Shown here one piece after another: positions 1 through 37,410 of a DNA stretch of 37,410 nt (position 1 is its first letter; every line of letters starts with the position of its first letter). The notes under the pieces were generated by a model. The model had not been told where the DNA came from and ran no database searches. It saw only the letters and a program-made list of their open reading frames with translations. The translations under genes and the position numbers were made by a program. The DNA is from Candidatus Methanoperedens sp. (GTDB taxonomy: Archaea > Halobacteriota > Methanosarcinia > Methanosarcinales > Methanoperedenaceae): assembly GCA_012026835.1 (NCBI GenBank), contig VEPN01000030.1:1-37410 (forward strand), read 5' to 3'.

Positions 1-71
1 GAATTCACGTGTATATCTTTTTCTTGTTGTTTTACCCATGGTTTCCCTCTCTGTGAACACACCTTAACTAT

Positions 72-650
72 GTGTCTACTTTGAGGGGTGCACTCCAATA
101 TAAAGGTTTAATTTCCATTCGTAAGGAAGGAATAAATGAACTAGTTAAAGAAATAAAAAAAATCGAGAATCATAATGAAAAGATAAGTAGGACGCTAGAG
201 GAAATATCGGATAACCTAGCTAGTGGCATCTGGTTAAAGAATACTGAGTTTATGGTGGTGAATTATCAATCTAAACCTATTGTATGGAAATCTATAATAT
301 TAGCGAAGTTGAGTGAATTCAAATTGTTATGGTCATCTCTTTATGGTAAGGATCATGATAAATTATATGATCCATCCATTACAGAATTTAGAATAAAAAT
401 CGGTATAATTAAAAACCAAATTCTTTTGTTAACCTCAAATCACCCTTCAAATATTAGTTCAGATTTATTAAATCAGCTAGTTTCTGTGGTTGTAAAGCTT
501 TCTGAGATCGAACAGCAACGTTTTTACGCAGATGGAGGAAAATCAACAGAACAGTTCGATGCAAATGGAGATGAAATCGAAAATATTATAGATGAATTAA
601 TAGAGCATATAGAATCCAATTATAATGCTGTATCTGATGGCAGTAATTAA
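72..650 (+). CDS. Hypothetical helical protein, no family recognised
   Basis: A 192-residue protein that I do not recognise. The frame is open only from an in-frame TGA at 54-56, so GTG at 72 is the first possible start and the gene is probably complete. It is charged and looks almost wholly alpha-helical. Residues about 18-50 (KEGINELVKEIKKIENHNEK and onward) look like a coiled coil, and the C-terminus from about residue 160 is rich in Asp and Glu. No membrane segment, signal peptide or Cys motif is visible. The base composition is more AT-rich than the housekeeping genes that follow, and a toxin-antitoxin remnant lies next to it, so this end of the window may be accessory DNA. Function unknown. 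Confidence 0.5.
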   Translation: MSTLRGALQYKGLISIRKEGINELVKEIKKIENHNEKISRTLEEISDNLASGIWLKNTEFMVVNYQSKPIVWKSIILAKLSEFKLLWSSLYGKDHDKLYDPSITEFRIKIGIIKNQILLLTSNHPSNISSDLLNQLVSVVVKLSEIEQQRFYADGGKSTEQFDANGDEIENIIDELIEHIESNYNAVSDGSN

Positions 651-775
651 AAATACAATGAAATTTTCAAACCAAGTTTATCTATGTTCTAATAATATTG
701 GACAAACGAAGCATTCAGAGGAAACAATCTTATTCAGTGCGCTTTAAATATTAGACAGAGTCTAATGATAGGATT

Positions 776-1095
776 ATGCGCCTGAATTTGAGCACCAAGA
801 TTAAGAAAGCCGAATGGAACCCAAAGTCCTCGATCATCCATATCGATGCTTCGCACCTTCCAGTGCGGAGTAGTGCCAAACCGCTATCTCCAAAGGGGAG
901 ATTCTGGAAGAATATCTTGATGATCCAAGGGGACAAAGATGTCTAATCCTTGGCTATTCACAAAATCGACCGATTCACATTGTCTGCGGTCATACATCTA
1001 TAAATTGGATTAGAATAATAATAATATATATACCAAAACCACCAAAATGGATTGATGACAGAACGAGAACTAAAAGAGGTAATAATGATGCATAA
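776..1095 (+). pseudogene. Disrupted DUF4258-type toxin gene upstream of YgiT-type antitoxin
   Basis: The frame 874-1095 is open but has no start codon. It encodes the typical C-terminal half of a DUF4258 protein: ISKGEILEEY, then CLILGYSQNRPIHIVCG, then a strand run ending YIPKPPKWIDD and a basic tail. In this frame a TAG lies at 871-873. The N-terminal part seems to continue in other frames: 776-946 encodes a 56-residue peptide with IKKA and HIDASH, and another frame around 842-880 reads SMLRTFQCGVVPN, which resembles the usual HA..RM..RGI segment. This suggests at least two frameshifts. The remnant ends inside the start of the antitoxin gene (11-nt overlap), the usual toxin-antitoxin arrangement. 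DUF4258 proteins are predicted RNase-like toxins paired with YgiT/MqsA-type zinc fingers. Confidence 0.6.
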
Positions 1096-1339
1096 ATATG
1101 GAGATTGTTCCTTTTGTGGCGGGGAAGTAAAGGAAGATAAGGTTGAATTAGACTATCGTTCCAAAGGAAAGTTATATATCTTTAAGGATGTGCCTGCGGA
1201 TGTTTGCCAGCAATGTGGTGAAAAATATCTTACTGCAAAGGTGTCTAAAGAGATTGAGTGGAGGATTCAGACAAAAGAAAAGTGGGATAAAACTATCTGT
1301 GTGCCGGTAGATATCTTCTCTGAGAGAATACCAGCATAG
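1085..1339 (+). CDS. YgiT-type zinc-finger antitoxin (MqsA N-terminal-like)
   Basis: The protein has the YgiT-type zinc-finger pattern: CSFCGGEV near residues 8-15 and CQQCGEKYLT about 30 residues on, giving two CxxC pairs that bind one zinc. In this family the zinc domain neutralises a partner toxin and is often followed by a short DNA-contacting region. The frame is open from TTG at 1052, but I chose ATG at 1085: AGAGGT at 1075-1080 is a good ribosome binding site, the family usually starts a few residues before the first CxxC, and this start overlaps the end of the upstream toxin frame (stop 1093-1095) as expected for a coupled pair. About 84 residues. The toxin gene looks broken, so this may be a surviving antitoxin without its target. 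Confidence 0.75.
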   Translation: MMHKYGDCSFCGGEVKEDKVELDYRSKGKLYIFKDVPADVCQQCGEKYLTAKVSKEIEWRIQTKEKWDKTICVPVDIFSERIPA

Positions 1340-1604
1340 AAACCCATAAAAAAGCATTAAGAAGAGAGATTAATAATTCTGCGCCTGAAACACAAACTCC
1401 GGCAAACGAATAGAAATTTCAAAAAATTGGCAGGCAAAAAATATATAGGCATATGGGATAATCCTATGGCACATATCAAACAAAACCGTTAAGTTTGTTA
1501 AAACGCAATTGAAAAACGCTATGCTAAAAGCAATTTAACGTTGTTAAAAATTACATCGGCATATTTATAGTATAAGAAGCTATTTGGAAGCCAGGAGAAT
1601 TGCA

Positions 1605-1991
1605 ATGAAGGAACAAGTTGAAGTACGCTCATTAAAAGAAGGAAAGTATGTCCTCATAGATGAGGAACCCTGTGTTATCAAGAGCATGACACACTCAAAA
1701 ACAGGAAAACACGGCTCAGCAAAATCCAGGATTGATGCCATCGGCATATTCGATGGCACAAAGCGGTCGATCATAGCACCTGTAACAGATAAAATATATG
1801 TTCCGATAGTAGAAAGGAAAACAGGACAGGTCATATCGGTTTCTGGTGAGGTTGCCCAGGTAATGGATATGGCGGATTATTCCACGCTGGAACTCAAGAT
1901 ACCCCCTGACCTCAAAGATAAGATCGAAGCAGGAAAAGAGATTTCCTATCTTATATCTATGGGGAAGATGAAAATAGATATACGCACATAA
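1605..1991 (+). CDS. eif5A: Translation factor aIF5A (hypusine-containing)
   Basis: Archaeal homologue of eIF5A/EF-P, the ribosome-binding factor that relieves stalled peptide-bond formation. The N-terminal SH3-like domain carries the exposed loop SKTGKHGSAK, whose Lys35 is the expected hypusine site; an OB-fold domain makes up the C-terminal half. Length of about 128 residues is normal. The frame is open from TTG at 1584, but ATG at 1605 has AGGAGA at 1593-1598 six bases ahead and gives the family N-terminus. A TATA-like stretch at about 1563-1572 would place transcription start just before the ribosome binding site. The agmatinase gene follows 3 nt after the stop, so the two are almost certainly cotranscribed, which fits the need for a polyamine-type donor in hypusine formation. 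Confidence 0.95.
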   Translation: MKEQVEVRSLKEGKYVLIDEEPCVIKSMTHSKTGKHGSAKSRIDAIGIFDGTKRSIIAPVTDKIYVPIVERKTGQVISVSGEVAQVMDMADYSTLELKIPPDLKDKIEAGKEISYLISMGKMKIDIRT

Positions 1992-1994
1992 AAA

Positions 1995-2855
1995 ATGCCC
2001 GGCCCTTTTTTTGCTGATGCAAATTCAGGTTATGAAAACGCTCAGTACGTAATATGCGGGGTGCCTTTTGACGGTACCTCATGTTTCAGGAAGGGGAGCA
2101 GGTTTGCACCTGATGTGATGAGGGCCAACTCATATAATTTCGAGACCTACAACCACTTATACGGCATCGACCTGGATGATGTGAATATCCATGATGCAGG
2201 AGACCTCGATGTAGCACAGGACATTAATAGCACACTTGATATGATATCATCTCATGCCGGTAAGTTCGTAAATGACGGGAAAATACCGATAATGCTCGGA
2301 GGGGAGCATTCCCTGACGCTTCCTTTTGCCAGGGCGTGCAAAAAGAAATATAAAGATCTCGGATTCGTAGTCCTTGATGCACACATGGACATGAGGCAGG
2401 AATACGAGGGTGAGATAAACAGCCACGCCTGTATATCAAGGCATGTTTATGAAGACATAACCCAAAAATATGCTTCCATCGGCATAAGAAGCGGAACGCG
2501 CGAGGAATATGAATATGTCGGTGAGAAACATATAAAAGTGTTCTCCGCAGATGACGTTTTTTCAATGGGTATCGAAAAGGTTATCGGGGATATCAGAGAA
2601 AATATTAGAGGTCCTATCTACCTGTCCATCGATATGGACGCCATTGACCCGGCATACGCCCCGGCGCTGGGCACTCCCGAACCATACGGATTGACCCCGC
2701 GTGATATTAGGACTGTGATATCCTGCCTTGCCCCAAAAGTCGTGGGTTTTGACCTGGTTGAGATTGCGCCGGCTTATGATTCTGGAGGAACTGCACTGCT
2801 GGGGGCAAGATTAATAAGGGATTTTATAGCAGCCAGCGCAAGAGCAAAGTCATAG
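1995..2855 (+). CDS. speB: Agmatinase / ureohydrolase family protein
   Basis: A 286-residue member of the arginase/agmatinase family, which hydrolyses agmatine to putrescine and urea with a binuclear manganese centre. The metal-ligand motifs are all present: GGEHS, DAHMDMR, then SHACISRH, and SIDMDAIDPAYAPALGTPEP. The glycine usually found in the last motif (PGTGTPEP) appears as ALGTPEP. It begins 3 nt after the aIF5A stop. Work in halophilic archaea implicated an agmatinase-like protein in converting an agmatine-derived aIF5A intermediate to deoxyhypusine, so the true substrate here could be agmatine, an aminopropylagmatine or the modified protein. The 3' end overlaps the convergent glutamate dehydrogenase gene by 6 bp. 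Confidence 0.9.
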   Translation: MPGPFFADANSGYENAQYVICGVPFDGTSCFRKGSRFAPDVMRANSYNFETYNHLYGIDLDDVNIHDAGDLDVAQDINSTLDMISSHAGKFVNDGKIPIMLGGEHSLTLPFARACKKKYKDLGFVVLDAHMDMRQEYEGEINSHACISRHVYEDITQKYASIGIRSGTREEYEYVGEKHIKVFSADDVFSMGIEKVIGDIRENIRGPIYLSIDMDAIDPAYAPALGTPEPYGLTPRDIRTVISCLAPKVVGFDLVEIAPAYDSGGTALLGARLIRDFIAASARAKS

Positions 2856-4124
2856 GTTACCACGAAGTTTTTCAGCATGTAATATTCTTTTCAGTGCAAG
2901 TGAATATGCCGACCTTCTCAACCTGCATTTCTGGTCTTCGCACAGCAGGTGTACGTCATTAAAAGCAGTTATCATGATTCTTTTAAGTTTTTCAAGAACT
3001 TTTTCTTCCTCCCAGTAATCATTATTAAGGTTCTGGCTCCATTCGAAATAGCTCACTACAACACCCCCGGCATTAGCGAGAATATCCGGTATCAGCATTA
3101 TATTTTTATCGAAAAATATATCATCCGCCTCTCTTGTCGTAGGGGCATTTGCAAGCTCCAGGACTAATTTTGCTTTGACATCTTTCGCATTATCCCTGTT
3201 AAGCTGGTCTGATAATGCAGCAGGAATCAGTATATCACATTCGCAGGTAAGCAACTCTTTGTTGGTGATATTTCTGCTGCCCGGGAAATCAACGACACTT
3301 CCGGTTTCGTCTTTATGTTTGATAACAGCCGGGATGTAAAGACCATCGTCTTTTATTATCCCGCCTTTTGAATCACTTACTGCAATGACATTGTACTCTT
3401 TTTCGTGGAGTATGCGGGCAGCATTTTCTCCCACATTTCCAAACCCCTGCACAGCAATTTTGACCTTGGATTTTTCCATCCCCATCTTTTTCATGGCTTC
3501 TTCAAGTACATATATCCCTCCAAGGGACGTTGAATAACTCCTTGCCCTGCTACCCCCGAGTTCAATGGGTTTCCCGGTAACGACAGCAGGTACATGCTCT
3601 CCTTTTAGCCGCTCAAATTCATCAAGTATCCAGACCATGATTTTTTCATCGGTATAAACATCGGGTGCGGGAATATCCTTAAATGGCCCGATATATTCCT
3701 CTATGGCCCGGATGTAACCCCTTGTAATTTTCTCAAGCTCATTCCTGCTGAGCTCTTTCGGATTTACCACGACACCGCCTTTTGACCCGCCAAAAGGTAT
3801 GTTCACAACAGCACATTTAAGTGTCATCAAAAAAGAAAGATCCCTGACATCATCCAGAGTCAACTCAGGATGGAACCTGATCCCGCCTTTGGCAGGGCCG
3901 CGGGCATCATTATATTGTACTCTGTACCCGACGTACATTTTTACCTTCCCTGAGTCCATCCTCACAGGAAAATGAACCGTGAAAGAGCGTTTCGGCGTAT
4001 CCAGCAAATCGAATTCTTCAGTTGAAAGTCCAAGGTCTGAATATACGTCCCCGAGCTCACTCATGGCCAGTCTGCAGAGATTTCTATCATCAGCGTGTAA
4101 TCTTTCATGGTTCTTAATTTCCAC
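2850..4124 (-). CDS. gdhA: Glutamate dehydrogenase
   Basis: A 424-residue hexameric-type glutamate dehydrogenase interconverting glutamate with 2-oxoglutarate and ammonia using NAD(P). The dimerisation/substrate domain has YNDARGPAKGGIRFHP (residues 71-86) and the catalytic lysine in PFGGSKGG (Lys115). The Rossmann domain starts at about 220 with GFGNVG at 227-232 and an Asp at the end of strand 2 (AVSDS). The usual GRxxAT segment linking the domains appears as RSYSTS. The start is GTG at 4124: AAAGGAG (complement of 4133-4139) lies eight bases upstream and no better ATG exists. It is monocistronic, convergent with agmatinase and divergent from the histone gene. Confidence 0.95.
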   Translation of the reverse strand: MEIKNHERLHADDRNLCRLAMSELGDVYSDLGLSTEEFDLLDTPKRSFTVHFPVRMDSGKVKMYVGYRVQYNDARGPAKGGIRFHPELTLDDVRDLSFLMTLKCAVVNIPFGGSKGGVVVNPKELSRNELEKITRGYIRAIEEYIGPFKDIPAPDVYTDEKIMVWILDEFERLKGEHVPAVVTGKPIELGGSRARSYSTSLGGIYVLEEAMKKMGMEKSKVKIAVQGFGNVGENAARILHEKEYNVIAVSDSKGGIIKDDGLYIPAVIKHKDETGSVVDFPGSRNITNKELLTCECDILIPAALSDQLNRDNAKDVKAKLVLELANAPTTREADDIFFDKNIMLIPDILANAGGVVVSYFEWSQNLNNDYWEEEKVLEKLKRIMITAFNDVHLLCEDQKCRLRRSAYSLALKRILHAEKLRGNL

Positions 4125-4304
4125 AATTTCAACTCCTTTATGTTCATTATATTATCAGGCAGTTTAATAATTTTCTCATCTTTTCCTGGAAGTACAGAAG
4201 ATTATAATTAAACATTTGCTTATTTCCAGATGATATAACAAAATAAAATTATTTATGCCCTGTATTTTGGATGTTATTGAACTTAAGAAGTTTATTCAAA
4301 CCAA

Positions 4305-4320
4305 ATAACTATATATACTT
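4305..4320 (+). promoter_or_regulatory. TATA-box promoter of the histone gene
   Basis: An AT-rich stretch reading CAAATAACTATATATACT lies about 50-60 bp before the histone ATG at 4370. It fits an archaeal BRE/TATA element, with transcription expected to start near 4338-4342 and a short leader carrying AGAGGTGA at 4356-4363 as ribosome binding site. Confidence 0.5.
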
Positions 4321-4369
4321 TTATTTTCTAATAAAAACGATTGTAGATTTTAATTAGAGGTGAAAATAA

Positions 4370-4603
4370 ATGACACAACAGGTACCGCCTGTGCTTCCAC
4401 TTGCACCGGTTGAGAGAATTATCAGAAAAGCAGGGGCTGAGAGGGTCGCTGAAGATGCGGGAGTTGAGCTTGCAAAAGTCCTTGAAGATTATGGGCTTGA
4501 AGTATCAAGAGAAGCAATGAACCTGGCAAAACATGCAGGCAGGACAACGGTCAAAGAAGAGGACATAAGGCTTGCAGTTTCAAGGATAAAGAAGTTCGGG
4601 TGA
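4370..4603 (+). CDS. Archaeal histone (HMf family)
   Basis: A 77-residue histone-fold protein that wraps and compacts DNA as dimers and larger stacks. LPLAPVERIIRKAGAERV is the diagnostic first helix region, followed by the long central helix (GVELAKVLEDYGLEVSREAM) and the last helix with KEEDIRLAVSRI. The N-terminus carries a short extension (MTQQVPPV) beyond the usual start, and there is no C-terminal tail. The ATG has a good ribosome binding site, AGAGGTGA at 4356-4363. Monocistronic, with its own TATA box and a T-run terminator. Confidence 0.95.
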   Translation: MTQQVPPVLPLAPVERIIRKAGAERVAEDAGVELAKVLEDYGLEVSREAMNLAKHAGRTTVKEEDIRLAVSRIKKFG

Positions 4604-4620
4604 TTCTTACTATAAATCTA

Positions 4621-4627
4621 TTTTTTT
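4621..4627 (+). terminator. Oligo-T terminator after the histone gene
   Basis: Seven T residues lie about 18 nt after the histone stop codon. Archaeal RNA polymerase terminates at U-runs without needing a hairpin, so this is a likely termination site. Confidence 0.45.
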
Positions 4628-4699
4628 GTTACCTGTTATCATTTCCTGAAATAATTTCGGGATAACCTTAAGTTATATTGAAATAGTCATAATTAGTAA

Positions 4700-5344
4700 A
4701 TGTTGTTCAACCTAAATTCTTTATATGTAATAATCGGCCAGGCCGTAGTTTATAGTCTTCTCTTCTTACTAATTATCGCAGTATTCGGATCTTTTCTGAT
4801 TGCATACTCTTTCAAAACAGAACGGTTCATTTTGCCCAATTTCATGCTGTTTTGCATCTCGCTTCTTGAAAATCTTGTCAAGGCGTTGTTCCGGCTTGTC
4901 AGGATGGATGATTCCATCGTGGATGAAGTCGGTATTTCCCTTAAGAACAAGATTGGACTTAGAAAATACAAAGAAACGCCCTTTAATAAAAGGATGATTT
5001 TTCTCCCCCAGTGCCTGAGATCTGCGAACTGTCCTTCCAAACTGAGCCCAGAAGGCATGCAGTGCATAAACTGCGGAAGATGCGAGATCGGAAATGCAAA
5101 AAAACACGCAGAGGAAATAGGATACAGGGTCTTTATCGTCCCGGGTTCAAGCTTTATCATAAGGCTTGTGCGGGAACACAGGCCACAGGCCATACTTGGT
5201 GTTGGCTGCATGGGTGAGGTGAAAGCAGGCCTTGAGATGTGCGAAAAATTGAATCTTTACGGAGTGGGTCTTGTACTGGATAAGGATGGCTGTGTTTCCA
5301 CGGTACTTGACTGGGAAAAATTCTACGATTTTATTGTTACCTGA
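4700..5344 (+). CDS. DUF116 family membrane-anchored Cys-rich protein
   Basis: A 214-residue protein of the DUF116 family. Residues about 8-38 form one or two hydrophobic helices (VVYSLLFLLIIAVFGSFLIA). The soluble part carries a conserved cysteine cluster: FLPQCLR, CPSK, then CINCGRCEIG, followed by an alpha/beta core (VFIVPGSSFI, ILGVGCMGEV, GVGLVLDKDGCV). The arrangement suggests an iron-sulfur or zinc site at the cytoplasmic membrane face. The biochemical function of DUF116 is not established; it is common in methanogens and in anaerobic bacteria. Start ATG at 4700; no strong ribosome binding site is visible. It appears to be a single-gene unit. Confidence 0.75.
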   Translation: MLFNLNSLYVIIGQAVVYSLLFLLIIAVFGSFLIAYSFKTERFILPNFMLFCISLLENLVKALFRLVRMDDSIVDEVGISLKNKIGLRKYKETPFNKRMIFLPQCLRSANCPSKLSPEGMQCINCGRCEIGNAKKHAEEIGYRVFIVPGSSFIIRLVREHRPQAILGVGCMGEVKAGLEMCEKLNLYGVGLVLDKDGCVSTVLDWEKFYDFIVT

Positions 5345-5477
5345 GAGCCTCGTAACTGTTGTAATCGTGCGTTGCAAATCTGCAAATTGCAAATCTCTTA
5401 TAAGATGAAGAACCCAATCATTGCGCTTTATGATAATTTCTGCAAGCCATTTCTCTGACCATTTCTATCGGCCCTTA

Positions 5478-6524
5478 TTATGTGGTTGAGTCTGTCGGGG
5501 TAGGTGTTGGAGTTGGTATTGTTGTCGGGGTAGGTGTTGGAGTTGGTATTGTTGTCGGGGTAGGTGTTGGAGTTGGTATTGTTGTCGGGGTAGGTGTTGG
5601 GGTAGGTATGGCTGTCGGAGTAGGTGTTGGGGTAGGTATGGCTGTCGGAGCAGGTGTTGGTGGGGTAGGTATGGTTGTCGGAGTAGGTGTTGGAGTATGT
5701 GTTGGTATAGCTGTCGGGGTAGCTGTCGGGGTAGCTGTTGGCGTAACTGTTGGTGTAATTGTTGGTGTTGGTATAGCTGTCGGAGCAGGTGTTGGAGTTG
5801 GTACAGGTGTCGGAGTGTGTGTCGGGTTAGATGATACTGTTGGTTGCTGTGATGGAGGCTCTTTCCAAATAATGTACCCTGGCCATGAAGATGTCGATGG
5901 CGTCGGGGTAGGTGTTGGAACTACTTTAAGAATATTTATTTTTATGGTTTCGGAAACAGGTTCTATGCCCTCTGGTATAAGTATCATGGTTCCTTCAACC
6001 ACTCTGGGTGAATCTCCTGCTTTTAACTGCAGGTAACCGCTCTTATCTCCAGGTGGTATATCGCCTAAATATAAAATATCTGAGCCAATATCAAAATTGG
6101 ATTTTGCCTCAAAAAGACTCAATCCCACAGATTTTATTGTAGCATTACGGATTATCCTCTTAGAAGGATTGTAGATTTTGAATGATATTGTATATTCTTC
6201 ACCTGTTTTTATATTCTCCTGATAGGACAGGCCGAGAAATACTGAAGAGTTTTTTTTAGGTATTTCAGGTCCAGGTGTTTGGTTATTATTTATCTGGTTA
6301 TCAAATTTTTCAGGTTGATACATTGCCTGGGCAAAGAAGTAGAACATCCCACTTGCCAGGAACAGTATGCCTATCAGAAAAATGGTCTTTACAGCCTGGA
6401 TCTTGACGCTTTTTTCCTCCCGAAAAGTTTCTTTTACCCTGAAAGCAAGGTATAATATAATAGCTGAAAGTGCTATTATCGCAAATGTAACCGCAATTCC
6501 AATCCCAATTATGTTATAATTCAT
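5478..6524 (-). CDS. Membrane-anchored protein with long Thr-Pro repeat stalk
   Basis: About 348 residues. Two N-terminal membrane helices (about residues 5-28 and 50-72) are followed by a beta-rich domain of about 120 residues that resembles a CARDB/Ig-like module ([17 protein letters not shown]). The C-terminal 130 residues consist of a Pro-Thr stalk in which a decapeptide close to [10 protein letters not shown] recurs, ending in DSTT. I chose ATG at 6524 because it overlaps the stop of the upstream glycosyltransferase (TAATG), showing translational coupling; a longer start at 6557 would run into that gene. Thr-rich stalks of archaeal surface proteins are usually O-glycosylated, so the coupled GT2 may serve this protein or the same envelope. 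Function unknown; surface location inferred. Confidence 0.75.
5491..5850. repeat. 30-bp tandem repeats encoding the Thr-Pro stalk
   Basis: On the plus strand the unit GTCGGGGTAGGTGTTGG plus 13 further bases recurs with a 30-bp period at 5491, 5521, 5551 and 5581. The first three units are almost identical and the later ones degenerate, down to about 5850. It lies within the coding frame of the stalk and is expected to vary in copy number by slippage. Confidence 0.9.
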
Positions 6525-7960
6525 TACCCAAGTTCCTCTCTTTTTGGTTTTTCCCATTTCATAGCAATGTTTAATGATTCCTCAATGAACGCCATAATGC
6601 ATATCCCGTCTATGAAAATATTATAAAAAAGAAATAATGGACTTATGATAATCTCCCTGATACTTGGCTTTGAGTCTATAAGAACCGAATAGATTGATAC
6701 TCCTATCATCAACGCCCAGTATGTCAGCATCCCAGTGGTTAGAGAACTCATATCAGTCATATATATGCTTGCTACGACCAGAATGCAAAGCAATGCCATG
6801 TTAATCAATGACGAGCTCAACTCAAGCCACATATAAGGGACTCCTATGATTCCGGCTGTACCGTATTTTGGGTTAAGGTACATCTTTTTATATTTAGCCA
6901 GAACCTGGGTCATCCCCCGATGCCATCTTCTTCTCTGCTTTATGATATCTTCAATGCTCTCAGGCGCCTGGGTGAAAGCCATGGCATGGGATTCGTACTC
7001 TACTTGGTAGCCTGCTTTAAGAATTCTCATAGTTATGTCAAAATCCTCGGCAAAAGTATCTTCTGGAAATAAGCCAACCTCATGAAGAACTCTGGTCCTG
7101 AGGGCTGCAATGGCGCCTGGAACGATCATGACGCAGTGGAGAAGGGACTGGGATTTTCTCCCAAGGTTTATACTGGACGTATATTCAAGTGATTGCAGGG
7201 TTTTGAGAATACTGTTTGGTTTATCTATTTTTACGTTTCCGGCTACTGCCCCGAGCCTGGGATTACCCGAGAACCTTCTCGATATCCATCTAAGTGCATC
7301 AGGGTGCAGTTTTGAATCTGCATCTACTGTAATCACTATTTCTCCGGATGCGCTCTTTATACCTGTATTAATTGCCCCGGGCTTTCCGGTATTTTGCTGT
7401 CTTATCACTTTTACCCCATTTGCGGAAAATTTCGACGCCACATCGTAAGTATTGTCAGAAGACCCATCGTCCACAACCACGACTTCGTAGCTGGGATAGT
7501 TCAAACTCAGCATGGATTCTATGCAACTCGATATTGTGACTTCCTCATTAAAAGCGGGGATAATTATGGAGATTTTCAAGAACTTATCAATCCCTTCTTT
7601 CTTTCTTAAGAAACGGTAATAAAAATTGTAAATAGAGGAATGGATAGTGTAAATAAATGAAAGAAATGTAAAACTGATAAGTCGGAAAATAAGGATGAAA
7701 AGAGAGCCATAAAATATAAGGGAATAACTTAAATTGAAATCATTTTCTGCGAAAAAATTATATTTCGCGGATAAATTATATATTATATCGGAATCAAGGA
7801 CCTTAAGTTTTGTCCATAAATCCATTGCAGGCTCCTTTAAGAATATTGCAGACTCCTTTACAAAGACATATTCCGCTATTGATTTTGTTCCCAACGATGA
7901 CAGCAGTAATATAGTTATAAAAGCAAAAACCAATAGTGGTATACCTTTTATCAGTCTCAT
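6524..7960 (-). CDS. Membrane-bound GT2 family glycosyltransferase (PgaC/IcaA-like)
   Basis: A 478-residue processive-type family 2 glycosyltransferase. An N-terminal membrane helix (about 8-28) and a second hydrophobic stretch (about 75-105) precede the GT-A domain: [21 protein letters not shown], the DxD-type motif VDADS, then [10 protein letters not shown] and QRRRWHRG, the motif set of poly-N-acetylglucosamine and cellulose-type synthases. Three or four membrane helices close the protein, where a glycan channel would sit. It is the first gene of a two-gene operon with the Thr-Pro repeat protein, joined by a TAATG overlap. Product unknown; an envelope polysaccharide or glycosylation of the repeat protein are both reasonable. 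Confidence 0.85.
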
Positions 7961-8237
7961 TTCAAGACCAGCATAACCACTATGGATAAATACATATCGA
8001 AGATTTTCAAAGTTTCCAAGGTATTCTAAAGTTTATGTTGGTTCTTTACTACTTTTTCATGACCTTTTTTGACATTGAAGCTATATTTTCGAATAAAAAC
8101 GTATTAAGAGTAATATCCTTTTAATTGGTATGTAAGCGCGAATATATTGTATATGTTAAATATATTCATTGGGTCTAACAGGGAACTTCCATTTTCAAAA
8201 CAAAACCTTCATTAATATGTATTTTGGTCTTTAGCAC

Positions 8238-9365
8238 ATGAACCAAAAAGGGCTTTCTGAAAAAGAAGTGCTGGCTTTACTGAATAATGCCAGGCTAAAA
8301 GACACTTCATACTCCAAAGTGCTCAGCGCGATGTGCACAAGGCCACACCCGATAGCAGTTAAAGCCCATATGCAGTTTATCGAATCAAATCTTGGGGATT
8401 TCGGATTATTCCCGGGGACTAAAGAACTTGAAGAAAAGGTCATAAAGCTGATGGGGGAGTTATTCTGCGACCAGAATGCCTGTGGTTATATCACTACAGG
8501 CGGCACTGAATCAAATATCCAGGCTTTAAGGACTGCAAGGAACCTGTGTAATAAACAACATCCAAATATAGTCGTTCCGTCTTCAGCCCATTTCTCGTTT
8601 GATAAGATAGCAGACATCCTTGGAATTGAGGTCAGGAAAGCAGGACTGGATGGCGAATTTAAAGTTGATCCGTCTTTGATGGAGAAACTTATAGATGACA
8701 ATACCATAGCGCTTGTCGGAATTGCCGGTTCGACCGAGTTCGGCCAGATTGATCCCATAGATAAGCTTGCCAGCCTTGCTTTATCACACGATATATTCCT
8801 GCATATAGATGCTGCTTTTGGGGGTTTTGTCATACCTTTTCTTGATAAAAAATACGAGTTTGATTTCTCCATAAGAGGAGTGACATCGATAACTGCAGAC
8901 CCCCATAAGATGGGCATGTCAACAATACCGGCAGGAGGATTGCTTTTCAGGGACGAAGCATGCCTTCTTCCGCTCCAGGTTGATACGCCGTATCTTACTA
9001 TCAGGAAGCAGCATTCCCTTACAGGCACACGAAGCGGTGCGGCTGTGGCCGGGGCTTATGCAGTTATGATGCACCTGGGCATGGAAGGGTACAAGAAAAT
9101 AGTGGACAGGTGTATGGGAATGACATACAGGCTTGTTGAAGGCGCAAAAGATCTGGATATCCGTCCGTTTATTGACCCTGTAATGAATATAGTTGCACTT
9201 GATGTTCCTGAGCTGGAGAAAGTAAGAAAAAAATTGCGTGAAAAAGGATGGTTCACCTCAGTAACACGCAATCCGAGAGCCATGAGACTGGTGATCATGC
9301 CTCATCTGAATGAAGGCATTATTGAACTGTTTATTTCCGACCTGCGTGATTGCCTCAGGAGTTAA
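8238..9365 (+). CDS. mfnA: L-tyrosine decarboxylase MfnA (methanofuran pathway)
   Basis: A 375-residue PLP-dependent group II decarboxylase. Archaeal MfnA makes tyramine for methanofuran; close homologues decarboxylate aspartate to beta-alanine for coenzyme A. Visible motifs are TTGGTESNIQALRTARN (phosphate binding), SSAHFSF with the ring-stacking His118, HIDAAFGGF with Asp191, and the PLP lysine Lys224 in ADPHKMGMS. Length is normal for the archaeal family. Start ATG at 8238; the preceding 270 bp hold AT-rich promoter-like sequence (8140-8170). Its 3' end overlaps the convergent DUF3795-like gene by 4 bp. Substrate choice between Tyr and Asp cannot be read from sequence alone, but the gene supports a methanogen/ANME type metabolism. 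Confidence 0.9.
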   Translation: MNQKGLSEKEVLALLNNARLKDTSYSKVLSAMCTRPHPIAVKAHMQFIESNLGDFGLFPGTKELEEKVIKLMGELFCDQNACGYITTGGTESNIQALRTARNLCNKQHPNIVVPSSAHFSFDKIADILGIEVRKAGLDGEFKVDPSLMEKLIDDNTIALVGIAGSTEFGQIDPIDKLASLALSHDIFLHIDAAFGGFVIPFLDKKYEFDFSIRGVTSITADPHKMGMSTIPAGGLLFRDEACLLPLQVDTPYLTIRKQHSLTGTRSGAAVAGAYAVMMHLGMEGYKKIVDRCMGMTYRLVEGAKDLDIRPFIDPVMNIVALDVPELEKVRKKLREKGWFTSVTRNPRAMRLVIMPHLNEGIIELFISDLRDCLRS

Positions 9366-9595
9366 TCAATCCTGATATCAGTAAATACCGGGCAATAAGA
9401 CTTTGATAACCCGCGCATCAGTTTGCAGGGGAACTCCGGGCATTTGATACAGAATTCATTATTCTTCTTTTCAGCACAAATAAAGATCAAGCATCTTTTC
9501 TTGATCCTGTTTTCCTGCAAGCATCCAAGACATCCCTGGTTAAAGTGACCGCACATCCCGCAGGCAACACCACACCTGCCTATCGTTATTTCCAA
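9362..9595 (-). CDS. Small Cys-rich DUF3795-like protein
   Basis: A 77-residue protein with eleven cysteines in the order CGVACGMCGHFNQGCLGC, then C..FIC, C..CPEFPC and a final SYCPVF. This is the DUF3795 pattern, a family expected to bind zinc or an iron-sulfur cluster, with no assigned reaction. Start ATG at 9595, upstream of which lies an AT-rich stretch. It is convergent with mfnA (4-bp overlap). Confidence 0.75.
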   Translation of the reverse strand: MEITIGRCGVACGMCGHFNQGCLGCLQENRIKKRCLIFICAEKKNNEFCIKCPEFPCKLMRGLSKSYCPVFTDIRID

Positions 9596-9661
9596 TACTG
9601 TTTCCTCCTATCCTATCCATATTGCTCTGGTGTTAATGTATCTATATATAAACCTGACGAT

Positions 9662-9946
9662 TCACGGAAGATTTCCTTCCCCGCTTAATTCATGCTGCCG
9701 CTCTATATTCATCCTTATAAGAACCTCAAAAACCCTCCTCACCGATTCACCATCAAGCCCGCGCTCGGTAGCCGCATTGGTCACCCTATCCAGGACAACT
9801 TTGTTTTGCTCAACATCGTTTATTGGCAAGCCTGATGCTTTCTTGGCATCAAGCACTTCTTTTGCAAGTGCTGTCCTCTGTTCAATGAGTTCAAGTATCC
9901 GGTTATCGAGGTTCTCTATCCGGGCTCTTACCTCTTTTAATGGCAT
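9662..9946 (-). CDS. aroQ: Chorismate mutase (AroQ class)
   Basis: A 94-residue all-helical chorismate mutase converting chorismate to prephenate for Phe and Tyr synthesis. The family signature is clear: MPLKEVRARIENLDNRILEL with the first active-site Arg, then RTALAKEVLDAKK with the active-site Lys, and the ERQHEL region near the end. The start overlaps the 3' end of the shikimate kinase gene by 10 nt, so the two aromatic-pathway enzymes form an operon. Confidence 0.9.
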   Translation of the reverse strand: MPLKEVRARIENLDNRILELIEQRTALAKEVLDAKKASGLPINDVEQNKVVLDRVTNAATERGLDGESVRRVFEVLIRMNIERQHELSGEGNLP

Positions 9947-10788
9947 GTTTTTCCACCATTATTATTTACCTTTGTCCTTATCACTTTTCCGCCCATCCTC
10001 TGCCAGACAGGCTCAAGCCTGTCAAGAAGCTTCGAATTTCCAAGCGCTGTATATGCCGGTCCCGTACCTGACAGGCTTACTCCCTGGATGCCGGTCTCAA
10101 GAGCTGCCATAATCGGTTCGGTACTGAACCCAAGAGCTGCGCAATACAGGAAACCGTTCAGGGTCATAGCTTTTTCATAATTCCCTGCTATTGCTTCATT
10201 ATAAGCAAGTTCTATCCAGGGCCCGATAAGCCTTGAATGCGATACGTTTGTGGCTGAACTGTAAACCTGTTTCTCAGGGGCAAGGATGAGCACCTCAGAG
10301 TCATGCTCCACTCTTTTAATCAGTTCTTTTTTCCTGTTGTCCGTGACCACGAATCCGCCAAGCATCGAAGCACATGCATCATCAAAAGCGCCAGTTATCG
10401 TTACTTTTGAGTCCAGCGCCGCCTGCACACCGATTTTTATCGCTTCAACAGGAGACAATTTTTCACCAAGCGCATCAAGGGTCGCAAGCACAGTTGCGTT
10501 TGCAGCAGCGCTTGAACTCTTAAGCCCGCTTGCTATAGGTATTTCACTTTTTGTCGATACTTTGGCGCCTGAATCCGAACCGAATCGTGAAAGGACAAGC
10601 TCAACACAGCGTTCTATGAGTCTTGTATCCCCTCCCCCCTCAATGTAGCCCTGGACCTTTTTATCCCTGGTCAGGTTCACCCAGGCATTTGTTTTCAGGT
10701 CAATGCCAAAGGCTGCACCTTTCCATGTTGCTATGGCATTGATTATCGTTCCTGCTCCGCAGGCACTGGCACATCCGGATGGATTCAT
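9937..10788 (-). CDS. aroK: Archaeal shikimate kinase (GHMP family)
   Basis: A 283-residue GHMP-type kinase that phosphorylates shikimate with ATP; archaea use this enzyme in place of bacterial AroK. The N-terminus (CGAGTIINAIATWKGAAFGI) is characteristic, and the ATP-binding loop is PIASGLKSSSAAANA at about residues 86-100. GTGPAYTALG near the C-terminus is the third GHMP motif. The gene is first in an operon with chorismate mutase. ATG at 10788 is the natural start; the family begins at this point. Confidence 0.9.
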   Translation of the reverse strand: MNPSGCASACGAGTIINAIATWKGAAFGIDLKTNAWVNLTRDKKVQGYIEGGGDTRLIERCVELVLSRFGSDSGAKVSTKSEIPIASGLKSSSAAANATVLATLDALGEKLSPVEAIKIGVQAALDSKVTITGAFDDACASMLGGFVVTDNRKKELIKRVEHDSEVLILAPEKQVYSSATNVSHSRLIGPWIELAYNEAIAGNYEKAMTLNGFLYCAALGFSTEPIMAALETGIQGVSLSGTGPAYTALGNSKLLDRLEPVWQRMGGKVIRTKVNNNGGKTCH

Positions 10789-10859
10789 GTTATTTATTCA
10801 CCTTCACAATCTTACAATCAGGTCAAACACTGGTTGAATGATTCACTTCAATATTTTTA

Positions 10860-10881
10860 AATAACCTATATATGAGTTATT
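10860..10881. promoter_or_regulatory. TATA element inside a 6-bp inverted repeat, divergent promoter region
   Basis: AATAAC, then CTATATATGA, then GTTATT. The TATA-like core is itself nearly symmetric and is flanked by perfect inverted arms. It lies between aroK (minus, start 10788) and the small plus-strand genes, so it may serve both directions. Confidence 0.4.
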
Positions 10882-10896
10882 ATTTTTAGAGCTTCA

Positions 10897-11142
10897 TTGG
10901 ATTTATCTGCAACCAAACTTTTTTACAGTTCCACCAAATCGATACCTTTAAGTGTTCATAGGGATACCAGTTTACTGGAGACTGTCATCTTTAAAGGATG
11001 CCATAGATATGAAATGAACAAAAAAATATCTGAAATCCATCAAAAACGACATGAACTGATAAGTGTGGGGAAAAAAAAAGAAACAGAGGATATCGAATCT
11101 TGGATGATTGAAGAATACTACGTTCCTTACCAAGCCTCTTAG
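10897..11142 (+). CDS. Small hypothetical protein upstream of zinc-ribbon gene
   Basis: An open frame with a possible TTG start at 10897 and an ATG at 11014. The C-terminal 42 residues from the ATG are hydrophilic and helical (ISEIHQKRHELISVGKKK, then EDIESWMIEEYYVPYQ) and look more like protein than the N-terminal part. No strong ribosome binding site precedes either start. It ends 24 nt before the 51-residue zinc protein and could be cotranscribed with it. I do not recognise it, and it may be non-coding leader. Confidence 0.3.
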   Translation: MDLSATKLFYSSTKSIPLSVHRDTSLLETVIFKGCHRYEMNKKISEIHQKRHELISVGKKKETEDIESWMIEEYYVPYQAS

Positions 11143-11166
11143 TATTTTTCTTCAGGGAGGAAGAAT

Positions 11167-11322
11167 ATGGAATCAATGGGTGTTTGTAGCATTTGCGGTC
11201 GTGCTGGAAAGCTGTATACTTGTATGCTGTGCGGAAGAACTGTGTGTTCCAGATGTATCACAAGAGAAGGGGTATGTACCAGTTGTTCACATGGCAGGGC
11301 CTATTCGGCTTCCAGGACATGA
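11167..11322 (+). CDS. 51-residue four-CxxC zinc-finger protein
   Basis: A short gene with strong support. GGGAGG at 11155-11160 sits six bases before ATG at 11167, and the product has four evenly placed CxxC pairs: CSIC at 7-10, CMLC at 19-22, CSRC at 27-30 and CTSC at 37-40, ending in a basic tail. The spacing suggests two zinc sites, perhaps in a cross-brace as in RING- or HIT-type fingers. Small proteins of this kind are common in methanogens and are usually annotated as orphan zinc proteins acting in RNA or protein contacts. Its last 22 nt overlap the 3' end of the convergent DHH gene. Confidence 0.75.
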   Translation: MESMGVCSICGRAGKLYTCMLCGRTVCSRCITREGVCTSCSHGRAYSASRT

Positions 11323-12302
11323 AAATATTTTGTGGAGATAGAATCGCCTATAGACTTTAGAAGGAGCTGTTTTGCTTTTTCATTATCTGCAGCGATTCCA
11401 AAAACCCCAAGCGGGATTGAGATGCTTGCAGTAGATGTCCCTCCTGTAGCTTCACCCCAGTCACCAAATGCTTTTTTAAGGATATTTTTCATATTCATTT
11501 CCATATTCTTGGACTCTGCAAAAATATGAATTTTAGTCGCGTTAACTGCAAAGACGAGAGACGTTGAAATTCCTTCTATATCAAGCATGTATTTACATAC
11601 TTTGGGAATTGTCCCCGGGTCTTTCACATAGCCCACAGTCGTGAAAAGGGAAGTTCCTTTTATCACCCTGTTCCCGATGGCACGCGATAAATCTTCAAAC
11701 GTATCGAGTTTCACTGCCGGATGTTCCAGGCTGTTCAGCAGTTCCATATCCACATACTTATGAATGAACCAGTAAGCTTCAAGATCTGGAAGCGTAATGT
11801 TCGTTATGAGAGTCTTGGTCTTGTCCCTTATTGCAAAGAGAAGGAGGGTTGCCAGTTGTTTATCTATCGCCACGCCAAGTTTATTCAGGTATTCTATTAA
11901 AATGCTTGAAGTGGTTTCAGTAGTCCTGATATCGCGATAAGAGCAGCGTATCCCCTCTGTGTTGCCCAGAGTATGTCCCAGTACTATTGCAGGGACGATT
12001 TTTTCGACTATCTCGGTGGGCAGGATATCAACAAAAGCTATGGGATTCCGGGATGGCGAGATCGAAGGTGTATTTATCACGTCATCGCCGAGAATATTGA
12101 TAAGGGTTTTATTCTGTATAGTCCCGGTATAATAGATGCTGGCATCTATGTTATAATGCTCTGCTATCCTTTTCAGTGCAAGCGAGCTTGCCAGGGCATC
12201 CGAATCCGGGTTGTTCCTGGTATATATGGTAAGCCTCCTGTCCTGCTGGGACATATGTCTTTTAAAGGCCCGCTGTTTCCAGAAATTGAAGATATTGAAC
12301 AT
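11301..12302 (-). CDS. DHH-family protein with eroded catalytic motifs (NrnA/RecJ-like fold)
   Basis: A 333-residue protein with the two-domain DHH/DHHA1 layout of NrnA and RecJ-type phosphoesterases. Motif I survives partly (NNPDSDALASSLAL, with Arg where His is usual) and motif II keeps its Asp (FVDIL). The DHH motif itself reads GHT, the motif IV position that should be a metal-binding Asp reads Lys (AIRDKT), and the DHHA1 GGH motif reads GGT. Loss of several manganese ligands makes it probably inactive as a nuclease. It is the third gene after pcn and priL on the same strand (47-nt gap from priL), so a replication scaffold role, as for the inactive RecJ relative Cdc45, is possible but inferred. 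GGGGATGG lies just ahead of ATG 12302. Confidence 0.75.
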   Translation of the reverse strand: MFNIFNFWKQRAFKRHMSQQDRRLTIYTRNNPDSDALASSLALKRIAEHYNIDASIYYTGTIQNKTLINILGDDVINTPSISPSRNPIAFVDILPTEIVEKIVPAIVLGHTLGNTEGIRCSYRDIRTTETTSSILIEYLNKLGVAIDKQLATLLLFAIRDKTKTLITNITLPDLEAYWFIHKYVDMELLNSLEHPAVKLDTFEDLSRAIGNRVIKGTSLFTTVGYVKDPGTIPKVCKYMLDIEGISTSLVFAVNATKIHIFAESKNMEMNMKNILKKAFGDWGEATGGTSTASISIPLGVFGIAADNEKAKQLLLKSIGDSISTKYFHVLEAE

Positions 12303-12349
12303 TCCATCCCCTATATAGATATTCTTTGGATATATGTTTTCGTAATAAT

Positions 12350-13390
12350 TTAATCTTTCTTTTCCTTACTTGGTTCAGTTTTTCTTTTATTCAGTATCCA
12401 TGCTTTTTTCCTGTAATAACCCAGCGGATGTGAAATCCTCTCGCACAGGTGTTCTTTACCGTAACAATTTCCATAGGTTATCATAGTAGCACATGAAGGT
12501 GATTTATAAATTGTTCCTGTGGCACCCTGGATATGCATTACCTGGTACCTTGTCCTTTCTTCATCAAAATCGGGTGATGTTTTGTATAACTCAATTATCC
12601 CTTCAGCACTCATTCCGATATTCAGAAGGAAAGAAGTAAGGGCAAAACGCATCGAATGGGGGAGGTTAACGCCGGATTGTGCATTTGAGAGTGCATACGA
12701 CATGCATGGGGGGAAGCAGTCTGACATGATCTCACCTGCCATCTCGATGTCGAAATTGGATTTTCGCGCATTGAGCGCTTCCCGTATTTTGATAATATAT
12801 ACGCCAAGGGCTGAACAGATATCGGGAGGCACATCAAGCGGCAATCCTGATTCTATCCTTTCCCTGACCGCTTCTTCCATGATACGCGAAAAATTCTCTT
12901 TCGCAAGATACACCATTCCGCGATTCATTCTTCTGTTCACGAGCTTCCATTCATGTTCGTGAAAAGCGCTTGCATGCCTGATGTAGTCTGTAAAATCAAT
13001 AATGTATTTTCTTTCCCTGATATCAGCCCTTATTTCGAACTCATCTGCAAATTCCTTAAGCCCGGCATCTGGAAGTTTCTTTAGCATCTCATATGAAGAT
13101 TTTGCCTCTGCCAGAGAATACTTTTTTATCAGATATCTATCATTGATGCATGAAACAAGTATCCTTGCAACGGGATACGATAGTAGTTCATTTTCCGCGC
13201 TTCTATCGTTAGGACAAACGGGTTTCTCTATGCCATCCCCGATAGCTGAGAGCACGCGTTCCTTTCCCCGCTCCCTTATTTTTTCGAATGCACTGTCAAA
13301 AAACAGCTCTTCAAGCCTGAAACCAAGGTTTTCCACATATCTTGCAGATGCACTGAAAAAAGGAAAATTCGCATATCCGAAAACATCCAT
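12350..13390 (-). CDS. priL: DNA primase large subunit PriL
   Basis: A 346-residue archaeal/eukaryotic-type primase large subunit, which with PriS makes RNA-DNA primers and regulates their length. The N-terminal helical domain (about 1-210) begins YANFPFFSASARYVE. The C-terminal domain holds the four Cys ligands of the [4Fe-4S] cluster: PPCMSYAL, SPSCATMI, GNCYG and HLCERI, with the usual helical region in between. The start at 13390 is only 2 nt after the pcn stop, so clamp and primase are in one operon. Length is normal. Confidence 0.92.
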   Translation of the reverse strand: MDVFGYANFPFFSASARYVENLGFRLEELFFDSAFEKIRERGKERVLSAIGDGIEKPVCPNDRSAENELLSYPVARILVSCINDRYLIKKYSLAEAKSSYEMLKKLPDAGLKEFADEFEIRADIRERKYIIDFTDYIRHASAFHEHEWKLVNRRMNRGMVYLAKENFSRIMEEAVRERIESGLPLDVPPDICSALGVYIIKIREALNARKSNFDIEMAGEIMSDCFPPCMSYALSNAQSGVNLPHSMRFALTSFLLNIGMSAEGIIELYKTSPDFDEERTRYQVMHIQGATGTIYKSPSCATMITYGNCYGKEHLCERISHPLGYYRKKAWILNKRKTEPSKEKKD

Positions 13391-13392
13391 AG

Positions 13393-14130
13393 TTATTCGG
13401 ATTCGACCCTGGGAGCCAGCATATAACTGACCTCGCCGTGCCCCTCGGCGATTTTTAGCTTCATTTTCATCGGATAATCTTTTCCGAGGTCGATTGTGAC
13501 CTCGCTTGCTTTGCCTGCAATCTTACCGATATCTGTGAGATAGTCAAGTGAGAATAATGATTTCGACTCTGCAGGTGAAAGGTCTATAAGCTGGTCTTTT
13601 GTCATCTCAAGCCTTACATTATCAGTATCCCCTTCGGCTTCCATGAAAAAGATGTTATCTGTAACACCCATGGACATATAATCACTTACTTTTTCTGCTG
13701 CTTTTACCGCCCTTTTCAGGTCTTCTCCCCTGATAACAATCCGCGCTGGAAGTTCAAGTGTAGGGACTTTAGGCTCTTTCCTGATGGAGGACGGATCAAG
13801 CAGTGACATGGTGTAGGAAAGCCCCCGCATCCTGACAATAAGTTTATGTGCGGTTTCGTCGAGCTCAAGTTCAATATTATCGTTTCGGTCTGCCATTTCC
13901 ATTATTCCATTCAATTTCGCCAGGTCTATCCCGATCTCTCCTTCAGTCGCTTCAAAGGAATCAAAAGCATCCTTTGCAAGATCAAAACTTACCATTGCAA
14001 CATTTGCCGGGTCCACAGCCCTTACTGAAATCCCATTCTGGGCAAGCTTGAATCTTGCCTCGTCCACCAGTGTTGATATCGATTCAATAGAATCCTTGAG
14101 TTTTTCTGCACCTATTACTGCCTTGAACAT
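13393..14130 (-). CDS. pcn: Sliding clamp PCNA
   Basis: A 245-residue PCNA that forms the trimeric ring tethering polymerases and repair enzymes to DNA. The protein starts MFKAVIGAEKLKDSIE, shows the duplicated clamp fold with the interdomain connector near LLDPSSIRKEPKVP, and ends with the acidic tail typical of the family after YMLAP. I chose ATG at 14130 since GGGAGG (complement of 14137-14142) lies six bases upstream; a longer frame from 14160 would place the ribosome binding site inside the gene. First gene of the pcn - priL - DHH operon, divergent from 14246. Confidence 0.95.
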   Translation of the reverse strand: MFKAVIGAEKLKDSIESISTLVDEARFKLAQNGISVRAVDPANVAMVSFDLAKDAFDSFEATEGEIGIDLAKLNGIMEMADRNDNIELELDETAHKLIVRMRGLSYTMSLLDPSSIRKEPKVPTLELPARIVIRGEDLKRAVKAAEKVSDYMSMGVTDNIFFMEAEGDTDNVRLEMTKDQLIDLSPAESKSLFSLDYLTDIGKIAGKASEVTIDLGKDYPMKMKLKIAEGHGEVSYMLAPRVESE

Positions 14131-14245
14131 TTTCAGCCTCCCGGATATATTATTATCCATGATATTAATAATTTATCTATTGCTGAATGAAATAGCAGCA
14201 TAAAGTCGATACCTTCATATCTAACTTCCGCTTTTATTGTAGGAC

Positions 14246-14731
14246 ATGCCGGAACGATCTATTGATTTTTCACTCACGCAGGCAGAAGCCGGGGAAGGCA
14301 CCGAAATGCTCTATACAAATGCATGCACCCTCTATACCGAGCCAGAACTGTGCTTTAACTATGCGACAAATGAAGAATTAAAAGACTGGGGTTTTACAGA
14401 AGCATCTTTTACGTGCTTACTTCGGGATAAGAAGGATGTAATTATCCAGGTCGTTACTGCATACCAATATGAAGAAGGGGCGACCAGCGCATACAATGCT
14501 GATGTTGAATATTTAAAGAATAATGATTACGGCAGCCAGCTGGATATAAAAAAGATCGGCGAATCTTCAGCCCTGTTCAGGAAGAAGCAAAGCGATGGGA
14601 CTACCTATAATTTGCTCTTTTTAAAAAATAGACTATTTATAGCGATAAGCGCTAAATACATAGTCGATAAAATTGAAAATATAGCTCATATTACAGAACT
14701 TGGTGTAAAATTATCAGATAAGATTAAATAG
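14246..14731 (+). CDS. Hypothetical protein, 161 residues
   Basis: I do not recognise a family with certainty. The product is soluble, without signal peptide or membrane helix, and alternates helices and strands. The C-terminal half (SALFRKKQSDGTTYNLLFLK, then NRLFIAISAKY) resembles the beta-sheet core of small lipocalin- or PsbP-like (DUF1795-type) proteins, a loose impression only. Two Cys lie close in the N-terminal third (NACTLYTEPELC). It is followed closely by the response regulator and may be cotranscribed with it. ATG at 14246. Confidence 0.5.
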   Translation: MPERSIDFSLTQAEAGEGTEMLYTNACTLYTEPELCFNYATNEELKDWGFTEASFTCLLRDKKDVIIQVVTAYQYEEGATSAYNADVEYLKNNDYGSQLDIKKIGESSALFRKKQSDGTTYNLLFLKNRLFIAISAKYIVDKIENIAHITELGVKLSDKIK

Positions 14732-14786
14732 TTACTAATTGAATAATCTGTTTCAAATATTGTTTAAAATATTAACGGGTTTAAAT

Positions 14787-15359
14787 ATGAGCATGCACTG
14801 GCGGGAAAAACAAATATATGATGTAATAAAACAGGGAAAGTTCACAACCAGCGAGATAGTCAGCAAGGTTAATATGAGTAAAGTGACGGCCCTGAAATAC
14901 CTGGAGAGCCTTAGAGAAAGAGGCATGGTTGATTACGAATCAGTTGGCGCTGCAAAAATCTGGTTTTTAAAAAACAAGGAAGCTAAAGTCGAAAAAAAAA
15001 TCAAAGTACTGGTGGTGGATGACGACCGCAACGTGATTAATATTATACGGGATTCCCTGGAGCCCGATATTTTTGAAGTTATTGAAGCAACGAACGGAAA
15101 AGAAGCACTGGGTATGGTTTTTGCAGAATCCCCTGATATAATGATACTGGATGTCATGATGCCCGGAATGGATGGTTACAGGGTATGTGAGGAATTAAAG
15201 AAACATGGTTTCACGGATATGCCCATAATAATATTATCCGCCAGGGCCGGCATAGATGACAAACTAAGGGCAATGGATATGGGTATTAGCGATTATGTCG
15301 TGAAACCATTTGATCCAAGAGAACTAAAAGCACGGATAAAAATGGTGCTGAAATTATAG
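14787..15359 (+). CDS. Response regulator with N-terminal HTH and C-terminal receiver
   Basis: About 190 residues. Residues 1-62 form a winged-helix DNA-binding domain of the MarR/ArsR/LexA kind (REKQIYDVIKQGKFTTSEIV, then SKVTALKYLESLRERGMV). After a Lys-rich linker, residues 72-190 are a complete receiver domain: acidic cluster Asp78-Asp80, phospho-acceptor Asp122 in LDVMMPGMDG, Ser151 in ILSAR and Lys173 in VKPFDP. The order is opposite to the usual receiver-then-HTH. The frame is open from TTG at 14739, but the extra residues are hydrophobic and unlike the family, so I prefer ATG at 14787. The nearest kinase is the multi-PAS protein at 16030, 670 bp downstream on the same strand, a plausible partner. 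Confidence 0.8.
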   Translation: MSMHWREKQIYDVIKQGKFTTSEIVSKVNMSKVTALKYLESLRERGMVDYESVGAAKIWFLKNKEAKVEKKIKVLVVDDDRNVINIIRDSLEPDIFEVIEATNGKEALGMVFAESPDIMILDVMMPGMDGYRVCEELKKHGFTDMPIIILSARAGIDDKLRAMDMGISDYVVKPFDPRELKARIKMVLKL

Positions 15360-15401
15360 AAAAATTAAAAAACCCTATAAAAAATTTAATTTATATAGGG
15401 A

Positions 15402-15617
15402 TTAGGCTTCAATTTCCGGGGACTGGCTGAGTATTCCATATGTGACAGTGCCGTCTACGATATTCTCCCGCAAAATCTTGCTTTTTGCCTCGGTGAACCT
15501 TTCCTGCCACACGCTTATCTGCTCTATCGCGAATTTTGCCCGCTGATAGTAGTTAAACCCCTGGTACTCCTTTATCAGGTCATTCATCAATTTATTGATC
15601 TTTGCTTCATTCTCCAT
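15402..15617 (-). CDS. Small hypothetical protein, 71 residues
   Basis: A 71-residue soluble helical protein (residues 1-50 predicted as two amphipathic helices around NKLMNDLIKEYQGFNYYQRA and KFAIEQISVWQERFTEAKSK), ending with a short strand region. No family recognised. GGAGG (complement of about 15630-15634) precedes ATG 15617 with good spacing. A TATA-like TTTATATA on the minus strand at 15763-15770 would give a leader of about 120 nt, and this leader contains a strong hairpin (15661-15706). The gene lies between a response regulator and a histidine kinase on the other strand. Confidence 0.6.
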   Translation of the reverse strand: MENEAKINKLMNDLIKEYQGFNYYQRAKFAIEQISVWQERFTEAKSKILRENIVDGTVTYGILSQSPEIEA

Positions 15618-15660
15618 TTTTGTAGCCTCCGATTTTCATATGTATATTAATTATAGGGAT

Positions 15661-15706
15661 ATGCCCCATTTGTGGAGACTTAGATGTCCCCACAAGAGAA
15701 GGGCAT
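15661..15706 (-). promoter_or_regulatory. Strong two-part stem-loop in the leader of the 71-residue gene
   Basis: Plus-strand TTGTGGAGAC (15670-15679) and GTCCCCACAA (15686-15695) pair in 9 of 10 positions around a six-base loop. Outside them ATGCCC (15661-15666) pairs with GGGCAT (15701-15706). The whole hairpin is 46 nt and sits 44 nt upstream of the start at 15617, inside the likely 5' leader. It could be a regulatory RNA structure or a protein-binding palindrome. Confidence 0.5.
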
Positions 15707-16029
15707 GATAATCCCACTCCCAAGCTTTTCTAACTCCTACAAATCTTCACACGTTATGATAGTATATAAAACTTTCTAATCCACTCGTTCAGATTTAAAC
15801 AATATGTAAAAAGACACAACAATAGCGTCGAATTATACAGATTATACTGATGAGCACGATTAGAATTATCTGCGAAAATCTATCTGTTCCGTGAAATCTG
15901 TGTTCTATAAGAATATAACTTTTAATTCTCATTCATGTATATACAGTTCATTATATTCTTGGAGTCTTGATACCCGAACATACCTTATCCTCCGCAAAAC
16001 TTATCATAATATAAATCAATTAAGCATGG
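15707..16029. other. Intergenic region with possible dispersed repeat
   Basis: No gene is visible here. The stretch 15830-15912 carries CAGATT- and ATCTGT-rich sequence with internal inverted pieces (ACAGATTATACTGATGAGCA and CCGTGAAATCTGTGTTCT), which resembles dispersed non-coding repeats seen between genes in many environmental genomes. A TATA-like ATGTATATACAG near 15935 may be the promoter of the histidine kinase. Confidence 0.35.
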
Positions 16030-19000
16030 ATGAAAGGTGAAAGAATCGTTGTAAAAAACCAGCATGATATAAAAAACATGATTGAAAACGAGAAAAGCCC
16101 GAAAGTTCAAATGAAGCTGGTATTTCTTAATCTTGCGGCCCATTCTTCGCACGATTTTGAAAAGATATGCGAACTCTTCGGGGTTGCGGTGTCAACAGGT
16201 TACCAGTGGGCCAGGGAATGGAATAAGAGAGGATACGAAAGCGTAAAAGAAAAAGAGAACAAGGGAGGAAGACCCCCAAGACTTTCAGATAAGGATTTAT
16301 TGCAACTTGAAAAGTACCTTGAAGAAAATAAACAATGGAAAACAAAGGAAGTAAAAAAGCTCGTAAAAGACAGGTTCGACGTTGATTTTTCAGACGATCA
16401 AATCGCCCGGATAATAAAGCAAAAACTGAATACTGGTTTTTCTAAAAACGACTTCTTTGAAAATACCAGCGATGCAATCATAATTACAAATCTTGATGAC
16501 ATAATAACAGACTGGAACCAGGGGGCAGAGAAAATTCTCGGATGGACCGCCAGGGAGGCAGCAGGGGAGAAACTCGCAGGATTGATAATTCCGCCTGAAC
16601 TGGAAGAAGAAAGACACAGGCTCATGCACGATGTCCCCTGTGGCAGGAAAGTCAGCGGGATTGATACAGTCTGTATCCGCAAGGACGGCACGAGAATAAA
16701 TGTAAATCTTACCGCCTTTCCCCTGCGGAATAAAAAAGATATAACTGGCTTATCATATATACTCAGGGATATCACCCGCCTCCACGCGGCCAAAGTCGCG
16801 CTGAAAGAGTCCGAGGAAAAGTTAAGGGACGTGATAGAAAGCGCCCCGATAGGCATTCTAATTACAAATTCCGAAGGCAGGGTCGTCGAAATAAATTCTA
16901 CGGGATTGAAGATATTCGGTTATGATTCAAAAGAAGAGTTCTTGAGAATACCTGCATCGGCCCACTATTATGACCCCCATGACAGCGTCCATGAAACCCG
17001 CGGGAATGGAAAAGCAGGGGAATTTGAAGCACGATTCATGCGCCATGATGGAACCGTGTTCTGGTGTTCTGTAACCTCGGTTAATGCGACCTCGGAAGGA
17101 ACTAACCAATATATTAACGTATTCCGGGATATCACAGAGCGCAGGCGGACAGAGGAAGTCCTGCGTATCATATACGACCAGGCGGATGTAAAAATCCAGG
17201 AACGTACAGCAGACCTGGAAAAAGCCGGTGAAGTCGTCCAGGTTAAGGTCAGTGAGCGCCAGAGGGCTTACGAGTCACTGCGGGAAAGCGAGGAAGACTA
17301 CCGCAAGCTTGTGGAATTGTCTCCATATGCAATCGCGATTATGAGCGAGGGGAAGGTAGTATTCACTAACAAGGCAGGGGCAAAGCTCCTGGGTACAGAC
17401 AATCCCAGACAACTGATTGGAAAAAATGTTCTGGAAATCATACACCCTGACTATCAGGAATTTGTAAAAGAAAAGATTCCACTTATGGAAAAAAAAGGGA
17501 ATATTGTCCTGCCTACTGAAGAAAAATTTATCCGGCTTGACGGGTCGGTTATCGACGTAGAAGTTACAGCAATTCCTTTCACATTCCGCAAAAAAACCGG
17601 GGTTCAGGTTATAATTCATGATATCACGGAACGCAAGCAGAACGAACGCCGATTACTGGAGCAAACCAATCTCCTGGAAAAAGAGATCGTTGAGCGCAGA
17701 CGGGTTGAGAGAGAATTACATAAGGTGCATGACGAATTAGAAATCAGGATTGAGGAGCGAACTGCCGAACTTGCAAGGACAAACGAAGCCCTGGAAGCTG
17801 AAATCGTAGAACACAGGCTTGTTGAAAAAGAGCGCGAGCGCCTGATACAGGAACTCCTGAAAGAGCAAAGGCATGCAGAGAAACTGGCTATAGCCATTAA
17901 GAAGGAAAGAAATACACTCAATATAATAATGGAAAATACCGAAACCCAGCTCGCCTATCTTGATTCGAAGTTCAATTTCATCAGGGTCAACTCCGCCTAC
18001 GCAAATGCTTCAGGACATAAAAAAGAGGAGCTGGCGGGTCACAATTATTTCGAGCTTTTCCCAAATCCTGAGAACCAGGCCATATTCGAAAAAGTCAGGG
18101 ATACCTGTGAACCCGTGGAATTTAAAGCTATGCAATTTGAATACCAGGACCAGCCCTGGCGCGGCATCACTTATCGGGACTGGACGCTTACCCCGTTAAA
18201 AGAAGCAGAAGGACACGTCGACAGGTTTGTGCTGTCCCTTACTGACGTGACAGAACGTATAATAGCCGAACAATATCTTCAGACGGCCCTTGTACATGCA
18301 GAAACCATCATAGATACAATACCGCAACCACTTGTGGTCTTGGATGCACAATTACGGGTGAATACGGCGAACCATGCTTTCTACAAATTTTTCAAAGTTC
18401 CGATAGAAGAGACCAGGAACAAATTGCTATGTGAGCTCGGGAACAGGCAGTGGGATATTCCTGAACTTCAATTACCGCTCCAGAGAATTATCCCGGATAA
18501 TAAATATATCCAGAATTTTGAAATTACACGGGAGTTCCCCAATATCGGACAAAAGACAATGCTGCTCAATGCGCGCCAATTCTTCCAGGAAGGAAAGGGG
18601 ATGATATTACTTGCCATCGAAGATCTAACAGAACGAAAAAAAATCGAGGAAATACGCTTTGAGAACGAGCGTCTGATCTCTGCAAGCAAAACAAGATCAG
18701 AGTTCCTTGCCATCGTAAGCCATGAACTTCGTACCCCGCTCACATCTATCCTTGGCTATTCAATACTCTTGCAGGAAAAGGCCTTTGGTGGTTTGAATCA
18801 AAAACAGGAATTCTATGTTGGTAGTATCCTTTCAAGCAGCAACCATTTGCTCTCCCTGATTAACACCATACTTGATATAGCCAAGATGGAAGCCGGAAAG
18901 CTGGAACTGGTAATTGAGAAGATACCTGTGAGTGAGATGATTAATGAAATAATTGTCCTTATCAAAGAAAGAGCAGAAAAACATAATATAATTCTTGAAA

Positions 19001-19389
19001 CACAATTCGATATCCGGCTTGAGCATATAGAGGCAGACAGGCAGAAATTCAAGCAGATATTTTTCAACCTTCTCAGCAACGCCATCAAATTCAGCAAAGA
19101 AGAAGGCGGGATCATTACGATATCCACAAAAAATGAAGGTGATGCCGGGGTGTTCTCTGTCAGGGATACAGGCATAGGGATAAGGAAAGAGGATATGCAA
19201 AAACTATTCCGGGAGTTTGTGCAGATTGATTCCGGGATATCCAGGAAATATGAAGGTACGGGGCTTGGACTTGTGATTACAAAACAGCTTGTAGAGCTGC
19301 ATGGGGGAAGAATAATGGCAGAAAGTGAGTATGGCAAAGGCAGTGTCTTCACATTTTTCCTGCCGCTTACTGGCCGGCAAAAAAATTAA
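16030..19389 (+). CDS. Multi-PAS histidine kinase fused to an IS630-transposase-like HTH domain
   Basis: A 1119-residue sensor kinase without membrane helices, so cytoplasmic. Residues 1-135 match the N-terminal DNA-binding part of IS630-type transposases: a first HTH (FEKICELFGVAVSTGYQWAR), the linker GGRPPRLS and a second winged helix ending DQIARIIKQ. Five PAS domains follow at about 137-252, 266-372, 424-537, 631-744 and 758-871, with coiled coils near 380-420 and 540-630. The catalytic core has HisKA with the phospho-acceptor His898 in SHELRTPLT, then the HATPase domain with NLLSNAIKFS, VRDTGIGI and GTGLGL. No receiver domain is attached. A DNA-binding domain on a kinase is unusual and suggests direct action on a promoter. 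PAS ligands (heme, flavin or none) cannot be told from sequence. Confidence 0.88.
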   Translation: MKGERIVVKNQHDIKNMIENEKSPKVQMKLVFLNLAAHSSHDFEKICELFGVAVSTGYQWAREWNKRGYESVKEKENKGGRPPRLSDKDLLQLEKYLEENKQWKTKEVKKLVKDRFDVDFSDDQIARIIKQKLNTGFSKNDFFENTSDAIIITNLDDIITDWNQGAEKILGWTAREAAGEKLAGLIIPPELEEERHRLMHDVPCGRKVSGIDTVCIRKDGTRINVNLTAFPLRNKKDITGLSYILRDITRLHAAKVALKESEEKLRDVIESAPIGILITNSEGRVVEINSTGLKIFGYDSKEEFLRIPASAHYYDPHDSVHETRGNGKAGEFEARFMRHDGTVFWCSVTSVNATSEGTNQYINVFRDITERRRTEEVLRIIYDQADVKIQERTADLEKAGEVVQVKVSERQRAYESLRESEEDYRKLVELSPYAIAIMSEGKVVFTNKAGAKLLGTDNPRQLIGKNVLEIIHPDYQEFVKEKIPLMEKKGNIVLPTEEKFIRLDGSVIDVEVTAIPFTFRKKTGVQVIIHDITERKQNERRLLEQTNLLEKEIVERRRVERELHKVHDELEIRIEERTAELARTNEALEAEIVEHRLVEKERERLIQELLKEQRHAEKLAIAIKKERNTLNIIMENTETQLAYLDSKFNFIRVNSAYANASGHKKEELAGHNYFELFPNPENQAIFEKVRDTCEPVEFKAMQFEYQDQPWRGITYRDWTLTPLKEAEGHVDRFVLSLTDVTERIIAEQYLQTALVHAETIIDTIPQPLVVLDAQLRVNTANHAFYKFFKVPIEETRNKLLCELGNRQWDIPELQLPLQRIIPDNKYIQNFEITREFPNIGQKTMLLNARQFFQEGKGMILLAIEDLTERKKIEEIRFENERLISASKTRSEFLAIVSHELRTPLTSILGYSILLQEKAFGGLNQKQEFYVGSILSSSNHLLSLINTILDIAKMEAGKLELVIEKIPVSEMINEIIVLIKERAEKHNIILETQFDIRLEHIEADRQKFKQIFFNLLSNAIKFSKEEGGIITISTKNEGDAGVFSVRDTGIGIRKEDMQKLFREFVQIDSGISRKYEGTGLGLVITKQLVELHGGRIMAESEYGKGSVFTFFLPLTGRQKN

Positions 19390-19440
19390 TGGAAAGATCA
19401 AGCACCTTCGATTCTTGACCCTTCCGGCATTCCCTCAGTA

Positions 19441-20709
19441 TTAATGCCCGTCTCCCACAAAATCCGGATGGTCTGCAAGAACAGGCATCCTGTTTACAAT
19501 CCAGCGGTAGACAAGTACCTCAATGATGACAACGGCCACAACCACCAGGGCTTCTCTCCAGAAGAAAAGCTCCCTGTGGGGAAGCTGCCAGTTGAATGTT
19601 ATTAATGTCAGATTGAAACGGTTAAGGAAGATGCCTATTATTGTCAGCATACCCGTGAACTGTATGAGACCTACTTTCCTCTTCTGCACCCCGTAATAGT
19701 ACAGGAATGGAAGAATGGCAAGCAAGATTATCTCCACAAGGAACCACTGGCCGATGGACGAATCCAGGTATTTCCATGCCCCTTCATGCGTTATGCTTAT
19801 AAGCCGGAGGCCTAAGTACGTGAAAAGTACGAACGAGGATGCCGTGCCAAGACCAAGCGTTATCTCATCGACGCTTTCAAGATAGTGGGGCGACGCGCGG
19901 TGCTTGAAAAAGACAGCCGTGAGCTTGGTCACCACTATCATCAAAGCAAGTGCTGCCCCGATGGCAGAAATAAAGGCAAGCCAGGGCAGGTACGATGTGT
20001 ACCAGAGTGGATGAACCTTTCCGGGAGCAAGAAGGAACATGGCTGAGAGGGCTGACTGGTGGAGCGTGGAAAGCATCACACCAAATATTGTAAGCCCGAG
20101 CGTCATGCTTACTGCTATCTTTCTAATTTTCCCCTGGTTCAGCCATGCAAGGATGGATGGAGAGAATTCAAGGAACTGGACAGAAAGGTAGAGAGCCACG
20201 TGCCATGCCACAAGGAACATTACGGATGCAGTACCGAATGAAATGAACATGGGGTAATATATTCTCCACGGTCTCCCAAGGTCTATCATCAGGAAGACCA
20301 CAGCAAACAGGTAACCCAGGAAGCCCAGCAGGATAGCATTCCTCACTATGGGCTGGTATTTCTTAAGCCCGAAAATATATACTGCCGTCCCGATGACAAA
20401 TCCTGATGCTGAGAAAGGCACACCGCTAAAGAGCCCCCATGTAAGGAAAAGCCCCCACGGTTGTTCGTTCGATGCTTCAGTCACCATCTCAAGGCCGAAA
20501 ATGAACCTTAAGAGTATCAGGACAAGGCCGGCAAAGACGATAATCCCTGCAAAAATATTAAGGGGGGTGATGAGGGTCTTCAGGTATTCCTTCAATGGAA
20601 GCCCGAGGAATATCTTATCCTTCACCCATTTACCTATTATCTCCGAGTTTGACGGTTCATCCTGGCGGTGTATCTGTTTTTCTATATAATCGCCTGCATA
20701 TTCGTTCAT
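19441..20709 (-). CDS. NrfD/PsrC-type membrane subunit of redox complex
   Basis: A 422-residue integral membrane protein with about ten hydrophobic helices from residue 45 on, of the NrfD/PsrC/HybB family that exchanges electrons with a membrane quinone or methanophenazine. Recognisable segments include EQPWGLFLTWGLFSGVPFSA in the first helix pair and LIDLGRPWRIYYPM. The N-terminal 40 residues are soluble and charged. Its ATG at 20709 overlaps the stop of the ferredoxin gene by one base (TAATG), so the two are coupled. With the FeS protein and the heptaheme cytochrome upstream it forms a complex resembling Hmc/Tmc/Qrc-type modules of sulfate reducers. Direction of electron flow is not known; oxidising a membrane carrier and passing electrons outward is likely. 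Confidence 0.87.
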   Translation of the reverse strand: MNEYAGDYIEKQIHRQDEPSNSEIIGKWVKDKIFLGLPLKEYLKTLITPLNIFAGIIVFAGLVLILLRFIFGLEMVTEASNEQPWGLFLTWGLFSGVPFSASGFVIGTAVYIFGLKKYQPIVRNAILLGFLGYLFAVVFLMIDLGRPWRIYYPMFISFGTASVMFLVAWHVALYLSVQFLEFSPSILAWLNQGKIRKIAVSMTLGLTIFGVMLSTLHQSALSAMFLLAPGKVHPLWYTSYLPWLAFISAIGAALALMIVVTKLTAVFFKHRASPHYLESVDEITLGLGTASSFVLFTYLGLRLISITHEGAWKYLDSSIGQWFLVEIILLAILPFLYYYGVQKRKVGLIQFTGMLTIIGIFLNRFNLTLITFNWQLPHRELFFWREALVVVAVVIIEVLVYRWIVNRMPVLADHPDFVGDGH

Positions 20710-21620
20710 TATTTATGTTCCTCCTTGACTGATTCTTCTTTATGTTCAGCATGCGGCTTCTGGTGTGACGCAAGATAAAAGCCTCCCAGAAGTGCGGGCC
20801 ATGAGACAAGCGTGAGATTGACCATGGACAGGAAATCCTTGGTCAATTTCGGATACGAGGTTATCCCTACGTTCTCAGGAAAACCAAGTTTCTCAAAAGG
20901 TACTCCTGAAATATACATCCAGCCTGTCCCTCCTGCCTCCTCTTCGCCGTAAACATGGTCGATATACTTATCCGGCTCACCCCATATGCGCTGTTTTGCC
21001 GCCTTGATCAGGTCTTTTCTCTTTCCGAATGTTATGGCTTCTACAGGGCATGCCTCGGCACATGCGGGAATAAGACCATCTTTGATCCTTTGGTGGCACA
21101 TGAAGCACTTCTGGATCTTGGGTTCAAAAGCACTGGAATATTCAAATGCCGGGACGTAGAACGGGCAGGCCGTAATGCAATAGCGGCAGCCTATGCACAG
21201 TTTCTCATCCCACACGACCGGGCCTTCCTTGCTCTTTTTCATTGCAGCTACGGGGCAGGCTGAAACGCAGGCCGGCTCGTCGCAGTGCATGCATTGCAGT
21301 TTGCGATAGACCGGTTTTCCATCCTCGCCTTCATAGCGATTGACCGCTGTGTAGGACTGGACATCTGCCACATATGGTTTTCTTTTTTCCTCAAAAACCG
21401 TGGTATCTTCAAAGGATGTCTTCGCTTCAGGCAGTTTATTAGCTTTGTTGCATGCCGCTTCGCAGCGGCGACAGCCTATGCACCTTGTGGTATCGGTCAG
21501 CATTCCCACCCGGTCCGGATTCCCTGTGAAATCTTCGGCAGCCACTGCATGTTCGCTGCCGACTATGCTCCATGCAACGATGGAACCGCCGACTTTTAAA
21601 AAGTCCCTTCTGCTGATCAT
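20709..21620 (-). CDS. Tat-exported HybA-like 4x[4Fe-4S] ferredoxin subunit
   Basis: A 303-residue iron-sulfur protein. The N-terminus is a Tat signal (SRRDFLKVG followed by a hydrophobic stretch and AVAAE), so the protein works outside the membrane. Sixteen Cys form four clusters: CIGCRRCEAAC, CMHCDEPACVSACPVAAM, CIGCRYCITACPF and CFMCH with PACAEACPVEAI. A C-terminal helix (about 265-285) anchors it, followed by a charged tail. It is the electron-wire subunit between the multiheme cytochrome and NrfD. AGGAGG lies before ATG 21620, within the end of the cytochrome gene (3-nt gap). Confidence 0.92.
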   Translation of the reverse strand: MISRRDFLKVGGSIVAWSIVGSEHAVAAEDFTGNPDRVGMLTDTTRCIGCRRCEAACNKANKLPEAKTSFEDTTVFEEKRKPYVADVQSYTAVNRYEGEDGKPVYRKLQCMHCDEPACVSACPVAAMKKSKEGPVVWDEKLCIGCRYCITACPFYVPAFEYSSAFEPKIQKCFMCHQRIKDGLIPACAEACPVEAITFGKRKDLIKAAKQRIWGEPDKYIDHVYGEEEAGGTGWMYISGVPFEKLGFPENVGITSYPKLTKDFLSMVNLTLVSWPALLGGFYLASHQKPHAEHKEESVKEEHK

Positions 21621-21623
21621 ATT

Positions 21624-22400
21624 TTATCCTCCTGCCGGCTTATGGCAGCCCTGGCATGTAGTACCAGAACGCCCGGCATGGTCTGCTGGCACTTTCGCCG
21701 CTCCAGCAATCCCGTTTGAATGGCATTTGAGGCAACTATCATGATAAACTATTTTTGCTTCCTTACCACCGTTCGGGATACCATCCTGATGGCACCTGTT
21801 GCATGTTTCCCATGTTAACTCGTGGGGCCTGTCAGGGGCCCGGATCATCGAATCTTTTGTTTCGCCAGTATGACACTTAGTGCAGCTCTCAGGCCCCCCG
21901 AAATCCTCCTTATGGCATGAGATGCACCGCTGGTGGTATGCGGCCTTAAGACCGGGCTTGCTTGAATTATGGGGGTCAGATGGTGCATTGTGGCAATCCT
22001 TACAGGCATGTATCTCATCCCCGCTATTGTGATGGCATGTTGCACATGTGACCTTGTTACTCATTACTTTATGGAATTCCGTAGCCAGCCCGTACTTGAT
22101 AGAAAGATATTCGGAGTCATTGACCCTGAACATCCAGTCACTGGCAGGATCCGCACTAATGTTTTCAGGGGATATTTCTCCTGTAACCCCGGTGTCTTCA
22201 GGTGAGTCATTTGATGCAACCACAATGGCAGCACCCCCGAAGAGCAAAGCCAGCGGGATAACAGCAGCTACCACTTTCCCTATTGTTTTCTCCCTGGATT
22301 GTAGAAGTATCCACAGAGCGATGAATGCGAAACAGAATGCCACAACTATGAGGTATTCTATTCCCTTGACAAATGTCATGTATTCGAGCAATGTTTTCAT
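21624..22400 (-). CDS. Membrane-anchored heptaheme cytochrome c
   Basis: About 258 residues. Two N-terminal membrane helices (about 12-33 and 42-61) are followed by an exposed domain with seven CxxCH heme sites: CATCH, CKDCH, CISCH, CTKCH, CNRCH, CLKCH and CQGCH. Extra His residues (for example YHQRC, PHELT, YHDSC) are likely distal ligands, as in class III cytochromes. I chose ATG at 22400 because GGAGGAT directly upstream (about 22405-22410) is the ribosome binding site; a GTG at 22412 would start within it. It leads the trio cytochrome - FeS - NrfD and follows a 480-residue regulator gene by 76 nt. Confidence 0.92.
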   Translation of the reverse strand: MKTLLEYMTFVKGIEYLIVVAFCFAFIALWILLQSREKTIGKVVAAVIPLALLFGGAAIVVASNDSPEDTGVTGEISPENISADPASDWMFRVNDSEYLSIKYGLATEFHKVMSNKVTCATCHHNSGDEIHACKDCHNAPSDPHNSSKPGLKAAYHQRCISCHKEDFGGPESCTKCHTGETKDSMIRAPDRPHELTWETCNRCHQDGIPNGGKEAKIVYHDSCLKCHSNGIAGAAKVPADHAGRSGTTCQGCHKPAGG

Positions 22401-22476
22401 TTTATCCTCCACTTTTTTATTAACCCGATTTTTTCAGTTTTTTCCTTCCTGTTTCCGTATCCGGAATTGCTTGCTT

Positions 22477-23919
22477 TTAAGGTACTCGTATTAACACCTC
22501 ACAAAAGTTATCTCCGTGTGACAATAATTTCTTAATGTCTAATTCCACCCTGCTTCCGAATGCATAGCCCATCGCCCCCTTGAATGTCTCCCTGATTGCG
22601 TGGCAGACATGTGTATCGAAGGTGTCTCCCTCAGCACATATATTGCATTTCCTGACAGTATAAAGCAGGTTTTTCCCTTCTACTTTCCATTCACATTCCC
22701 TGTGAAGCCTTGAATCCACTATCTCAAGGGCTTTCTGGAAGTCTGGCAGTCCCCAGCTCCTGATATTATTCTCCTTTTCATACTCCTGCATAAGGGATTT
22801 ACCGATCCTGCGGCCTAAAAATGTCAGGGACAGGGGTATATCAGGTATATTTTTTAGCCCTTTGAGAAAAGCCATGAACATTATCAGGTCCTGGTCCACC
22901 CTGGTATTGCTTATCTTCAGATTGCCTATGATTTCATTGATTTTGATGCCTACATCCGGCCTGTGAGTCAGGACTATCATATTGGCAGTGGATTTTGCAT
23001 CATATAGATGGCCGTTAGCTTCAAGGAGCGTAACAAGGCTCTTTTTCAGCTTCTCAATTACATCCTTGTTCCTGTAATTATGGAATACGATTATTGTCTC
23101 CCTGTCTATCTCAACCCTGTCTGCAACCCTGGAAGTTTCATATACCTCCTTTACCAGGGAAAGCATTTCTTTAAGCGGGATTTCCTGGATAGGTTTTTTT
23201 GCCAGGGTTTCTATCGTTATCTCTCCCATTGGCACTTTCCCTGCAAGCAGGTCCTCAAAGTAGTTCCTGTGGACAGTGACCATGTTATAATTACTTAACA
23301 GATGCCCGTTGATCACGGCTTTCCAGAAAGATGGGCGGCTCTTTATGGCCTTTGTTACTTCGTCCATCCCGCCGAAAAACGTGATAACGCTATCGAACGC
23401 TTCCTTTTTGTTCGACCTTGTAAGTTCGACTTTGATACACCCGTCTGAATTAAAAACAGACCTGACCTCAAGGGGCGCAATCTCAGGAGAATTTTTCACA
23501 AGGTACTGGGAGAGGATACACGCTGCGAATTTTATCTTCTGGTTCGCACCTCTTACTTCTATGAGTACATCTGAAGGAGAAGTATCATTGTCACATTTTA
23601 TGGCAAGGTCAATATCCCATTCAAGCTCACCGAACCTGCGGTTAAGATAGTCTTCAAGTTTCCCCAGTGAATTTATCAGCATGGGATCAATCAGGTCATC
23701 CAGCACATTTTCAGGGACCAGCATCCCGTCAATCTCGTTCAGCATCCATTTGAAGAGAGAATTATCTATTGCAGATAGGTTCTTAAGAGAACTGTTTTTT
23801 CCCGCCTCATCGATTATTTCCCTGATAGCGGCACTGAAGTTACCTTTATGTTTCTGTACGTATGGTTCCATCTTTTCAATGCAGTCGTTGTCAAGGGAAA
23901 TATGCCTTGTAACGATCAT
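22477..23919 (-). CDS. 480-residue RHH/V4R-like putative redox-sensing regulator, copy 1
   Basis: Unnamed family with three copies in this window, all exactly 480 residues. Residues 1-45 look like a ribbon-helix-helix DNA-binding unit: a strand VTRHISL, then two helices around CIEKMEPYVQKHKG and FSAAIREIIDEAG. The middle 350 residues are mixed alpha/beta with a highly conserved core (YNMVTVHRNYFEDLL, SRVADRVEID, NGHLYDAK). The C-terminal 65 residues resemble a V4R-type ligand-binding domain and hold Cys425, Cys439-His440, His468 and Cys473, conserved in all copies and suited to bind metal, heme or FeS. It sits 13 nt after the small membrane protein gene and upstream of the heptaheme cytochrome. 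I infer a redox- or ligand-sensing transcription regulator of the cytochrome operon. Confidence 0.6.
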   Translation of the reverse strand: MIVTRHISLDNDCIEKMEPYVQKHKGNFSAAIREIIDEAGKNSSLKNLSAIDNSLFKWMLNEIDGMLVPENVLDDLIDPMLINSLGKLEDYLNRRFGELEWDIDLAIKCDNDTSPSDVLIEVRGANQKIKFAACILSQYLVKNSPEIAPLEVRSVFNSDGCIKVELTRSNKKEAFDSVITFFGGMDEVTKAIKSRPSFWKAVINGHLLSNYNMVTVHRNYFEDLLAGKVPMGEITIETLAKKPIQEIPLKEMLSLVKEVYETSRVADRVEIDRETIIVFHNYRNKDVIEKLKKSLVTLLEANGHLYDAKSTANMIVLTHRPDVGIKINEIIGNLKISNTRVDQDLIMFMAFLKGLKNIPDIPLSLTFLGRRIGKSLMQEYEKENNIRSWGLPDFQKALEIVDSRLHRECEWKVEGKNLLYTVRKCNICAEGDTFDTHVCHAIRETFKGAMGYAFGSRVELDIKKLLSHGDNFCEVLIRVP

Positions 23920-23932
23920 ATTTTAATCCCCT

Positions 23933-24238
23933 TTAACGCTTTACCCCTTTACTGAGTTCTTCATAAAGCAGTTCTTTTTCCCTCTGGAGTTCTGCTTCCC
24001 TGCGGGCGATAGCCTTCATGGCATCGCTTGGCCTTATACTGACCATAATCCTGTTATTCCTGTCCTTCATGTATTCCCTGAGACCGTAAGCCAGGAATAC
24101 AGCGACAGCGACCGGGATCAGGAACAGCCATCCCAAAACGAAAGCCTGGAAGGCTTCACGCGGGAGGATATAAGCGGCTCCTATTACCGTTCCACCAGCA
24201 ACAGCTGTTGCAATATACTTGTTTCTATACTTCATCAT
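23933..24238 (-). CDS. Small membrane protein, 101 residues, module A
   Basis: The start of the protein is two hydrophobic helices (about residues 7-25 and 33-52) separated by the motif AAYILPREAFQAF, with a charged, helical, cytoplasmic-type tail (AIARREAELQREKELLYEEL) likely to form a coiled coil. It is paralogous to the shorter protein at 29476-29643: both share KYI.T, AAY.LP.E.F.AF..G.LFL.PV. GAAGGGTG precedes ATG 24238; the longer GTG frame from 24247 lies within that site. First gene of module A. Function unknown; it could couple the regulator to the membrane complex. Confidence 0.7.
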   Translation of the reverse strand: MMKYRNKYIATAVAGGTVIGAAYILPREAFQAFVLGWLFLIPVAVAVFLAYGLREYMKDRNNRIMVSIRPSDAMKAIARREAELQREKELLYEELSKGVKR

Positions 24239-24261
24239 ATCAATCACCCTTCAATTTGTTC

Positions 24262-24512
24262 TATCTAATGCCAACGCTAAAAGAATAATTGACAAAAATT
24301 TAGCAGGTAAAGCCAGATAATGTCATTTTATAACAAAAGAAGACAAATTATGCCATTGAATGTCATAAACTTGTCATAATTGACAAGAATTATAAATTTT
24401 TAAGCCTGATTAAATAATAATGAATCTTAAATAAATGGCAAAATATGTTTTTTCATGACATTTATTATGAATATTTCCGGGTTTTTTGTTAAATTCCATA
24501 TTTTCATGTCAA
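24262..24512 (-). promoter_or_regulatory. Cluster of about nine ATGYCA-like half-sites upstream of module A
   Basis: The intergenic region before module A holds ATGCCAA at 24268, TTGACAA at 24289, ATGTCAT at 24320, ATGCCAT at 24350, ATGTCAT at 24360, the palindrome CTTGTCATAATTGACAAG at 24370-24387 (perfect 7-bp arms, 4-bp spacer), a reversed TGGCA at 24436, ATGACAT at 24455 and ATGTCAA at 24506. Such repeats of short half-sites in both orientations suit a ribbon-helix-helix operator. The first site is part of a 13-bp motif shared with two other promoters in the window. Confidence 0.55.
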
Positions 24513-25946
24513 CCTTATTACAACTTCACAATAGTTGTCGCCATGAGTCAAAAGATGTATTATGCTTAATTCTGCCTTATCTCCAAATGCATAATTCAGT
24601 GCCCCTTTGAACGTTTCCCTGGAAGTATGGCAAACATATATATCAAATGTATTTTTCTCTGCTACGATGTTGCATTTACTGACCCTGTATAGCAGGTTAT
24701 TCCCATCCAGTTTCCATTCGCTTTCCCTGTGGAGCCTGGAATCGATTATTTGAATGGCTTTCTGGAAATTGTCAAGGTTCCATTTCTTGATGCCGTTTTC
24801 TTTTTCATACTCCTGCATCAGGGTTTTTCCTATCCTTTTCCCCAGGGCAGAGAGGGATATGGGAATATCAGGCATATCTTTAAGCCCGTTGAGAAAAGCC
24901 ATGAACATTATCAGTTCCTGGTCCACCATACTATTACTTGTTTTTAAATCATCTACTAATTCATTGATCTTGATGCCAACATCCGGCCTGTGACGCAGCA
25001 CTATCATATTGGCAGTTGCCTTTGCATCGTATAGATGGCCGTTTGTCTCCAGGAGCGCGACAAGGCTTTTCCTGATTTTCTCTATCGCTTCCTTTGTCCT
25101 GTAATTATGATGTACTATGATGGTATCTTTATCTATATCCACCCTGTCTGCGACCCTTGAACTCTCATAAACCTTCTTTATGAGTAAGAGCATTTCATTC
25201 AAAGGTATTTCCCTGATGGGTTTTTTTGCCAGGGATTCTATGGTTATTTCTCCCATCGGTATCTTATCAGCAAGCAGGTCCTCAAAGTAATTCCTGTGGA
25301 CAGTGACCATGTTATAGTTGCTCAATAAATGCCTGTTTATCATTGTCTTCCAGAAATAAGGGCGGCTCTTTATGGTCCTTATTATTTCATCGCTTTCCCC
25401 GAAAAACGTGACCAGGCTTTTACAGGCATCCTTTTTATTGGATCCTGACAGTTCAATTTTTATGCAATCGCTGAAACTGAGAACTGATTTTATCTCAAGC
25501 GGCGTACTGTCCAGTGAATTTTTTACAAGGTACTGGGACAGGATACCTGAGATAAATTTTATTTTTTGGGGAGAACCTGTCATTTCTATAGATACCCTGG
25601 AGGGGAACCTATCAGTATCATAATCCAGAGCAAGATCAATATCCCACTCAAGTTCACCGAACCTGTGTTTTAGATATTCTTCCAGTCCCTTCATAGAATT
25701 AATCAGCGAGGGGTCTAACATGTGGTCAAGTACGTCATCCGGAACAAATATCCCGTCTATCTCGGTCAGCATCCATTTAAAAAGGGAAGTCTCAATTGCC
25801 GAAGAATTCGAGCGCGAATTATATTTCAAGGCTCTGTTTATCATTTCCTTTATCGCTTTCCCGAAATTGCCATGATGCTTTTCAACGTAAGGTCTTATCT
25901 TCTCGATATATTCATCGTCAATAGAAATATGCCTTGAGACTGTCAT
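24504..25946 (-). CDS. 480-residue RHH/V4R-like putative regulator, copy 2 (stand-alone)
   Basis: Same length and layout as the copies at 22477 and 27990. The N-terminal ribbon-helix-helix-like unit reads VTVSRHISIDDEYIEK... in outline, strand VSRHISI then helices around YIEKIRPYVEKHHG and FGKAIKEMINRA. The conserved C-terminal KCNI, VCH, RETFKGA and HGDNYCEV are all present. Unlike the other two copies it is not followed by a cytochrome: the next gene on the strand starts 266 bp further on, after the half-site cluster. It has its own upstream motif at 26026-26038 and a G-run ribosome binding site seven to eight bases before ATG 25946. It may be the master regulator or a leftover of a module that lost its cytochromes. 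Confidence 0.6.
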   Translation of the reverse strand: MTVSRHISIDDEYIEKIRPYVEKHHGNFGKAIKEMINRALKYNSRSNSSAIETSLFKWMLTEIDGIFVPDDVLDHMLDPSLINSMKGLEEYLKHRFGELEWDIDLALDYDTDRFPSRVSIEMTGSPQKIKFISGILSQYLVKNSLDSTPLEIKSVLSFSDCIKIELSGSNKKDACKSLVTFFGESDEIIRTIKSRPYFWKTMINRHLLSNYNMVTVHRNYFEDLLADKIPMGEITIESLAKKPIREIPLNEMLLLIKKVYESSRVADRVDIDKDTIIVHHNYRTKEAIEKIRKSLVALLETNGHLYDAKATANMIVLRHRPDVGIKINELVDDLKTSNSMVDQELIMFMAFLNGLKDMPDIPISLSALGKRIGKTLMQEYEKENGIKKWNLDNFQKAIQIIDSRLHRESEWKLDGNNLLYRVSKCNIVAEKNTFDIYVCHTSRETFKGALNYAFGDKAELSIIHLLTHGDNYCEVVIRLT

Positions 25947-26025
25947 GATATGAACCCCCCCGTTTTTTCGTTCATTTTTAAGTATAACATTGTATCCTTT
26001 AATGGAATAACTTTCAAATCAAGAG

Positions 26026-26038
26026 TATATAATGTCAA
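26026..26038 (-). promoter_or_regulatory. Shared 13-bp motif upstream of regulator copy 2
   Basis: TATATAATGTCAA on the plus strand, that is TTGACATTATATA reading towards the gene. It matches TATCTAATGCCAA at 24262 and TATATAATGCCAA at 29668 in 11 or 12 of 13 positions. Its AT end could double as a TATA box. It lies about 85 bp before the start codon. Confidence 0.5.
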
Positions 26039-26146
26039 TGTTATGAACCTATTTGATATACTTCTGTTACCATAAACCATAAAAAAGCCCGGATTATGGC
26101 AATAAAAGGAAAAAATAGCAAAAAAGATCAGATTTGGTACATGATA

Positions 26147-27043
26147 TCAGAGTATATAGGTGCTAACTGCCTCAACCAGTACCTGGTAGGAGATCCACAG
26201 CATCCAGACACAGATAGTAAGGAATACTATGGTGAATACCAACCTTGCTAATCCAAAGATAAGGATATTGCTGGGTGTCTGATCCTTTTTGCTATTATCC
26301 GGTGTTTCATCCTTCGTCATAATCATAAGGACACTATTGGGTACCTCGCTGATTCCTTTATTCTTATTGTTATTTATCCTCTCTCTCAACTCCGGATTGT
26401 TCAGGGCTTCTTCGTATTCCGCTGCATGCTCATGTTTCATTTCCTCCTCTGAAATATTACCTGTTACCCATGACATATTCAGGAATTTTCCTAAGTGTTC
26501 ATCATAAAAATGCCCGATGAACACGGCAAGGGATGCAAGCACTGCTTCCCATGTGTGGAAAAGGTTTGCTATCTGGATAAACCCTATAGGGAAATATTGC
26601 ATGGCTGCGAAAGGATGCCACATCAATATGCCTGTGAAACCCATGACTACGGCCCCGAATCCTGCCCCGAAATATTCGAATTTCTGTTTCCAGGTATATC
26701 TGCCGAATTCTGGTTGCTTGTCGGTATACCTGAAGTAATACTTCACCTGCTGCTGGAAGTCCTGCAGGTCTTTCATATTGAACAGGATATCAAAGCGGGG
26801 TTTTTCAAGGAGATGGAATACAACATGGTAAACGCTGACCCCTATCATTAACAGGCCTGCATAGTGATGGATAAATGTCCTGTTGGCAAAACCGCCTACA
26901 GACGCTATCATCCATTGTGACCACCATTCATCCGGGAACTTCAGGGGGAATCCCGTGTAAGCCAGGAGTATGAATGTTGTAAAGAATATTATATGCTGTA
27001 CCCTCTGGTTGAGCGTGAATCTCCTGAATTTTAATTCTGTCAT
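26147..27043 (-). CDS. Cytochrome b561-type membrane protein (FdhI/thiosulfate reductase gamma-like)
   Basis: A 298-residue diheme b-type membrane cytochrome. Four main helices occur between residues 14 and 195, with candidate heme ligands His17 (RVQHIIFF), His59-His60 (FIHHYAGLL), the pair in VYHVVFH, and histidines in NLFHTWE and IGHFYDEH near the fourth helix. A long hydrophilic loop (about 205-260) leads to a fifth C-terminal helix. Such proteins oxidise menaquinol or methanophenazine and pass electrons to a c-type partner. Start ATG at 27043 lies 2 nt after the stop of the multiheme cytochrome gene, with AGGAGG ahead of it. The cytochrome b plus multiheme cytochrome pair resembles the methanophenazine:cytochrome c oxidoreductases proposed for ANME-2. 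Confidence 0.87.
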   Translation of the reverse strand: MTELKFRRFTLNQRVQHIIFFTTFILLAYTGFPLKFPDEWWSQWMIASVGGFANRTFIHHYAGLLMIGVSVYHVVFHLLEKPRFDILFNMKDLQDFQQQVKYYFRYTDKQPEFGRYTWKQKFEYFGAGFGAVVMGFTGILMWHPFAAMQYFPIGFIQIANLFHTWEAVLASLAVFIGHFYDEHLGKFLNMSWVTGNISEEEMKHEHAAEYEEALNNPELRERINNNKNKGISEVPNSVLMIMTKDETPDNSKKDQTPSNILIFGLARLVFTIVFLTICVWMLWISYQVLVEAVSTYIL

Positions 27044-27045
27044 TG

Positions 27046-27879
27046 TTAATGCCTCCTCCTTAATTCGAAATTTGATGTAATGCCAAGGATAATGAGCCCT
27101 ATTGTGAAAGTAATCTCAAAAAGTATCATTATTATGTAGAAATATGTTACCAGCTTCTTGGCATCAATGAATCCGAGATAAACCGATTGTCCTTCGTGTA
27201 CTTTGCCTCCATAGATAAAGGCATTATTGGCACCCTGGTGGCAGTCCGGTTTCCCGCAAGTAGCCGGAAGATTTGCCTGGTTTACCGCAGACTTCGGGTC
27301 GCTCTCCTGCCTGGTATCATGGTTCTCATGACAATCCGAGCATGTTGCAAGCACCTCCCCGCCGCTTATATATGCTTTGTAATGGTATGATTTTTTATAC
27401 GTATCGAACCTGTCGGTGCTGATCCCATAGTACCACGCCTGCATTTTCGTCTGGTTTTCGTGGCAGCTGGCGCACATGAGCGGGATATTTTCACTATGTG
27501 TCTGAGAATCTGGATCTTTAGAGGACAGGATATTGTGGGTGCCGTGGCAATCTGTACAGGCGGCAGCTTCCACTCTTCCTTCTTTCAGTCTTTGCCAGTG
27601 GATGCTCTCTTCATATGTGTTAGTGACTTCCGCATGGCATCTTGAGCAGAACTCCGTCATATTGACACGTGAGGGAACGCCTGTAAAATTGGTATGCATG
27701 ACATTTATGGATACGACTTCGCCGCTGATTTTTATGTCTCCCCCGTGACAGTCGGTACATGAAATATCTTTATTAAAGTGTATGCTTTCCTGAAAATCGT
27801 TTACCTCTTTGGAATGGCAATGGAAACATGAAATATCCCCGGTCTGTCCTGATACGACAAGACCACCTGCTGCCATCAA
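27046..27879 (-). CDS. Multiheme cytochrome c, six CxxCH plus one CxxxxCH, C-terminal anchor
   Basis: Six CxxCH heme sites (CFHCH, CTDCH, CSRCH, CTDCH, CASCH, CSDCH) and one unusual CGKPDCH (CX4CH), so probably a heptaheme protein. His residues in IHFNKD, IHWQR, YHYKAY and others may be distal ligands. A C-terminal helix (about residues 245-268) anchors it next to the cytochrome b561 encoded 2 nt downstream. The first standard start is ATG 27879, which cuts into the signal peptide: the same frame upstream reads RIGRSTALSIIAGIFLMAAG without any ATG, GTG or TTG before TTG 27882. An in-frame ACG at 28002, four or five bases after GAGGTG, is a possible non-standard start; a base error is another explanation. 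Gene of module B behind regulator copy 3. Confidence 0.87.
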   Translation of the reverse strand: MMAAGGLVVSGQTGDISCFHCHSKEVNDFQESIHFNKDISCTDCHGGDIKISGEVVSINVMHTNFTGVPSRVNMTEFCSRCHAEVTNTYEESIHWQRLKEGRVEAAACTDCHGTHNILSSKDPDSQTHSENIPLMCASCHENQTKMQAWYYGISTDRFDTYKKSYHYKAYISGGEVLATCSDCHENHDTRQESDPKSAVNQANLPATCGKPDCHQGANNAFIYGGKVHEGQSVYLGFIDAKKLVTYFYIIMILFEITFTIGLIILGITSNFELRRRH

Positions 27880-27923
27880 AAAGATCCCTGCAATAATGGA
27901 CAGGGCTGTTGATCTGCCGATCC

Positions 27924-27983
27924 GTGTTGTTGAAAGCCGTGTTGTTAAAAGCCATGTTGTTAAAAGCCATGTTGTTGAAAGTT
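27924..27983. repeat. Four tandem 15-bp repeats ahead of the cytochrome signal peptide
   Basis: Units GTGTTGTTGAAAGCC, GTGTTGTTAAAAGCC, ATGTTGTTAAAAGCC and ATGTTGTTGAAAGTT on the plus strand. In the frame of the cytochrome they encode a five-residue repeat L(S/L)TT(W/R). The period is a multiple of three, so copy-number change would not shift the frame. Confidence 0.9.
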
Positions 27984-27989
27984 TTGGTT

Positions 27990-29432
27990 TTAAGGTATTC
28001 GTATTACCACCTCACAAAATTTATCTCCATGAGTTAACAGATGTTTGATTTCCAGTTCCGCCTCGTTTCCCATAGCATAATTCATTGCCCCTTTGAACGT
28101 CTCCCTGGCGGTATGACAGACCGATGTGTCGAATTTATTCCCTTCGGTAGCAATATTGCATTTCTTCACTGTGTATAAGAGGTTATTTCCGTCTAATTTC
28201 CATTCACTTTCCCTGTGCAATCTGGAATCCACCAGTTCAAGGGCTTTCTGGAAAGTTTCAAGGTTCCATTTCTTTATGTCGTTCTCTTTTTCATACTCTT
28301 TCATTAATGATTTGCCTATCCTCCTTCCAAGGGCCGAAAGTGACAGCGGGATATCAGGCATATCCTTAAGCCCTTTAAGAAAAGCCATGAACATTACCAG
28401 TTCCTGGTCAACATTACTACTGCTCGTTTTCAGGTTTTCCACAATTTCATTGATTTTCATTCCAACGTCTGGCCTGTGCGTCAAATATATCATATTGGCC
28501 ATCAGCTTGGCGTCGTATAGATGGCCGTTGGCATCTAAAAGCGATATTAAGCTCTTTTTCAACTTTTCGATAGCGTCTTTACTCCTGTAATTATGGTATA
28601 AAGTAAGGGATTCTTTATCGATCTCCACCCTGTCTGCTACCCTTGAGGTCTCGTAAACATCTTTTATCAGTAAAAGCATCTCTTTCAATGGTATTTCCCT
28701 GATAGGTTTTTTTGCCAGGTTCTCTATCATGACCTCCCCGGAAAGCGTATTGCTGGCAAGCATATCCTCAAAGTAATTCCTGTGGATGGTGACCATATTG
28801 TAATTACTTGAAAGATGCCTGTTGATAAGGGATTTCCAGAAGTCCGGCCTGTTCTTTATCACTTTCATAGCTTCATCCATTCCCCCGAAGAAGTTGACAA
28901 GGCTGCTAATTGAGTCCTTTTTATCGGATCTTGCCAGTTCAACTTTTATACATTCATTGAAATTAACAATTGAAATTATCTGAAGCGGCGCCTTTTCAAG
29001 CGAGTTCTTCACAAGAAAGTGTGATAATAAACGCGCAACAAATTTTATCTTAAGGGGTTCGCCTCCGACCTCCATTAATATATTCGAAGGGAATACATCG
29101 TTGTCGCTTTTTAAGGTCAGGTAAATATGCCATTCAAGCTCACTGAACCTGCGGTTCAGGTAATCTTCGAGTTTTGCGATAGAATTTATCTGTCCGGGAT
29201 CGATAAGTTCATCAAGGATATCATCAGGAACAAGCCTGTCATCTATTTCTGTTAGCATCCAGTTAAACAAGGATATATCGATCGCCGATGAATTCATGCG
29301 CGGGCTGTATTTTCCTGCCCTGTTTATCATTTCCCTTATGGCAGCGCCGAAATTGCCGTGGTGCTTTTCAACGTACGGCTTCATTTTCTCGACGTGTTCA
29401 TCGTCAATTGATATATGCCTTGTAACGTTCAT
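27990..29432 (-). CDS. 480-residue RHH/V4R-like putative regulator, copy 3
   Basis: Third 480-residue paralogue. The N-terminal strand VTRHISI and helices around VEKMKPYVEKHHG and FGAAIREMINRAG match the ribbon-helix-helix plan. The core YNMVTIHRNYFEDML, SRVADRVEID and NGHLYDAK is retained, as are C-terminal KCNI, VCH, RETFKGA and HGDKFCEV. A clear AAAGGAGG precedes ATG 29432. It lies 43 nt after the small membrane protein gene of module B and just upstream of the multiheme cytochrome and cytochrome b561 genes, repeating the gene order of module A. Divergence in the 100-220 region is greater than in the core, suggesting different ligand or partner specificity. Confidence 0.6.
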   Translation of the reverse strand: MNVTRHISIDDEHVEKMKPYVEKHHGNFGAAIREMINRAGKYSPRMNSSAIDISLFNWMLTEIDDRLVPDDILDELIDPGQINSIAKLEDYLNRRFSELEWHIYLTLKSDNDVFPSNILMEVGGEPLKIKFVARLLSHFLVKNSLEKAPLQIISIVNFNECIKVELARSDKKDSISSLVNFFGGMDEAMKVIKNRPDFWKSLINRHLSSNYNMVTIHRNYFEDMLASNTLSGEVMIENLAKKPIREIPLKEMLLLIKDVYETSRVADRVEIDKESLTLYHNYRSKDAIEKLKKSLISLLDANGHLYDAKLMANMIYLTHRPDVGMKINEIVENLKTSSSNVDQELVMFMAFLKGLKDMPDIPLSLSALGRRIGKSLMKEYEKENDIKKWNLETFQKALELVDSRLHRESEWKLDGNNLLYTVKKCNIATEGNKFDTSVCHTARETFKGAMNYAMGNEAELEIKHLLTHGDKFCEVVIRIP

Positions 29433-29475
29433 ATTTTAGCCTCCTTTCCACCGATTCTCCTCTTGTATGTATCAT

Positions 29476-29643
29476 TCAATTTCTGGCTACCGATTGGAGC
29501 ATATACACAAAGAAGGACACCGGGACAAGGAACAATCCTCCGGCAAAGAATGCGAGGAATGTTTCCGCAGGAAGACTATATGCCGCCGCCATGAATACTG
29601 CCGCTGCAATTGTTGCCACAATATACTTCACCTTATTTTCCAT
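29476..29643 (-). CDS. Small membrane protein, 55 residues, module B
   Basis: Two hydrophobic helices around the motif AAYSLPAETFLAFFAGGLFL, paralogous to the N-terminal half of the 101-residue protein of module A but without its charged tail. I chose ATG 29643, which has AAGGAG eight or nine bases upstream; the longer TTG frame from 29664 would begin ahead of that site. First gene of module B, followed by regulator copy 3. Function unknown. Confidence 0.65.
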   Translation of the reverse strand: MENKVKYIVATIAAAVFMAAAYSLPAETFLAFFAGGLFLVPVSFFVYMLQSVARN

Positions 29644-29667
29644 ATATATCAACTCCTTGATCAAAGA

Positions 29668-29680
29668 TATATAATGCCAA
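29668..29680 (-). promoter_or_regulatory. Shared 13-bp motif upstream of module B
   Basis: TATATAATGCCAA on the plus strand, 25 bp before the start of the small membrane protein gene. It is the third copy of the motif found at 24262-24274 and 26026-26038. The AT-rich flank toward 29690 may contain the TATA box proper. Confidence 0.5.
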
Positions 29681-29795
29681 TATTAAAAAATCATTTGAGA
29701 ATATTTTGTAAGAGAAATGCCTTATTGCGTCATGTGCGCTGTATCGTGGATTTCAGTGGGCACGAATTAAAATTCGATGATTTTTTTAAAAATGA

Positions 29796-29957
29796 TACTG
29801 GTCAGGTGGCTGGATATATGGACTGGAAAAACCATTGGGGTTTCTTATTGTCTGCCTGGAACCAAGAAAGCAGGGATTTGGCGGGGTTGCACTTATTGTT
29901 GACAATAACTGTCCTTGTGAACCAATCAAAATAGACTTTAGCAACGAACTAATATGA
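29796..29957 (+). other. Possible gene fragment ending in a CPC motif
   Basis: A 53-codon open frame without start codon, ending at TGA 29955-29957. Its translation has protein-like texture (WSGGWIYGLEKPLGFLIV, then RKQGFGGVALIVDNNCPCEP). A different frame just upstream (about 29674-29795) also looks coding-like (RCIVDFSGHELKFDDFFK). This could be a decayed gene, but no single-base shift joins the two cleanly, so support is weak. Confidence 0.2.
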
Positions 29958-30050
29958 ACTCGTACGAACTCCGGTTTCATGAGTTCGTTTCAGTTCGTGC
30001 CAGTTCGTTGTTTATATCGTGCTGTTTTTCATACCAGTTCGAAAAGTTCG
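29942..30050. repeat. Array of AGTTCG elements forming a large imperfect palindrome
   Basis: CGAACT occurs at 29945 and 29965 with a related GAACTCG at 29956; the reverse AGTTCG occurs at 29982, 29992 and 30002 with exact 10-bp spacing, and again at 30036 and 30045. The arms CAACGAACT...CGAACTC (29942-29971) and GAGTTCG...AGTTCGTTG (29981-30010) face each other around a 9-base centre and match in about 23 of 30 positions. The rest of 29681-30074 holds no convincing gene. The array lies just beyond the stop of the GT4 transferase and about 300 bp upstream of module B. Confidence 0.8.
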
Positions 30051-30074
30051 CAAAGTGTAGCAACTAACGGTAGT

Positions 30075-30920
30075 TCATCCCGGTACCATTATCCCGATGG
30101 CGCTGAATATTGCAGTCAATGTGTACATGGCATACGTTGCCTGCTTCTCTGTGACACGTTTATAATAAGGGAGTACCCATTTCAGCGTCAGGTTGTTTGG
30201 GACCTCAAGCGTACCATCATCCCTGACTTTCCCGAACTTGACCTGCTGATACTTCTTGATGCGCCAGTATACGTACATGAGGAAATTGATCGTGTGGGGC
30301 ACAAGCATGATAAAGCCGCTGACTATGAACCCCTGCAGGACGATCATTACGCCGATAGCTGCGCCTACTGTGAGTGAACCCACGTTGCCCCAGAAGATGC
30401 GAGCTGGATATCTCTCGAACAGGAAAAATCCTGCCGTGGCGCCGGTGACTGCAATTATGGCAACAATCGTATCGATGTTTCCTGTCATCAGAGATTTAAT
30501 TACAAGAGAGACGAGGATTATTACCGATAGGCCGGATGACAGGCCATTGAAGCCTGAATGCATGTTTACCAGGTTTGCCGCAACAAGTACAAAAGTGGGC
30601 ACGATAAGCTGGCTGTAGAAGATCCCAAAATCAACTTGGCCGATAAAGGGGAGCAGCATATTGGAGTTTACCGCATATTGCATCAGGGGGTAGGAGCAAT
30701 AATACATCAAGACAAGCTTTGCGGGCCTGCCAATGTCGATCATATCATCAAGGATGCCGAACAGTCCAAAAAGCATGATGACATTTAACGCAACGAAGTT
30801 TGTGGGCTCGAATTTATAAAAAAGAGAATTTATAGATATTGAAAAAAGGACTGCAAGCATTATAGCGATACCGCCGCCTGTAGGCACCAATTTTTTATCT
30901 CTTTTATAATAATCCTTCAC
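30075..30920 (-). CDS. GT4-family polyprenyl-phosphate sugar-1-phosphate transferase (MraY/WecA-like)
   Basis: A multi-pass membrane enzyme that transfers a sugar-1-phosphate, probably GlcNAc-1-P, from a UDP-sugar to dolichyl/polyprenyl phosphate, the first step of archaeal N-glycan or surface glycan synthesis. Visible motifs: KLVPTGGG at the N-terminus, LFGILDDMIDIG (the catalytic DD), NLVNMHSGFNGLSSG, IFWGNVGSLTVG and the loop VPHTINF. The first standard start is GTG 30920, but the frame upstream to about 31055 encodes the expected first helix (ATT at 31013: IEIGLVFLVPFLIIL, then TPYLIRKLTDKGLVV) without any ATG, GTG or TTG. The real start is therefore probably non-standard (ATT 31013 or ATA 31028, the latter 3 nt after GGAG), or a base is wrong. 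Confidence 0.87.
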   Translation of the reverse strand: MKDYYKRDKKLVPTGGGIAIMLAVLFSISINSLFYKFEPTNFVALNVIMLFGLFGILDDMIDIGRPAKLVLMYYCSYPLMQYAVNSNMLLPFIGQVDFGIFYSQLIVPTFVLVAANLVNMHSGFNGLSSGLSVIILVSLVIKSLMTGNIDTIVAIIAVTGATAGFFLFERYPARIFWGNVGSLTVGAAIGVMIVLQGFIVSGFIMLVPHTINFLMYVYWRIKKYQQVKFGKVRDDGTLEVPNNLTLKWVLPYYKRVTEKQATYAMYTLTAIFSAIGIMVPG

Positions 30921-31182
30921 TACAAGGCCTTTATCTGTGAGTTTTCGTATCAGGTAGGGTGTGGTGGTCAGGATAATCAGGAAAGGGACAAGAAATACGA
31001 GTCCGATTTCAATTATAAGCCAGTGTATATTCTCCAGATTAACACCTGATAGCTTATTAAGAATATTAACTATAAAGAGTTATTTGAGAAAAATGAGGTA
31101 TAGCCTTGCCTAAAAAGCAATTTCATAAATAATTTTACTTCGTCGATAGGATTATTACAAATACTACTAATTATGAATTGAT

Positions 31183-31809
31183 ATGATGGTAGAAAATATT
31201 CTAATTCTTAGCCCACATACCGATGATGGTGAATTAGGTTGTGGCGGCAGTATTGTAAAGTTTGTTGAGGAGGGAATGGATGTATCTTACGTGGCCCTTT
31301 CAAGTTGCGAAAAGTCGGTTCCCGCAGGATGTCCAGCCGATATATTGAGGCATGAGGTAAAGAAGGCAACCGAAGTTCTTGGGATAACCAAATTGCTACT
31401 TCATGATTTTGAGGTCAGGGAATTCCCCAGTTTGAGGCAGAAAATACTTGATGTGCTTATAGAAATTCGAGAAAAAGTCCACCCTGATGTTGTTATCACC
31501 CCGTCTTCTTATGATACCCACCAGGATCATAAGATAGTTCGGGAAGAGACATTAAGGGCTTTTAAGAAATGTACTATATTGGGTTATGAACAGCCATGGA
31601 ATAATATAACATTTGATACAATGGCATTTATTCCTTTGAAAAAAGGACATATAATGAAAAAGATAGAGGCACTAAATTGCTATGAAACACAGAAAAACAA
31701 GAGCTATTTCGGCGCAGATTTCATCAAAGGGCTTGCCCAGACGAGGGGGACTCAAATAGATGAGATGTATGCAGAGGCATTTGAAGTGATCAGGTGGGTT
31801 ATCAGATAA
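31183..31809 (+). CDS. PIG-L/LmbE family deacetylase
   Basis: A 208-residue zinc-dependent deacetylase of the PIG-L/LmbE family, acting on N-acetylglucosamine-linked substrates such as sugar-lipids. The zinc motif is SPHTDDGELGCGG (the family form is HPDDE) and the third ligand is in HQDHK. Length is slightly short but complete. ATG at 31183 (or 31186). It opens the plus-strand glycan cluster, and lies divergent from the GT4 transferase. Confidence 0.87.
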   Translation: MMVENILILSPHTDDGELGCGGSIVKFVEEGMDVSYVALSSCEKSVPAGCPADILRHEVKKATEVLGITKLLLHDFEVREFPSLRQKILDVLIEIREKVHPDVVITPSSYDTHQDHKIVREETLRAFKKCTILGYEQPWNNITFDTMAFIPLKKGHIMKKIEALNCYETQKNKSYFGADFIKGLAQTRGTQIDEMYAEAFEVIRWVIR

Positions 31810-31881
31810 GATTATTTTCATGATAACGGAATGTTTGCGGAAACCTTAAAATATAACTCTTACCATTATATAAATTAAAAT

Positions 31882-32961
31882 ATGAGATTCCTATTTGATA
31901 TCGGTCATCCTGCACATGTGCATTTTTTTAGAAATACCATACTAAATTTGCAGCAAGACGGACATAAAGTGAAAATCACAGCCAGGAGCAAGGAAGTAAC
32001 TTTAAAACTGCTTACTCTTTATAACCTTAAATATGAAAATATAGGCAAAAACCAGAAGGATTTGCTTAAAAAAGCATGGGGTATGTTCCTTACAGACTAT
32101 AAGCTATATGAAATTACTAAAGAGTTTAAACCCGATATATTAATAGGGGTACATAATCCCTATGTAGCCCAGATCGCCAAACTTACAGGCGCAAAAAGTA
32201 TAATTTTTACGGATACAGAAAACGTTAAGATAGCCAGCAAGTTGACCTATCCCTTTGCAGATACTATATGCACGCCAGCCTGTTTTCGAGAAATCTTGAA
32301 TCCAGAGAAACATGTGAAGTATAATGGATATAAAGAAATTGCATATCTTCACCCCAGATATTTTACACCTGATCCGTCAGTTCTTGAATCTCTTAATCTT
32401 TCCAGAGATGATAAGTTTATAGTCATGCGACTTATATCATGGAAAGCAAATCATGATATAGGTCTTAAAGGAATCAAAAACGAAGAAGAATTCATTAAAG
32501 AATTAGAGAACTATGGCCATGTTTTTATAAGCTCTGAGAGAAAACTAAACAAAAAACTGGAAAAATATTCTCTTAATATACCTCCTGAAAAGCTTCACTC
32601 TCTGCTTGCATTCGCCAATTTATATATTGGAGAAGGGGGTACAACCGCAGTAGAAACAGCAATACTCGGTACACCGGCGATCCACATAGAATCTAATTCA
32701 AAAGGGCAAGCTACCGGTAATTTCAGTGGGAACTTTATTGAGTTGAGGGATAAGTACAACCTGTTATATTTTTATCCGGAAGAAAAACTGGCACTTGGAA
32801 AAGCAAAGGAGATTCTTGAGAACAAGAATTCAAAGGCAGATTGGAAGAAAAAGCAAGAAATATTATTAAAGGATAAAATAGATGTAACCGCTTGGATGAC
32901 AGACTTCGTCGAAAGATATCCAGAGAGTTTTTATGAGTACAGGGGATTGAATAACATTTGA
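31882..32961 (+). CDS. DUF354 family glycosyltransferase-like protein
   Basis: A 359-residue protein of the DUF354 family, with the GT-B-like fold related to UDP-GlcNAc 2-epimerase and MurG. Diagnostic is the N-terminus FLFDIGHPAHVHFFRN; further on FIVMRLISWKANHD, and GEGGTTAVETAILGTPAI in the C-terminal nucleotide-binding half. The family is frequent in archaeal polysaccharide loci; the reaction is not established. The 3' end overlaps the next gene by 4 bp (TTGA), so the genes are coupled. Confidence 0.85.
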   Translation: MRFLFDIGHPAHVHFFRNTILNLQQDGHKVKITARSKEVTLKLLTLYNLKYENIGKNQKDLLKKAWGMFLTDYKLYEITKEFKPDILIGVHNPYVAQIAKLTGAKSIIFTDTENVKIASKLTYPFADTICTPACFREILNPEKHVKYNGYKEIAYLHPRYFTPDPSVLESLNLSRDDKFIVMRLISWKANHDIGLKGIKNEEEFIKELENYGHVFISSERKLNKKLEKYSLNIPPEKLHSLLAFANLYIGEGGTTAVETAILGTPAIHIESNSKGQATGNFSGNFIELRDKYNLLYFYPEEKLALGKAKEILENKNSKADWKKKQEILLKDKIDVTAWMTDFVERYPESFYEYRGLNNI

Positions 32962-34565
32962 TATCTTTAAATTATTTTGGGGATAGTAAATATGGGGCAA
33001 TTGGTATTGATCATTTTATTCGTACTTATGGAATTTTTTCAAATGATAATAATTTGTTTATAAATATAAGATGCGATCGTAGGGAATTCTTAAATGAAAA
33101 TTTGAATTTTAATATAAATATCAACAGTTCTATTGAAAACAAAAATATTAAAGATATAATATATAATAGCATATATATATTCGAGCAACTTAAAAATTTA
33201 AAAACCCCTTCTGAGTTTATAAATACGATTCCCTGTATTTCAGTAGATAAAAATTGCATAACAATAAATATTGATATATTTTACTTTATCGGAGAGATTC
33301 TTACAGGTAGTCTGGAATCATTCTGGAAAAGTATATCTATATCCGAAAAAGAAAAATTAGGAAAGGTTCCCTTTATTGATATTTATGAAAGAATGTTGTT
33401 TCTGATATTATTATATGCTTTCAGAGAGCAAGGACAACCATTCGTAAATAAATCCTTTTGGCCCGGAAAGAGCTTTGCGGTTTGTCTTACCCATGATGTG
33501 GATGAAGTGAAAAAAACGTATCAATGGGTTACACGACCCTTTATGTATTTAAAGAAAAAGCAATTAATAAAAGGACAGCTATACTCATTCTGGCATAAAC
33601 TACATGGAAGAGAGCCTTACTGGACATTTGATGAAATCATGAAAATTGAAGGCAAACTTAATGTCAGATCATCTTTTTATTTCTTAAGAGAAAAAAGTAA
33701 AACTAAACTATTTTCCCCAAATACCTGGAAATTACTTGGAAGAAGATATAATTTTAATAATCCAAAAATAAGACAAATAATGAAACAACTATATGAAGGA
33801 GGGTGGGAGGTAGGACTTCACGGTTCATATGAATCCTATCATAATCCTGGAATGCTTGAGAAAGAAAAAATTGAACTTCAATCTGCTTTGGGACATAAAA
33901 TCAGTGGTATCAGACAACATCATCTAAATATTGATATCCCGAAAACCTGGGAATACCAAGAAAAAACAGGGCTAAAATATGATACGACACTCGGTTTTAA
34001 GGATGGAATGGGATTTAGAGGTGGCACAAGCTTGCCTTTTCATCCATATTCAGCACAAAAAGAATTGAATTTATTAGAAATCCCTCTTGCAATTATGGAT
34101 ACGCCTTTATTTAAATGCGAAAAAAAACAATTATCTGAAAATTTCGAAGAAATGGTAAGAACTGCGTCGATCTTAGGCGGTGGGTTGACATTGCTATGGC
34201 ATCACGCAGTTTTCAATAATCATGAGTTCCCGGGATGGAGCGCTGCGTATGAAGGAATAATAGAGCATTCCAGAAAAAAAGATGGATGGGTTACAAAAGC
34301 AAGCGAAATATCTGAATGGTTCAGATGGAGGGAAAAGGCAATTATTGAATGGGATTATAGAGGAAATTGCTTAAGAATATCACCTACCCCAAAGGAAAGC
34401 ATCCATTACTTGGATATATTTTTACCTGATAAAATAAGTATTAACAAAATCACTAATGCAGAAATTGTTAAAAAGAACAAAGATTCAGCCATTATAAGAA
34501 CAAATATACTTGAAAATGATGACTGTGTAAAGATAGAATTCTCGGAGTTGCAAAATGGAACTTGA
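32958..34565 (+). CDS. Large protein with NodB-like polysaccharide deacetylase domain
   Basis: A 535-residue protein. Residues 1-165 are an unrecognised N-terminal region rich in Asn and Ile. From about 170 to 430 lies a polysaccharide deacetylase (CE4-like) domain: CLTHDVDEVKK replaces the usual TFDDG motif, GWEVGLHGSYESYHN corresponds to the HSxxH metal site (here HGSYESYH), and LLWHHAVFNN is near the C-terminal catalytic strand. A beta-rich C-terminal part (about 450-535) could bind glycan. The start is TTG at 32958 overlapping the stop of the DUF354 gene. This layout is common in archaeal and bacterial exopolysaccharide clusters. Confidence 0.8.
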   Translation: MISLNYFGDSKYGAIGIDHFIRTYGIFSNDNNLFINIRCDRREFLNENLNFNININSSIENKNIKDIIYNSIYIFEQLKNLKTPSEFINTIPCISVDKNCITINIDIFYFIGEILTGSLESFWKSISISEKEKLGKVPFIDIYERMLFLILLYAFREQGQPFVNKSFWPGKSFAVCLTHDVDEVKKTYQWVTRPFMYLKKKQLIKGQLYSFWHKLHGREPYWTFDEIMKIEGKLNVRSSFYFLREKSKTKLFSPNTWKLLGRRYNFNNPKIRQIMKQLYEGGWEVGLHGSYESYHNPGMLEKEKIELQSALGHKISGIRQHHLNIDIPKTWEYQEKTGLKYDTTLGFKDGMGFRGGTSLPFHPYSAQKELNLLEIPLAIMDTPLFKCEKKQLSENFEEMVRTASILGGGLTLLWHHAVFNNHEFPGWSAAYEGIIEHSRKKDGWVTKASEISEWFRWREKAIIEWDYRGNCLRISPTPKESIHYLDIFLPDKISINKITNAEIVKKNKDSAIIRTNILENDDCVKIEFSELQNGT

Positions 34566-35589
34566 GTTAAAAATTGCAGATGAAAATGATGCTTTGCTGT
34601 GGGATAAAGTTGTAGAATCCTCGTCACATGGTACAATATTCCATACGTGGAAATGGCTAAAAATTGTTGAAAAACATACGAAATGCAGGTTATATCCCCT
34701 GATTGGGGCCAAGGAATCTACGATTATTGGGATTTGCCCGGTATTTTACCAGACATTTTGGGGAATAAAAAGAGTTGAGTCCCCGCCTCCAAGAATGGCC
34801 CTACCTTATTTAGGTCCAATCATTGTGGATTACGATAAATTCAAACAAAGCAAAAGAGAATCGATTTACACGGAATTTATAAAAAATATGGACAAATTTA
34901 TATCTTCAAATTTAAAACCTAACTATACATATATAGCCTTGACACCTTCATTGGATCCTAGACCATTTAAATGGACTAATTATAAAGTCCATGCTCTGTT
35001 TGATTATAATCTTAATATGGAAAAAGGTGAAGAGGCTGTGTGGCAGAATTTTGATAAACCTGCCAGGGACCATATAAAAAAGGCAAATAAAGAGAATATT
35101 TGTTTTAAGGAAGGGACAGAAGAGGACTTACACTATATATACGATTCCCTAGTTACAAGGTATAAAGAGCAAAATAAATATGTAACTGTCCCTGAAAAAT
35201 ATTTATTTGATATATTTAATAATTATTATCCTGAAAATATGAGGATTTTCATTGCCAAATCCGGCGAAAACAATGTTGGTGGCATCGTTAGCTTATTATA
35301 TAAAGATACTATTTATTTCTGGATAGGAGCTGCTAAATCTGACCTTAAAGTAGCATCCCCCAATGATATGATACACTGGGAGGGAATGAGATGGGGATGT
35401 AACCATGGTTTTAAGTATTATGAAGAAACCGGGGCGAATGAAGAGAGGTTATGCAGGTTTAAGTCCAAATATAATCCAGAATTGATGACTCGTTTTACAG
35501 CTACGAAATACTCATCTTATATGTACTTACTGGCAGAAAAAGCTTATACCAAAGTATTTAAAAAAGTATATGGAGTTCTCTTTAAATAA
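34555..35589 (+). CDS. FemAB/GNAT-like acyl- or aminoacyl-transferase
   Basis: A 344-residue protein with two GNAT-like halves of the FemAB type. The second half is clear: WQNFDKPARDHIKKANKENI is the typical region before helix binding, VGGIVSLLYKDTIYFWIGAA the core sheet, and EGMRWGCNHGFKYYEETG with RFKSKYNP the end of the fold. Bacterial Fem proteins add amino acids to peptidoglycan; archaea lack this polymer, so here an amino-sugar of the surface polysaccharide is a likely acceptor. It overlaps the upstream gene by 11 nt. Confidence 0.8.
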   Translation: MELELKIADENDALLWDKVVESSSHGTIFHTWKWLKIVEKHTKCRLYPLIGAKESTIIGICPVFYQTFWGIKRVESPPPRMALPYLGPIIVDYDKFKQSKRESIYTEFIKNMDKFISSNLKPNYTYIALTPSLDPRPFKWTNYKVHALFDYNLNMEKGEEAVWQNFDKPARDHIKKANKENICFKEGTEEDLHYIYDSLVTRYKEQNKYVTVPEKYLFDIFNNYYPENMRIFIAKSGENNVGGIVSLLYKDTIYFWIGAAKSDLKVASPNDMIHWEGMRWGCNHGFKYYEETGANEERLCRFKSKYNPELMTRFTATKYSSYMYLLAEKAYTKVFKKVYGVLFK

Positions 35590-35631
35590 TATTTATAATT
35601 AATTCATATAATAATGAACTAATGGAGTATA

Positions 35632-36783
35632 ATGAATATATTGTTTATTACCCCTTGGTATCCAAATGAAAGAAATCCGATATCTGGTATTTATGTGAAA
35701 GAACTTGCAAGAGCAATCTCCAAAAATTGCAACGTCGTGGTACTACATGGTTATTATGATGCATCGATACATGCCTGCATTATATCAGATAAAACCGAGG
35801 ATGGTATCAGAGTCGTCCGTGTGCAATATCCAAAATCATATGTACCAGTTCTGTCTTATTTGTTATACTTATTTACGATATTTGGTTTATCAAGAAAAAT
35901 ATTGGTAGACTTTAAACCAGATGTAATACATGCACATGTATATCTTTCTGGAATAATAGCAATTTTTCTTGGGAAATCATATAGGATACCGGTAATAGTA
36001 ACTGAACATGCTGAAATTATAGATAGATTCAAAGGTGGATATTTACGTAAACTAACAAACTCTATTAAACTTTTTTTAGCTAAATTTGTTTTTAATAATG
36101 CTGATATTCTGGTTTTAGTAAGCAGGTCTTTGCAGGAGTATATTGAGAAATTAGGCGTTAAGAATAATTATAAAATCGTCCCTAATGCAGTGAATACAGA
36201 GATTTTTTATCCAAATAAAATTAATAAAAATAAAACAAATAAAAAATTGCTTTTTGTAGGTGGGTTAACCCCGATAAAAGGAGTTCCTTATCTTCTGGAA
36301 GCTGTTGGTTTTATCAGAAATAAACGGGATGATTTTATTCTGGATATCATAGGAGAAGGCATTTTTAGGAAAGATTATGAAAAACTCGCTTATGATATAG
36401 GTATTTCAGATGTTGTTCTATTTCATGGATTAAAAGATAAACAAGGCACGGCTGAATTTATGCGAGCTTGTGATTTTTTTATTCTTCCCAGCCTTTATGA
36501 AACGTTCGGAGTAGTTCTAATAGAAGCTTTAGCATGCGGAAAGCCTGTAATATCCACACTGAATGGGGGCCAGAAGGAATTTATAAATGATGAGAATGGA
36601 ATATTGATATCCCCCAAGGATCCAGTGGCTCTGGGAAAAGCTATTGAATACATGTTAGACCACTTTCAAGACTACAATGCAGAATCTATTTCGAGTTATA
36701 CCAAGGAAAAATTTAGTTATGATGCAGTAGGAAAAACTATGGAAGATATTTATTCCGGAATCTTATCAGGTAAAATAAACTAA
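35632..36783 (+). CDS. GT-B glycosyltransferase (family 4)
   Basis: A 383-residue GT4-type glycosyltransferase using a nucleotide-sugar donor. N-terminal acceptor half begins ILFITPWYPNERNPISGIYV, with HAHVYLSG and TEHAEI. The donor half has LLFVGGLTPIKGVPYLLEA, then the E-x7-E motif in ETFGVVLIEALACGKPVIS. No membrane segment is evident, although hydrophobic helices around residues 72-95 may touch the membrane. ATG at 35632. Confidence 0.92.
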   Translation: MNILFITPWYPNERNPISGIYVKELARAISKNCNVVVLHGYYDASIHACIISDKTEDGIRVVRVQYPKSYVPVLSYLLYLFTIFGLSRKILVDFKPDVIHAHVYLSGIIAIFLGKSYRIPVIVTEHAEIIDRFKGGYLRKLTNSIKLFLAKFVFNNADILVLVSRSLQEYIEKLGVKNNYKIVPNAVNTEIFYPNKINKNKTNKKLLFVGGLTPIKGVPYLLEAVGFIRNKRDDFILDIIGEGIFRKDYEKLAYDIGISDVVLFHGLKDKQGTAEFMRACDFFILPSLYETFGVVLIEALACGKPVISTLNGGQKEFINDENGILISPKDPVALGKAIEYMLDHFQDYNAESISSYTKEKFSYDAVGKTMEDIYSGILSGKIN

Positions 36784-36786
36784 AAT

Positions 36787-37305
36787 GTGCTGTTTATGTT
36801 ATCACTAAAAAAAATATATCTCAGGGTTCGTTATTGTATGATCTTAAAAAGCATACTTCATGTTTTGGCAATGAACGCACCTCATGATTTTATCAGGATA
36901 CCACTTTATCGGATGCGAGGTAGCAAAATCGGGAAGAAAGTGGGGATTGCGCATGGCGTATTTCTTGAAGAAGCCCGCCCATATCTCATAACTATAGAAG
37001 ATGGTGTCAATATTGGTCCGGGAGCTATCATAGTGACGCATGATTCGAGTTATCATTGTGTGAGTCCAGAGATACCGATTATTTCAGGGAGTGTAATTAT
37101 TAAACGAAATGCTTTTGTTGGGGCCGGGTCTATTATCCTGCCCGGAATTGTAATAGGGGAAAAATCAATAATAGCGGCTGGATCCGTGGTTACAAAAGAT
37201 GTCCCGCCTATGACAATAGTTGCAGGTGTTCCTGCAACAGTTGTTGGGAATGTTGATGAAGCTATATTAAAATTAAAGAACAGAAGCCGGATTGAGAAAA
37301 AATAA
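36787..37305 (+). CDS. Hexapeptide-repeat acyltransferase (WbbJ/LacA type)
   Basis: A left-handed beta-helix acyltransferase of 172 residues, probably O- or N-acetylating a sugar with acetyl-CoA. Hexapeptide repeats run from about residue 48 (IGKKVGIAHG) through VNIGPGAIIVTHDSSYH, which has the catalytic His, to VGAGSIILPGIVIGEKSIIAAGSVV, and the closing VPPMTIVAGVPA. GTG 36787 is the frame start; ATG 36796 is an alternative. It follows the GT4 gene by 3 nt and ends the visible glycan cluster. Confidence 0.92.
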   Translation: MLFMLSLKKIYLRVRYCMILKSILHVLAMNAPHDFIRIPLYRMRGSKIGKKVGIAHGVFLEEARPYLITIEDGVNIGPGAIIVTHDSSYHCVSPEIPIISGSVIIKRNAFVGAGSIILPGIVIGEKSIIAAGSVVTKDVPPMTIVAGVPATVVGNVDEAILKLKNRSRIEKK

Positions 37306-37410
37306 GAATTTTTACATCATAATGGATAATATTATATTATAGTATATTATATTAGTTATAATTCTTGAGAACTAAATATATTATGATAATGTATGTATTT
37401 TAAATATATT
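37306..37410. other. AT-rich end of window
   Basis: About 105 bp of very AT-rich sequence with TATTATA repeats. No gene is visible; it may contain a terminator or the promoter of a following gene. Confidence 0.4.

Follow-up and report, generated by a model that had tools for sequence, protein, structure and literature searches.

Multiheme cytochrome (MHC) modules like those studied here have been described as MK:cytochrome c oxidoreductase groups, in which a b-type cytochrome lies by a 6-heme MHC, or an NrfD protein by a 4Fe-4S protein and an MHC (PMC7327174), and our locus has the same gene content. An extracellular electron transfer (EET) cluster, Metp_01713-01722, matches our locus gene for gene, by order and not by sequence, and has ‘unknown proteins’ at the positions of the regulator-like (REG) and small membrane (sTM) proteins discussed below (PMC10874420). 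Both MHCs of that cluster are given seven hemes there, versus seven and six in our case. The sequence-only reading of this DNA had considered the layout undescribed; as far as the accessible portions of these two papers go, the redox modules and apparently the entire gene order are already published, while the REG- and sTM-position proteins are not called regulators and no promoter motif is given. In ANME archaea, Mco is a VhtC-type methanophenazine:cytochrome c oxidoreductase with a VhtC-type cytochrome b and a 7- or 11-heme MHC (PMC9012536). The Hmc complex of sulfate reducers resembles module A of our locus in its HmcB- and HmcC-like subunits and in a weak HmcD-like start of the cytochrome gene, but its cytochrome has 16 hemes versus 7, and the HmcA, HmcB and HmcC matches miss their equivalog cut-offs (56/400, 387/420 and 394/550 bits). 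We know of no REG in Hmc.

On the regulator side, MsvR (methanogen-specific V4R regulator) is an archaeal, autoregulatory protein with demonstrated redox-sensitive DNA binding (PMC3729527), and resembles REG in an N-terminal DNA-binding part, predicted in the case of REG, and in a C-terminal V4R domain with conserved Cys. MsvR has a helix-turn-helix (HTH) and about 250 aa, whereas REG has a ribbon-helix-helix (RHH)-like start, then a core of about 270 aa that lacks annotation; Pfam and NCBIfam find no HTH family in REG. The operators also differ: that of MsvR, TTCGN7-9CGAA, has 0 matches within our window, and the candidate operator of REG is TGNCA. In the V4R alignment REG has two of the three MsvR Cys positions (C439 and C473); the remaining position is Leu (L465) in REG, whose third conserved Cys is C425. 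MetJ, Arc, omega, CopG and NikR have an N-terminal strand-helix-helix sequence pattern like that of REG, but classical RHH regulators are small proteins with no V4R domain, and REG falls below the Pfam RHH cut-off. MetJ and omega use arrays of short tandem half-sites that follow the helical phase, as the candidate sites of REG do. MetOD1 (PF18546; PMC5847659), an output domain of archaeal response regulators found in methanogens, resembles REG in its V4R/HNOB-like fold and three conserved Cys; the match is weak (2/22 REG members), and unlike the MetOD1 response regulators REG has no receiver domain and has an RHH-like N-terminus. We also weighed MreA (TrmB family) and HdrR (winged HTH) as known relatives, and discarded both.

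The analysed window is a stretch of 37,410 nucleotides from Candidatus Methanoperedens sp. (GCA_012026835.1, contig VEPN01000030.1, positions 1-37,410), with the focus on 19441-29643, and all listed genes of both modules and REG1-3 are on its minus strand. Its features are as follows.

19441..20709, minus: NrfD/HmcC-like membrane quinol-interacting subunit, module A (PF03916, 1.2e-14; NF045714 HmcC, 394 bits, cut-off 550)
20709..21620, minus: HmcB-like 4Fe-4S protein, module A (PF13247, 1.2e-20; NF045715 HmcB, 387 bits, cut-off 420)
21624..22412, minus: mhcA, multiheme cytochrome, module A, 7 CXXCH by count and an N-terminal membrane segment (Cytochrome_C7, 2.8e-6)
22477..23919, minus: REG1, 480 aa, regulator-like; V4R-like domain at about residues 335-480 (about 22480-22917)
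23933..24247, minus: sTM104, two-helix membrane protein with a charged cytosolic tail, operon A gene 1
24262..24282, minus: operon A core promoter element TTTTAGCGTTGGCATTAGATA, 0 mismatches, one of two exact genome matches
24268..24461, no strand: array of nine WTGNCAW sites, candidate operator (24268, 24289, 24320, 24350, 24360, 24371, 24380, 24435, 24455); helical phasing p=0.0035, period 10.4
24504..25946, minus: REG2, 480 aa, regulator-like, between the modules
26026..26046, minus: core promoter element before REG2, TCATAACATTGACATTATATA, 2 mismatches
26147..27043, minus: cytochrome b561/FdhI-like membrane subunit, module B (PF01292, 3.8e-15; TIGR01583, 69 bits, cut-off 116)
27046..27879, minus: mhcB, multiheme cytochrome, 6 CXXCH, module B, start uncertain
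27907..27996, no strand: 15-bp tandem repeat between REG3 and mhcB, overlapping the REG3 stop
27990..29432, minus: REG3, 480 aa, regulator-like; V4R-like domain at about residues 335-480
29476..29643, minus: sTM55, two-helix membrane protein without cytosolic tail, operon B gene 1
29668..29688, minus: operon B core promoter element TTTTAATATTGGCATTATATA, 0 mismatches

An RBS-like GGTGATC suggests that sTM104 starts at 24238, while sTM55 has 55 aa counted from the ATG at 29643. As drawn, the mhcB reading frame has no credible start and no signal peptide. The 15-bp repeat is present as a single copy in sister species L041.

The earlier reading had described three paralogues of one length, two of them in a common gene order with different redox partners, and this is borne out. 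REG1-3 are each 480 aa and ATG-started at the coordinates it gave, with P0002 and P0003 aligning to P0001 without gaps at 68% and 69% identity. Module A runs from the 104-aa sTM through REG1, the 7-CXXCH cytochrome and the HmcB-like 4Fe-4S protein to the HmcC/NrfD-like protein, and module B from its sTM through REG3 and the 6-CXXCH cytochrome to the cytochrome b561/FdhI-like protein; REG2 lies between them without a cytochrome of its own. The 10-gene order was found again in about ten further loci of congeneric genomes, where a gene with at least four CXXCH lies no more than two genes away from 46/73 close REG homologues, compared with 7/281 control genes. This difference and the recurring order show that the association of REG with cytochromes exceeds chance, and the proposal of a dedicated regulator-like family tied to cytochrome modules is supported in other genomes. 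Surveyed loci were selected by REG, so that the finding of a REG upstream of mhcA in 19/19 cases is a biased count; nor are orthologous loci independent of one another. A scan of genome contigs added only two further loci, and one of viral contigs none. The modules had also been called interchangeable, which is not supported: REG1 belongs to one orthologous lineage with module A, comprising all but one of the congeneric REGs that precede mhcA, whereas REG2 and REG3 fall in a separate mixed clade.

Homology links the two sTM proteins (44% over 48 aa). In the window's own genome each of the four copies adjoins a REG, as do 51/53 across the examined loci, which were selected by REG. We found sTM only in 28 Methanoperedens genomes, the window's own genome and one further genome from the family. 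The REG family itself is not confined to cytochrome loci, with members at three or more other places of the own genome that have no cytochrome nearby, and with some that adjoin histidine kinases or stand alone, away from redox modules. In a sister family that we take as ANME-2a-type, more distant relatives lie next to Rnf-cytochrome genes, and in a family taken as Methanosarcinaceae next to the mtr operon. Other RHH and V4R regulators also occur in the genus.

REG1-3 represent an undescribed archaeal family with an RHH-like N-terminus, an unannotated core and a C-terminal domain of the V4R/TRAPP/H-NOX type. Searches of Pfam and NCBIfam with single REG proteins gave nothing significant, and their single-sequence V4R scores in Pfam are below the cut-off. 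The evidence for the V4R-type C-terminus, which the sequence-only reading had correctly anticipated, is strong: hhalign gives 96.8% (E 2.8e-10 over 120 columns) and a score of 73, compared with at most 20.3 for 120 natural decoys. A first column-shuffle null had one outlier (99.4%) above the real score, which disappeared once the null was limited to columns with <50% gaps. Foldseek with the domain model (pLDDT 76, pTM 0.73) finds Bet3/TRAPP (1.7e-4), H-NOX (4.6e-4) and the MopR sensor (4.6e-3) at probability 1.00. As to the Cys and His residues that had been thought invariant, Cys425, Cys439 and Cys473 are nearly so, being present in 99, 100 and 99 of the 102 long forms, but conservation of the His is lower (76/102 and 73/102). 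The evidence for the RHH-like N-terminus is moderate. Against the NikR RHH, hhalign gives 39-63% with scores of 22-23, versus at most 10% and 20.5 for decoys, but PF01402 (RHH_1) matches only 7/22 members below its cut-off (best E 0.011), and we grade this region as moderate because the probability fell to 11% when two divergent RHH sequences were added to the NikR set. The full-length AlphaFold model is poor due to too little alignment depth (pLDDT 60), and shows low-confidence helices at 11-23 and 28-42 and no strand. A duplication suspected within the core domain found no support in hhalign (0.1%) and was discarded.

The promoter element shared by the sTM/REG operons, TTTTANNNTTGNCATTAKATA, is new here. 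At up to one mismatch it occurs at three places in the 3.32 Mb own genome, all before sTM genes beside REG paralogues: two in the window, and a third ahead of the sTM pair that neighbours a fourth REG. Across 14 more genomes of the genus, 30/33 matches at this threshold adjoin REG or sTM genes. Upstream of operon A, TGNCA arrays of 4-11 sites are found in 12 loci, compared with a mean of 0.46 and a maximum of 2 sites in 112 control intergenic regions, and 21/25 WTGNCAW clusters in 1.27 Mb adjoin REG/sTM. The operon A sites are in helical phase, the array is conserved in related species, and 8/11 arrays tested have a phasing p<0.02. Several solitary REGs have no array, nor was one found upstream of the more distant REGs. 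The specificity of these motif arrays for REG/sTM genes supports control by DNA binding.

The sequence itself shows the order of the genes, the V4R homology, the specificity and phasing of the motif and the linkage of sTM; DNA binding by REG, sensing, the function of sTM and the sign of regulation are what we infer. REG1-3 are likely to be autoregulated, probably redox- or ligand-sensing DNA-binding regulators that, with an sTM partner, control two menaquinol:cytochrome c exit routes. They would act as one-component sensor-regulators, REG1 and REG3 being encoded within the operons that they control. Through its RHH-like N-terminus, REG would form dimers that recognise TGNCA half-sites. One such site lies in the core promoter of each operon, in or beside the TATA region; the eight further sites upstream of operon A share one helix face, as cooperative stacking of RHH dimers predicts. 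The V4R-type C-terminus with its three near-invariant Cys may act as a sensor, of redox state or of a hydrophobic or metal ligand, that alters DNA binding, as in MsvR. The sTM, encoded just before REG under the same promoter, could be its partner in the membrane, signalling the condition of the membrane or of the quinone pool. The predicted outcome is an autoregulated circuit that sets the levels of two menaquinol:cytochrome c oxidoreductases feeding EET.

It is possible, though we doubt it, that the paralogues form a switch, sensing different conditions and competing at shared operators such that module A or B dominates. Cross-binding is plausible because one core element is common to all three promoters and the N-terminal strands are nearly alike (VTRHIS or VSRHIS), and the oxidoreductase groups reported in PMC10542353 differ between nitrate and electrode. 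However, one element before both modules predicts co-regulation equally, opposite signs of regulation are not seen in the sequence, and the cluster in PMC10874420 contains both module kinds, with some genes up on the electrode and the same patterns at four potentials. Rather unlikely is that another transcription factor occupies the TGNCA sites, with REG and sTM as co-regulated passengers or non-DNA-binding signalling proteins. The moderate RHH evidence, the solitary REGs without arrays and the further RHH and V4R regulators of the genus would agree with this, but the element is nearly confined to REG/sTM surroundings, which fits autoregulation, and the MsvR operator is not among the motifs of the window. 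We hold it very improbable that REG and sTM belong to the oxidoreductases as structural or assembly subunits, sTM tethering REG to the membrane: both are indeed encoded within the operons, where REG immediately precedes the cytochrome, and V4R-fold proteins include non-regulatory TRAPP subunits, but family members also occur away from redox modules, adjoining histidine kinases or alone, and relatives lie beside Rnf and mtr operons in the two families taken as ANME-2a-type and Methanosarcinaceae. We know of no REG-like subunit in Hmc or Fdh-type complexes. Most unlikely is a recent duplication in tandem that left the paralogues functionally unconnected to the cytochromes. Three similar genes in tandem, and the at least three own-genome places with family members and no nearby cytochrome, would suit it, but orthologues of REG1 follow module A throughout the genus, the 10-gene order recurs and the operons share a promoter element.

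Autoregulated control by REG would bear on a published observation: in the accessible parts of PMC10542353 and PMC10874420, expression varies with the electron acceptor and acceptor-dependent use of the modules is reported with no regulator named, the latter finding no expression difference between four electrode potentials. More speculatively, and with considerable doubt, the family may represent a new archaeal one-component control, in which an RHH-V4R regulator and a two-helix membrane protein read quinone-pool redox and set electron exit via a phased operator array, with versions accompanying cytochrome modules, Rnf-cytochrome and Mtr across methane-metabolising archaea. The analysis describes an unannotated regulator family that adjoins Rnf-cytochrome, Mtr and cytochrome modules, and gives a probable role to five ‘unknown proteins’ of the published electrode-induced cluster. 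It also puts names to the genes and the DNA element and offers a small candidate regulon for EET; these lend themselves to in vitro tests that need no culture of the archaeon.

The window carries three minus-strand open reading frames of 480 residues each, and their positions and identical length are those the sequence-only reading had assigned to three regulator-like paralogues:

22477-23919, minus strand: REG1 (P0001)
24504-25946, minus strand: REG2 (P0002), 68% identical to P0001
27990-29432, minus strand: REG3 (P0003), 69% identical to P0001

The paralogues align without gaps, and the minus-strand gene order from 29664 is sTM55, REG3, mhcB, cytochrome b, REG2, sTM104, REG1, mhcA, 4Fe-4S protein and NrfD. 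The small two-helix membrane proteins sTM55 and sTM104 are homologous to each other, while the multiheme cytochromes mhcB and mhcA have 6 and 7 CXXCH motifs, respectively. The previously noted succession of small membrane protein, REG, multiheme cytochrome and membrane redox partner is indeed present twice, as sTM104-REG1-mhcA-4Fe-4S-NrfD (operon A, with module A) and sTM55-REG3-mhcB-cytochrome b (operon B, with module B). NCBIfam puts the 4Fe-4S protein near HmcB, the NrfD protein near HmcC and cytochrome b near formate dehydrogenase gamma, in each case short of the equivalog cut-off. At 27880-27996, mhcB is without a canonical in-frame start codon that would take in its signal peptide; the gene may use a non-standard start codon, may overlap REG3 or may have a disrupted start. 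A 15-bp tandem repeat lies between REG3 and mhcB in several copies, with one copy in a sister species (L041).

Earlier studies already describe such clusters. Leu et al. (PMC7327174) include both kinds found in the window among five MK:cytochrome c oxidoreductase clusters, and Zhang et al. (PMC10542353) report acceptor-dependent expression of such oxidoreductase groups. The cluster Metp_01713-01722 of Ouboter et al. (PMC10874420), some genes of which were upregulated on an electrode, comprises NrfD, FeS, MHC, three unknowns, cytochrome b, MHC and two unknowns. This order equals that of the window, contrary to the initial impression that no system with this layout had been described, and by gene order and number the unknowns would correspond to REG and sTM. 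A literature search for V4R with ribbon-helix-helix (RHH) in archaea returned only a survey of archaeal two-component systems. The cluster itself is already known; its putative regulators and candidate operator are new.

Single-sequence searches with REG gave no significant match. Among 22 diverse long family members, the commonest weak Pfam matches were V4R and RHH_1, in 7 members each; next came MetOD1 in 2, a domain described as V4R/HNOB-like. The proposed V4R-type C-terminus was borne out when a profile of residues 325-480 was compared with one built from 30 V4R proteins of related genomes (96.8%, E 2.8e-10). The match scored 73, while none of 120 natural decoys exceeded 20.3. The sole PDB sequence match of the family profile was a TRAPP subunit (E 0.02), and a domain model of residues 330-480 (pLDDT 76, pTM 0.73) matched Bet3/TRAPP, H-NOX and the MopR phenol sensor, all of one superfamily. 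Of the Cys/His residues thought invariant, Cys425, 439 and 473 are retained in 97-98% of 102 long members, but His440 and His468 in only about three quarters. The N-terminal 45 residues have an RHH pattern and match NikR in register, with a score of 22-23 and a probability of 39-63% where decoys reached no more than 20.5 and 9.7%, but the outcome varies with the RHH set used. The core (about residues 52-330) had no known relative. Shorter family members include a form of about 350 residues without the V4R part and one of about 240 residues that ends near residue 220; the latter was seen in other families of the phylum (eight loci).

About ten more loci in the genus have the 10-gene order or an evident variant of it, and nine further loci have a single module with its own REG. 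Of the 73 close REG homologues, 46 have a neighbor with four or more CXXCH motifs no more than two genes away, compared with 7 of 281 control genes drawn from random congeneric DNA, and sTM lies equally close to 61 of the 73. Because REG was the means of finding these loci, and they are related among themselves, the counts show an association but should not be read as independent events. Beyond the window's own genome, sTM was found in 28 Methanoperedens genomes and in one more from the same family, with no further occurrence among 150 genomes of the order. In the REG tree, 18 of 19 REGs preceding mhcA group with three solitary REGs in one supported set (99/96), while those preceding mhcB and those between modules form a second, mixed set (100/98). 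REG1 thus goes with module A, and, contrary to the sequence-only reading, the modules are not interchangeable around one regulator.

More distant relatives have other neighbors. In family f2 of the order, with gene content like ANME-2a, a REG homologue has an Rnf operon with an 8-CXXCH cytochrome on one side and an Mrp antiporter operon on the other at two loci (L086, with genes assigned by Pfam, and L088), and the Rnf side is beside it at four others. In family f5, like Methanosarcinaceae in gene content and size, short forms without V4R adjoin mtrEDCBAFGH at five loci (identified by Pfam in L124, and by gene size and order in L123, L125, L129 and L131) and form triple arrays at four. Divergent members directly before sensor histidine kinases and receiver-like proteins (L045:10995-16836, L099:10149-14186) suggest a link with two-component signaling. 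Given these neighbors, REG is a general signaling family, the cytochrome link being specific to the Methanoperedens clade.

Upstream of operon A, 12 loci have 4-11 TGNCA sites, whereas 112 control intergenic regions averaged 0.46 and never exceeded 2. Scrambled control words fell short of the enrichment seen for TGNCA. The window's array has nine sites with successive spacings of 21, 31, 30, 10, 11, 9, 55 and 20 bp. Of 11 arrays tested, 8 were significantly phased at 9.8-11.2 bp (p<0.02, with the period scanned in the null too), and between species site position is kept while the central base often differs (window versus L049). Clusters of four or more WTGNCAW within 150 bp number 25 in 1.27 Mb of congeneric DNA, and 21 of these lie next to REG or sTM genes. 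No TGNCA array was seen upstream of the more distant REG relatives. Promoter-proximal sites share the longer context YTTTTANNNTTGNCATTAKATA. Allowing one mismatch, TTTTANNNTTGNCATTAKATA occurs at three places in the window's own 3.32-Mb Methanoperedens genome: operon A, operon B and C77:13142, directly upstream of two paired sTM genes next to a fourth REG. The REG2 promoter has two mismatches, and other two-mismatch matches in this genome are no more frequent than in the reversed control. With up to one mismatch allowed, 14 other congeneric genomes gave 33 matches, of which 30, counted by hand, adjoin REG or sTM genes; one of the 30 belongs to an sTM gene (G021:C1:163980-164314) with no REG found beside it, possibly a remote target.

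The regulatory interpretation of the sequence-only reading is partly supported and is strengthened by this promoter evidence. Judged from sequence, the simplest account of REG would be an autoregulated one-component system, in which the N-terminus would bind the candidate TGNCA arrays and a signal sensed through the V4R domain would change that binding. MsvR, in which V4R cysteines affect redox-dependent DNA binding, is a precedent (PMC3729527). As the first gene of both cytochrome operons, sTM is a natural candidate for a membrane partner of REG, though its function is a guess. Promoter elements common to modules A and B and REG2 suggest that all three are under joint control, with far more sites at A.
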